From Aphrocallistes beatrix (lineage: Eukaryota; Porifera; Hexactinellida; Sceptrulophora; Aphrocallistidae), in NCBI GenBank assembly GCA_963281255.1, contig OY725503.1, positions 3,906,001 through 3,970,000 on the forward strand: a stretch of DNA of 64,000 nucleotides, written 5' to 3'. Below are positions 1 to 64,000 of this stretch, in pieces. Position 1 is the stretch's first letter, and the number at the start of each line of letters is the position of its first letter. The position numbers and the translations under genes were made by a program. The notes beneath the pieces are model-generated. The model was given only the letters and a program-made list of their open reading frames with translations. It did no database searches and was not told the DNA's origin.

Positions 1-48
1 TGCATATTTTAGCTTCTTTTTTTATGGCATTATCCTCTCTGATTTTAG

Positions 49-3000
49 CTCGTCTCAACAGCTTCACTGGAGCTCTTCAGAACGCTAAAGCCAGCTTGAA
101 CATGTCAGTGAAGTTGAAGTTAGACTGTGGTGGTACAGACCTGAGTAAGCTGAAGAGTCTAGAGGATTACCTCGAGCTAGCCTCGAACAGTGAAGATCTA
201 GCTAAGCTAGAAACTGCATTCTCGAACTGGTTATCTTCCATCGAGCAGATTCTTACTGAATCTCGGCAGATGAGGAAAGAAGCAGATAATATCGGGCCGA
301 GAGCTGAGCTAGACCACTGGAAACAGAGATTGGCCATGTTTGACTCTCTCACTGATCAGATTAGAATGCCACAAAGCAAGGCGCTTATCGCAGTTATGGT
401 GGCTGCAAAGTCAAAACTAATAAAAGTATGGTTGTTAGGGATTTTATGCCATATTTCCATCTTCCATAAGTTAATCAACTTCTATCATAGGAGTGGCAAC
501 GTACTGATAAGATGATCACAGATATGACGAATGAAGCTAAGGACAGTGTGCGATTTCTATACACGTTAGAGAAATACTATGAACCATTGTACAAGAACAG
601 TCCGGTGAGTTCCCATCTTGTTGAGGTGTAAATGTGTTCATCCAATTTTACGAATGTTGTATTTACAAGACTGCAATGATCGACTGCTTGCCTGGTCTCA
701 TTAACGCTATCCGTATGATAAACTCACACTCACGTTGGTTCAACACGCCGCGTAGAATTACGTCACTCTTCGTCAAGACAACCAACCAAATGGTAACTTC
801 CTGTCGAGAGTATATCACTGAGAATGGGCACAAAGATGTAAGAACTTAGATAGTTGTATTCTATAAAGCATTTCAAGGTGTGACGATCTCAATTTGTTAT
901 TAGATGTGGGATCTGGAGAACTCAGTAGCCGAGTCCCGTCTTCATGAGTGTATAAAGCTGAATGACGAGTATCAAAAGGCTTTCCATCTGACTAAAAAAA
1001 AGCTTGAAGAGCTCCCTGATGAAAAACCTTTTGATTTATCAGAGATGTATATATTTGGAAAATTCAACAACTTCTGTATAAGGTACTGCTTAATGTGAAT
1101 TCAATGTCCAAACTCTACTGAAAAATTGGGGGAGACACCTGTTTATATCCCAACAATGTGAGATTAAAGTACAGCAATTTGCGGGATTTCTTTCTATCCG
1201 CCATTAGGTTGAAACATATCTTGGATGTTTTCACAATCCTGAACACATACTCCACCTTGTCCCTCTCTAACATTGAGGGGCTGGAGCAACTGAACTCCAG
1301 GTTCCAACTAGCTGCTAACACGATCATGAAGAAGCCGTACGATGTGCTGGAGTATAGGAAAAAAGAATTTGCTGAAGATTACGATGAATTCAAAAGACAA
1401 GTTAAAGATGTCCAGGTTTGTTTCTTCTATTTTACCTTAATAAAGTATAGAGCATTTCTCCATAAGCTTGTTACATTGAATTGCATTTTGACTTGAAAAA
1501 TATGGAATATTTCCACGAAAATTACATTTGCACCTATTCCAGGTCCAAATTCAAAATCTGCTCGATACATTCTGTTCAGAGGTCCAGTCCACTGAGGGTA
1601 TCATACAGGTCCTGGGGAGATTCGCACGTCTCCAACTGCCTGAAATGAAGCTGAAGGAGAAATTTGAATACACTATATCTCTGTACCAAAAAGATCTAGA
1701 TAGGATACAGGAGCAGTACAATTCAAACAGGTACAAATGTATATAAAAGCGATTAGGAGCACCAGTGATTTTGCTCAAAATATTAAACTTCTCCAACTGT
1801 AGACATTCTCCCCCACTTGCTCGTGACATGCCGCCCATTGCCGGCAAGGTCCACTGGGTCAGGCACCTGTACCGATGGATAACCCGTCCCATCGAGCTGC
1901 TGTTCCAGCTAGCTCCCGACTGCATGAAGTCCCCAGCTGGCCGTAAGGTCACCTCTCAATACAACAAGCTCGCACAGGTGTTCGTAGCTTATGAAGTGAT
2001 GTACTATCAGGCTTGGCTCAAACAGGTAATTTGTGAACTCATCCAAATATTACACTCACTTTCTTATTTGATCTTTCTTATTTGATGTCTCATATTAGAT
2101 CCAAGTTGCGCTGGGTGGATTGAACGCATCCATCTTGGTCAGGCATCCAGAAACGGGGGAGATATTCGCTAACTTTGACCTAAGTCTGCTTGAGTTGATA
2201 AGAGAAACTCAGTGTATGCAGCATCTCAAGTTAGAGATTCCGACGAATGTGCTTATTTTCACTTCATCGGGATCCAAATTCAAGAAAGATTACAATGCCG
2301 TCCTAGTAAGTTGCAAACTTTTATTAAATGCTAGCATCTTCAAGTATTTTTTCAGGGCAGAATATTTGCATTTTGAGTTCACTCTGGTTACTTTATACGT
2401 ATATAATGCTATTAACTTTTAGATGCTTCTAAAAGAGAGCAAACGCATCAGTAACAAAGCCATCCCCATATTCGAACCTCTAATCCAACCACACAAAAAA
2501 TTGGTTGAGGAATCAATGGAACCAGGGTTTATCAAGCTAACATGGACTTCTCTAAACATTGAGCATTTCGTATACTGCGTAACTCAGGCACTGAACAGAT
2601 ATGAACTTCTCGTGGACGAGACGAATAGCATATATACAAATAGGATTGAATGTGCTTTTACTGAAATGGCTCATATTGAATTCTGCGACTTGAACGTTGA
2701 GAAACATCTCACGACTCAAGAGTTCTTACAAACCACGAAGGTAAATGGTTAATACTTTTTTTTTACATTGGTCTGTGTATTTATCAAGTAATTGATGTTG
2801 TAGGGATTTTGTGATGCAGCCAGCTTGAAACTAGATAATTTGAGTAGAAAGGTGGAAATAGCTTCTATTGAGCTGATCAACCTCCTGCTGGATTTAGATG
2901 ATAAACTTTCTGAAGAGGAAATATTAGTGTTTGAATCACAGCACACTAGAATGACTACAACGACATCTGGGAGGTAATTTCAATCTTGCATTCATACCAG

Positions 3001-6000
3001 ATCATATCACAGAAATCAGAAATGATATTCTACACATGCTATTTTGTATAGACGTCATTCGTTGCTCGCTGGTGGTATGGCGAAATCAGTCAGTGTGCAA
3101 AGTATCAATACCCCTGGTGGCCCCCCTCCCCCTTCTAGCGCCAAACACAAAGAGACAGCTATACAGCGGAAATATGATCAACGAGCTGAGATGAAGCAGT
3201 TGGCGTCTGATCTAACAGGTAATGCTCACAGCTTACAATTATAAATCTATAGCATTCTTACACGCATGCAATTGCTGTGTAGGAGCATTGATGCAGCAGA
3301 ATTTAGAATCGTTAATCCGCGTTTTGAAGAATAACATCGAAGCACTGAAGCGTCGCGTCGTGATCCCAACCCTTCACTACGAGGACATTGTACAGAGTAA
3401 GCTTAGACAGGTTCCTCTGTTCCATGTGGACGTGAACCTTGCGATCCCGAATATAAACCTTACTCCGACGCTAGACGAGGTCCAACAAGCTGTTAACAAT
3501 ACCCTACAGCTGTTCCTACAGGTACATTAGTATCTTCAGCCTCTTGAAATCGATTCAGTGGTCTTAGTCAAATCTCTATACTAGGTTTTCAAAGGCGTAC
3601 CTATATGGAGCATTAGTAGGTCGGATCCAATCGAATCGAAACCCGCGATGCTCCGTTCTACCTCGAGTGTTGGAAGTAAGAAGGGCAGAACTTACTATTA
3701 CTACATGTCAGAGAACAAGGACATTTCTAAAAGTCTCTCCTATCTCAGCACTTCGATAAACTCGATGAAGGATATGGTTATCCATGCTCTCAAACCGTTT
3801 AATCGTTACGAGAGAGTTTGGAAGGTAGATAGAGAGGCCATGATTCAAGAGTTCTTAGAGCAATCTCCTTGCGTGAACGAGTTTCGACTCGAAATCAATG
3901 ACTACCTGGATTTAGGTTCACAAGTCTCAGGTAATTTAGTAATAAATATGATAGTAATGCAGAATTTCGTTTATTGCAATCCATTCACGGATTTTAACAA
4001 TCAAATTGAAGATGTAAAGATTTTGAAAATAATCTAGGAGAACAAGAAATGCTTAGCTTAGGGCCTCTCGCCCTTTACACAGAAAATATCAAGACAGCTT
4101 TAGAAGCGGAAGCTAAGGCTTGGTTGTTATTATTCGCGAGACACTTGAGTGAAAAATATAATAAAATGATGAACTCACTGCTGAAGTCGATGGAGGATTG
4201 GTCCACACAGCTATCGAGACCTATAAAAGATCTTGATGACATCAGGGCCAGTATGACCTGCTTGAAGACGATACGAGACAATGAGATTACTGTGGATATG
4301 GAGATAACTCCAATTGAAGTAAATATTCTTCTTCTTTTCCGTTTATTTTCACAGTTTTGATATGACTCCATAATAGGAGAGTTATGCGCTACTGCAAAGG
4401 CACAATCTTCCAGTGGAAAGAGAAGAAGTAGAGCTTGTCGATACGCTCAGATACACCTGGAATAAACTACTAGCTCAGGTGAAGGAAGTTGTGGGTAATC
4501 TACTCAAAATTCAACCCAAATTCAAAGACTCATTGCTCCACAATGTAACTGAGTTTAAGAAAAGTTCTGATGAATATGTCACCAAGTACAAGACACAAGG
4601 TCCCATGGCTGAAGGTGTTGACCCGAGAGAAGCCTCTTCTCGTCTTGTCATATTTCAATCTGAATTTGATTCTTTATGGAGAAGGTGAGTATATCAGACA
4701 CAGGGACGAAATATTTCGCCATACACATCTTGATTAATAATATATCGTGTAGATATCAGACCTATTCAGATGGTGAAGATCTATTCGGTCTGAATGCTAC
4801 ACAGTTTCCAGGCTTGCAGCGCATTCGTAAAGAGCTGAATCTTCTACAGAAGCTATACACTCTGTATAACGCCGTGATGGACAGTGTAGATGGGTACTAT
4901 GAAGTTCCATGGGCAGAGGTAGACATTGACAGAATCAACAGTGACATCATGGAATTCCAGAATAGGTATGAATAGCTACGTTTTTCATGTATGTACAATT
5001 GTACATGTTATACCAATCGATCTTTCTATCAATTTATCGTTAAAGATGTCGGAAGCTACCAAAAGATTTGAAAGATTGGCGAGCGTTCGGGGATCTGAAA
5101 AAGAAGCTTGAAGATTTCCATGAAATCTGCCCCCTCCTTGAGATGATGTCCAATGACGCGATGAAAGAGCGTCACTGGAAACGGTTAGAGGAACTAACCT
5201 CACATAAGTTTGATGTTGAGTCAGAAGGATTCCAACTGAGGAATATTCTAGAATCACCACTCCTGAAGTTCAAAGAAGACATTGAGGTAAGTTCTCAAGT
5301 TTTGGCATTTCTATTTTATTGAGTGTACTTAAACTGCGTTGTTGCAGGATATCTGCATCAGTGCTGTGAAAGAGAAAGACATCGAAGCTAAACTAAGTGC
5401 AGTGATGGCAGAATGGAAGACGCGTAGCTTAAACTTCTCCAACTTTAAGAACCGCGGAGAACTCTTGTTGAAGGGAGAGGACACTACCGAAATAATCACA
5501 TTTATGGAGGACTCCCTTATGGTCCTAGGCTCGCTTATGAGCAACAGGTTATTAAACTAATACACTTTTAATCTTTACATACTAAATCCATTGTTTAACC
5601 GAGAAAAGTACGTAATTATTACTCAAAATTTGCTTAGTTTTTATTATCTGGCGTTTCTTGCATAGATACAATGCCCCATTCAAACCTCAAATCCAAGATT
5701 GGCTTCATAAACTGACCAACTCAACTGAGATAATAGAGAAGTGGCTCATTGTCCAGAATCTTTGGGTCTACCTGGAGGCAGTGTTCGTAGGCGGAGATAT
5801 CGCTAAACAGCTTCCTAAAGAGGCGAAGAGATTCCAGGGCATAGACAAGACCTGGGTAAAGATAATGGGAAGAGCACACGAGACTAACACAGTCGTGCAA
5901 TGCTGTGTGGGAGATGAGACGATGGGACAACTACTTCCCCATTTACTTGAGCAGTTAGAGACCTGTCAAAAATCGCTAACTGGGTAAGAGCTATTAGCTT

Positions 6001-9000
6001 ATAATAGAATAACAGCGACTGCATTTAATCTTCTAATAATGATTCCTCACCATAGGTATCTCGAAAAGAAGAGGTTGATTTTCCCTAGATTTTTCTTCGT
6101 ATCAGATCCAGTGCTGCTTGAGATATTAGGTCAAGCGAGTGACTCGCACACCATACAAGCTCATCTCCTCAACATATTTGATAACATAAAAACAGTGACA
6201 TTCCATCCAAAGGAATACGACAAGATCCTCGAGATAAACTCAAGGGAGCCTGAAACAGTGCAACTGGACAAGCCAGTAGTTGCACAGGGTCACGTAGAAA
6301 TATGGTTAGGGAAACTACTGGACATGGCTAGGAATTCTGTTGCTTCCGTTATTATGAACGCACATGTGACTGTCTCCAATCCGAACCTAGTACTACTTGA
6401 GTTCTTAGAATCCTTTCCAGCTCAGGTAAGTAGATTCAAAAGATTATTTGCATGTTAAATTTCTTTCCCTAATATGTACTTACACTTCTACTGTTCTAAT
6501 TGCAACTACCAACGAGGAGTACATGTGTAGGATTAGTTTCAATTGTAGTATAAAGTCCTCCACAATTTTGCACCGTCATCAAACTGTAGAGATTGCGAGG
6601 TCAGTTTAGTGATCTTATTTTAGAATTACTAGTAAAAACATGACTTGTGTGCCATTCGTGATAATTCTACTCGGGCTTCGTTGAGAGATCAAAACATATA
6701 AATGATAGTATCTCTCTTTCTACTCTCACTCTCTCTTGGCTAAATTCGAAATGAACTATTTATACGCTTCTTCTCTTCCTGGCCCCCTTGACAAAGCTAT
6801 TGACGATGTCACTAAACGTGCTAGTGTTTCTCCATACCAATTTAATCCATCGGATGTGACTTCCCCTACTTTCTCATCTCAGCAGCGTGATCCAACTCCA
6901 CGTACATTCAACGTATCTTTCACTCTACCCAAAGCGGGCCAAACAAGCCCCAAACCATCAATCGAAATCCAACAGAACCCATCTCCCCCAGTTTCCCCTG
7001 TTGACTCGATAGGAATAGATTATCAACTCTCTGTACAAAGACAAAGAGCTGCTTTGAACCGTGATCGTTATAAGAAAGTTCGATTTTGTGTGTTTTGTCA
7101 GAGTTCTAAACAACCAGAGCACGTGTACCGTACTCACGTGCTGAAGGATCCCGAGGGCCGTGTCGTATGTCCTTACCTGCGGAGTTATACGTGTCCGCTG
7201 TGTGGGGCCAGCGGAGACGATGCGCATACAATGAAGTACTGTCCACTGCGGCAGCCGACTATTGTATTCACATAAGCACTCAGTGTCTTACTCCTACTCT
7301 ATCTGATACGAGAGGTTAGAAGGGGTTCCCCCAAAGCTTAGCTTTTCACCTTTGTATATGGCATTTGTATTATTTATACATACATAGACCTCAATAGATA
7401 GTATTTTCAATTTGTATCCTATTCTATCATTAGTAATTTGAGTTTGTAGACCAGTTATTCTCCCAATTGAATGAATATTTTACATATTTTGAATGCATGA
7501 TTGGAATGCAATGTCTTAAAATAAAACTCAGTATGTAAAGAAAATAAGCATAGAATTCTGAGGCATGAATATATGGACCAGGGATACCATAGAATTCTGA
7601 GATTGAGTAAGTTATTTGATCGACAGCTCGCAAAACATTTGATGTACAAGTAGTAGACAATAACATTTATGAATAGAACATAATGTAACTGAGCAAGTAT
7701 TTTGAATAAATTCTGTTAGATTTGAAAATATGGGGATTGTACTATATGTGTATGTAATTCCTATAGATTGGAATCCTGGGCATTCAGATGATATGGACGC
7801 GAGATGCGGAAATCGCTCTCACGAACAGTCGCACGAACAAGAACATAATGAATGAAACCAATATGGCGTTCCTAGAAATTTTAAATATGTTGATTGACCA
7901 GACCACACGAAATCTAAAAAAGATTGAGCGGACACGTTTCGAGACGCTTATCACTATCCATGTACACCAGAGAGACATCTTCAACGATCTGGTACGAATG
8001 CATATAAAAACTCCAAAGGACTTCGAATGGCTGAAACAAACTAGATTCTACTTTAATGATGAGACAAATAAATGTTTAATTTCCATCACAGATGTTAACT
8101 TCACTTATATGAATGAATTTCTCGGTTGTACTGAGCGACTTGTGATCACTCCGCTTACTGACAGGTGTTATATTTCGCTAGCCCAGGCGCTTGGCATGTC
8201 ACTGGGCGGATCTCCTGCAGGTCCAGCTGGGACAGGTAAATGATAAATTATTTTAAAAATCACGATTATTTTAAACATTTTATTACAGGGAAGACTGAAA
8301 CCGTGAAAGATATGGGTCGTTGCCTAGGCAAATATGTCGTGGTGTTCAACTGTTCTGATCAGATGGATTTCAGAGGTCTAGGACGTATATACAAGGGACT
8401 GGCTCAGTCGGGGTCTTGGGGGTGTTTCGACGAGTTCAACCGTATAAAATTGCCGGTCCTTTCTGTGGCAGCTCAACAGATTGCGGTAGTGTTGCTCTGC
8501 AAAAAAGAACGTAAGCCTAATTTCATCTTCTTGGATGGAGACATAGTTAAAATGGACCCAGAGTTTGGTCTCTTCCTTACCATGAACCCAGGTTATGCAG
8601 GTAGACAGGAATTGCCTGAGAACTTGAAGTTAAATTTCAGGACACTCGCTATGATGGTGCCTGATCGTCAGATTATTATCCGTGTCAAATTAGCTTCTTG
8701 TGGATTCTTGGAGAATGTCCCTTTATCCCGCAAGTTTTTTGTTCTCTATAAACTTTGCGAGGAGCAGCTTTCAAAACAGGTACGTTTTGCAAGAATAACA
8801 TCCTCCATACTTAGGACCATGAATGTATGGCAAAACGAGTGCACTTATCCGTAACTGAATACATGCCTTACAATCTAGGTTCATTATGACTTTGGCTTGA
8901 GGAACATGCTATCAGTGCTTCGAACTCTCGGGACAGTGAAACGAGCGCACCCAGAATACACTGAAACTAGCACTGTTATGCGCGGTCTACGAGACATGAA

Positions 9001-12000
9001 TCTTTCCAAGCTCGTGGAAGAAGACGAGCCCCTCTTTCTCTCACTCATCAATGACTTATTCCCTGGCATGGTGCTTGACAAAGAGGCCGGCTATCCTGAT
9101 CTGGAGGAGGCGATTGATAACAATGTCATGAAGGCGGGTCTTATCGTGCACCCTTCTTGGAGATTGAAGTTAATCCAGCTCTTTGAGACTCAAACTGTCC
9201 GACATGGATTCATGGTACTAGGACCAACTGGAACTGGTATGCACAGTACTTATAACCTGAATTGAGTAGTTCATAATTATCCTTCAACCAACGCCGTATT
9301 CGATAGAAATTCGTGGACAATCCAATAATTTATTCGCATTACTCGTTCATATATCGATATAACAGATAAATTCATGTATAAGAGCTGTACAATATTACAA
9401 AAAGAATATATATACTATGTATTATAATTGATTCAGGTAAAACTGCATGCATCCACCAGCTGATGAAGGCCATGACGGATACAGGGGAGCCTCATAGAGA
9501 GATGAGAATGAACCCGAAAGCTATCACAGCTCAGCAAATGTTTGGGCGTTTAGATGTTGCAACAAATGACTGGACTGATGGAATATTCTCCACTCTCTGG
9601 AGGCGGACACATAAGGCGAAGAAAGGTGATACATGTGAATTAAAGAAGACACAAACATTATGTATGTTCTAAACTTTCATCTTTCAATAGGAGAGCATAT
9701 TTGGCTTGTAATGGATGGACCAGTCGACACATTATGGATTGAGAACCTCAACTCAGTCCTGGACGATAACAAGACCCTAACTCTAGCCAACGGAGATCGT
9801 ATTCCAATGCACTCAATGTGTAAAATTGTATTCGAACCTCACAATATTGACAACGCAAGCCCAGCAACCGTTTCTCGGAATGGAATGGTGTACATGAGTA
9901 GCTCAGGACTGGACTGGGTTCCGCTACTGGACAGCTGGCTGCTGACAAGAGATGCGGTCGAGAGTAACATCCTTCACACCCTTTTTCATGACTCATTCCA
10001 GAAGATAATCAACTATTCCAGCACTAGTCTGCTATCAAAAATGGAACTCCTTGAAGTGTGCTTCATTTCGCAAGCGATCAAATTCCTGACTGGGCTAATT
10101 CCTAAACAAGAAGATGGCTCAATTCTCCCTCAAAAACATTTAGAAAAGATTTACATTTTCGCGATAATGTGGAGCATAGGCGCCTTATTGGAATTGGATG
10201 ATCGTAGTAAATTGGAGGAGTTTATGAAAACTAAAACTCAGCTAGATTTACCACGATTTGATGGAGAGACGGGTGATACGATCTTCGAATACTTTGTTAC
10301 TGATGCGGGTGAATGGGAGCATTGGAAAACACAAGTTAATACAATCTCAGTCAAAACCAAAGGTCTACTGTTATCTTAAATTTGTGTTTCTTACAGGTAC
10401 AAGAATTCACCTATCCTGTCGACCACAAGCCTCAATATGCTAGCATATTAGTGCCCAACGTAGATAACGTACGCACAGACTTCTTGATTCATACATTGGC
10501 CAAGCAGCGTTACCCTGTGTTACTGATAGGAGAACAGGGCACAGCCAAAACTGTAATGATAAAGGGATACATGTCCAAGTTCAATATCGAAGAACATCTG
10601 TCTAAAATGATGACATTCAGTTCTGCTACTACCCCGAACATGTTCCAGCGCTCGATGGAGAGTTATATCGACAAGAGAATGGGGTCTACATACGGCCCGC
10701 CTGCTGGTAAGAAGATGTCCGTGTTCATAGACGATATAAATATGCCATTCATTAATGAATGGGGCGACCAGATCACTAATGAGATAACGAGGCAAACGAT
10801 TGAGATGTCTGGATTCTACTCACTTGAAAAGCCAGGTTAGGTTTACGGACGGAATCCTGACAGGATCTCTGTCTGTTTTTGATATTTCGTGGTGCTTAGT
10901 TGTTTTACCGTTTGTCTACATGTCTCCAGGTGATTTCACTACCATTGTGGATGTGCAGTTCATCTCGGCTATGATTCACCCTGGAGGAGGTAGGAATGAT
11001 ATCCCACAGAGGTTAAAACGACATTTCGCCGTCCTGAATTGTACCCTCCCGTCGAATACTTCAATCGACAAGATTTTCTCTGTCATTGGAGAGGGTTATT
11101 TTATCACCAAGAGAGGTTTCAAGAAGGACATTCCAGAAGTAAGTAGAAGCTAACAAAGATAAGGGATTAAAACTGAACGTTTTTCTGCATTTTAGGTAGT
11201 CTCAAACTTGGTCATTGCCACTCGTATTTTATGGCAACAGACGAAGATCAAACTGCTTCCAACCCCCGCAAAATTTCACTACATTTTCAACCTCCGAGAT
11301 CTGTCTCGTGTGTGGGAAGGAATGCTGACAATTGACACTGATATTTGCAATTCTGTCTCTGTCTTGTTGGCTCTGTGGAGGCACGAGTGTACGCGAGTTA
11401 TCGCGGATAGATTTGTCTCGTACAACGATCGAGAGTGGTTTGATAAGACGCTATTACGTGTGGCTGGTGAACACTTGTCTCCAGAGAATGCTAAGCACTT
11501 AGAAGAAGAGAAATTCTTTGTGGACTTTTTACGGTAAGATCTATACGTACTATATAGCATATTTAAAAACTGAATTTTATTACATTCTCTATGTGTACAG
11601 AGAACCTCCTGAGCCAACAGGGGATGAGCCTGAAGACTTCGTATTTGAGGCTCCTAAGATCTACGAACTGATTCCTCCCCTCCCAGACCTGCGAGAGAGG
11701 GTAACCAACTGCATGCTGATGTACAATGAGACGATCAGAGGGTCTGGCATGGATCTTGTCTTCTTCACGGATGCTCTGCTGCATCTGATGAGGGTAAATG
11801 ATATTTCTTGTTATGAAAAATCGATGTAATGAAATCTAATATCATAATTCAAACTTACTTTCTAGGTCTCTCGAATTATTCGCACAGATCGTGGCAACGC
11901 CCTGCTTGTAGGAGTAGGTGGCTCAGGGAAACAGTCACTAACTAGACTGGCTTCATTCATGGCTGATTATAAGATATTTCAAATCACTTTAACCCGATCC

Positions 12001-15000
12001 TACAACGCTAACAACTTGCTGGACGACCTGAAAGTATTGTACAAGGTTGCTGGGCTACAGAACAAAGGAATTACGTTTCTTTTCACAGATCAAGAAATAA
12101 AAGACGACTCATTCCTAGAGTACATTAACAATGTGCTATCGTCAGGAGAAGTATCGAACTTATTCGCAAGGGATGAGTTAGAGGAGATCCGTTCAGATTT
12201 GGTTCCTGCGATGAAAAAAGAATTCCCTAGACATCCCCCCACACCTGAAAACCTGTACGAATATTTCCTTACGCGAGCAAGGAAAAACCTCCATGTCGTG
12301 TTGTGTTTCTCTCCCGTGGGTGAGAAATTCAGAAACAGGTCTCTCAAGTTCCCTGGGCTAATATCCGGCTGTACCATGGATTGGTTCCACCGTTGGCCGA
12401 AAGACGCACTCATCGCTGTAGCGGATCATTTTATCTCTTCTTTCACAGTGGACGCTACGCAAGAAATCCAACAGCAAGTCATACAGGCGATGGGCGTGTT
12501 TCAAGATACCGTTTCAGAGAAATGTATCGACTACTTCGACAGGTATATTAACAATATCGAATTGAGTATTTTCTTACTTCCGTTAATTGAATATTATATA
12601 CAGATTCCGTCGTGCAGCTCATGTTACCCCTAAATCTTATCTGTCATTCATTGAAGGCTATAAAACAATATATCAACAGAAATATAAACAGGTAAATACA
12701 ACTTTTTACACCATTTCGTATATGCAATTACAATTGATAAATTCAGTTTTTTTCTTGGTATTTTTGCATAATATACGTGTATGTAGTTGGGAGAGCTAGC
12801 GGCTCGAATGGAATTGGGCCTGGATAAACTTCTGGAAGCGCAGAAATCAGTGGAAGAGCTGCAAATAGAGCTTAATCAAAAGGAAAAGGATTTGGTGGTA
12901 GCCAATGCGGAAGCGGAAAAGGTATTGGCTGAGGTTACTGTGTCAGCTCAAGCCGCTGAGAAAGTCAAAGCCTCGGTGCAACTTGTAAGTTAATTCGTTA
13001 TAATAATTTAAGGTTGTACTGGTATAAGGTCTTTGGATTTTTTTTTACAAATTGCCCCTGTTATGGTAGGTAAAAGACAAGGCACAAGAAATATATGACG
13101 ACATTTCCGCAAACAAAGCTATCGCAGAGGAAAAGCTGCTAGAAGCCAAGCCTGCTTTGGAGGAGGCAGAGCGTGCTCTGAAGACTATCCAACCTTCTCA
13201 CATCTCCACGGTACGGCGTCTGGCCAACCCTCCCAACCTCATCATGCGCATTATGGATGCGGTCCTGATACTCTTCCATAGGAAGATGGATCCTGTAACC
13301 ATGGATCTTGAGAAGCCTTGCATCAAGTCATCTTGGTCGGAATCGCTTAAACTGATGGGTGGAATCAGTTTCCTCCCTGATTTATTGAATTACCCAAGGG
13401 TTGGTATAATCATTATTCATTAATAATAAAACATCTAAACTTGATTATGATCCAATTTGAAATAGGACAAAATATCAGAAGAAATGGTCGAGTTAATGGC
13501 TCCCTACTTGAAAGCACCAGATTTCAACATGGAGAGTGCGAAGAGGGTGTGTGGAGACGTAGCTGGATTGTGCTCATGGGCTCGAGCAATGTCCATCTAT
13601 TTTGTAATCAACAAAGAAGTTGTTCCACTCAAGGCTGAGCTAGCTATCCAGGAAGTTAAGCTAGGAAAAGCTCAGAGTAAATTGGACGTTGCACAAGCAC
13701 AGTTGGACGAGAAAGAGAAGGAACTGGCAACTGTGAGAGCTCTCTACGACGATGCAATGAGAAAGAAAAAGGTATCATAGCACGAATAATTATATTCTAC
13801 CAGCAGATAACTGCGTTATTTGATTCGATTGCCTTTTAGATGCTTTTGGATGATGCTGAGACTTGCAAGCGAAAGATGAAAGCAGCGACTGCACTCATTA
13901 GTGGTCTCTCTTCAGAGAAAGAACGGTGGACTCGACAGAGTAAAGAATTCCAACAACAAATTACCAGGTAAATAACAACAAGAATCCAACTACACAATAC
14001 AACTATCAATTATTGACATGATTACACAGGTTGGTTGGAGATGTGCTATTAGCCACAGCGTTTCTCTCCTACACGGGACCGTTCAACCAGGAGTTCAGGC
14101 TGCTACTCCTGGACACTTGGAAAAAAGAGTTGAAAGACAGGAGTATTCCTTACACACAGAGTATCAACCTTATAGAGATGCTTACCAATAATGCACAGGT
14201 AGGAATATAGGATATATTTAAGTCTATTTGAACATCTTTTTAAACACAGAAAACTTTCATTAATTGATGTATAGATCGGAGAGTGGAATTTACAAGGTCT
14301 GCCTAACGATGAGCTCTCGATACAGAACGCCATAATCGTGACGTCAGCAGCCCGCTACCCCCTTCTAATCGACCCTCAGGGCCAGGGGAAGATATGGATC
14401 AAAAACCGCGAGGGTAGCGAACTACGCTTGACCAGTCTCACCAACAAATACTTCAGGCAGGTGCTAGAGGACTGTTTGTCCCAGGGTCTGCCGCTGATGA
14501 TAGAAGACGTGGGGGAGATTTTGGACCCTGCGCTGGATAATGTGCTGGAGAAAAACTTCATCAAACAGGGGACAGTCCTAAAGGTTAAAGTTGGAGATAA
14601 GGAGGTAGATGTGATGAAGGGATTCATGTTATACGTCACAACCAAGCTGGCAAACCCATCTTATACGCCTGAGGTATAAACATCACTTAAACCTTAAATT
14701 TCGCATGAGATTATTGTTTAATGTGAGATTTCGCATGTAGATCTTTGCACGCACGAGTATAATCGACTTCACAGTGACAATGCATGGACTAGAAGACCAG
14801 CTCCTTGGCCGTGTGATCCTTACAGAGAAACAAGAATTGGAATCAGAACGTGTGAAGCTGCTCGAAGACGTAACGGCTAACAAGCGCAAGATGCAAGAGT
14901 TGGAAGACAATCTACTCTTCAGACTCACTAATACGAAAGGCAGTTTAGTGGACGATGAGTCGCTTATCGAGGTGTTGAGGGTCACAAAGGCTACTGCTGA

Positions 15001-18000
15001 AGATGTTAAGCAGAAATTGGCTATAGCAGCTGAAACCGAGATCATGATCTCCACTGCGAGAGAGGAGTATAGACCAGGTAGGGCAGGGGGGGTTAACTTT
15101 AAGCTTTTTTTAATTGTAATTTTTGAATTAAATATACAGCACAGAAATGAGCTAAACTATTCAACTAGCAATCGAGAGATTCATTTGATCATTAGCCGCA
15201 TTAGAGTGTTATTCAACTTCTCGAGCCGTTTCAAATCTTGCAGCTGATCTGTGCGGTACATTAGACAGGTGATGTCATCTGTCATTTTGAGCACCATTGA
15301 AGCATCTGAATGAGTGTACTTGATAACTAGCCGCGAGCGGTTGGGGCTTGCGAGGTAGAGTTGTTCCACTGCTTTAGAGAATTCGTCCCATGAAGAGAAA
15401 TAGGGCATTCTAATACTAATAATCTAAAGCACTAAATGATATTAATATTTTATTCTAGTGGCTACAAGAGGAAGTATTTTGTATTTCCTGATCGTCGAGA
15501 TGTCAATGGTAAACTGTATGTATCAGACTTCACTCAACCAGTTCTTGGAATTGTTCGATCTATCGATGGCAAAGTAAGTTCATTTCCTATCTCACTCTAT
15601 TATATGTAGTTGGTAGTTTATTATTTACTTGAATATCACAGAGCAGATCGATCCCCCATCACGAGCAAACGGATACAAGCCATCATAGACAAACAGACAA
15701 TGGTAACATTCATCTACGCGACAAGGGGTTTTTACGAAGAGCACAAATTCTTATTCACTCTGTTACTCACGCTCAAAATTGATATGAATCAGAAATTGAT
15801 CAAGCATAATGAATTCTTAACTCTAATAAAAGGTTTGTGGCACATTGACTAAATGGTTCAATTATGAACTCTTTATTTGATAAAATGAATGTGTACTCAG
15901 GTGGTGCAGCATTGGATCTAAAGACAGTGGTTCCTAAACCCTCTGCCTGGATTCTAGACATGACATGGCTGAACTTAGTCGAACTTAGCTCTCTTCCCAG
16001 TTTCTCAGAGATCCTGAATCAGGTCACAAAGGGAGACCGTATTTGGAAGCAATGGTTCGATTCAGAAGCACCTGAAGATGCAGTGATACCAGACGGATAC
16101 AACAACTCATTGGACACGTTTAAGAAGTTACTCCTCGTTAGGTGCTGGGTTGTGTTTAACTGTTTGAAACTGTATACTTCGTGGAGAAAAAAATGGATCA
16201 AGTGTTATGTTTTTGATTTTTCTAGGTCTTGGTGTCCAGACAGAGTGCTGTTCCAAGCGAGGAAGTTCGTGGCAGAACGAATGGGGAAACTGTACGCAGA
16301 GGGAGTCATCCTAGACATTGAGAAAATGTTCATCGAGTCCAAGTCCAGAACTCCACTCATTTGCTTCCTCTCTCTCGGGTCTGATCCTAGCGACTCGGTC
16401 AGGGATCTCGCCAAGAAGTTGAATTATGGTAACCAAGCTTAAAATGCTCTTTTAGAAACCGAGAAAGGAAGTAGCATTTATTCATCATTTGCTAGAGTTC
16501 AAAGCTGTGAGTATGGGCCAAGGCCAGGAAGTGCATGCCAGGCGTGGACTGCAGCAACTGATTCAGGGAGTGAGTGTAGCCTCAAATCATTCTAACTTCT
16601 GGGCCATCCATACTGAGTGTTATTTCTATAGGGCGGATGGATGTTGCTACAAAACTGCCATCTCTGTCTGGACTTCCTTGAAGAGTTGCTAGAAACAGTC
16701 ATAGATACAGCGACAGTACACGATGAGTTTCGTCTTTGGATAACAACGGAAGTCCATCCTAACTTCTCTATTAATTTGCTTCAGATTTGTGTAAAATTCA
16801 CATTCGATCCGCCCCAAGGGATCAAGGCAGGACTGAAAAGGACATATACGAACATCTCACAGGATCAACTTGACGTCTCGAACCTCTCGCAGTGGAAACC
16901 TATGCTGTACGCTCTCTCGTTCATGCACTCGATAGTGCAGGAGCGCAGGAAATTCGGAGCCATCGGCTGGAATATCCCTTACGAGTACAACCAGTCAGAT
17001 TTCAATGCAACTATGCAGTTTATTCAGAATCACTTGGATGATATGGACCTCAAGAAAGTGAGGCTACGTCTTGATTACTGTGTTCTAACAGACGTAAATA
17101 ATGTTTTAAATCTTGTTTGTGTAGGGCCCGTCCTGGGGTACAGTGCGGTACATGATTGGAGAGATTCAGTATGGAGGGAGAGTCACGGATGACTTCGACA
17201 AATATCTACTCAATGTCTTCGCTAAGGTACAAGACATTTACTTTTATACTTGTATGTGCGCAGTTTTAAACTAACACAACATTGGTTTTTTTTCTTAGTA
17301 TTGGTTTTGTGATGAAATGTTCAAACCCAGTTTTGAATTCTACAAAAAATACAACATCCCAGTGTGTAAGACTATCCAAGACTATCTCGATACGATTGAG
17401 AAACTGCCTCCAGTCGATTCTCCTGAAGTGTTCGGTCTACACAAGAATTCAGACATCACGTAAGTAGTTAACACCTGTTCTCAAATTTATAATAAAATTT
17501 AATATTACTACATACACACACACAGTTATCAAACTTCCACTGCGAAATTGATGCTGGACACCATATTGAACGTACAGCCTAAAGATAGCAGTGGTGGAGG
17601 CGGAGAAACGAGGGAGTCTGTGGTATACAAACTAGCAGAAGATATGCTGAACAAACTCCCTCCAGACTTCTTACCTCATGAAGTGGGTTTGACCGTGACG
17701 TCATTTATACTGAATGAATAGTTGATATCGGTTAATAACATTGAATTGCGTATAGGTTAAAGAACAAATGCATAAAATGGGGAAACTTCAACCTCTGAAC
17801 ATTTTCTTGCGTCAAGAGATTGATCGGATGCAGCGAGTGCTGGCCATAGTCAGGAGCACCCTGACAGATTTGAGACTGGCAATAGAAGGAACTATCATTA
17901 TGAGTGAGGTACGGGTGTAGTGTTAAATTTCGCAATTTTAATACAATATATGTGTGTATGATGTGAGAATATTGGTGTTAGAACTTGAGAGAAGCTCTGA

Positions 18001-20667
18001 ACTCAATGTACGATGCAAGAATACCGGAATCGTGGAGAAAGGTAGGTTATATCATAGCGGAAAATATATATTTGATTTATTATGCCAATTTTAACATTTG
18101 ACAGGTGTCTTGGGACTCCAGTACATTGGGTTTCTGGTTCACAGAGTTGTTAGAGAGAAATACACAGTTCCATACTTGGTGCTTTGAGGGCCGACCCAAA
18201 GTATTCTGGATGACAGGCTTCTTCAATGCTCAGGGATTCCTAACTGCCATGAAACAAGTTGGAACTTATACGTACATAACGGATGATAAAAACTGAGTTT
18301 TTATTACAGCTTATTTTGTTAGGAGGTAACTCGTGCTCACAAAGGCTGGGCTCTCGACTCAGTAGTGCTCCATAACGAAGTGATAAAACTGTCGAAAGAG
18401 GAGATAGAAGACCCACCCTCTGAGGGTGTGTATGTGTACGGGCTGTATATGGATGGAGGCGGTTGGGATAAGAAGAATTGTCGATTAACGGAACAACAAA
18501 ACAAGGTATGAATTCTGCAGCCGTATTCACTAAGATCTTAAGCACTAAGATCGATCTTAAGTCTTAAGATCGATCTTAAGTCTTAAGATCGATCTTAGTT
18601 AAGATCGATCTTAAGATCGAACTTAGAGCTATTCACTAAGAATTAAGATCGATCTTAAGATCGATCTTAGTTAAGATCGATCTTAAGATAGAACTTAGAA
18701 ATAACGTTAGGGTTAATATGATTAGAATATAGCATTATACTAATCAAATACAAAACTGAACTATAATATTTGTAATGGTAAGTGGTCATTTATTATTGAT
18801 CTAGTGAAAATAAACTATATTTCTTCTTTTTGTTCAAAATTGGGGCAATTAATGTCAATATTAGGAGCAAAGAAGATTGATTAACCCACTCCTGTAAGAC
18901 ATAGCTTCTATCTATGTAGTTGTACCGCCTGAAATGCCTGCTAGTGAGTCTCTTACATATCTGTGGTGAAATCTTTGTTTTAACTTTGAATTCTATTATG
19001 AAAATTCAATGTTTTATGCATGTAATCTATAATTATTCTACACTAGTCAATATCAAAGGAAGAGCTATCAAAGAGCACAAGTTATACCTCATGGATTCAT
19101 AATATTATATTAAACAAAACATATAAACGACGTGTCTTTATATATTGTAACATGAAAACCTCTCTAAAACAAAGTATAAACACTGGATATGAGAAGTACA
19201 ATAGATTGAACTCTATCGACGGTAAAATTTCTGCGTCATTTGGTGTTAAGAAAATAATTGGTGTCATTAGTGGTTATGGTAAGTCGGCGTCCTCCCGTGT
19301 ATATAAATTGCTGCTGAGTACTTGCATTAACAATACCAGACCAAATGGACAAATCATGCAAAGCAAATTGGACCAGAGAAGTCTCATTAATGAAATTGAA
19401 TCAGCAGGTGAGATTTTGAGAGGCTCAGGAATTCTGCTGACAAAAACAGGAAGCCAGAAAGACTGGTGTGGGGTACAAACACTGCTGGACAGGTAGAAGA
19501 CGAGGACATGTAATTATATCAGCAGATAGAAGTATTTCTGACTCTGCAGATCGGGTAACAGAGATGTTTCAAAACACCCTTGCTTTTAGCGGAATTACAG
19601 GTGCTGCTGATCTTTTTCAAAGCACCAGCTGAGAACAATGAAATTCCAATAGCATCAACAGTATCAGCTGCAGGTCCTGTTGAATTTGAAGATACTCCAA
19701 TTTTAGAGTCTCCAGAAGTTGAAATCCCGACAATATATACTCGTAAGCCATCAAAGAAAAGTCGGAAGAGAAGGCGAACTGTTGATGAGCAAGATGATTC
19801 GGTCAAACTCTTGAAGGCTGCAGACTTACTTCCATTACAGCAGGTTGATGAAGAGCAGAGGGACTATTATAGATTGAAACGTCAGAGACTGCTGAAAAAA
19901 TCATTGTGAATAGGAAAATAGGATCAAAGTGATTATTATCAGTCATGTGAATCAATATATAAAGCCTCTCTCTATAATTGTGCATATTGGAATGATTATA
20001 TGATCAAAGAATGTATGTTTGTTTATTCATACAAATCCAAAAAGAATTTGCCACGAATATAGCATGTGATACATGTTGCGATGTTACACACAATAAGGAG
20101 AAATGTTTTTAAAATATTTAAATTTTATTTGAAGTCTAATATCAATCAAGTTAGATTAAATGTTCGATAGAAGTAAGTTTGAACAACATTTATGGAGTAA
20201 TTAGTGAAAATCGAATCAATTACAATACTTAAGACACCTCCCTAGGTTGCTTAAAGTTCGGTCTTAAGTTCGGTCTTAAGATCGAACTTAAATCTTAGTG
20301 AATACCATTCTTAGTGAATACGACTTAAGATCGAACTTAAGACTTAAGCACTAAGATCGATCTTAAGATCGGTCTTAAGTTCTTAGTGAATACGGCCGCT
20401 GAACTTTTCTGTTAAGAATTTTTTTGAGACTCTTCTATGTCCATTCATTGCCTCTCTACACAGGTCTTATTCGTAAACATGCCAATCCTGCACTTATTCG
20501 CGATACAGCACTCAGGGGAGCGAGATCCTAAGATCTACTACTGCCCTGTCTATAAAAAACCGAGACGTACAGACCTCACCTACATAACTACAGTTCTCTT
20601 AAAGACCCTGGTTCACCCAGACCACTGGACGATGAGGGGGGTTGCCTTGCTCTGTGACGTCAAGTAA
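49..20667 (+). CDS. DNAH5: Axonemal outer-arm dynein heavy chain, DNAH5/DNAH8 type (5' end outside window)
   Basis: ATP-driven motor of the ciliary outer dynein arm. About 52 exons with GT-AG ends are readable: 49-425, 491-604, 670-837, 904-1082, 1208-1415, 1543-1730, then on to the tail stem. E20 is 6056-6425, E21 7767-8235, E38 14741-15077, E39 15459-15573, E51 18323-18505 and the last exon 20464-20667. Motor motifs occur in order: AAA1 P-loop GPAGTGKT (split across 8235/8289), AAA2 GPTGTGKT (split 9236/9437), AAA3 GEQGTAKT (near 10530), AAA4 GVGGSGKQS (near 11910). The stalk coiled coil (12787-13771) follows, then AAA5-6 and a C-terminal domain ending [16 protein letters not shown]. The match to DNAH5/8 runs through the whole length, including the tail; choosing between these two paralogues is inference. 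The N-terminal few hundred residues are missing because the window starts inside the gene. Three introns carry foreign content: nanos, SRP9 and a transposon. Confidence 0.95.
6697..6703 (+). promoter_or_regulatory. TATA-like box upstream of nested nanos
   Basis: TATAAAT lies 48 bp before the nanos ATG and is followed by a CT-rich stretch that could serve as an initiator. It is the only promoter-like signal in the 325 bp between the dynein splice donor and nanos. The match is short and the region AT-rich, so it could be chance. Confidence 0.3.
6751..7275 (+). CDS. nanos: Nanos RNA-binding protein, intronless, nested in a dynein intron
   Basis: Nanos proteins act with Pumilio and CCR4-NOT to repress mRNAs, chiefly in germline and stem cells. 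The 174-residue protein has a low-complexity Ser/Pro-rich N-terminus. Its C-terminal half has the two CCHC zinc knuckles of the family: CVFC, then His and Cys, followed by [17 protein letters not shown]. The reading frame is open further upstream, but the first ATG is at 6751. The gene sits on the same strand as the host, inside the 1341-bp intron between dynein exons 6056-6425 and 7767-8235, with 325 bp before it and about 490 bp after it. It has no intron, unlike the second nanos in this window. A CT-rich tract and a TATAAAT precede the start. Family assignment is firm; germline function is inferred. Confidence 0.93.
   Translation: MNYLYASSLPGPLDKAIDDVTKRASVSPYQFNPSDVTSPTFSSQQRDPTPRTFNVSFTLPKAGQTSPKPSIEIQQNPSPPVSPVDSIGIDYQLSVQRQRAALNRDRYKKVRFCVFCQSSKQPEHVYRTHVLKDPEGRVVCPYLRSYTCPLCGASGDDAHTMKYCPLRQPTIVFT
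15181..15408 (-). CDS. SRP9: Signal recognition particle 9 kDa protein, nested antisense in a dynein intron
   Basis: SRP9 pairs with SRP14 on the Alu domain of SRP RNA and slows translation while the ribosome is brought to the ER. The 75-residue ORF begins [18 protein letters not shown] and contains [14 protein letters not shown]-like and [16 protein letters not shown] blocks. These line up along the length with human SRP9, which is about 86 residues. The ORF is intronless, starts with ATG and lies wholly within the 381-bp dynein intron 15078-15458 on the opposite strand. Only 50 bp separate its ATG from dynein exon 39 (15459-15573), so its promoter must be tiny or overlap dynein coding sequence. 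The C-terminal tail is about ten residues shorter than in human. Confidence 0.9.
18518..20398. mobile_element. Non-autonomous inverted-repeat DNA transposon in last dynein intron
   Basis: The two ends are inverted copies: GCCGTATTCACTAAGA at the left and its complement at the right, flanked by CTG on both sides (18515-18517 and 20399-20401), a likely 3-bp target duplication. Sub-terminal arrays of a palindromic TTAAGATCGATC-type motif fill 18530-18690 and 20245-20390. The interior holds two short ORFs (19152-19496 and about 19580-19909). The second has a basic KKSRKRRR patch and a charged helical tail, as in accessory DNA-binding proteins of some cut-and-paste transposons. No DDE transposase is visible, so the copy is probably non-autonomous or decayed. 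End sequence and 3-bp duplication recall the PIF/Harbinger group, but that assignment is tentative. The element almost fills the intron 18506-20463. Confidence 0.8.
19152..19496 (+). CDS. Transposon-internal ORF, unknown function
   Basis: A 114-residue ATG ORF inside the inverted-repeat element. No family is recognised. It is basic in its first half and has no visible catalytic motif. A second frame (19580-19909) follows with a nuclear-localisation-like KKSRKRRR patch and a charged C-terminus; its apparent start is TTG, so it may be a downstream exon or a decayed piece of the same gene. The assignment to the element rests only on position between the terminal repeats. Confidence 0.35.
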   Translation: MKTSLKQSINTGYEKYNRLNSIDGKISASFGVKKIIGVISGYGKSASSRVYKLLLSTCINNTRPNGQIMQSKLDQRSLINEIESAGEILRGSGILLTKTGSQKDWCGVQTLLDR

Positions 20668-20872
20668 TGACCGAATTTATACGATAGGAGTACCTTTTAC
20701 ACATTTATATTTTCTATCACTAACTTTCACTTTTTATACTTATTTATTTTTGCTAATTACTATTGAAGTTAGAAACGAAATAAAATAATTTCAATAGAGA
20801 TAACATGTATACCAGTTAATTGCTAACCTAATCTCAATCCTCTTACGCTATCAACTGGAGTACTTTCAAACT

Positions 20873-22635
20873 TCAGAGTTCATTTTTGTCGCTGGCCAGG
20901 GGTACGTCATCATCCCAACTGAAGTCAGACAGATCTATTTCATCGCCCAACTCGATCTCTCCATCCTTTCCATCCCAAGGTTCGGTATTCGGGATGTTAG
21001 GGAGACCTTCGGTTCTTAGTGGAGTGGTGGTCCCGCGGCCGACTGATATTTCTCTCAGGAGTTCGTCGATTCCTTCCAGATTGAAGGAGCCTCGTAAAAT
21101 GGCGAACCTTGCTTTGCGCGCGTTAACCACAGCCAAGGCAGGGTAGCCGAACCCTCCGATCTCCAGAGCGGACTCTAGCTCTGCCAGCTGTCCGCCTTCC
21201 GACCATGCCCAGCCCCAGCGACGGAGCTTGTACTTGTCTCCCAGCTCTGTCAAGATCTACATACGTGTAGATAGATAACAACAACAATAACGTTTCAGAA
21301 ATCTTTGATAGAATAGGGTTGCAAATAAATTTCGAAAGAATAAACTAGGATATAGGATTAATCATATCATACCTAATGGAGTTTTATATTCCACAAGAAA
21401 ATGTCGAGACTTGGATCTTTATCAAATCTTAATTCGAAATATTCGCAATAAAATGAGTCTACAATTCAGGTACAAACCTGCATGAACTTGTCTCTCCCCT
21501 CTGCTCTTGTGTCCAGGATGTGCGGCAAGAACGAGACAATGCAGAGAGCGTCAGCTAGACACTTGTCCATAACTTCCTGTCCCACAAGTTGGATCACTTC
21601 CGGAGCTGATAACTCCTCGCTCCACCTAGATAGCGCCCATTGGACGATTTCATCCTTGGTCCTGCCACCTGTGAATTCCTGCGCCGAGTCTCGCTGCTTG
21701 GGGCCAGCTGGGAAGAACTTTATAGTTGGGTAGCCTTGAACTGAGTATTGTGAGGCGATGTTCTTGTGAGCGGTCGCATCCAATGCTCCGAGTTTGACTT
21801 TGCCTTTCAGTTCGGTAGCAGCCTTAGCCCAGTGGGGAGCTAGGTTCTTGCAGTGACCGCACCAGGGCGCGTAAAACTCTACCAGCCATGGGTCGTCCGA
21901 TGAGATGACCTCTTGGTCAAAGTTCTCATCTGATAATTCTATCACATCGCTCTTCCCCTGGCCCCCTTGCTGGCCTCCTTGCTGGCCTCCTCCTCCCCCG
22001 GCACGAGCTTGAACCAGGTCGGCTAAAATATTATAACCACAAATCATGGAATCCTTGAACTTACTAATTTAATCGCCGTACTCCCAAATATAATTATTTA
22101 AACCTGAATCATGGAGTTCGGATAACAAACAATAAAAAGAAATACGTACAATGTTATCTGGACTTACCAGCCTCCTTCATGGCAGTTTGGATGATCGCTT
22201 GTGCAGATCTAGCACTCTGGTAGTCCTTCGGCTTGCTTTTGTCTGCACCGAAAATTTTGATAGTCGGAAATCCAGTGATCCCGTAGGGACTTCCTAGCGT
22301 GGAGTGTTTATCCATGTCGACAGCTCCTAAACACAATAATGGAAATTCATACCGAGATTCTACACAATTAAAGGTGTGAAAATAAAACAGATCTCACCTA
22401 CACTAACAACCCCTTTCAGCGCTGAGGCTGCCTTCTGCCATTCAGGCGCCAGATTCTTACAGTGCCCGCACCATGGCGCGTAGAATTCAACCATCCACAC
22501 GCCATCCCCGCCCAGCACCAGCTGGTTGAAGTTGGAAGGTGTTAGCTCGATGACGTCATCACTAGGAGAGTACAGGCTTGATGCCAGCCCCAGGTAGATG
22601 CACACGAGTGCAACAGGGGTTATTATAAAACGCAT
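20873..22635 (-). CDS. PDIA6: Protein disulfide-isomerase A6 (P5)
   Basis: Oxidises and reshuffles disulfides in the ER lumen. Four exons: 22398-22635, 22168-22326, 21478-22022 and 20873-21256, joining in frame to 441 residues (human P5 is 440). The ATG at 22635 gives a hydrophobic signal peptide, then [15 protein letters not shown]. Two thioredoxin domains each carry the active site [13 protein letters not shown] Gly/Gln-rich linker separates them, with [13 protein letters not shown] near 21970. The C-terminal domain has [15 protein letters not shown] and [16 protein letters not shown]. The protein ends in KNEL, a variant of the KDEL retrieval signal. Two upstream in-frame ATGs exist, but 22635 best fits a signal peptide. 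The gene converges on the dynein 3' end, about 200 bp away. Confidence 0.95.
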
Positions 22636-23687
22636 TCTACCTGTCATACCAAAGTTGAGTTTATAGATATTCAAGATAATTTAGGAATTATGAAATATTT
22701 CGATACTTTTTGAAATAAGAAATTAAGCCTTGGTGAGCTCTTTTAGAAAACTGCATCTGACGCGTCTCTTTTATATCCAAGATTTACCAGATACAATTAC
22801 AAGGTTATTTCATAAAATACAAATGGTAGATTATTATTGGTCCTTTGCTGTAAGAATATTCAAAACTTAAGCTTGAAGCACTGCTAGTAGTTCCATGAAG
22901 CTCTTGTCTCCACAATAAATTCTTACAATTTTGGTTAGTCATAGTATATAATTTCTTATGACCAATCCGCATGTTTTGAAAACGCCGTTTTAAAATGTGC
23001 TAGAATGTTGGCTGTGCAGACTATATGGAAATTGATACTTGCTCAGGTCTAAAATTAGAATTGGTTGATTTTGGGACTGGTTTTCCTAATAAAGAATTTT
23101 TCTCACAATTCTCTCGTGTTTCTAATTGCATTATTTAGGTAGACGGGTCTAAAATGTTAATCATTAGTTACGTAAGTTCAAAATTAGCACCCTTCTTCCC
23201 TATATAACACCTTTCCCCGGGTCTCTTTGAATCTCTCTCCTTGGATGACAGCCATATCAACTGTTCTACTAAACATCGATAAATCAATTTCAAATTGATA
23301 AGGGCCTATCAGGGGCGCCGAACTTTTCGAAATCTAAGGACACTTTCGGGGTTCCAGGGGGGGCTCAGCCCTAAATTATGTATTGCGTCTATGGGCCATC
23401 TTCGAATCCAAGGGGGGATCGAGCCCCCCCGAGTTCGGCGCCTATGGGACCTATAATAACCCAGATTGCTATGTTCTACTGAGGTCTCCATTTCCCTTAG
23501 TGAATGAGCTTATTACTTACATAAAATATTAATGCAATCAAACATTAGGTTATGACAAATAAAATACCTATTGCTAATCACATAATTACTTGATATAATC
23601 CACATTCAGACATGCTAGTATCATGGGTCTACAAAGTACAGAGTTCACTAGTAAGCTTATTGCTGTCGGGGGATGTAATGAAGTAGG
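22636..23687. other. Intergenic region between PDIA6 and eIF5A
   Basis: About 1 kb without a supportable gene. It holds the PDIA6 promoter side and the eIF5A 3' flank. The only structured item is the GC-rich inverted-repeat element at 23303-23451, listed separately. Confidence 0.6.
23303..23451. mobile_element. MITE-like element with GGCGCCGAAC inverted ends
   Basis: A 149-bp GC-rich island in AT-rich DNA. GGCGCCGAAC near 23314 is matched by GTTCGGCGCC near 23433, and both arms extend imperfectly outward (CCTATCAG against CTATGGG). It has G-run and C-run stretches inside and no coding capacity. No clear target duplication could be assigned. It looks like a short non-autonomous DNA transposon. 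Confidence 0.6.
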
Positions 23688-24146
23688 TCATTTGTTCAGC
23701 GACTTGGTTCCCATGGCCATTTCCTCCCCCATAGCTTTCAACACGGTCACCAGAAACTGGTCCCCCTTATCATGTTTATCGGTTATTTCCTTCCCAATCT
23801 CGTTCTCTGGTAGCTTTATGTCGTTCCTGACTTCTCCAACGTCATTCATCAGGGAGAGGTAGCCTTCGAATAGATCCACAAGCTGATAGTCAAGGCGAGA
23901 AATATTAGGCACATTCATATTGTGAGTGGATGGGCAGATATCTTCATACTTCTTACCAGTGAAAAGATCAATCCCAACCATATGCACCTTAGCATGGCCG
24001 TGCTTCCCAGTCTTACTGGTGGACATTTCGACGATCTTGCATGGATGACCCTTTATCACCACGCTCCCGTTCTTGCGAAGAGCAGAGCACTGTTGTGGAT
24101 AAGTCAGGGAAGCTCCAGATTTCCCACTTTCAAAATCCTCTGCCAT
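23688..24146 (-). CDS. EIF5A: Translation elongation/initiation factor 5A
   Basis: eIF5A carries hypusine and helps ribosomes through proline stretches and termination. Single exon, 152 residues from the ATG at 24146; an open frame continues six bases upstream but begins with TTG. The hypusine loop [14 protein letters not shown] is intact, with the modified Lys at about residue 48. Further hallmarks are [22 protein letters not shown] and a C-terminal OB fold of normal length (human is 154). No intron is present. It follows the phosphatase gene on the same strand with about 500 bp between. Confidence 0.97.
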
Positions 24147-24643
24147 TGCCAAGTAGAGCTGTTTTGTATAAGGGAAACGATAGATTAGTTGTAGATGCTA
24201 GCTGGAATAGCTAAGGGTAGTGGAATGAAACCTAGTGAGTGGTTATATAAACTTTTTATAAGCCTACAAGTCACTATGTTCTAAATTTAGTGACTATATG
24301 CCTTCCATTAGATGTGCAATGGATGAAGATAATCCAGTCAATACAATGGACTACGCACTAACCTAAATTAGATGTAACAACTATGGCATGGCCTAATTAT
24401 AGATTTTTAAGTTCTCGCATTTGAGGTGGTAATTACACTGTATTACTCGTACGCGTAACGGTCAATATGGATAGCTCAGCTCAGATTATGAACGGCTACC
24501 ATTCTAAAATAATTCCATTAATCTTTAATAATCAATAGTCAAATGGACGCAAGTGAAGCTATAAGAGATATTCATTTCAAAGAATTAGGGTTTATATAAT
24601 ATAAATGTATGACACAATTATTTAACACTATCACAGTGCACAG
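24147..24643. other. Intergenic region, eIF5A promoter side
   Basis: Roughly 500 bp of AT-rich DNA between the eIF5A start and the PTP stop, both on the minus strand. No ORF, repeat or RNA gene was recognised. It should contain the eIF5A promoter and the PTP 3' untranslated region. Confidence 0.6.
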
Positions 24644-27600
24644 CTACACTTTGTAGAGCTGCGTTCTGTTTTCAGGGCTGAGCTGTGAGTAAGCAGCAAG
24701 CACAGCTCGACAAATGAACTCGTACTGAGCTAGATTCTGCACCATACTGCCTCTGCACTCTCTCAACTGCCAAACTATCCCCACTAAATCTATGGGCAGC
24801 CCCTTCTCCATCAGAGTCAAGGCTACGTCCATTACGATGTGTACCCCAGTGCGACCAATCCCGGCGGAACAGTGGACGATTGGTGCCGATTCTTTGCTCT
24901 CTCGGCGGACGACACTCACGAAAGAGAGGAAGGAATTTGTTTCCGCCGGCACTCCCTGGTCCGGCCAGGCTGTGTAGTGCAACTGCGTGATAAACCGCTC
25001 CCCTGAATGCAGTTGGTGGCGAATACGAAGTTTGCGACGTGTGAAAATAGTTTCTTTATGCTCCTCCATAGTCGTTACTTCTATCCCTTCGTAATGAACC
25101 GTCTTCTCCGAGACCTCTGACTCCGCAAGCTCAGGCCAGTAGCGATAGCATTTATTCTTACCTGTGACACGTGAGGCATAATCTCACACCAAATCGGTGA
25201 TGATTGAAATAAATGAACGCACTTACCTCCTTCCTTGAGCGAAGTGAGCATGACGATCAGTGTACATCCCTGGTCCCATACCATGCACCAGAAGTCCTGA
25301 CAGGTGTGCTTCAAAGGACCCTGTGTTACCAAGTAATACCTTTTCTCTAAAAAACAATGAGAAATAAGGCACGAATTAACATACAATAGGGCCACATCGG
25401 TCAGAGGACATTTGCGGAGAACCGTATTAACCGAAAATATTTGGTATTAGTTTCTATGCCTCCGCTTAATCGGGGAAAAATGTCCTCTGACCGATGTGAC
25501 CCTATTAAGCGGAGTCAACTGTATATAGTAGGTACCTTTCGGGTCGATGGTGATTTCTACTTGTGAGGCGTTTATATAGTCTGCTTCAATGGATAGTTGC
25601 ACCCGTGTCTCATCATAGGGGAGGATGTCCTTGTATCTGTTCTTCTTGAAGTTGTCTGGGTATCTCGCTGCGTCGGTGCTCCTAGGAGGGTTGGTGGGCT
25701 GTGGGGGGATGGACAGGAAACTCTCCATACAGGATCCATCCTGGAGAGACTGAGAAATCAGCTGGATCGATTGGGGGAGTGTGAGAGGTGACATATCTAT
25801 ATTAATATATGATATAAGTAATTTTAAAAGCTCAGATGTCAAAAGTGTGTTAAGGACTAATGCAGCGGTTCCCAACCTGGGGTCCATGGACCCCTTAGTG
25901 GTCCACAGGATTCGAAATTTTGTGTTACGGTTAATAGGAGGGGGTCCACAGAATATAGGAAATTTTTATAGGGGGGCCCACAGCCCAAAAAGGTTGAAAA
26001 CCGCTGGACTAATACATACTAGGAGGAGCGATTGCAGAAGGTGTGTAGTTGATAGAAGATCTCGATACAGAATAACTTGTGTCGTAGGACCCTACGCGGA
26101 GATGAGAATCTGAACAAGGCGTTATGCTAATATGTTGGGGGAACTGTAAGGTTGCTTCTAAACTCTTCTTTTTCCGTCTCACTGTCAACTCGAGTCCATC
26201 CGTCTTGAGGTCTTTGCCTGATTTTATGAATTTGACTAGTTGGTTGTGAGAGAATATTTTAACTGAATGGTTATTAACCTAGATAGTTAAATGCACGTCA
26301 TGAGATGTAACGTTAATTAACAGAGATGATCGCCTGTAAGGAACCTTGATTAGTTCGTCTCCGATCATGACTGGGGTGGGGTACGCCTTACTGGCAGGAG
26401 AGTCTGACATAACTCTGGACACGATAACCGGTTCGTCTTGATTCCTCTCTTTCCCCTGAATGTTGAATCCATACCGACCCTCTACATCGGATTGTAGCAG
26501 CAATTTTATCTCTTCTCGAGCTAGAAGCAATTCAAGAATGTCCTAAAAACTCTTAATGATATTGACTGTGCATAGTATGCTATTCACTACCTGGAACAGA
26601 TTGATACTGCATGCTCGAGTCCATGGACTCTTGTCTACCGTGCATCAGCTCCAGCATTTGTGTGTGTGCTATGCCTAGTACGGCGTTGTACTCCTCGGGT
26701 TCAAAGTTCCCCTCTCTACTCCCACTCGAACCGCTTTCTCCAGAGGATAGAGATCTGGTGGCTATCGTGAAGTGAGAACCTGCGTGTGTAGACAAGGAAT
26801 GTCCATTAGTTCATTATTGGAACAATAAAACATATTTACAAACTTATGCGAATTATGACGCAACAATGAGTACCTTCAGTGAAGGCTTTGCTAAAGCCAT
26901 TAGGACGCATCACGCCTGCAGGAGAGAAACGGGGGTGGCTGTTCGGGATGAGTGGAGGTTGCTTGTAAGAAGGGGGCGTCCCTCTGGGTACGGAGTATTG
27001 GAGGTTTTGCTGATCTTTCATTAAATCCTCCTGGCTCTGACTGTAATGTAGAGACCTGTGAAATGCATTTATCACACTGGTAAATACTAAAATTCATGCC
27101 TCCATTCGTTCCTATATGTGAGGTGATTAAGCAAGAGGCACTGAAGTATACCTGGTAGAAGGAGGTGGGAGAGTGGAGAATTGGTGAGTTACGGAGAAAC
27201 TTGTTTTCGAATCTGTGGGTGATCGAGGAGGAAATTTAACGGGTACCCTTTTAGCAGTCCCATGGGGCGTGATTGTTGGTGTTAAGAATGGACTAGGGAT
27301 GAGTTCCGCTGCGCTGATGCCAAGGCTGGTAGTTCGTTCTCTGATTGGTAACGGGGGCGGAAGATCAGTCAAACTTCTCTTCTTCTCCATGAGCTTAGCT
27401 AGAAAATCCAATGAATCATAAATCTTTTTATAAATCCGAAGACTCCTGGCTTTTTTTAAGACGAATATTTTCAAAATTGTATCAGAATTTCGCCATATTT
27501 TTCCCAAAAAAACCTTCGTTATTATCATATTTAGTAAAAACCTTTATTTCTCTTAATCGCATCCCCAATTTCTTCCAGTTCTTCATACTCATTAATTAGA

Positions 27601-29588
27601 ACAGGACTGCTGGGAGCTTTTTTGATTTTGAGAGATTGTGACTCTTGCACAGATGAAATCCGCTGAAGACCTTGCGGTGTAGGCACGCCTCTGTAGAGAA
27701 AATCTAATAAAGACATACCATTCGAGTTCGCGTTTATTAACACTGATCCTTGAGTGGTTAAATTCCATCGAACATATAGGTAAACGTGAATAAAGATTTA
27801 TATGTTGTTGCTAGTAAACTTCTCAAGTGTTAAACTATGAGAACTGAATACTGATAGTTCTTCTCCAGTGATGAGAAGCTGTAGTATGGAGAGTGAGGAG
27901 CATTTGTAAGATTAGTTCTAGTGTGTGGTATATAGATAAGTTGAATCAATAGAAACTGCACTGAAGTCGGAAATACTAATAACGGATATGGAAAAAGCAG
28001 ACAATGCTTCGCGCCTGGTTAGAAACAATGGTACCAAAACAAATTTTGATGTGAGAAAAATACAAAATATTTATGATAATATGTACTATTATTTGGGGAG
28101 TTATTAATTAAGAACCTGTCAAGAGCCCTGTCAAACGAATTAGTCCTGCTTCTCGCATCTTCAACGCCTGATTCTGTGCCGACAAGCTCAGAGCTGAGAG
28201 TTCTCACCTGATTGAACATTCCATTGCTCCTATCTCCTGACTCTAGCAACACATTATGTTGCTGGGCATTAGGGACACTGTTAGTGTGGATCAGAGAACG
28301 CTGAACTATCGGGAGGGAGCTAGCCACCGACGTGATGCTAGTGCCCGGCTGTGCAGGACTGGGGGGAGAGAGACAGAGCAGTCCTTTGAGGCTGTTGGAT
28401 GAGTTGTTGCGCTTAATCGGAAGGACAGGTGTGTGGTTAGCGGGATTAGTGACGGATTTGGCACTTGTAAAGAATGCATGGTAATCCCTACAGAGTTGCC
28501 AGAAGTCCTTGCAGATGCGTGTGTTGGAAAGTTTGAACTCCAATTCCGTCTTCCTGCCCGTTCTCTGGTGCTTAACCATCAGAATGAACTTGTTACGTCG
28601 TGAGCTGATTCGTAGGATATTTTTCCAGGGGAAAATCTCGTGGAGAATCCTCTTCTCGAATAGACTGACTCCGAAGTGAGAAACTGCCACCTGGACATGG
28701 TTGTTTCCTTTGCGAGCTGAGCAGCAGTTCATCCCATAGTAGTCAATTTCTGAGAAATGAAAGGCATTTAACAATACATCTATGGTTCATTCATTTAACT
28801 ACTCTTTGAATTTCATACCAAGTTAATACGTATTATTATATCATAAAATGAAACCGTATTTATTTAGAATTTCGGCTTACTAGAAGCGATAGAGAGAAAG
28901 AGTAGCTCTGCCTGGGCAGGAGGGAATCCCTTCTTCTCACTGTGAATGTGAGATACGTTCATGAAGAACTGTACATTCCTTTCCTGAATAAACCGAAACT
29001 GATGAATATAGTCTTCGCCCACCCGAGACGGATCAAAGTCCCCAAGCTCTGCTTGCAGGCCGAGAGCGCATAGCTGTTCAAGAGTGGTCTCCGAACATGG
29101 CAACCGTCTACAAATGTTTGTGACCGTAAATGAATGTATATTAATATATACGTATATAGAAGAATAAACTAAAAACACGTGCTTAAATGCGATGAAAGTA
29201 TGACTATCACTTGAATAAAGTATAATGCCACTCACTTGGTATAGAGATCTAACTTTATCTGCAGGTAGAATAGGTAGCGGGTGAACTCCTCCTTACAGCG
29301 TGAGGGGGTTGGGGGGTAAAATTTAACACGAAAATAGAAGTGAGCGTGTTTTAGTTTTGAGAAATTAGCAAACTGCTTTTTTAAAGTTCTCTCTGAATCT
29401 ACCCATTTCAGTTGTCCTTCTTGCTGGAACTGGAGACCAAAGAACATGGTCTCCACCAGTTCGATCTGATTAAACACGTGCTGTAGCAAGGAGTGCCCAG
29501 AGCATCCCCTGTCTACCTCATAGCAGAGTTCCGCTCCGTCCAAGAATTGGACTTGGCATAGCAGGAGAGGTGTGGGGGAAGTTTCCAT
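24644..29588 (-). CDS. FERM-PDZ non-receptor tyrosine phosphatase (PTPN3/PTPN4 type)
   Basis: Cytosolic, membrane-associated tyrosine phosphatase. Twelve exons join in frame to about 1104 residues: 29236-29588, 28881-29107, 28116-28749, 27542-27690, 27152-27398, 26874-27055, 26591-26779, 26345-26520, 26020-26278, 25536-25796, 25227-25346 and 24644-25161. The first three exons encode the FERM domain and FERM-adjacent region. Exons 4-7 encode a Ser/Pro-rich linker. Exons 8-9 encode one PDZ domain ([21 protein letters not shown]). Exons 10-12 encode the phosphatase: [11 protein letters not shown], a WPDQGVP loop and the catalytic P-loop [11 protein letters not shown]. All key residues are intact. 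Order and size match vertebrate PTPN3/PTPN4 (about 910-930 residues) with a longer linker. Two introns carry transposon fragments. Confidence 0.92.
25385..25521. mobile_element. Pogo/Tigger-like MITE fragment in phosphatase intron
   Basis: A large hairpin: ACATCGGTCAGAGGACATTT (from about 25393) is matched by its complement ending near 25496. The right end reads CCGCTTAAT..., GGAGTCAACTG followed by TA, which is the terminus seen at another copy in this window (47157-47342). The left terminus is missing, so the copy is truncated. It lies inside the intron between exons 25536-25796 and 25227-25346. Confidence 0.65.
25863..26006. mobile_element. hAT-type MITE in phosphatase intron
   Basis: A 144-bp element with ends CAGCGGTTCCCAACC and GGTTGAAAACCGCTG. 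It is flanked by an 8-bp near-duplication, GACTAATG at 25855-25862 and GACTAATA at 26007-26014. The CAG-GGTT terminus and 8-bp duplication are typical of hAT elements. It is too short to encode a transposase. It ends 13 bp from the splice donor of the PDZ-side exon (last base 26020). Confidence 0.88.
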
Positions 29589-29950
29589 TCTAATAAATAT
29601 ACCTCTAAGCCTAGTTTCAGCTACTATATAGCCAGAAAGAAGAGCTAGCAAATCTAATTAAAAAATAATCGAATATGCTTAATTAGAATATTTCCAAAAA
29701 TTATAACCGAACAATAATAGAATCCTTACAAATTGTATGTGTACGATGTCTCTATTTTAAAATAGTGTTCTATCTAGATACCACAGGGGTACAGTTGGGA
29801 GTAAATTAATTAGAATTTAGGAGAGCAGAATATCAATTTATATATTTTGATTCCTCTACGTAGACAGAGCTCGGGAAAAATTTGCTTGTTTTTAGTTACA
29901 TTAATTGAATACCCCAAATAATACCGAACTACTTCGGTTGATAAATTCCA

Positions 29951-30658
29951 CTATAACATGCAATTGATAAGATACGTATTCGTGTCCAGCTCAGATTTTT
30001 CTTTCAGTCTAGACAGAGCCGAGTCTAGAGAGAGCGGATGCGCTAGGTTTTCTGGAGCTCGGAAGAAGGGACATTTGTTGAACAGTACAGCGTCCAAGGC
30101 TACCTTCATTTGAACAGCAACTCGAATCGGAGGTATCTGATCCTCTAGTGCTACAGCCCCGATAAGGGAATTAATTCTGACAGCAGAATCTTTGTTGAGC
30201 TTGCGTACACGTTGTAGGGCTGCTCTAAGGGAGAGCAGTGTGCTCACTCTATTCACTTTACCTGTATCAATTCGGCGTGTGGGAGTATAGATCAGATGAT
30301 GTTTGTGTGTGGGTAGGGGTAGGTGGACTGATTCACCCACCAACAGCTCACTATTGTGTTTTTCATGGATAATCGAAGTTAATTTATCTTGAAGATTTGA
30401 ACCGAAAAGTTCAATAGCTTTAGAATGTAATTCATCATCTTGTGGTGTTAGGAATCCGAAACTATTTCCAGGGATGATAAGAGCTGAATTTGGGATTAGT
30501 TCGACTTGGTCCATTCCAATCTTTTCTATCTCGACTAATCCAGCGTATCTTGAATTTGCAAACACGTATTTCCAAGCTGTGACTAACTCTGGGTTGATTG
30601 AGCATAATTTGAAATGTTCTAACCATTTCATTGATTCAGATTCTTTTTCAGAAGCCAT
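29951..30658 (-). CDS. Macro-domain-like protein (ADP-ribose-binding fold)
   Basis: A single-exon 235-residue protein. The block ALIIPGNSFGFLTPQDDE, then VGESVHLPLP and HLIYTPTRR, matches the N-SFGF ... G-V-L ... APTxR layout of a macro-domain branch best known from bacteria, fungi and protists. Macro domains bind or hydrolyse ADP-ribose derivatives. The N-terminal 30 residues and the last 60 lie outside the core. Substrate and catalysis cannot be read from the sequence. It sits alone between the phosphatase and the minisatellite region. The family assignment is from pattern memory. Confidence 0.65.
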   Translation of the reverse strand: MASEKESESMKWLEHFKLCSINPELVTAWKYVFANSRYAGLVEIEKIGMDQVELIPNSALIIPGNSFGFLTPQDDELHSKAIELFGSNLQDKLTSIIHEKHNSELLVGESVHLPLPTHKHHLIYTPTRRIDTGKVNRVSTLLSLRAALQRVRKLNKDSAVRINSLIGAVALEDQIPPIRVAVQMKVALDAVLFNKCPFFRAPENLAHPLSLDSALSRLKEKSELDTNTYLINCML

Positions 30659-31452
30659 CTAAATAAAAATTTAACATAAGTTAGTTTTGATTTTATCACT
30701 AATTGGGAATAGCTATAGACCAAACTAAACGTATATACATCAATCAGAATGACTCCCTAAACTTGAAATTTGTGGAGCGGCACTATCAGTCTGTAGACTG
30801 ACATGTTTCCACTTGTATACTCTAGGGATGCGAATAAACGGAAGGGGTGGGAGGTTGGACGGTAATTTATTTATTTATACGCCGTAAAAGCTGTGTTTGG
30901 ATTAAATTAAAAGTCAATTTGTGAATTCAATAAACGTGCGGGTTAGAATAAGCGCAACGAGAAGGCGGTGCAAGAAATTTCAGCAATTAATAAGCAGGGG
31001 ACCTGTTATCCCGACCCCTAGAGTAACTACACTCTACCCCGTTCCATGCAGGAGGAGACACCTGTATCAAGCACTTGTTCATTTCTGTTATAATTAGAAA
31101 TAAAGCAGCAGTAAATATCTGTAGGAGGCAACACCTGTTTCAAAGGCATCCGCACTCATGTCTAGTCGACAGGTGTTTAGTCTTGCAGGTGTCTACTCCA
31201 GATAAATATTGACAGGTGCACACTGACAGATGCCTACTGCTGTGTGGGATCGGAGATAGTATATATACGGGTGAAGAAGCTGCAGAAATTATATTGCCGG
31301 CAATATTTGCTATCTTCAACTCTTCACCTCATCACCCCCGGGGGCATCGCTACACAGCCAACTCTCCAGCAGGTTAGTATTATCCTACTCTTACACTTGA
31401 CAAAGACTTTACAAATAGACCGACCTGGACTGGACCTTTTATCCTTTTTAGA

Positions 31453-31782
31453 TTCAGACTGAGGGACTGGCAGATCTTCAGACTGAGGGACTGGCAGATC
31501 TTCAGACTGAGGGACTGGCAGATCGTCAGACTGAGGGACTGGCAGATCGTCAGACTGAGGGACTGGCAGATCTTCAGACTGAGGGACTGGCAGATCTTTA
31601 GACTAAGGGACCAGATCGTCAGACTGAGGGACTGGCAGATCTTCAAACTGAGGGACTGGCAGATCTTCAGACTGAGGGACTACCAGATCTTCAGACTGAG
31701 GGACTGGCAGATCTTCAGACTGAGGGACTACCAGATCTTCAGACTGAGGGACTACCAGATCTTCAGACTGAGGGACTTCCAA
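31453..31782. repeat. 24-bp minisatellite (about 13-14 copies)
   Basis: Head-to-tail copies of a 24-bp unit, AGACTGAGGGACTGGCAGAT plus CTTC or CGTC, with a variant in which GGC becomes ACC. One copy near 31600 has lost several bases, breaking the 24-bp register. Because the unit is a multiple of three, long frames stay open on both strands, for example an 8-residue period EDLPVPQS on the minus strand. There is no start codon or domain to support coding. Confidence 0.93.
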
Positions 31783-32754
31783 ACTGCCAGACCGTCGTAC
31801 TAAGGTATGTGTCAAATTTTAACACATCACACTCACTTCTTTCCCATTTTCAATCTAATCAACTCCCTCCTTCTTTCTAGGTGTGAGATGTCTCTAGCCT
31901 CATTCCTCACTCATCGCTAACTTCATCATTTCCTGGGTAGTAGGGTACATTATTTTGCAGTTAGGTCAGTAGACTAGGTTAATAAACTTTCAGTGCGCTT
32001 TATGAGGTATTCCAAATTATACCTCCCGTCTAGGTTCAGTTTATCGTTTCGTGCATACCCCTTAGAGGGGTATAGCTAAAAATTGTTGATTCTATTAGGT
32101 TTAGAATACTTATTTGGGGGGAGGGGGGAGGGTTGTTAATTATGAGCTTCGAAGTTGTCCATGTGGTCTCCTCAATACATTCGTTAAGATAGGTTAAGGT
32201 TCAGCTTAAGGTCGAATAAGAGAGTAACTCTTCGTTTTCGTTGACGTGTAAAGTTAGGTTATAAGGTCGAATTCGAATATCGTTCAAAATTAAGTTCAGT
32301 GTAGGTGTAAGTTCGAATACCCTCGTATCGTTTCAAGTTCAGTTAAGTTAAGTTTAAATTAATGTCCGTTTTAGTCATAATTTTACATCCAAAATCCAAT
32401 CGTTCTCATTGTTGCATCCTAAGGGTATTGGGAGGTCCTTAAATGGTGTCAAGGTATAAGTATAAGTATAGTAAGTATACAGTTAGGTTACATAATGAGG
32501 GGTCTCTCAATTCGGAGGGGCTCCGGCCTTGACACCCTCCAATTCAAGCTCAGGTTGGGGAAAGGTACATGAATGCGTCCCAAGTGCATTCACAGTTAGC
32601 CACAAAACGGCTGCTGGAACCCTGAGGGGTCAACCTGAGTAATTAACTATAGGAATGGGGAGGGAGGGAAACATAGAAGGGGCATACACAGCAGGGGGGG
32701 CCCACAGTTCGGTGACCGGAGAGGAAAGGGTGGTGGTGGTGGTGTAGGTGGAGC

Positions 32755-32906
32755 CGGGGCGGAGTTACACGGACCGCGTCACTACACTGATGGAGGAGCT
32801 ACACGGACCGTGTAACTACACTGATGGAGGAGCTACACGGACCGCGTCACTACACTGATGGAGGAGCTACACGGACCGCTTACTACACTGATAGAGGAGC
32901 TACATA
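32755..32906. repeat. 34-bp tandem repeat (about 4 copies)
   Basis: Four near-identical copies of a 34-bp unit containing GGAGCTACACGGACCGCGTC and ACTACACTGATGGA. The last copy has lost a few bases (GACCGCTTAC). It is non-coding as far as can be seen. Confidence 0.9.
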
Positions 32907-33632
32907 CAAGCTTTATCACTATCCTTACACCAATCGGGATCTCTTGGGGTCTCGTTCTCTTTTCTAGTATGCCTATGCAACGCAAAGTTTTTATTGTTTT
33001 AAGCTTTATTTGTTTCAATTTTACACAAAGTTATATTAAATTGCTGGAATCATTATCAATTCGTCATAACTCTCTCATCATACTCATAATATACGTAAAC
33101 TCACATATTTTATTTGGCGTACCTGGCAACATAAGCACTTCATCCGCCATATTTACAACGAAAAGTTGATGATGATATTAACTATTATTTCTTGTTGCAG
33201 AATAGCTAAAAACAAAAGTTATTCTAATCTTTTCAGGCATAATTATTCTGGTTAATAAATGCTAGAAAACCAACATGTTGCGAAAAATCAAAATTAGATG
33301 AAACAATTTCCTCTGATGTTTTATTTAGAAAGCCTCGTCACTTATTACAAGGACACCAAATCATTCTGAAAGTGTCCGTATGTTATAATTTTAGTGAACA
33401 TATTGCAAAACATCCTTTAATTCATTAACCTCGTGGAAAACATATTTAACTGCAATATCAGCTTTCAATGGTGTCCAGAATACTTAATGTGTGGTTGATA
33501 ACGCAATTATAAAATCTATGACTTGTACTTTTTCAATAATCAATTTATTCCAAACTTGGGCAAATTATAAACAAATCAGAATGATATTAAACTTAACAGG
33601 ATAGTTACGGTAATCAGATTAGGGAATGATCA

Positions 33633-35972
33633 TTATTGGGGAGCCAGTGAGAAACTAGCTGGCACAGCTGATATTTGAAAATAATTTTTCTTGCCGCGAT
33701 TTACTTCTAGAGTTGGTGTAGTAATGCGAGCGAGTGTCACATCGTTGAAGTTACCGCATTTGAACTTAAAATGAGAGTAACTAGCTTTGTCGAGGTAGAT
33801 AGTTTTGTCTTCACAGTTTGCTATAACTGGCAGGTATCGCGTGCGAAAATGCCTGACTTTGTGCGGTATCAGTAGCACCGTGTCGCCTGTTTTGAACGAG
33901 TCAACGGTCACAAAACCGGATAGAGAAGGTTGGTCGTCGAGATCTGAGAGTGAAGAAGAGCTCATTCCGTCGCTGAGTGGGAAGGAGGGAGTAGGGGTGC
34001 GAGCAGGGGGAAAGGCCATTAAGAAGTTCTGGGGTGTGGCTAAAGAGACGACTAGGTCTCTTGAGTCGCGTAATAACTTGTGGATTTGTAAGGTGTATTC
34101 AGAGCGAATTGTGAGTAGAAGGTGTGAAAAGTTCATTATTATCGTTTGCAGCTGAAGGGAAGAGGTGTAGAGTGCCTGTAACATCAGAGAGAATTTGGTT
34201 GATCGCTGCGCTCGCTCGCTGCGAAGCTTATCAATGCTATTTTCTAACATATTCTTCTGTGTTTCCTTGACTTTCGTATCAGGATGGACAGAAAAGACAT
34301 TGATGCATGTTTCGATATCACTTAAACTGGCTAGTGGATCGTGCGATGCTTGAGACGAAGAAAGGTGTGAAATTAATTCGGCTGCTTTGTGCTGTTGAAA
34401 TGAAATATCTGCACTTAGTTTTGTTTGAATTTCAGAAAGAGATTGGCCAATCTCTTGCAGTCGATCTTGTGCTTGGAAATTTTCAGATAGCAACGCATCA
34501 AAGTTGATAGAATCAATTTCTAACGTTGTATTGATTGTATCAATCTTCGCATCTGCAGCTGCTTTCTCGACGGATAACTGCGAGTCAATCTCAATGAATT
34601 GTGAAATGAAATGCTTGCAGTAGCCTATTATAATGCCAACTGCATCTTCATGGTTTGCTTCATTTGTTTTCAGCATTCTAAGGGTGGAACTCAAATGCCT
34701 CGCAATGGTACCTTTATTCATAGAGTCAACATCGTTTTCTAGTTTCTTTAAAGAGGGCGGGGTGAATAGAGGAGAAATTCGGGCGGTTGTAAATATCGAC
34801 ATGTCACATACCACGATCATTTCCAGTTCGGGCAACGCGGTGTGGTATATAGAGAGCATGTTCTTGTTGCTATTGCTGATACTTATGATATCATCTTCAG
34901 AGAGAAACAGGACGAGTAAGTTTTCCTCATGCACGGAGAATTCTTCTGTTGCTTTTGCAACGAGGCCGTTCCATCCAGTTATTTGATCTTTCGCTACATT
35001 AGTAGCTTGTTCTGTGTGGAGAAAGAAAAGGGAAAGTTTTGGTGAAATAAAGTTTTCGGCATGTTCTACGAGAGTTTCGAGGTCAATTCTTTTCAATGGA
35101 TCAACTTCTAAAAGTTGTTTTATCAGAGTTTCAATTTTCTCGAGGAAATTTGATGAGAAATGATGACCAATTTTGCTCGGGAATTTGTAAATATAATTCA
35201 CCCTGTCATACTTTAATTCAAAAGCAAGGGCATCCTTCTTTTTGGAAATAAGTCCGTGGATTCTCTTCACATCTGCAGCAAACCCATATTCACCCACAAT
35301 CGCGAAATATAACAGAGCTCCGATACTCCATAGGTCGACTAAATCAGTGTAGGTCCTTCCTGGTTCAATGAGGCATTGCAAGGCCTCAGGGGCCATGAAC
35401 GCCGGACTGCCAGCGAGGGATTGCAGCGGAATCTCATGGTCCCAATAACGTGCGTAGCCAAAGTCTGCAAGTTTGATATCAAAAGCCTTCTTTTTAGGGT
35501 CTGTCCATTTTATGAGGACATTTTGTGGCTTTATATCTCGGTGTACGATGTCGTGTTGGTGTAAAAATGAAACGCCTTGAGCGACCTGAATTAAAAAACG
35601 TGTTATCATCTCCTCGCTGGGATCGTTAGCCTTACGGTAGACGGAGAAATCGTCATCGCATAGTTCCATCACGAGAATAATTTCTGAGCGCGTCTCTTCT
35701 ACTGCGAACAGTTTGACGATGAAAGGGCAAGTCTTTACATTTTGCAGAATGTCGATTTCTCTCCCGAGAATACGTTGACTTTTTTCGTTCTTAAGAATAC
35801 GGGATCGAGCGATACATTTGACAGCCACTGGATATTTTTCTCTCACGTGGTGTCCTTTATACACGTTAGCAAATGTACCAGAACCGATCCGGTCACTGGG
35901 ATTTTCAGTCCATTTGAAATCTCCTGAATAAGGTGAAATACCACCTGATACAAGGTTGGATATAGTTGTCAT
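33633..35972 (-). CDS. ULK/TBK1-like Ser/Thr kinase fused to an ATG11/FIP200 claw domain
   Basis: Single exon, 779 residues, ATG at 35972. Residues about 20-310 form a complete protein kinase: Gly loop IGSGTFANVYKG, VAIK-type Lys52, HRD 144-146, DFG 170-172, APE 194-196, with LADFGYARYWDHE and LAGSPAFMAPEAL resembling ULK1. FIVKLFAVEE, and a possible ubiquitin-like stretch at 312-395 directly after the kinase, recall TBK1/IKK-epsilon. Residues about 400-640 are helical and coiled-coil-like, followed by a Ser/Pro-rich linker (655-685). Residues 688-772 match the C-terminal claw of ATG11/FIP200 (RB1CC1): FKTGDTVLLIP, an IYLD core strand, LARIT and YFQISAVPA. In animals the initiating kinase and the FIP200 scaffold are separate proteins. 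The kinase and claw calls are strong; the middle assignment and the autophagy role are inference. Confidence 0.85.
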   Translation of the reverse strand: MTTISNLVSGGISPYSGDFKWTENPSDRIGSGTFANVYKGHHVREKYPVAVKCIARSRILKNEKSQRILGREIDILQNVKTCPFIVKLFAVEETRSEIILVMELCDDDFSVYRKANDPSEEMITRFLIQVAQGVSFLHQHDIVHRDIKPQNVLIKWTDPKKKAFDIKLADFGYARYWDHEIPLQSLAGSPAFMAPEALQCLIEPGRTYTDLVDLWSIGALLYFAIVGEYGFAADVKRIHGLISKKKDALAFELKYDRVNYIYKFPSKIGHHFSSNFLEKIETLIKQLLEVDPLKRIDLETLVEHAENFISPKLSLFFLHTEQATNVAKDQITGWNGLVAKATEEFSVHEENLLVLFLSEDDIISISNSNKNMLSIYHTALPELEMIVVCDMSIFTTARISPLFTPPSLKKLENDVDSMNKGTIARHLSSTLRMLKTNEANHEDAVGIIIGYCKHFISQFIEIDSQLSVEKAAADAKIDTINTTLEIDSINFDALLSENFQAQDRLQEIGQSLSEIQTKLSADISFQQHKAAELISHLSSSQASHDPLASLSDIETCINVFSVHPDTKVKETQKNMLENSIDKLRSERAQRSTKFSLMLQALYTSSLQLQTIIMNFSHLLLTIRSEYTLQIHKLLRDSRDLVVSLATPQNFLMAFPPARTPTPSFPLSDGMSSSSLSDLDDQPSLSGFVTVDSFKTGDTVLLIPHKVRHFRTRYLPVIANCEDKTIYLDKASYSHFKFKCGNFNDVTLARITTPTLEVNRGKKNYFQISAVPASFSLAPQ

Positions 35973-36886
35973 TGTATTTTTGTAATAATTTAAAATTTAT
36001 ACTTGGTATATATCCTTTTATACTTTGTTAGTGAAAATTTGGATCAGAATTTTCCATTGTGCATTGGTATTTTTGAAACGTAATTGATGACCCTCGTAGC
36101 AAGAAATATGATCAATTTTGATGTAAGCTTATTTTTGATTATTACAACTCACCGAACTAGCAAATCATCTCTTTAGAGCAATGCAATCATTTCTACCGCA
36201 ATTGCATTTTTAATGACTGTGTTAATTCTAAATTTGGAGAAGAAATTTTGTTTAGGTAGGTTCAGAAAATGATAACGTTGTAGAATATAATTAATGAATC
36301 TCGTAGAAAGATATGAATCACTTCCTTCAATTCGACCAAAATCGCTAATCGTTCGCATAATTGCTGTTTTCCAACTTTCAACAATGGGCAACATCACAAC
36401 TCACTTGACTCTTTGGCTGCAAAGTCGCAGCAATATTGCTGAGGTCGAGTTGAATTGATAAGATTCAAAAGTTAAAAGATAGGAAATCCTATCGCCTTCA
36501 CATTAACTTAAAGTTTAATTAATGTAATCCAATTAGATGCTGCGATCTGTGAAAATGAATAATGTCTAGTTGGTTATCGTATTAGTACATATGGAAAACG
36601 AAATCGAATCAGGGAAACTGAATAGGAAAACTTAATATTAATGTGGTTATGAGCCACGCAAAATCTATTGTGTGGTATATATGCACCAAAATGCAAAGTG
36701 CATGATTGAATGTCTGTGGCGAGTATATTGTAATTCTATGCTCGCCTAATTCAGAAGCTATTGAACTTTCACTAGAACATTTACTAGTCACATCCATAGG
36801 GATTGCAGTGGGTTTAGGGTCAGCTGAACATTTGTTCAGATACAGTATTAATAAGCCTATTCCGAATAATAGATATTGTAAGGAAA
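35973..36886. promoter_or_regulatory. Shared divergent promoter region, kinase-claw gene and septin
   Basis: About 0.9 kb between the start codons of two genes that diverge. No motif was recognised. It also contains a short minus-strand ORF (36173-36394), listed separately as doubtful. Confidence 0.5.
36173..36394 (-). CDS. Possible small protein, unrecognised
   Basis: A 73-residue ATG ORF with a basic, aromatic-rich composition (YLSTRFINYILQRYHFLN). No family was recognised and no signal peptide or membrane segment is clear. It lies in the divergent promoter region between the kinase and the septin. It may be a real small gene or chance in AT-rich DNA. Confidence 0.25.
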   Translation of the reverse strand: MLPIVESWKTAIMRTISDFGRIEGSDSYLSTRFINYILQRYHFLNLPKQNFFSKFRINTVIKNAIAVEMIALL

Positions 36887-38128
36887 ATGTCGCATACTTC
36901 GTATCGTGTGCTCTCAAGCCACTCTGAGAAATTGGCACCAAGTGGTACGATTGGTTTGGACAGGCTACCACAACAGGTTGTTAATAAGGCAGTACGTCTG
37001 GGATTTGACTTTAACATACTGTGTATCGGTGAGACGGGAATTGGCAAGAGTACTTTGATTGATACTTTGTTCAAGACGGAATTCAACTCTTCTCCTGTTA
37101 CCCATAACCAGACAGAAGTTAGCTTACACGAGAATACATATCGATTGAAGGAAGGTAATGTCCAGTTACGTTTGACAGTTGTAGATACCGTAGGATTTGG
37201 TGATCAAATTAACAAGGAGAGTTCGTACAAACCGATAGTGAAATACGTCGATAAACAGTTTGAGAGGTACGTGCTAGAAGAGCTCAAACCTAACCGAAAT
37301 AATTTGGACTATCACGACACTCGCATTCATGCCTGTCTCTACTTCATTTCTCCCACCGGCCATTCCCTGAAAGTTCTCGATTTGTATACAATGAAGGCTT
37401 TGGATGAAAAGGTAAATCTCATACCAATCATCGCTAAAGCAGATACCATGAGCCAACAAGATTTGGTAAGTTTTAAGGCTAGCATCCTTGAGGAGATTAA
37501 GAGTAACGGAATAAGTACTTACAACCCTAACGAGAATGGAATCGGAGGTGCCACACATCATGGCGGTATTCCCTATGCCGTAATCGGTAGTAGAGAAATG
37601 GTGGTAGCTAAAAACACAAAAGTACGCGGGCGTAAATATCCATGGGGTGTAGTGGAAGTGGAAAACGAGAAACATTGCGATTTCGTGCGTCTCAGGGACA
37701 TGTTGATTCGAACGAGTATGGAAGATTTGAGAGAGAAAACACACTCAATACACTATGAGCAATATCGCACAGTGTATTTGGAGAAAATGCCAGGGTATGA
37801 GCCTTATGTCAAAGGAAAAGATACGAAGCAAATGTTGCTGCAAACTCGAGAACAGGAAGTAGCTAGAGAGAGGGAACTCGATAGAAGAGTGGCTGAGAGA
37901 CTTGAGGCAAAAGAAAAAGAATGGAAAAGAATTGAAGACAAAATGAGAGCCGAGTTGGAATTAGAACGGAAAAAATACGCTGAAGAATTAGAAAAAATTG
38001 AAAATTCACGCAATGAGCTCAATAAAGAAGTCGTGGAATTTAAAGATCTCAAGTCGCAAATGGAGCAAAGTAGAACGGATACGTTACAAAAAATGAAAGG
38101 GAAAAAGAGCTCAAGTAAGATCGTTTAG
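36887..38128 (+). CDS. Septin, SEPT6/8/10/11 group
   Basis: A GTP-binding filament protein of the cell cortex and cytokinesis ring. Intronless, 413 residues. The septin order is complete: polybasic-like N-terminus, P-loop [12 protein letters not shown] (residues about 47-58), G3 DTVGFGD, AKAD (G4), the septin unique element near [20 protein letters not shown], and a long C-terminal coiled coil (about 320-400). [21 protein letters not shown] and [12 protein letters not shown] match the SEPT6 group best. Members of that group usually lack the switch-I catalytic Thr. Length is normal (human SEPT6 is about 430). Confidence 0.95.
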
Positions 38129-38910
38129 TTGCTGTTAGTTGAGGTTCAATCTAATCCTTATCCAGCCAGGTGTATTTATCTTTAAACCCTGGAGTTGTTC
38201 ATATTATTTCTAGAATTGCTAAACTATGACGGATAATAAATATCTTGTCGTGTTTGATAAATGTGTTATACTACGCTAGGTGTAATTTGTGTCTAATTAA
38301 ATCAATAGAAATAATATTAGGAAAGTATAACATGTTATCTTCCCAGAAATTATCTACATTTTTCGCAGAGAAATACCACTAAAATTTCACGATGAGAGAC
38401 ATTCCAAATTGAAATACAATCGAACATTTTTACTTCGTAAAATGCTACTGCATTATTTCGTACTACGATAATTTTCTCTAAAAAAGTAATTGAAATTTCT
38501 TTCGAATCTGTTATCGGAGATAAGTACGTAATATCCGAGTTTAAGCCTTAAAAGCCGAGTACGTACTACTTAACGAGCTCTTATCAGAGCTTTGAGTTAC
38601 ATTTCAGAATATAACATAGATTTGTGATTATTAGGAAATCATTATAATATCTATACACCCCAAAATTTGGTAAGCGGAACTTTCGTCCCTGGAATTTTCG
38701 TCCCCGGAATTTTAGTCTCATTAGAGACTAAAATAAACGGGCACTAATATGTAAGGAACGGAAAGTGAGGCTTTTGGAGTGGAGTATGTTTGAAAAAAAG
38801 GGTGAAATGGGGCATTTTGATTGAGAAATCAATAGGTGCGAAAGTGGCATTTCAGGGGACGAAATTTCCGCCATTCCCAAAATTTATACCCAGGTATACT
38901 AGCCTTTACA
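38129..38910. other. Intergenic region, septin 3' flank and RANBP9/10 promoter side
   Basis: About 780 bp. The first 500 bp are AT-rich without recognised features. The last 240 bp form the inverted-repeat element listed separately, which abuts the RANBP9/10 start. Confidence 0.6.
38652..38896. mobile_element. MITE-like inverted-repeat element at RANBP9/10 promoter
   Basis: The left end, CACCCCAAAATTTGGTAAGCGG then AACTTTCGTCCC, is matched by the complement of GGGGACGAAATTTCCGCC and ATTCCCAAAATTTATACCC at the right. The arms are about 35 bp and imperfect. TAT flanks both sides. The interior has repeated GGAATTTTCGTCCC copies and no coding capacity. It ends about 15 bp before the RANBP9/10 ATG at 38911, so it may supply promoter or 5' untranslated sequence. 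Confidence 0.7.
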
Positions 38911-40287
38911 ATGGACGCTCTCTCCTACACACAAACTGCCACTAACACTCCTCGTATCCACGAAAACCTACCCAGCATGTGGAGCAGCAAGGACAACTAC
39001 GCTTCCTTAGCTCTCACACATAGCAACCTCTGGGTCACATTCCGTGGACACGGCAAGTCACAAGGGAAAGACGCTGCCTCTGTTCGCTCCAATAACCCTA
39101 TCCCCAAATCATGCGGCATTTACTACTACGAAATTAGCATTATCTCTAAAGGGAGGGATGGTTACATCGGCATTGGTCTATCCTCACGCAAATGTGCATC
39201 GAACCGTCTACCCGGCTGGGATAAGAATTCCTACGGTTACCATGGTGATGATGGTTTCATTTTCACCGCCACTTCAACAGGGAAACCTTACGGTCCAATT
39301 TTCACAACCGGTGACGTCATTGGCTGTGGTCTAAACACGATAACGAACACTTGTTTCTATACGAAAAATGGCATCTACTTAGGTATCGCCTTCCATAGCG
39401 TCCCTCCCAATTATTACCCCACAGTTGGACTGCAGACGTCAGGAGAAACGATCGCTGCCAACTTTGGCCAGGAGGACTTCGTATTTGACATTGAAGGGTT
39501 TACGAGTTCGTTTCGTCAAAAAATATTAGACTCGATTGTTGAACGTCAATTGCCCTCGAAACAGGTTTCTAATTCTCCTTACTTTATGCACCAGCTCGTA
39601 TTGTCTTATCTCGTACATAATGGCCACTGTAAGAGTGCGAAAGAATTCGCTAGCGCCACTCGACAGGAAATACCTGAGTCTGAAGAATCTATGGTGAAGA
39701 GGCAGCAGATTCATAATTACATTCTAACTGGGAAGTTATCTGAGGCAATGAAGATGTGTAATCAACTGTACCCAGCTCTTTTCGAGAGTAATATTGTGCT
39801 GAAATTCCGCATCAAATGTCAACACTTTTTAGAGGTTTTATCGGGGAATGATAGTTTCGAAGAGGTAGAAATGAATGGAACAGGCGATATATCTTGCTTC
39901 GACTCCGCTTCTAACTTTCCTACCCTCCCTACCTATAAGGAGTTAGCCAGCTTAGTTCTATACGGCAGGAATGAGTTGATTCCACTCGTGACAATGCTCA
40001 TAGACAGTAAACTGATGACAGAAGAACTGACGTCATACTACCACGACATATTCTCAATACTGGTCTATCCGGACCCAGTCGCATCCCCGCTCAACTACTT
40101 ACTAGACAAATCCCAGCGCGTATCACTAGGCAATTGCCTCAACAGTGCAATCCTTACATACTTAAATTCCCCATCAAAACCGCCCCTATACAAATTGTTG
40201 CAGTACTCGAACCAGGTCTGGCATTACATGGACGAGAAAGAGGTCAGTTCCACTGCACTCGTCAGTCTTGAACACTTCTGTAAATAA
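38911..40287 (+). CDS. RANBP9: RanBP9/RanBP10-type SPRY-LisH-CTLH-CRA protein
   Basis: Scaffold subunit of the CTLH (GID-type) E3 ubiquitin ligase. Intronless, 458 residues. A SPRY domain (residues about 35-200) has GIYYYEISIISKGRDGYIGIGLS and NRLPGWDKNSYGYHGDDG. LisH follows (LVLSYLVHNGHCKSAKEFA), then CTLH (QIHNYILTGKLSEAMKMCNQ) and the C-terminal CRA domain. Domain order and length fit the family core; the long N-terminal Pro/Gln region of vertebrate RANBP9 is absent. The frame is open 25 codons upstream, but that part lies within the MITE-like element, so the ATG at 38911 is preferred. Choice between paralogues 9 and 10 is not possible. Confidence 0.94.
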   Translation: MDALSYTQTATNTPRIHENLPSMWSSKDNYASLALTHSNLWVTFRGHGKSQGKDAASVRSNNPIPKSCGIYYYEISIISKGRDGYIGIGLSSRKCASNRLPGWDKNSYGYHGDDGFIFTATSTGKPYGPIFTTGDVIGCGLNTITNTCFYTKNGIYLGIAFHSVPPNYYPTVGLQTSGETIAANFGQEDFVFDIEGFTSSFRQKILDSIVERQLPSKQVSNSPYFMHQLVLSYLVHNGHCKSAKEFASATRQEIPESEESMVKRQQIHNYILTGKLSEAMKMCNQLYPALFESNIVLKFRIKCQHFLEVLSGNDSFEEVEMNGTGDISCFDSASNFPTLPTYKELASLVLYGRNELIPLVTMLIDSKLMTEELTSYYHDIFSILVYPDPVASPLNYLLDKSQRVSLGNCLNSAILTYLNSPSKPPLYKLLQYSNQVWHYMDEKEVSSTALVSLEHFCK

Positions 40288-40785
40288 GGAGAGATTGTCT
40301 ACAGCACACTATGACTAGCTCTAGTGATGTGTGTATAGTTACGGACATATTCTAGACCAGTTACTACGTACATGCAAATGCTTCAGCTATTACAATTATT
40401 GTTTTAATGAAGTTCTATTATTTAAATTAAAGTTCATTTTTCTGCACCCACAACTTTGTAATCGAGTACCTCCTAGATATAGGGGAATAGGGTATGTTGA
40501 TTTTTCTAGTCTAGTCCTTCTCAAGTTGCATTTGGCCTTCCTGCAATTATTTGGGATATATATATTTTCAGATAAATGACAAACATTTAAGAATTTATTT
40601 CTTCTCTATCATCTACATATATTACGTACTGATTCTAAATTGTTGTTTCGTGAAAAAAGTACATATTTTAAGGATCAAAACAAAATGAATTTCCTAACCC
40701 AGTATTTATGATTAGCTCTTCTCTTAAAATATAAATATTAGATTGTTTCTGATTCTTAAATTCATTCTAAGAATCCAATTTCAAG
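40288..40785. other. RANBP9/10 3' flank and eL41 copy 1 promoter
   Basis: About 500 bp of AT-rich DNA. The last 140 bp belong to the first unit of the tandem eL41 duplication. Confidence 0.6.
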
Positions 40786-40863
40786 ATGAGAGACAAATGG
40801 AAAAAGAAACGTATGCGAAGACTGAAGCGCAAGAGAAGACGTATGCGAAAGAGAAGCAATTAG
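40786..40863 (+). CDS. RPL41: Large ribosomal subunit protein eL41, copy 1
   Basis: A 25-codon ORF, MRDKWKKKRMRRLKRKRRRM then RKRSN. It matches the 25-residue, almost wholly basic eL41 protein that bridges the ribosomal subunits. It is far shorter than usual ORF cut-offs. The ATG follows TTTCAAG, which could be a 3' splice site from an untranslated exon. An identical protein is encoded 505 bp downstream. Confidence 0.95.
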   Translation: MRDKWKKKRMRRLKRKRRRMRKRSN

Positions 40864-41290
40864 ATTCAGACTGTGCTGTTAGAGGATTAGAGTAAGTAGA
40901 GATAGAGTATCCCCTTCTTTGTAGAGATTTCATAATCCTTGTTATAATGTGATTGATTAAAATACGTACTTTAAAAATCTAAAAATGTATTAACTTAGTA
41001 GGGAGCATGTACGGAAGGGATATTATATAAAAGAGATTTTACTATCTTGAAAATCGAATCTAGTGAGTCAGATATGCAGTACCACTGAAGATGTTCTATA
41101 TATTTTAGGGATATTTGAGGTCAATAAGTAATAATATTAAGGATTATTAATATTGTTTCGTGAAAAAAAATATTTTAAAGGTCAATACAAAATGAACTTC
41201 CTAACCCAGTATTTATGATTAGCTCTTCTCTTAAAATATAAATATTAGATTGTTTCTGATTCTTAATTCGTTCCAAGAAACCATTTCAAG

Positions 41291-41368
41291 ATGAGAGACA
41301 AATGGAAAAAGAAACGTATGCGAAGACTGAAGCGCAAGAGAAGACGCATGCGAAAGAGAAGCAATTAG
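41291..41368 (+). CDS. RPL41: Large ribosomal subunit protein eL41, copy 2
   Basis: This copy encodes the same 25 residues as copy 1 (40786-40863), with a synonymous change (CGT to CGC before the third ATG codon). The surrounding 5' and 3' sequence is also duplicated, so each copy probably has its own promoter and poly(A) region. Both look functional. Confidence 0.94.
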   Translation: MRDKWKKKRMRRLKRKRRRMRKRSN

Positions 41369-41708
41369 ATTACAGACTGTGCTGTTAGAAGAGGAATTAG
41401 AGTAGAGATAGAGTACCCCTTCTTTGTAGAGATTTCATAGTCCTTGTTCATGTGATTGATTAAAATACGTACTTTAAATGTCTAAAAATGTACTAACTTG
41501 ATAGTAGGGAGCAAGTACGGAAGGGATAAGAGAGATATTCAATCTTGAAAATTGAATCTAGTGGGTCAGATATGTAGTACCTCTTAAGATATTCTATTAC
41601 GATAAGATAGAAATATTTGAGGTCAATAAGCAATAATTTTAAGGGTTATTAAGTATTGTTGTGAACTATTTAGTTAATTTATTTCCACCAAATCGATTGG
41701 TTGATTGA

Positions 41709-42926
41709 ATGGCAGAACGAGATGGAAGAGATGTGTTTCTGATAGAATTGATGCGTTGTAAAGAAGAGATAGTGCTTAGATTGGAGGAGATAGAAAGGAG
41801 AGTGAGTGAGAGGAAACAGATTCTGTTAGCAGAGATTGCTTGGATACAGAAAAGGTATGAGAAATCATTGGAGGCTAGAAGAGCTGTTATAAAGTTAGAA
41901 AAGAGTAGAGAAAGAATCCTGAAGAATATCGGAGAAGTGAATGATCTTTTATTTGAGAATAACCCCGAACAAGGAATACTGAAATCAATTGATGATTCCA
42001 TCTCTAAATGGCAACTGTCCTTAGAAGTATTTGAGAATGTGTGTCTCACTTTTAACGGAGAAACTGAGCTGTTGAGTTGTATTAGGAAATTAGGACAGAT
42101 CCAATTTGAAGGAGAAGATTATCAAACCAGAACCGAACCTCTCTTTCTCCTACGTCCTCAGGAAATGGAATTTGAATCGCTATTTGGAGTGTCTACAGAT
42201 ACACATGGAAATATATACTCAGCTGACAATCCCAATGGTAGAATAGTTGTATTTTTTCCTGGTGGTACCGCAGTTTATGATTATATTGAAGATCAACATT
42301 TAAAGGGTCCTTATGATCTTTGTGTCTGGGGTGAAGACATGTTTGTCACTGATATCATTTACCATAGTCTAGTCAAATTCAATTGTGATGGAACATTCCT
42401 GAAAACAGTTGGCATGGAAGGAAATGAAGACACTGAATTCAAAAAACCTTTTGGATTGGACATTGACTCAGATAATTTAATTTACGTATGCGACCGCGAC
42501 AACCACAGAATATCAGTTTATGATACAAATCTGCGATGGAAGAGAATTATTAAGCAAAATGGCATAACTTATCCACGAAATATCAAGATCAGAGATAACT
42601 TGTTCATTCTCTATGCAGGTAATAACTTCTGCGTATTATCCAAATCAGGTGAACTTATCTACAAAATCCCTAGCATTGCTCATGATGTCACAGAAGCTTT
42701 CTGGTTCTGTCTCGATAAAACTGGAAATATTCTAATCAGTGATTACCGAGAAGGTGAAATAAAGGTATTCACCCCTACCGGAATGTTGAATCACACTCTA
42801 GGTTCTGCTGATCCAGAAGATGGGATGCGGCGTTACTGTCAGAATTCCCAGGGCATCACCATTACTCAAGACGGGGAGATTATTAGTGTATGCGGGACCC
42901 CAAACACGTCTTTATACATTTTCTAA
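41709..42926 (+). CDS. Coiled-coil plus NHL-repeat beta-propeller protein
   Basis: Intronless, 405 residues. Residues about 1-130 are a charged helix with coiled-coil character (EEIVLRLEEIERRVSERKQ). From about 150 there are roughly six NHL-type blades, such as FGVSTDTHGNIYSADNPNGR, KPFGLDIDSDNLIYVCDRDN and LDKTGNILISDYREGEIKVF. The layout is that of TRIM-NHL proteins without RING or B-box. NHL propellers bind RNA or protein; the target here is unknown. Start ATG at 41709. Confidence 0.8.
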   Translation: MAERDGRDVFLIELMRCKEEIVLRLEEIERRVSERKQILLAEIAWIQKRYEKSLEARRAVIKLEKSRERILKNIGEVNDLLFENNPEQGILKSIDDSISKWQLSLEVFENVCLTFNGETELLSCIRKLGQIQFEGEDYQTRTEPLFLLRPQEMEFESLFGVSTDTHGNIYSADNPNGRIVVFFPGGTAVYDYIEDQHLKGPYDLCVWGEDMFVTDIIYHSLVKFNCDGTFLKTVGMEGNEDTEFKKPFGLDIDSDNLIYVCDRDNHRISVYDTNLRWKRIIKQNGITYPRNIKIRDNLFILYAGNNFCVLSKSGELIYKIPSIAHDVTEAFWFCLDKTGNILISDYREGEIKVFTPTGMLNHTLGSADPEDGMRRYCQNSQGITITQDGEIISVCGTPNTSLYIF

Positions 42927-43561
42927 ACTATTTTCTACTTTCATTACTTTTATTCAATATGTCTAATGCTAGCATTTATCATTATTATTTATTATTTTCT
43001 TTATTTCGGTGTTCAATCAAATGAATTCTCTACCGAATGTCATATATCTCAGCCTGTAACGCAGTGTCATTGTATGTTTAATGACTGACAATAATTCAGA
43101 AATGATAATATATTATAAGCATTGTAACATAATCAGTAGTTTTCTGAGATTGTAGTACACATCCAAAACTAACAATAATCATACAATCGTATAAAACTAG
43201 TGTAATAGGCTGAGACTGGGATCCACAGCTAGTATTTGCTCTCCTTCACTTTACTAAAAGAAAATGTATTAATCGATTATTATAATATATACTTGTATAT
43301 AAAATCAATACCTTACATGCATCAAAAAAGTCCCTTGCTCACCCAACCAATTCCAATTTTCACCCCTTCATATGAAACACCAAAAAACAAAGTTCAAATA
43401 ATCACAAGACGAAAGAACTTAACTATGAAGTCCTAACATGTCCCACTCAACTCAGTAATACAATACCGTCCTATGGCCATGTGATTAAATATGCTCCATT
43501 TAAATTGCTTAGAAATCACGAATCCATCCAATTTGACTTGCTTGATCAACTAGGTAACAGA
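42927..43561. other. Intergenic region before SCPx
   Basis: About 630 bp of AT-rich DNA with no recognised gene. The SCPx frame is open upstream of 43562 to 43481, and an acceptor-like ACTAG precedes the chosen ATG, so an untranslated 5' exon may lie here. Confidence 0.5.
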
Positions 43562-45231
43562 ATGGCCACACATCGTCGTGTCTTCGTGCTCGGAGTGGGA
43601 ATGACCAAATTCGAGAAGCCAGGTCGCAGGGACAACTTCGACTATCCAGACATGGCCCTGGAAGCGGCACAGAAGGCGCTAGCGGACGCCAAACTCTCCT
43701 ACAAAGACATCCAACAGGTCTGCTGTGGGTACACGAGCGGAGATACCACATGCGGACAGAGGGCCGTGTATCAGCTAGGCATGACAGGCGTACCGGTGTA
43801 TAATGTCAACAACGCGTGCTCTACCGGTAGTACTGCCCTCCTGCTGTCGCGGTACCTGATACAAGGGGGCGTGGCAGACTGTGTAATGGCGCTAGGGTTT
43901 GATAAGATGAGCAGAGGGCCACTGAAACCCTTACACACGGACAGGACTAATCCCATGGACAAGCATGTGATGGCGATGGCGGCTAAGAGGGAGTTGGGGA
44001 ATGGGCCTATCACAGCTCAGATGTTTGGTAACGCCGGTAAGGTTATATTAACTTAAGCAGATTATTGCCTGCATCGTATCTAATTGGTTATTGTATAGGG
44101 CGAGAGCACATGGAGAAATACGGGACTAAAGTTGACCACTTCGCTAAAATCGCGTACAAGAACCACAAACACTCAGTCAACAATCCAAACGCTCAGTTCC
44201 GGAAAGAGTACACCCTGGAAGAGGTGAAATCAAGCCAGACTATCCACGATCCCCTCACCAAGCTCCAGTGCTGCCCCACGAGCGACGGCGCTGGCTGTGC
44301 TATAGTCTGCTCGCTGGACTTCCTGAACAAAACCGGGCTGCATGCTCAGGCCGTTGAGATCTTAGCGATGGAGATGCGAACGGACTTCCCTTCCACTTTC
44401 TATGAATCTTCCGACATGAAGCTGGTCGGATACGATCTGACTAAAAACGCAGCAGAGAGCGTTTTCAGTCAGACAGGCATGACGCCGAATGACGTAGACG
44501 TGATAGAACTGCACGATTGCTTCTCTGCAAACGAACTCATCACCTACGAAGCACTGGGCCTGTGTCCCCCTGGGAAGGCTGGCGAGCTGATCGACCGCGG
44601 GGACAACACGTACGGTGGGAAGTGGGTCATCAATCCTAGCGGGGGTTTGATAAGCAAAGGTCACCCGCTTGGTGCGACAGGATTGGCACAGTGCACTGAG
44701 CTGTGCTGGCAGTTGAGAGGGGAAGCGGGCTTGAGACAGGTTAAAGGAGCTAGAATAGCGCTGCAGCACAACCTAGGCCTTGGCGGCGCTGTGGTGATTA
44801 CCATGTATAGGCTGGGATTTCCTGAATTGAAATATGACGGCAAAAAACCGTATGCACTCTCTCATCACCCGACGAGTGCGAAGAAAATGAAAGCAGATAT
44901 GTTTTTTGAGCTGATTGGAGAGTCGATTAAGTCGGGGGGAGAAGAACTCGTGAAAAAGGTGAACGGGAGCTATCTGTTCAAGATCACTGGACCCGGAGGG
45001 ATCACAAAAAAGTGGCTTGTGGACCTGAAGAAGGGGAAGGGGTCTCTAAAAGAAGGAGATGGGAAGGCCGACTGCACGATTGTGATGAGTGACAATGACT
45101 TCGCTGATATGGTGAGCGGGAAACTGAACGGACAGAAAGCGTTCTTCCAAGGAAAACTAAAGATCTCAGGAAACATGGCTCTTGCAATGAAACTCCAGTC
45201 GATCATGCCAGCAGGGCAGTCGAAGCTATAA
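43562..45231 (+). CDS. SCP2: SCPx: peroxisomal 3-ketoacyl-CoA thiolase fused to sterol carrier protein 2
   Basis: Cleaves branched-chain 3-ketoacyl-CoAs in peroxisomal beta-oxidation and carries lipids through its SCP2 domain. Two exons, 43562-44036 and 44099-45231, join in frame to 535 residues (human is 547). The thiolase part has the nucleophile region [25 protein letters not shown] and the [17 protein letters not shown] loop. The SCP2 domain starts around residue 415 and ends with [15 protein letters not shown]. The C-terminus is QSKL, a classical peroxisomal targeting signal. MATHRR at 43562 is the best start; the frame stays open 27 codons upstream. Confidence 0.96.
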
Positions 45232-45721
45232 ATCTCCTTCGGACTGTGCTTATGTGTGGGCTTAGACTTACCTTTTAATCTTAACTTTGTGTGTCTCGTG
45301 TGTGGAGCGTGCCTGACTTGATGTCGTTTCTTGTCCGAAAACTCTCGCCCTAGAAATATATTTTCGTAATATTATTGTGTTGTTATGTAGCTTTAGTAAT
45401 TTGGGATAGATTTGATGTGTAATTGGGGAGAACCACATTTGAACAAAATAGCTTGGGAATTTTCACACCTTAGAAAATAGCAATTAAACGAAATTAATTA
45501 AATAAATAATGTTAGGTTGAATTATGGTAGCAATTCGAACCTCGTTTCTGCGTATGTGGCCTCTTTATTCTGTAATCTTTCTTGGAAACTTTGCGTGTTC
45601 AGAGTAGACAAAAGTTGCTCTGTACGGCTATCAATTCGGTTGTTGTCGTCAGATAAATTTCGCTTTAATATTTTAATCTAAAGAATGGTCCGAATCATTT
45701 AAGTTCAAAATGGATCTGGAG
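45232..45721. other. Convergent 3' flanks, SCPx and eIF3j-like gene
   Basis: About 490 bp between two stop codons. AT-rich, no recognised feature. Confidence 0.55.
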
Positions 45722-46073
45722 CTACAGATGTGTATGTGTGTAAGGAATCAACACCTTTGGTATATTTTCCTCTGTTGGAGACTTTAAAGGTTCTGATAAG
45801 GGTTGAATTGAGTGCGGAGAACTGATTTGTTTATGCTTTAATTTCTTTTGTTTCCTGAAAAATAAGAATAAATGAAATAAAAATTTTGAATAATCTCAAA
45901 ATACGTACAGTATTACTTTCTTTCTTTCTCTTTATACCGCTCTTCGCGCTCAGTCATTTTCTTCTCAAAATCCTAAGGGAAATCTATTAAATTTTAGAAG
46001 TCGAAATAATAATTCCTATCCTTACATCATCATCTCCGTCTTCCCAATTATCCAATACGTCTTTTTCTTCCAT
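45722..46073 (-). CDS. Small charged protein resembling the eIF3j N-terminus
   Basis: Three short exons, 46026-46073, 45917-45972 and 45722-45854, join in frame to 78 residues with good GT-AG sites. The N-terminus MEEKDVLDNWEDGDDD is acidic and resembles the DNW-DDD block at the start of eIF3j. A Lys/Glu-rich helix follows (EKKMTEREERYKEKERKK). The rest of eIF3j is not present, so this is either a separate small gene, a truncated relative, or a gene with further exons I cannot place. It diverges from POP5, about 380 bp away. Confidence 0.55.
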
Positions 46074-46453
46074 ACAAAAGTACTAATTTGAAGGTGACAA
46101 GATAAAATAGACATATTAGACATGTTCCATGATCTCTATAAAGTTGGAATTACTTATGCTACGTAACAATCTATAACATGTCATAGTTTAAAGCTATATA
46201 TCTCTTCTTTCTCAGTTGAACCATTCAGTGCAATCGAATGACCACAGGCAGAACTATGGACTAAAGGACATGGCTTCATTATTAATATAGTTATAATCCT
46301 AGTTGACATTGTCTCCGTGAAATTCTTGCATAGGACACTGGACAATAGTTTTCGTTTAATCTATTCATAGTTTGAATAGATTAAGTAAATTGGGTGCAAA
46401 TTCTTTTAACAGTCTTTGAATTTATTTCTTCATAGATTACTTTACTAGACTAA
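46074..46453. promoter_or_regulatory. Divergent promoter region, eIF3j-like gene and POP5
   Basis: 380 bp between two head-to-head start codons. No defined motif was recognised, but both promoters must lie here. Confidence 0.5.
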
Positions 46454-46918
46454 ATGGTGAAAGGCAAGAACAGATACTTTTTGGTTGAGATCCATTGCCA
46501 AGGTTCTCTGACTAATCTCACACCACAAGCATTACGGAGAGAAATCCTCAATTCTGTCGAGGAAAACTTTGGCATATTCGGCTATGCGTGTGTGACGTGC
46601 TCACTCAATGTAAAATACCTTAATATAAACACCAACACCACGATTATTCGTGTGACTCATAAATATTTTCAGATGTTTCAGCACAGTATCACGCTGTTAA
46701 GAGCGATAGATGGGAAATCCTGCATGCTCCGAACTCTACATATTGGCGGCACGATAAAATCTTGTCAGAAACGGCTGATCGAGTATGATAAGAAATATTT
46801 ATTGTTTGTTTACAAGAGACTACCGAATAATTATGAGAAGAAAAAGTTGGTAAAGAAATTCCTTAAACTACACAAAATAGACGAGAAGGACGAAGATGAA
46901 GGAACTCTAATTAGTTAG
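46454..46918 (+). CDS. POP5: Ribonuclease P/MRP protein subunit POP5
   Basis: Protein subunit of the RNase P and MRP ribozymes, which trim tRNA 5' ends and process rRNA precursors. Intronless, 154 residues (human is 163). It starts MVKGKNRYFLVEI and has the family pattern of a GDYG-like turn (FGIFGYACVTCSLNVKYLN), TTIIRVTHKYFQMFQHSITL and TLHIGGTIKSCQKRLIEYDK. The C-terminus is acidic. Start ATG at 46454. Confidence 0.93.
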   Translation: MVKGKNRYFLVEIHCQGSLTNLTPQALRREILNSVEENFGIFGYACVTCSLNVKYLNINTNTTIIRVTHKYFQMFQHSITLLRAIDGKSCMLRTLHIGGTIKSCQKRLIEYDKKYLLFVYKRLPNNYEKKKLVKKFLKLHKIDEKDEDEGTLIS

Positions 46919-47556
46919 ATTTTAGATTTAATTTAAATGTATATTAGTGGATTCTTATTACTAATAATTATTTAATAGTTTGTTCCAATCGATTTTATTA
47001 AGTCGGGTAATGTATTAAAGAAATGCAGTGAAAAGAGGAGTCTATACTTGAGGCGAATGGAAGAATGTGGAAAGACGAACTAGAAAACAGGATACAATTC
47101 TATATTTAACTTTTCATTCGAAAATCTAGCTCAAGACCTTCTTAATCCCGGAGATACAGTTGACTGCTTAATTGGGACACCGATTAATCTGGAAAACCGC
47201 TTATTAATGGGGGACAAATCTCCAGGAACGGAATAGTTCTTATACATAAAGAATAGATAATACTAAATGTCATCGGTTAATTGGGAACTCCGCTTAATCG
47301 GGACAGAATATCGAGTCCTCATGTGTGAAGTGGAGTCGACTGTATCTAGTATTCTAATAGTTGAATTGAACACTTTGCACAAACAATGTAATAATTTCAA
47401 TTAGGATTAATACAACTCTTATACAATAATAATTAACACATAGAAAGTACACACAATTAACCTAAGTATTCTATGAGGCAACAGTCAACAAGATGTGGTC
47501 AATGTACACTAGCCCATTCTGTGTATTATAAAACAGTAAAATAAAGAATTGTGGAA
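46919..47556. other. Intergenic region with Tigger-like MITE
   Basis: Between convergent stops of POP5 and CK1 gamma. The element at 47157-47342 is listed separately; the rest is AT-rich without features. Confidence 0.6.
47157..47342. mobile_element. Pogo/Tigger-like MITE
   Basis: A 186-bp element with ends CAGTTGACTGCTTAATTGGGAC and the complement of GAAGTGGAGTCGACTG, flanked by TA on both sides (47155-47156 and 47343-47344). Several internal copies of CGCTTAATCGGGAC-type motifs are present. TA duplication and end sequence fit Tc1/mariner, pogo branch. It has no transposase and is related to the fragment at 25385-25521. Confidence 0.85.
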
Positions 47557-48972
47557 TCATTTTGAGCTCTTCTTAAATGCGAAACAACCACAACATTTCA
47601 TGGATGTTTCCGGTGCTCTTGGCTTGATCTGTGTACGAGGGGAGAGAATACGGATTGGAGAAGTTGGATTGAGGTTGTCAACATCTGGAGTAGGCACTGT
47701 CCTTGAAATCTGTCTCTCGTAGGATTGGGAAGGACTGACGTATTGTAGGCTGACCTCAGGGTCAAAGGGTGGTGAGGACGTGTTTTCGCGCGGTTCATAT
47801 TTCGCAGGGGCGCCTGGTGCTGGAGGATAGAGTGGAATTGTGGCGAGGAGTTGACCGATGGGCGTGAGCGTCTCTTTGCCATTCCAATCAAATATACTGT
47901 CTTTTTTCCATCGCTTCTTCTCAAACAGATTGTTGAAAAGCCCTCGCATATAAACATAGTCTGGATCTGCATAGAAATCTAGCTTCCGTACATATTCGAG
48001 ATATCTTGAGAACTCTTCGGGAAATCCTTGACAGAGAACTTCAATTGGTGTTGTTTTCTTCTTTTCTCCGATTTTCTGATATCTCTCCTTCAAAGTGGTC
48101 GCCCGTAGGCCCTGCCATGGTAGACTCCCTCTCAGGAAATACATGAACATATGTCCCAACGCTTCGAGGTCATCTCTCCGACTTTGCTCTTTTCCCATAT
48201 GCGTATTGATACTCATATACCTCGCGGTACCTGTAAGGTTTTTATGTTCTCGGTAGGGAATGTGTTTTCCCGTAGTGTCACGAAATTCTTTCGCCAGGCC
48301 CAGATCAATTAGATTTAATACATTCATCTTTGCACCTCCTGGACGACCAATCAGGAAATTCTCAGGTTTAATGTCACGGAATATCAATCTACAACTGTGT
48401 ACATATTCGATTCTATTTAAAAGTTGTAATGCAATCATTGCTACAGTTTTACATGTGAATCTTCTATTACAGATTTCAAACAGGTCTTCTAAAGAGGGGC
48501 CGAGCAGTTCAATGAATAAGGCATTGTACTGCCCGAAAGGACAGAAGTAATGCACCTTTGGAATCCCCTCGTGATTTCCTAGCAATCTGTAGAATTTGTA
48601 TTCGAGGTGAAGCTGTGGGGCTCTAGCCTGCATTCGCTCCAATTTGATAGCAACATGCTCGCCTGTGTGAAGATTTTTCCCGAGGCGAATCTCCCCAAAA
48701 TTCCCAGAGCCGATTTTTCGGCTCAAGCGGAAGCTACAGTTGGCGCCATTTTCCAGAATAACTGGCGCCCGAGATGAGGAAGTAGAATTTGAGGATGGAG
48801 GCCCTGGAGGGGGTTTTGCGGTTTGTTGAGCCTGTGGAAAGAATTGGTTGATCATGCTGTTACTAGGTGGTAGGTCCCTCGAGATTTTCGGTACAATTAA
48901 GTGAGCGTGTGCTATTCTGGTGGAATCACTCGACGCTTGTGAAATTTTGGGAAGTTGACAATACTCAGTCAT
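47557..48972 (-). CDS. CSNK1G: Casein kinase I gamma
   Basis: Membrane-anchored Ser/Thr kinase of Wnt/LRP and trafficking pathways. Intronless, 471 residues, ATG at 48972. After a variable Pro/Ser N-terminus, the kinase domain (about 80-360) has [17 protein letters not shown], the catalytic [25 protein letters not shown] (CK1-type DLG) and the [18 protein letters not shown] segment. The C-terminus ends [12 protein letters not shown], the Cys cluster that is palmitoylated in the gamma class. Length is within the normal range. The gene lies 343 bp downstream of CHTF18 on the same strand. Confidence 0.96.
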
Positions 48973-49315
48973 CCTAGCTTCAAAGAAATAATAAAAATAA
49001 TAAAATTAAATAGATGGAGAACAAATTCAATGAAAATTACTGTTTTCTGGACGAAGTGTTTCGATTCTTAGAGATAAATAGCCATCTACATAGATAGGTA
49101 AGTTGATACTAAATTTGGAGTATCTTAGCAACTCTTGATAAACATATCATCAGAATCTAGCACGATAGTAATAATAAAAATATTTCGATCAACTTATTAA
49201 CTTCACCTTAGGTAGACAGTCTAATGCCCTAACGAATCGACCAGTTAATCATAAAAGCATAAAATCAATGAAGTAATCGAAATTAACAACTTCGTCCTAA
49301 GGCAATTCACATGCG
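48973..49315. other. Region between CHTF18 stop and CK1 gamma start
   Basis: 343 bp of AT-rich DNA that must contain the CK1 gamma promoter. No motif was recognised. Confidence 0.5.
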
Positions 49316-51799
49316 TCACATAAAATCTCTCATCTTGACTTGCCTCCGAATAGCATCAGTCACTCCTTCATTGAACTTGAACCTGATGTAGAACTTGGAA
49401 TACTTTCTCTGCACTGCGTTTTGGGTTCTATCAGTTAGAAGGGAGGGATCGATTGTGCGGCCGAAAAAATCTTTTGCAACATACACCTCCTCGGTTATGC
49501 TAGCATTTGGATGTGATTTGTGTAAGTTCGTTGCAGACACAATATGACTTGTTTTCTTAGCACTCTTAGTTTCTTTCTTTTCACTCTTTTCAACAATCAT
49601 CTCACTCCCTTGTCGTTTCAGTATATGCTCAGCCCTCACCATTTTTTCCACATCAATTTCCCTACCTATCAGCTGTTTAGCCCCGTATGTAAGATATACA
49701 CGAGAAGTTATCCCATGGAACTGTACCAAATCTTCAACAGGAGGCTCAAATATATACTGATACTGTCCATTCGCCCCCATCTCCTGTTTGTATGTAAGGT
49801 TGTAGCATATCATCGTGTCTACGAGCTCCGATAGCTGTTGTTTCTCGCGGGAAGAGTAGAGCTGTGTGTTTATAGGGCGCATTGTCGGGGATATTATTGT
49901 CAAGAGGTAAGGCAGAATATCCAAGTTGAGTATATTCGGTACTAAGAATGTACGCGTGTATGGGTGCGTGCCCTCTATTAGAGAGAGGATTGTTTGTGAA
50001 TTTTTAATGACAATTTGCCGATTTTCAGAGTGCTTTTGTGGGAATGTGAGGTATGGAAGCTTGGGTGATGAGTAGAGCAAATGGAAAAGCACTGAAATAT
50101 AGGGAAAATAGGCCATTAGCGAATACATCTGTCTTGTTTGAATGAACTCGTTTAACAGGTCGTAGAAACCTATCCACTCCAAGGCTTCCATTGCTGATTC
50201 AAGATAGGAGTCGTGTACCTTCTGTCTCAAAAAGTTCTCGTATATGCCTATGGTTGATTTTTCATATTCCCCAGTCATACTAGCGGTAGAACGAACCTTG
50301 TCAAATCTGCAATTACCTCCCCGATTTGTACTTTTAAGGTTGTTCGCGTCCTGTCGACGTTTTCTCGACACGGGTAAATGAAAAACTTCTTTCCACAAAT
50401 CGAAAAGTGTCTTATGCGAATCCTTACGGTCTCCTATTTTAGAAGAAACGAGTTCGATTGTAATTTCTTGTGACAAATGTGCCATGAATTGCAGAGAATT
50501 CAGGCAAGAACGTATATCATTATCGCTTTTCTCGCACAACATCATAAGTGCGCTTACGTGTGAAACAAGCTTCTCTTCACTGCAAATCTTCCCCAGTCTA
50601 CTGGAGAGTTTCGCTGTTACAGTCTGCGGGAAATGCAGCACTAAAGCAGTCGATCTTAACTGCCTGAGAGCTTTAGCAAAGACGTCATTACAGATACAGA
50701 TAATCGGGCGTGAGAGCTTCTGAACTGTCTTATTCGATCTGCCCTTTCCATTTACTAAGTTGACAAGCACTGTCACAGAGTTGGATGGAGCTCCATCAAT
50801 TTCATCGAGTATAAGGCATTGCGGTCTGTGTTTCCTGGTAAGGCTGGACAGAGATTGAGTTGTAGCTTCGATTCGCGATGCAAACACCTCTGGACTACGG
50901 TCATCTGATGCGTTCACTTCGACTATGTCATAGCCTGCCTGTTGGGCGATCACGTGTGCAAGTGTTGTCTTGCCTAACCCCGGAGCACCACAGAGGAGAG
51001 CTATCTTAAACCTAGGCCGCATTGCCTCGTCTAGTGTGAATTCTTCATTCGATTCATTTTGATGATATTTACTTGCAAAGTTATTATTCTTGTTTGTTTC
51101 CCGTTTAGAAGTGTCAGGTTTCGTAGCGTATTTAGGTGCATCAACCCCAAATACGATTGGATCCCAAAGTTTGAGCCATTTCAACAGCTTGCGATTTACT
51201 CCATCATCGCTCAACAATTCAGTGTATAATTTCGGGGAATACTTATCGACCCAAAGCTTAGTTTTAAGCGAACTGTTTGCCTCATGGTCTAAAAATGATG
51301 GTTCATCTGAAAGTGTCAATTTTCGTGAAATGCTCTCATTAATCCCAGCATTAGCATCATCTTCATGAATAGCTCTCTCTATCTTCCTACGATGGAGCTG
51401 TTCATATGCTTCGTCATAAACTTCTCTAAAAGCACGATCTAACAATCCTTTTTTTCTGAACAAGTTTTGTGTGTTGACCATGGACTCCGGGCTATATAGC
51501 CGAAGGTAGAACCGTTCTCCCGTTTCAGTGTCTGTCACTGTCATGTGGTCTCCTACAGGACAACGCCTGAGCACTTTGGTATTCTTAGCTTTATTCACCA
51601 TTGCCTCGGTATCCCAACTGAGACTGAAGTTACTCTCTGTCTCAAATTCATCTTCAGGGAGTGTGTACTTCTCTTCTCTGATGTCTGCTTTTTTCGCACT
51701 TTCATCTCCGAAGGGCAGATCCAGACTGTAAGGGTCTGCAGCAGGGAATGCAGGTTTAATTTCATCACCGAATGGAAGGCTTACAGGCTCCCCAAACAT
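49316..51799 (-). CDS. CHTF18: Chromosome transmission fidelity protein 18 (alternative clamp-loader large subunit)
   Basis: Large subunit of the Ctf18-RFC complex that loads PCNA at forks and supports sister cohesion. Intronless, 827 residues from the ATG at 51799; six codons of open frame upstream begin with TTG (human is 975). RFC box WVDKYSPKLYTELLSDDGVN, Walker A GAPGLGKTTLA, Walker B LILDEIDGAP and VNASDDRSPEVF are intact. The C-terminus FKFNEGVTDAIRRQVKMRDF matches the tail that binds Dcc1-Ctf8. A small acidic repeat, LPFGDE, occurs twice near the N-terminus. Confidence 0.95.
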   Translation of the reverse strand: MFGEPVSLPFGDEIKPAFPAADPYSLDLPFGDESAKKADIREEKYTLPEDEFETESNFSLSWDTEAMVNKAKNTKVLRRCPVGDHMTVTDTETGERFYLRLYSPESMVNTQNLFRKKGLLDRAFREVYDEAYEQLHRRKIERAIHEDDANAGINESISRKLTLSDEPSFLDHEANSSLKTKLWVDKYSPKLYTELLSDDGVNRKLLKWLKLWDPIVFGVDAPKYATKPDTSKRETNKNNNFASKYHQNESNEEFTLDEAMRPRFKIALLCGAPGLGKTTLAHVIAQQAGYDIVEVNASDDRSPEVFASRIEATTQSLSSLTRKHRPQCLILDEIDGAPSNSVTVLVNLVNGKGRSNKTVQKLSRPIICICNDVFAKALRQLRSTALVLHFPQTVTAKLSSRLGKICSEEKLVSHVSALMMLCEKSDNDIRSCLNSLQFMAHLSQEITIELVSSKIGDRKDSHKTLFDLWKEVFHLPVSRKRRQDANNLKSTNRGGNCRFDKVRSTASMTGEYEKSTIGIYENFLRQKVHDSYLESAMEALEWIGFYDLLNEFIQTRQMYSLMAYFPYISVLFHLLYSSPKLPYLTFPQKHSENRQIVIKNSQTILSLIEGTHPYTRTFLVPNILNLDILPYLLTIISPTMRPINTQLYSSREKQQLSELVDTMICYNLTYKQEMGANGQYQYIFEPPVEDLVQFHGITSRVYLTYGAKQLIGREIDVEKMVRAEHILKRQGSEMIVEKSEKKETKSAKKTSHIVSATNLHKSHPNASITEEVYVAKDFFGRTIDPSLLTDRTQNAVQRKYSKFYIRFKFNEGVTDAIRRQVKMRDFM

Positions 51800-53526
51800 C
51801 CTGGCTTGTAAATACAAACAACTAAACGAGTAACACGTTCATTAAAATTCTTTATAACACCTAGATCCAAGGGATAAATTAAAATATATTTTTAAAAATA
51901 TTATTCGCGACCCAAAGTCCTAAGCAAAATGTGATGAAAAGACAGGAAACTGGATACTAAGTTGCAGATAGTTAACTATGCTTTCACACTTAATTTAGAC
52001 AAATAATTTTGAAATATAATGCTAGGAAATTGCTATGCAAGCACAATAGTGATTGAAAACAATACCATTTGCAAATTGATTGCATTGTAAGCATTATCTC
52101 ATTTTGATAAAAACTTTTTGATTAACACTTCACTACAACAATAGAGACTCTGTCGGTAAAATGCATAAATTAGACTCAACACTGTAGGAGGCAAGATTAA
52201 TCGGCATATTTCGCTAAATATATTGATAAACCGAAGAAATGAAGGCAGGAAGAAGTAAGTTATTATCTAGGGAGACTATATATTATTAATCAAGTGTTAG
52301 GAAATTAAATTAATGCAAGGTTGCAGAAGAGATATCGCACAAACTCCAGCTATCTACACGACTTAATTAAGTCACAAATGATACATCTAATTTTAGGATT
52401 TAAACTAGTCATTCATAGAGTATGACGTCTTGCAAAACATGAATTGGTTCGTACCCCCAAAGTGTTTTATTATGAACTCATTTTTCCAAGAATCCTTTTA
52501 AATTTGCTGGTGCGAAAAGTATGAAGATAATACGAATTTAAGAGAAACATAAATTCCACAGATATAAGTATTGAGGATCTGCTGGTTCTACTAATTATTC
52601 AAATTGTGTTGTGATACTCGTAAGATAAACAGCGAGAATGAAATTAAAATTGAAGAGGAAAAGATATCGTTACACCTCAAGAAAATTTCATATTTCGTCA
52701 CTGGGTAGGTTCTGCATCAGTTATGACATAAATACCATGCAACCCCTAAATACTCTCATTAGAATTAAATATGTTTTTACTTCCGGTATGTTGGAATTTT
52801 TATTATATTATTTTGAATAAAAAATCCAATACGTAACAACCTATACATTTTCCAAACATTCAATCATTATAGGATAAATACCAATGTCCCACAAATCCAT
52901 AATAGCTTAGCTGTACAGCTGTACAAACTATTTTGTTTTTTTCTTCTTAACGTCATTAAAATGAGGTCGAAATTAACATAGAACCGTCTAGACAGACGAA
53001 GAGAAGAGTCTTTCATTAAGAATGAATAACAAACTATTCATCATAATCTCAAATTTTAATAGAACAAAAGGAGTTATAAATTGGGAAAAACAATATCATT
53101 CACACCATTCAAAAGGCCAATTAATTACTAATTACTAATTGAGCCAAATGACAGTAGATATTTGTTAATCAATCAATATACTCGCATATCTGGTCAATAT
53201 TAATGATATCATCGTAACTAGATATTGTGATAGAGCATAGATGGACTGTTGCTAGTATATAGGACCCAGCCTGAATGGTTAAACGAGAGTATATGTCTAA
53301 ATGTATATGATTTGTCACAGTATGCTATTACAAGGTTAGCCAACGTAACAATTACATCGTAACCCCTCTTCACATTAGGACTTTACACCTCACCACTGAT
53401 TGTTATGCATACACACAGTATCCTAGGCTTCAGTCATGAAAAATGGAATTCAAAAAATGTTATAAAACTTGAGATCATAAGCAATGGCAGTTATCCATTT
53501 CCTATAAATTACCAAATAATAATCGA
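51800..53526. other. Intergenic region between CHTF18 and nanos copy 2
   Basis: About 1.7 kb of very AT-rich DNA. Only short ORFs such as 52638-52820 (60 residues, basic, unrecognised) are seen, and none is supportable. It should contain promoters for the two divergent genes. Confidence 0.6.
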
Positions 53527-55238
53527 ATGAATTATAAAGTTAGTATCATGTCAACTTCAAATAACCAACTTTTTGGAAACTCATTCAATTTTAATGCATA
53601 CGGAAATACATGGAGATTATCAAGTATACCTTCTTTATTCAATCTATCGAATGTAGATATATTCTCAACAGGGAAGGATCAGTTTAGATCTGATAACCAT
53701 TTCGCTAACGAGGACAAATTGTATAGCCCCTTTAACGACTACTTCGGGCTAGCGAATATAATAAGAGGGAATGCAGGGCTAACAATTGGGGAAAAGGAAC
53801 AGGTGCACCCAACGCCAAGTAATGCACTGATGATGGAACAGAATCTGATGAAACTCAAGAATACATGGCACTCGAATGACTATATACATAACAATCTCAA
53901 GCAATCGTCAGAGCGAGAACATTATGGGTTCGAAAATAGCGTGGTGAGTAAATCTTCTTAATTATAGGCGCCCCGTGCAATAGGTGTAAAATATGTCAGT
54001 GTGAAATCCAATTAACTTATTTGGTCTATTCAATATTAAATTAGCATCAGAGCATCAAATTATTCTGCCTAGCGCTACAAGGAATCTTTATGAGCCAATT
54101 AATTATTCAAAATTAAGATTTCTAAAAGTAATTGCAAAATCTTAATTAAAAGTTCTAGTAATGTTTGTTTTTCGGAAAAAGCGAGAAACGCATCATTATC
54201 AGTCGTGGCGCTAGACAGAGATTAGTTAAACAAAATGGAACAAGAAAAATGGGACAAATCTTGAATTCATGCTTAATTCTAGCAAACAATGAAACCCAAC
54301 TATGGAGAAACACTCAGTAATGCGATTTGGAACAGTACTGACACGGACTCTTCTACACACACTTCTCCGCTCACACCCTCCCAAACTTTCAACTCATTCC
54401 CTCCCATTTCCTCTGGGATAGACAATGACCTGAGGATAGGAGCGGGCATACAACACCATATTGTAAGTATGCTGCATGCCGAAGCGAAACTTAAAGGACA
54501 TGCAAGAGCTCATATAGGTAGCATTGGTGATGAGGATTCTCTATCTGACGGTAGCAGTAATGGAATCGGGCCAGGAAGAGGCATTATGTCGACTGCTGTC
54601 TCGGCTGCTCTTGCGAATGTAGTTTCAAACATAAACGTAAGTGACTAATTTAAGTATTTTATATTACAAACACAGTTGAGTAAGAAATGTGCCAATGCAT
54701 TTCGAAATTAACAACCTGGAGTGTTGTGTATCACCTACCCTTATAACTGGATTATGCATATCAGAGTAGCGGGTAGAATTGCTATATATAAACACGCTGT
54801 ACTAGTTAAAATACTATTTTCGATTCGTGCGTTGCATTGTCAAATTATCGCAGTTATATCCGTGATTGTACTCAATTCGAATATCATTCTTGATGGCATC
54901 AAAGGTAGTGCTAGAAACTAAAATATGTCAATGACTAATTCGCTCCTACGATATTATCCATGCTCTATTCCTAGGGACCTGATGATAATAAATATCAGCG
55001 GCACAGACGAGTGAAGCTCTGCGTTTTTTGCCGAAATAACGGCAAACCGGAAGAGGACTATAAAGACCACATTCTCAAAGATTCTAACGGCAGAGTTGTG
55101 TGCCCCATTCTAAGAGCCTACGTTTGCCCAACATGCGGCGAGTCTGGTGACAACGCCCACACTCTGAAATACTGCCCCGCCACCCAGCCCACGATAATCT
55201 ACTCGCCAGGAATCCCTGACAACGGCATGAAGTGGTAG
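53527..55238 (+). CDS. nanos: Nanos RNA-binding protein, three exons (second copy)
   Basis: Translational repressor of the nanos family. Exons 53527-53943, 54283-54636 and 54975-55238 are all phase 0 and join to about 344 residues. The first two exons encode an Asn/Ser-rich, low-complexity region. The last exon holds both CCHC knuckles: CVFC at 55016-55027, then His and Cys, followed by [17 protein letters not shown]. The zinc-finger region is about 60% identical to the intronless copy at 6751-7275, and both proteins begin MNY and share a QPTI motif after the fingers. This copy ends GIPDNGMKW. Divergence outside the finger suggests an old duplication. Confidence 0.9.
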
Positions 55239-56999
55239 AAGTGACGGTGCGAGCATACGTGGGATCACTTACGGAGCTTAGATACGCGAGGAAGATGGGC
55301 CAAGTTAATTGTTTTTACCCCCACCATCAAAGCAATTAGCATACAGTATAGTGTTTGAGTTTGTATTGTCCTATGCGTGTTTGTGTTCGTTTGATTTGAT
55401 TATTTTTATTACAAATGTCAAATGGTGTATAAGTTATCATCTAGGCACGATCAATAGGTGAAAGTTTGTGCACTTTTCGGAGAGTTCAATAGCCACTCTT
55501 GCATCAGACTGTAATGAGATGTTACTCAAAGATTCTATTTCTATTCGCATTTAGTATTTTATTTTGTGTTTTTAATAATGTCATATGTTACATATAATAA
55601 ACAATGATTTTCAGTTTCCTTCGCTATTCCTTTTAACCTGATGATTAGGGGATCCTTTTTAAGGAATTCGCACATACAAAAATAGGCTGCAAAAATAGAA
55701 ATCCGCAATTTCCAAATGACGATATCAGATTTTAAGTATTGCGTCATGCTAATAAGAGTTGTTATTTGATGATCACACACTAAACCAGAGCAAATAAAAC
55801 GAGGAGTCAAAAAGTTGACTTTTGAGCCTGGGAATTCTCACATTAACATGGATATAAACCATTTCTAGCGTAAACTTAATATTCATACGAAAGTAATTTA
55901 AACAAAATCTGATTATTCGAATAGCTTAGATGAGAATGTAACTTTGTGAGACGCAATGATACGTAGTGTCTGGACACGTTCATTCTACATTTGAATGACC
56001 CAATAATTAGAGTCCTCATGACCACATAAATAAACAGCAAATGTTGCATGTAAAAGCAGCAACTACTAAGGTATTTCAACTTGCATCGTTCCCGTATCAA
56101 TTTAATCAGTGACTGTGAAGTCGAATCATCCATATCGCTGCAGCGTAGAATATCAAGTCATAGCCAAGATTGTTTGTTTGTTAACTTAAATGTGTCCACC
56201 AAAGGTAACATTCCATTACAACTGAGTGGAGTAAATGTGACGTCATAAAAATTAGCAAAAGAAAATACTTACTTGTTTGAAATCTGAATGTTTGTAATTC
56301 ATTTTAATATTGCCATTCCCAAAACAAACAAAATTGAGAGTGGAAGTTGATAGTAAAAGATGCAACAAAGGAGTATATATATATATCGACATATAATGTT
56401 TGAGAGAGATCTAACAATATAAGACAAACGGCAGTGGAAGTAAGGATATATCGTTTCATTATTCATGAGCTACCACATTGACCACCAGATATACCATCTA
56501 TAGGTAGGGTGACATGGTGGTTGAAGGTCAAGGTTAAACTATTCCATGAGGTGGTGGAGATAGTAAAGTTTGAGTTCTATCGTCAATCAGCTTTTGGGAT
56601 GTGTTAACTACATTTATCAAAAATGCTGATTCATCATTATACTTAGTAATATCGATTTCATACTCGAATACGATATTTTGTAGCGTCAAAAGTGTAAGTA
56701 TTTTTCCGGAGATTGAATGAACCGGAATAAATTCGGAATAATTTATTGTATGTACATATACAAGATAAATAAAAAATTTGGAGATAGTGGCAAGCAAGGT
56801 TAGTGGGTGTGACATTCAGTAAATTATGATTAGTCAATGTGTCATGGCATTTGCTAAGCAAATTATCGAGTTCCTGATCTCACAAACATGTGCACATACA
56901 TTAATCGATTAAATAAATTGAATAAAATGAACGATGATTTCAAACGCACCAGCATGGGCTAAACATACATTCTATTGATAAGATGAAGGTGAGAGTGAA
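55239..56999. other. Convergent 3' region, nanos copy 2 and HEAT-repeat gene
   Basis: About 1.76 kb of AT-rich DNA. The first few hundred bases are probably nanos 3' untranslated region. Short minus-strand ORFs (55559-55810, 55876-56133, 56534-56861) show no family signature and overlap in different frames. A short TA run occurs near 56375. Confidence 0.6.
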
Positions 57000-59367
57000 T
57001 TATTGGATTGAGGTGCAGACATCGTCGAATTTGGGTAGGAGTAACTGGTCAAAATTCTCTATTCTCAGTCGCATTATATCTCGACCTAAAAACTGCACTA
57101 GCTCAATCAAGGATTCCTTCGCAGCTCTAGCTGTAGCGATGTTAGGATGCTCTAACGAATAGAATAACATTTCTATGAACAGATGCAGTTGAGGTTTGAA
57201 AACTTTCTTCCCAACACCTTTAGCTATCAAAGGAAGCGCCCTGCATATCGTCTCGAAGAGTTGTATGTGCTGTGAGTAATGTCTAATCCTAACTGCTTCG
57301 CTTAGTAACGGGATTATCTCGACGATTCTACTGTGTGCAATGGGATTCTGTGATAACTCTGCAAGCAGGTAAACACAGCCATCAGTTCGCATCCATGGTT
57401 GCGAGAGAGAGTTCACAGAGGGAGCGCTTGGAGCGCTCACTTCTTTCTCACCTGGGACAACCAACTCTTGGCACTTGACTACGCCGTAAAAAGCCGCGTG
57501 GATCGCAGGGTCATCGTAGACAGGCACTGCCTTCTGCTCCTGTACCTGCGTTATTCGCCGCTTCACCTCCACGAATATTCCGTCAAGTACTTTGTCTTGG
57601 TAGACTTTGGCAAGATCTGACAGTGCAAATGCCGCGCTCTGTCTAGTAGACGGGATAAAGTCTCCTAACACTTCTAAGAGGGAGGGCAACAAATCCTTGA
57701 TGAGAGAAAGGTATTTCGTAGGAAATAGCGGTATCAATGCTGTGTAGCAGTAACAAGTCGCTTCTCGTACAGGCCAGCAAGGATCCTTGATAGTCCTCAT
57801 TAAGCAGGCAGCAATGTCCTCTTGATAAGACTCGATCAGCTCGGAAGGAATCTTCCTACCCAATTCCCCTATACAATGGAGCACAGCTGTCCTTACTGCG
57901 TGGTTCTCGCTGACAGATTGGCTCAGGTAGAAGTGCAGAATCGCTTCGAGGTGCGTTTCTACCAGGTGCTGTCCATTTCCCTCTGTTATAATGCGCCAGG
58001 TCTCACAACTGTATGTCTGCACACCAGTGGCTTCGTAATACCTACAGCGTATTATGTGCATTGACAATTTGACATCAAATCATGAAGTGATTCGATAGAA
58101 ATATTGATTAGGCTGAGGAGGGTAGTAATTAATTATTTTTGTGTGTCATTATATTATTGATATATCAGCACATGTTTGCTCCAATCGGGATTACGAGTGC
58201 TATGATTAAATACGACAGCCACTAATTGAAGAATTCAATGACACAATAGCGTCTGTATGATTGAGAGGAATGCAAACTTACCTGTTTAGACAGAGCGGCG
58301 GCAGCAGCGTAGGGAAGAACTCAGACCAATCTTTTTTCGGAAGATTGATGAAAAAGTGTCTACAAGCAATGCATCCCGACATCCGCACCTGACTCCAGTC
58401 ATCAGACAGTCCCACATAGATACAGTCCACGAGTGTGCTCTTCCATTTCATGCAGGCTCTTACAGTGTCTGCCTCAGCGGAGTCTGTGGAAGGCTGCTCT
58501 ACTATCAAACTGACAATGTTGAAAGTAGATTCTCGAATAAATCTGTTCGGGTGTCTACAAGTCTTCTCAATCAAGTTTATTAGACGCGTATTGACGAACA
58601 TGTCAAATTCTCTCGGCCCTTTTGCACACTCATTGCATCCTTTAGCTGTATACCTAGAAAACAACTCGTAAACGTACAAAGTAGGCAAAGGATACAAATA
58701 AAAGAAATGGAATCGGATGCTCAGTGTCTGACCTTATGCTCTCCAGGCAAGCTTCTAGATACTTCCACGTCTTAGCATCGTACTCGGGGTCTTCAGAGTA
58801 CGGGTCGTGCTTGGGACTAATGCTACAGTTGATGGCAGGAGATTCCTGTGCTAGAGTGGAGACGGAGAAGTAGCGCTCTGCAACAGAAAGAACAGAGTCA
58901 TGCAATTGTGCGAAACATCGCGATCCGTAGACTTTCGATAGCACATCAAGCAGTTTCGCAGTTTCGTTACGAACTGTTACTTCTTTTGATTGAATCAATG
59001 TGTTAAATTTCGCGAGATACAATTCTACCAGGTCGTAGTTAATTTTATCAATCTGAGCTAACATTTCTGTGATAAGAAGCACGCCATGTATGTTTTCCCA
59101 GGGAGTGTTGTTGAGATTCGAGTTGAGCGTTTCTGAAATGAAACTGGAGACATCAGACAAGATGTGAGGGTTGGAGGCTTCAGACTCCGAGGTGACGAGA
59201 GTTTGCTGGAGAAGTGCGATTGCTCTCACTCTCTCCACGCGTTTCGCACTCTGCGACTGAGGGAGAAGCAGCGAAATCTCTGTACTCATGGGACTAGTTG
59301 GAATGTTGAATTTTGAACCGATTAAATAGTGAGAAACTTCTCCGATTAATTTACTACGAATTGCCAT
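57000..59367 (-). CDS. Conserved-looking HEAT-repeat protein, function unknown
   Basis: Three exons, 58733-59367, 58282-58653 and 57000-58041, join in frame to 682 residues. The sequence is a series of amphipathic helix pairs typical of HEAT/ARM solenoids, for example HCIGELGRKIPSELIESY, REATCYCYTALIPLF and AFALSDLAKVYQDKV. No catalytic motif, signal peptide or membrane segment is visible. I do not recognise a named family. The start (MAIRSKLIGEV) lies 128 bp downstream of the GTF2H5 stop on the same strand, so the two could share a promoter or be co-transcribed. Confidence 0.8.
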
Positions 59368-59495
59368 ATAAGGAATTCGATGGCTCGGATTCTCAAGATT
59401 TTAAAAGAAATAAATGAACCAAATTCAAGCAATTCTTTCTCACAAAAAAAATCTTAAAACAAAAAGGTATTAACTAAGCCCATCTTGAATCTTGA

Positions 59496-59750
59496 TCAGA
59501 ATTTATGATGGCCCATTGCAGGTACAGGTGGCTGTGGAATGGCAGAATAGGAATTCCGTTCCATTAGTTCGTCAATCCTGTCCTGTATCTTCCCGAGGAG
59601 TTTAGGATCGTCCGCGAGAAAGAGATGCTCCTCGTCCAGATCTTGAATGATGAAGACATAGCCGAACTCGTTCGTCTCCTGTAAGTGGAGGATGAACTGC
59701 TTCATGGCTGGGTCACACGTCACCAAGATTCCCTTGTTAAAGTTAACCAT
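59496..59750 (-). CDS. GTF2H5: TFIIH subunit 5 (p8/TTDA)
   Basis: The smallest core subunit of TFIIH, which stabilises the complex in transcription and nucleotide-excision repair. 84 residues (human is 71), intronless in the coding part. It starts MVNFNKGILVTCDPAMKQFI and has FIIQDLDEEHLFL, as in human p8 (FIIQDIDDTHVFV). The last dozen residues, rich in Pro and His, are an extension. The ATG at 59750 is supported by the match; the frame stays open a few codons upstream. Confidence 0.93.
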   Translation of the reverse strand: MVNFNKGILVTCDPAMKQFILHLQETNEFGYVFIIQDLDEEHLFLADDPKLLGKIQDRIDELMERNSYSAIPQPPVPAMGHHKF

Positions 59751-60154
59751 TCTACTCACGAACAAATAACACAAGCTTAGTCAAGTATCAGCAGTTCTCT
59801 TACTTAAATGTTGAGAATCAAAATATATTTTTTTAAATTTTGAATGGAAAATCTGAAGTATACATCAGTTAGTTATTAAGAGGCATAAATTGGGAGTACA
59901 TACGTATAAATCCTTGTATTTAGATATCAGAGCAAGTTTGTTATTCCTTCAGTACATTCATCACAATCAACATAAATACCAATTACATTAAAAACAAATT
60001 GGGACAAGGTAAGCACTAGATGTATATAGAGTTTGTAATAGTATAAAGAAAGAGGATATATTTAATAATCACATCAGTATCTAACTACATAGGATATGTG
60101 GAGGTATTTCTCTACTAGTAAGAAGTCGCCAGATTTCCTCGACTAGAGCTGGCC
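59751..60154. other. Region between VAMP stop and GTF2H5 start
   Basis: 404 bp of AT-rich DNA holding the VAMP 3' end and the GTF2H5 promoter. No feature was recognised. Confidence 0.5.
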
Positions 60155-60963
60155 TCATTTATTGTTTTTGTTCGAGGCAACGGCTGCGATAATGATGATC
60201 GCTAGAAAGAAAACAATTTATACTTCAATTTCCGTCTAAACATAGGATCAATCACGATAAAATTGTACATAGAAACTCACCAATAATGACAATCAGAATG
60301 ACGGCAATGATTATAATAAGAATAATCCACATCTAATAGAGACATAAGATTTAGAAGAATCCTAACCAGAAAATGATTCCAAACAAGGCATTTCTTACCT
60401 TAACATTCTGCCACCACATCTTCCTCTTGAGACGCGTAGCTCCGTATGCGAACTGTTTCGAACCATACTCAAGCTGGTCTAAGGGAAATAACACAAGTAA
60501 ACACTAGATAGGATTAAGATGGATTTTCATCTTAATATCAGTTCATAATGGCTAACCAGCTCTCTGATCGATGTCTGATAGCTTCTGGTCTCGGTCTAAC
60601 AACTTCTCTATGTTGGTTTTCAGATGGGTTTTGACCTGATAGATTAATTTATTAGTTTAAAACCCTAACAATGGAAATAGAAACATTGCATCTTTATCAG
60701 TTAATTCGAGAGAGAAATAACAGCAAATACAGCTCCCAATAAGGAGATAGTGATCACCTCAGTTGTCTTGGCTTGTGTCTCGCGAATTCTATCAGTTTCC
60801 CTTGTGTCCCTACCATTAGTTCAGAAGATAAATACAATATCCGCTATACTCTATACATATGTTCTAGTTGTCCCAACTTTCAGAATTACAGCGAAACTTC
60901 AGTTATCTGAAAGGTTTTTGGGTAGTTTGGATAGTCGAGTCTTTACACAGATACAACTTACAT
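60155..60963 (-). CDS. VAMP/synaptobrevin-type R-SNARE
   Basis: A vesicle membrane fusion protein. Exons 60962-60963 (AT of the start codon, plus 5' UTR), 60758-60809, 60557-60635, 60399-60478, 60281-60332 and 60155-60201 join to 103 residues. The SNARE motif contains the zero-layer Arg in IEKLLDRDQKLSDIDQRA and continues to RLKRKMWWQNVK. A C-terminal membrane anchor rich in Ile (MWIILIIIIAVILIVII) and a short luminal tail (ASNKNNK) follow. Size and layout resemble VAMP8 or VAMP4/5 more than long neuronal VAMP2. The start codon forms only after splicing, AT at the end of one exon and G at the start of the next. No signal peptide is needed for this tail-anchored class. Confidence 0.88.
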
Positions 60964-61020
60964 GTTGTTATGCTGATGGTACGAGAAGATTGGAGAAGGG
61001 GGAGGGGTCGATACTAATTG

Positions 61021-61722
61021 CTAACTTTCAAACAAAATAATATTAGATACATTCCAATTTAATGAAATAAACCCTAAAATAAAGGCAGTCTACACTCTCA
61101 AGAAGGAATAATTAGGATTATCAATGCGTAATTTGTTATCTGCTGAATCTCGTGGAAAAGATCTTTTCTCTCACCATCGTATATCCCATGATAAGGATAA
61201 CTTAAAACCAAAGGATATAAGATTAATTAGTTCTCTGTTTAATTCCTAGTAGAGCTTTCAGAAGTTTATGATAATGCCTATTCATTCGACTATCTAAGAC
61301 AAACATGTGATTCAAATTGATACCTTGAATCTTTTAAGAATTCGGGATCTCACGATTCTATCACCAAACAACCCTCACAAAAAATACTGGAAATATTAGC
61401 TCTTGAATAAATTGGAAGTGAATGGGCATAATTATACAATCGAATTAACTCTTTACAATCGATTAAAATAGAATTAGAGGTGGATTTCCCTTCATAACGT
61501 ATCTTATGTCAGATCGAGGTTTGCTAATTTACCAATGCAAGACTAAATTATTTTAAGAAAACTGAACCTAAAATCGTTGATCCAATATTGAATAATGCAT
61601 AAACTAGTCAAGTGTTCGCCCATACAAGTTCTATATTATCACGAGTGTAATGACATACATACAATTCAATAAATTCAAGAAGTATTCCCCAATGAATCCT
61701 TGGCTTGCACAGTTAATAAGCT
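61021..61722. other. Intergenic region upstream of VAMP, downstream of HMGCL
   Basis: About 700 bp, AT-rich. It contains the VAMP promoter side, possibly a further untranslated exon, and the HMGCL 3' flank. No other feature was recognised. Confidence 0.5.
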
Positions 61723-63216
61723 TCAAAGCTTTGATTTGGTAAAAGCAACCTTTGAGCCATTCGGTCGTTCCAGAAACTCAGAAATGTAATTCCCCGCTTC
61801 AATAAGTTTCCCTAAATTCACACCTGTCTCCATCCCACTGCCGTGCAGCATGTAGACCAAATCTTCTGTCGAAACATTTCCAGAAGCTCCTTCAGCGTAA
61901 GGACAGCCGCCCAACCCAGCTACACTAGCATCCACAGTCCGAATTCCATACACGAGTGCTACCATTATGTTTGCCAGTGCTTGTCCATAGGTATCATGGC
62001 AGTGTATGGCAAGTTTTCCTACAGAGACAGTCTGGCACATCTCCTTCAGCAGTGAGTCCATTGTCCCTGGAGTACCCACTCCAATGGTGTCGCCAAGCGA
62101 TACCTCGTAACATCCCATTTCAAGGAGCTTTTCCGTTACATCGATTACTGCTTTAGGGGTGATGGGACCTTCATAAGGACAACCAAGGACGCAAGACACG
62201 TATCCACGAACCTTGATTTGTTCCGACAATGCTCGACTGCATACTTGACGGAATTTATCTAAAGGACAACATTACTATTATTCGTGGAGCTACCAAGTTC
62301 ATTGCATTAATGAAGCATTGGAATCTGCTTATGCAGAGAACAGTTCGAGATGTGCCCGAAACGCGATGACCATCATGTTACACGTCTAATTTCAATAATA
62401 ATAGAGATTTGGTTTAAAATTCTTACAAATACAAATCAATTAAAATGCCATTACATAAACAGATGTGAAGATACAAATTGCGATCATATAATTGTTTAAT
62501 TTCTAAAAGTATTCTAATAATCGTTTTGTGGTGATCTGAACTTGCAAGATTTTCCCATGTATTATCTTGATTATACTTTTAAATCTAGTGTGCGGGTGGC
62601 TCGAGTCATGTTTCGATGGATTTCTACCATTTATCATATGGCAATATAGAATATAGCTTTGTAAAAATTTGATTAATAATTGATTAGGAAAATTCTTACA
62701 TTGCAAAGTAATTAATTAAAACATATTTTGATGCAATATCTAATTATGATCGTCCAAAAAATATTTTCGATAAATTCGGTGATTTAATACGCAAGTACCT
62801 AAACTCTCAGCTATGGTTGCATTGATATTTTTCTTGGAGAAAGTTTCAGAAGCAGCAGCAAATATTGCTATTTCCTTTGCATCGCATTCCATGGCTGCTT
62901 CTAGTCCTTTCAGATTGGGTGTGAGTACGGAATAGCTGACTCCTGGCCTTCGAATGAGTCCCTTCATTACTTCTTTTTGATCAGCCATTTGTGGTATCCA
63001 TTTGGGTGAAACAAAACTTGTTACTTCGATTCTGTTCAGTCCACTCTCAGCTAGCTTATCAATCAACTTCAGTTTTACAGCAGTCGGTACATTAGTTTTC
63101 TCGTTCTGCAGTCCATCTCGTGGTCCTACCTCAACGATGTGTACGAATTTCCCGTTTTGCAAGCCATTTTTGATGCTAGAAAGTGAAGACAAACATCTAA
63201 AAGCAGACTGTCTCAT
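61723..63216 (-). CDS. HMGCL: Hydroxymethylglutaryl-CoA lyase
   Basis: Splits HMG-CoA into acetoacetate and acetyl-CoA in ketogenesis and leucine breakdown. Two exons, 62799-63216 and 61723-62258, join to 317 residues (human is 325). [12 protein letters not shown] (substrate and metal site), [12 protein letters not shown], the CVLGCPYEG loop, [12 protein letters not shown] and the signature [16 protein letters not shown] are intact. The N-terminus ([14 protein letters not shown]) looks like a mitochondrial presequence, and the protein ends in SKL, a classical peroxisomal signal, so dual location is likely. The 540-bp intron holds nothing recognisable. Confidence 0.96.
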
Positions 63217-64000
63217 CTCAGTCTAATGGACTGTAATGTAATTAAGGAAATTCGTTATACTAAATAAGGGCCCGTGTTGTATCGATCACCTTTAAGGACA
63301 AAGCATTGAAATATCATAAATTGAGATGTGTCATTTCAACCTTGGAATGGAGCGATTGGATGTCCATAAATAGTAGATCTTAATTTCCATTATCTGGAAG
63401 CAATTAAAAGCCGTTCAACTCTTGGCCTTGAAACCTCAATAATAATTAGCATTGAGTTGCTTGGAACTCACTTATTTAATGTATAAAGTATGAATGCAAC
63501 TTTTAAGTGTCTAGTTCACTCTCCTTTGGAATAAATAAATTTCCGATGAAAGCCAGCAAAACTACGATCCGAGATCCTACATAAATTATAGGACTTTTCT
63601 AACGAACAAATTTGCATAGTGTCAGGTTTATCAGACTTAAGTTGTTTCATTCCTTGGATTATAATGCGATTGAATGTAAATTTATTAATAACATGGAGAT
63701 GGAACTTCGAACTTTTGATGTGGGAGAACAGCATAGAGGTGAACAACCGAATACAGAATTATAAAGAAATGCGATGACAAGATATCTAACGCCATCGGGA
63801 AACGGAAACATAGATGTACATATTAACCAGGTTTTATTGTCAGATAAACAATTACATTTTGTTTAAAGAAATCTTAGATGAATAATAACAACTGACCTTC
63901 TCATAATCTTATCTAGAGGTTAAGCTAGGCAAGATAAAAGCTGACAAAGCCTGCCTATCAGTGGTAGGTATGTGGAGGGTTCGGGAGTTCCTCCTTACAC
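63217..64000. other. Region upstream of HMGCL to window end
   Basis: 784 bp with the HMGCL promoter side. A 76-residue minus-strand frame (63516-63746) shows no family signature. Nothing else is supportable. Confidence 0.5.

Follow-up and report, generated by a model that had tools for sequence, protein, structure and literature searches.

A central question of selective autophagy is how the kinase reaches the cargo and is switched on there. In mammals, ULK1 or TBK1 reaches the sites of cargo receptors through separate scaffolds and adaptors, and the claw is the part of FIP200 (RB1CC1) and Atg11 that reads these receptors. To our knowledge claws occur in autophagy scaffolds alone, and we know of no IKK or TBK1 with a C-terminal claw. 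The human FIP200 claw is reported to dimerise through its first strand and to form a basic and hydrophobic pocket; p62 binding is nearly abolished by R1573D, R1584A, and F1574A (PMC6477179). Its ligands are described as peptides, short and in many cases phosphorylated, from cargo receptors and from the TBK1 adaptors NAP1/SINTBAD (PMC6477179, PMC6971721), with binding of SINTBAD described in PMC6971721.

Here we analyse a 64,000-nucleotide stretch of the genome of the glass sponge Aphrocallistes beatrix (C17:3906001-3970000, the window), in which one open frame encodes both a kinase and a predicted claw. Like FIP200/RB1CC1 and Atg11, the encoded protein carries its claw at the C-terminus after a helical region, with the first-half motif F..GD.VL...P, a Y/F-L strand, and a net positive charge. 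Unlike FIP200, it has an N-terminal kinase in place of the scaffold region, measures 779 rather than 1594 residues, and in the window copy lacks the p62-pocket residues R1573, F1574, and R1584. Its order of kinase, probable ubiquitin-like domain, and helical part is probably that of IKKalpha/beta and TBK1/IKKepsilon, with which it shares an activation-loop serine, whereas the sponge fusion kinases form a clade of their own and the IKKs and TBK1 are encoded separately. The likeness to ULK1, ULK2, and Atg1 lies in the kinase domain, for which ULK2 is the best match in the PDB (133 bits); it differs from them in that no ATG1-like MIT domain appears in the Pfam scan and in that it falls outside the ULK branch, which holds the sponge's own ULK. 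A literature search covering titles and the openings of abstracts, with most subscription papers outside its reach, returned no description of a kinase–claw protein, and neither 'IKK' nor 'autophag' occurs in the main text of two glass-sponge genome papers.

The frame lies on the minus strand of the window and starts at 35972, and the plus-strand reading of the same interval is broken by stops throughout. The initial annotation had reported the uninterrupted 779-residue frame, leaving its strand unsaid, together with the motifs FKTGDTVLLIP, IYLD, LARIT, and FQISAVPA, all of which we find within residues 693-772. From stop to stop it comprises 787 codons, which a single other open frame of the window surpasses, and its length is far beyond chance: the longest open stretch in 20 first-order Markov windows was 174 codons. 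The best conserved of the five parts compared is the Ser/Pro-rich linker (table 1). The adjacent genes are ordinary animal ones, and the product of the SPRY-CTLH gene is, we presume, RanBPM-like; no Rfam family or tRNA was found in the window. The kinase–claw gene is intronless and a retrocopy origin was considered; single-exon genes are reported to be common in glass sponges (PMC10282587).

Table 1.— Features of the kinase–claw gene and its neighbours (window positions)
Feature	Position	Strand	Remarks
One open frame of 779 aa running from kinase to claw	33633..35972	-	Stop codon 33633-33635; five full-length relatives
Protein kinase domain (residues 17-305) with intact catalytic residues	35058..35924	-	PF00069 in Pfam scan, E 3.9e-54; a clade of its own next to ULK and IKK/TBK1
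Probable ubiquitin-like domain, residues 311-392	34797..35042	-	Weak profile matches to ubiquitins and IKKbeta
Helical stretch, residues 393-656	34005..34796	-	Position of the IKK scaffold/dimerisation domain; collinear IKKbeta alignment
Ser/Pro-rich linker, residues 657-685	33918..34004	-	89% mean identity to five orthologues
FIP200/Atg11-type claw, residues 686-779, shortened at loop L5 with loss of its basic residues	33636..33917	-	Profile searches
Septin gene (ordinary animal neighbour)	36887-38128		
SPRY-CTLH protein gene (ordinary animal neighbour)	38836-40287		

A protein search with the window protein retrieved five other database proteins that match it over its full length (71-72% identity, 100% coverage), each on a contig of its own of 202-702 kb; the matches listed below the family cover about one-fifth to two-fifths of the query, corresponding to the kinase. 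One of the five is from the glass sponge Oopsacas minuta, and we infer that the other four (P0002-P0005) are also from glass sponges; their different contigs suggest that they come from different animals. The same family kinase was found in Amphimedon (P0010, filed by NCBI as IKKbeta-like), in P0008 and P0009, in Dysidea avara (P0122), and in a protein presumed to be from Ephydatia muelleri (P0121). All of these except P0121 have a claw-like C-terminal domain; the P0121 model, in which the claw HMMs described below found no match, is taken for a gene-model fault. P0008 (998 residues on a 3843-base contig) and P0009 (854 residues on a 2837-base contig) sit on contigs of a size that suggests a cDNA origin. 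P0122 and P0121 came from a second protein search, with the non-kinase part of P0010 as the query, which at E 1 returned five rows including the query itself, all of the kinase–claw family; the exons of the C17:51 kb locus (see below), joined and used as a query, returned nothing at E 1. Both the first and the second search required shared 5-residue words and scored about 8000 candidates each, which bounds the scan for kinase–claw proteins outside the sponges. A triple-kinase protein (P0007) was part of the first alignment and was later dropped because it has neither a claw nor a matching middle.

With full-length relatives on five separate contigs, a faulty join in the Aphrocallistes assembly is excluded. 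An assembly join, a doubt that the initial annotation had itself entered, is also ruled out by the sister loci and by the same order in Amphimedon and Dysidea, and read-through is likewise rejected by the orthologues and sister loci. The annotation had also raised the question of the same fusion in relatives: it is present in two sponge classes and at three loci of the Aphrocallistes genome, and the sequence comparisons confirm that glass sponges and demosponges carry a predicted kinase–claw family.

The claw itself is not recognised by Pfam: neither the window protein nor its claw matched PF10377 (ATG11) at E 10, P0008 and P0010 had no match, and the claw piece of P0009 (12.1 bits) and P0122 (14.9 bits) remained below the cut-off. 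Profiles were more sensitive. In the PDB, a profile of eight kinase-attached claws had RB1CC1 in all of the top eight of 13 rows (E 0.03-0.06), and a profile of 12 claw rows including the C13 claw reached RB1CC1 at E 7e-5. With 12 rows that are all kinase-attached, eight RB1CC1 rows scored from 5.7e-5 to 1.4e-4 and the next row 0.57, FIP200 claws being the only significant matches. Two HMMs were then compared with 2797 translated frames and the database proteins; both were cut from an alignment built jointly with the six window-type rows, which were removed afterwards. The HMM of human, C13, demosponge, and sister-locus claws reached the window claw with E 1e-10, that of the C17, C16, C13, and human FIP200 claws with 1.5e-7. 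Up to E 1 the latter model returned 28 rows, every one of them a claw carrier and several the same place in overlapping loci; the former returned 30, of which two, at 0.76 and 0.99, carry no claw. It should be noted that only residues 688-741 of the window claw align to the C17, C16, C13, and human model, the second half being shortened. Among the six window-type proteins the claw shows 72% mean identity to the window copy (P0001), with 57% of columns invariant and a net charge of +5 to +7 in every one. The match to the FIP200/ATG11 family that had been claimed for residues 688-772 thus failed in the Pfam test but stood with the sensitive profiles, and these show, at the level of sequence, that the C-terminal domain of the window protein is a homologue of the FIP200/Atg11 claw.

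Searches of the Aphrocallistes genome cover an assembly of 100.5 Mb in 28 contigs. The PF10377 profile detected three places, two of them over the cut-off of 22 bits. At C17:50880-51113 (minus strand) a claw with 27.9 bits lies 2.6 kb behind a kinase match on the same strand (51% identity over 124-247), and the frames in between read, by eye, as kinase, ubiquitin-like, helical, and claw; its last exon, absent from the model input, was found at 4.3e-5 by the C17, C16, C13, and human HMM and ends in a stop. At C16:4139280 a claw with 22.2 bits lies 2.1 kb behind another family kinase, again on the same strand. A search with the C17 claw alone yielded five places, namely itself, C13:4145781, C4:4709646, C16:4139280, and the window claw (E 0.05); the reverse search with the window claw gave weak matches at C13 (E 0.08) and C16 (E 0.17). 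Family kinase and claw occur together at the window, C17, and C16 loci, and this predicted sponge kinase family has at least three loci in the genome, the window gene among them.

For about 17 kb upstream of the claws at C13:4145.8 kb and C4:4709.6 kb there is no family kinase, and these claws may belong to a FIP200. A fourth family kinase lies at C13:4069-4074 kb (L021), 74 kb from the kinase-less claw exon set at C13:4144-4147 kb (L001) and on the same strand. This pair may represent a single gene interrupted by a nested cluster of receptors, a duplicate that is broken, or a kinase beside a separate FIP200. By eye, L021, L004 (C13:4144-4147 kb), and L003 (C4:4708-4711 kb) seemingly contain copies of one seven-transmembrane-like gene. 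Upstream of the C17 sister (L020 7526-8161) there is a triplet repeat of about 600 bases, which reads as polyproline, polyglycine, or polyarginine; it adjoins a second copy of the sister's second kinase exon, which indicates a partial duplication.

In the kinase domain, the ten aligned family members show no variation at lysine 52, glutamate 72, HRD 144-146, DFG 170-172, APE 194-196, or serine 185 of the activation loop, as befits an active-looking Ser/Thr kinase in the neighbourhood of ULK, IKK, and TBK1. A family profile matched ULK2 in the PDB with 213.7 bits over positions 9-243, and STK33, calcium-dependent, and MARK kinases with about 124-148 bits; IKKbeta scored 125.1 bits over 19-545 and TBK1 124.3 bits over 13-357. 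The kinase core thus looks ULK-like, and only the IKK/TBK1 matches extend into the ubiquitin-like region, that of IKKbeta going beyond it. Phylogenetic analysis of 19 kinase rows separated a family clade (98/95) from IKK/TBK1 (96/96) and ULK (96/98). The family was placed on one side with IKK/TBK1 at 64/39, and a grouping with ULK was not rejected (p-AU 0.38). The window type forms a long branch; the sisters at C17 and C16 fall together, in a group with the demosponge proteins. An earlier kinase tree could not place TBK1/IKK because of long branches.

The genome encodes separate ULK1 and TBK1 genes, the presence of which had been left as a question. A ULK1/2 gene at C12:2233425 shares one branch with human ULK1/2 (96/98), and a TBK1 gene at C10:2324392-2326652 matches the human kinase in two pieces, at 51% and 68% identity, the 68% match running over stops, probably at an intron edge. 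Two neighbouring IKK-type genes at C11:754-759 kb (L041, L044) group with human IKKbeta (99/97); both are long single open frames, of 686 and at least 756 residues. A fusion of ULK1 was rejected on account of the separate ULK1/2, and one of TBK1 itself, suggested by the C-lobe and middle, on account of the separate TBK1; IKKbeta itself, the NCBI name of the Amphimedon protein, was rejected given the two IKK-type genes. Of the initial description as ULK/TBK1-like, the assignment to the ULK/IKK/TBK1 group therefore stands, and an identity with ULK1 or TBK1 does not: judged by the tree, the fusion kinases are a further lineage of this neighbourhood. This also suggests that the 'IKKbeta-like' protein of the model sponge Amphimedon lies outside both the IKK and the TBK1 branch, a placement that matters for accounts of early animal immunity.

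For the middle region, a profile of the C-lobe end and ubiquitin-like part placed MAPKAP kinase 2 first in the PDB (0.0007-0.0016, via the C-lobe end), with ubiquitins (0.0044-0.05) and IKKbeta (0.031) below it, and P0009 matches PF14560 at 0.002. In hhalign, human IKKbeta aligned to position 358, into the ULD, and the genome's own IKKs only to the end of the kinase. Among 616 rows ranked by a model of the ubiquitin-like part, a shuffled decoy came ahead of human IKKbeta, which was second, the sponge's own IKK L044 was 47th, and TBK1 was 582nd; this region is the least conserved part of the protein (49% mean identity). The helical stretch, modelled alone, matched no significant family; the collinear profile alignment to IKKbeta (profile positions 19-545) spans it. 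The ubiquitin-like and helical middle proposed at the outset is hence retained as an IKK-like ubiquitin-like domain, probable with weak statistics, and a probable helical scaffold, which on its own resembles no significant family, between kinase and claw.

Aligned to human FIP200, the window claw has lost the loop with K1569, R1573, and F1574; R1584 is replaced by Q and S1532 by K, F1529 corresponds to Y/F, and F1582 to Y (all positions being alignment-dependent). The gaps at R1573 and F1574 and the change of R1584 to Q are found in six of six window-type proteins; R1584 is kept in two of the four demosponge-type claws. The residues that hold p62 are thus lost in the window copy, and direct cargo capture by this copy is therefore unsupported, contrary to the idea in the initial annotation of a one-piece initiator recruited directly to cargo. 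As the pocket is remodelled, the partner is probably not a p62-type phosphopeptide, and we infer a docking and pairing module with a ligand other than p62.

As for the autophagy partners, ATG101 is present in the genome, and ATG13 exceeds the cut-off only when two pieces are placed in one frame. A ZZ-domain search for receptors like p62 and NBR1 gave five places over the cut-off. No RB1CC1/FIP200, also queried at the outset, was recognised in the Aphrocallistes genome, where weak queries and introns make its absence uncertain; the human claw matched nothing there at E 10. PF04108 is not among the Pfam matches of the window protein at E 10, and of its 12 genome rows the four inspected (two on C10, one each on C4 and C19) were simple repeats. 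About 800 codons at C10:4891-4892 kb (L023) form an open frame built from a seven-residue repeat of the GSLIRKL type, which mimics an ATG17 match. The Pfam scan of the window protein at E 10 has no MIT-type ATG13-binding domain (PF12063/PF21127), which Pfam also misses in the scanned part of the sponge's own ULK; genome searches with PF12063/ATG1-like MIT and TBK1_CCD1 profiles gave no match, controls included.

Our preferred reading, which we hold with middling confidence, is a sponge kinase family in which the claw serves as an integral module for docking and pairing. By holding two kinases together, the helical part and the claw would favour phosphorylation of serine 185 in trans; through the claw the kinase would also reach proteins that carry claw-binding peptides, and it could phosphorylate these proteins there; for the window copy, with its remodelled pocket, the partner would probably be of another kind than the p62-type phosphopeptide. 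It is the claw, and no other part, that would tie the protein to autophagy. A kinase that carries the claw itself would be a minimal, testable version of the step from kinase to cargo, and an evolutionary hint for the observed contact of the claw with TBK1's adaptors. A more far-reaching version for the glass sponges, that the claw passed from the scaffold to kinases, is decidedly unlikely in our view; it is suggested by three of the five claw places lying behind a family kinase, with no FIP200 recognised and ULK1/2, ATG13, and ATG101 present. If true, kinase–claw proteins would have taken over the cargo docking of FIP200, a covalent form of the mammalian coupling of TBK1, NAP1/SINTBAD, and FIP200.

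The chief competitor is an IKK-like signalling kinase outside autophagy, in which the claw would replace the adaptor-binding C-terminus of IKK/TBK1 and do no more than pair the kinase and hold an adaptor of an immunity or stress pathway. The IKK-like order of the domains, the name given to the Amphimedon member, and the loss of the FIP200 p62-pocket residues speak for this, but the genome already has two IKK-type genes and TBK1, the kinase core scores highest with ULK2/ULK1, and we know of claws only from autophagy scaffolds, so that we regard it as possible and rather doubtful. That the window domain descends from a claw and is now purely a structural cap without ligand would fit the deletion of loop L5, the changes of R1584 to Q and S1532 to K, and an alignment to the canonical claw model that is confined to residues 688-741; the conservation and constant positive charge among the orthologues and the first-half motif common to the window claw and FIP200 make it unlikely. 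An artefact, in which read-through, an assembly error, or a chance likeness of a beta-rich tail joined the kinase to an unrelated neighbour, is scarcely credible. PF10377 does fail on the window copy and the first claw profile reached only E 0.03, but there is one open frame here, five proteins of the same length lie on five contigs, two further loci of this genome and the demosponge proteins share the order, and with the window-type rows left out of the model the window claw is still detected at E 1e-10.

Several repeats were observed in the window. About 0.7 kb past the kinase–claw stop codon there is a tandem repeat (32761-32904, 34-base unit, 4.3 copies), and about 1.9 kb past it a minisatellite (31453-31777) with a 24-base unit in 13.7 copies and a 92% match; palindromic tandem repeats based on CTTAAG/GATC occupy positions 18534-18698.
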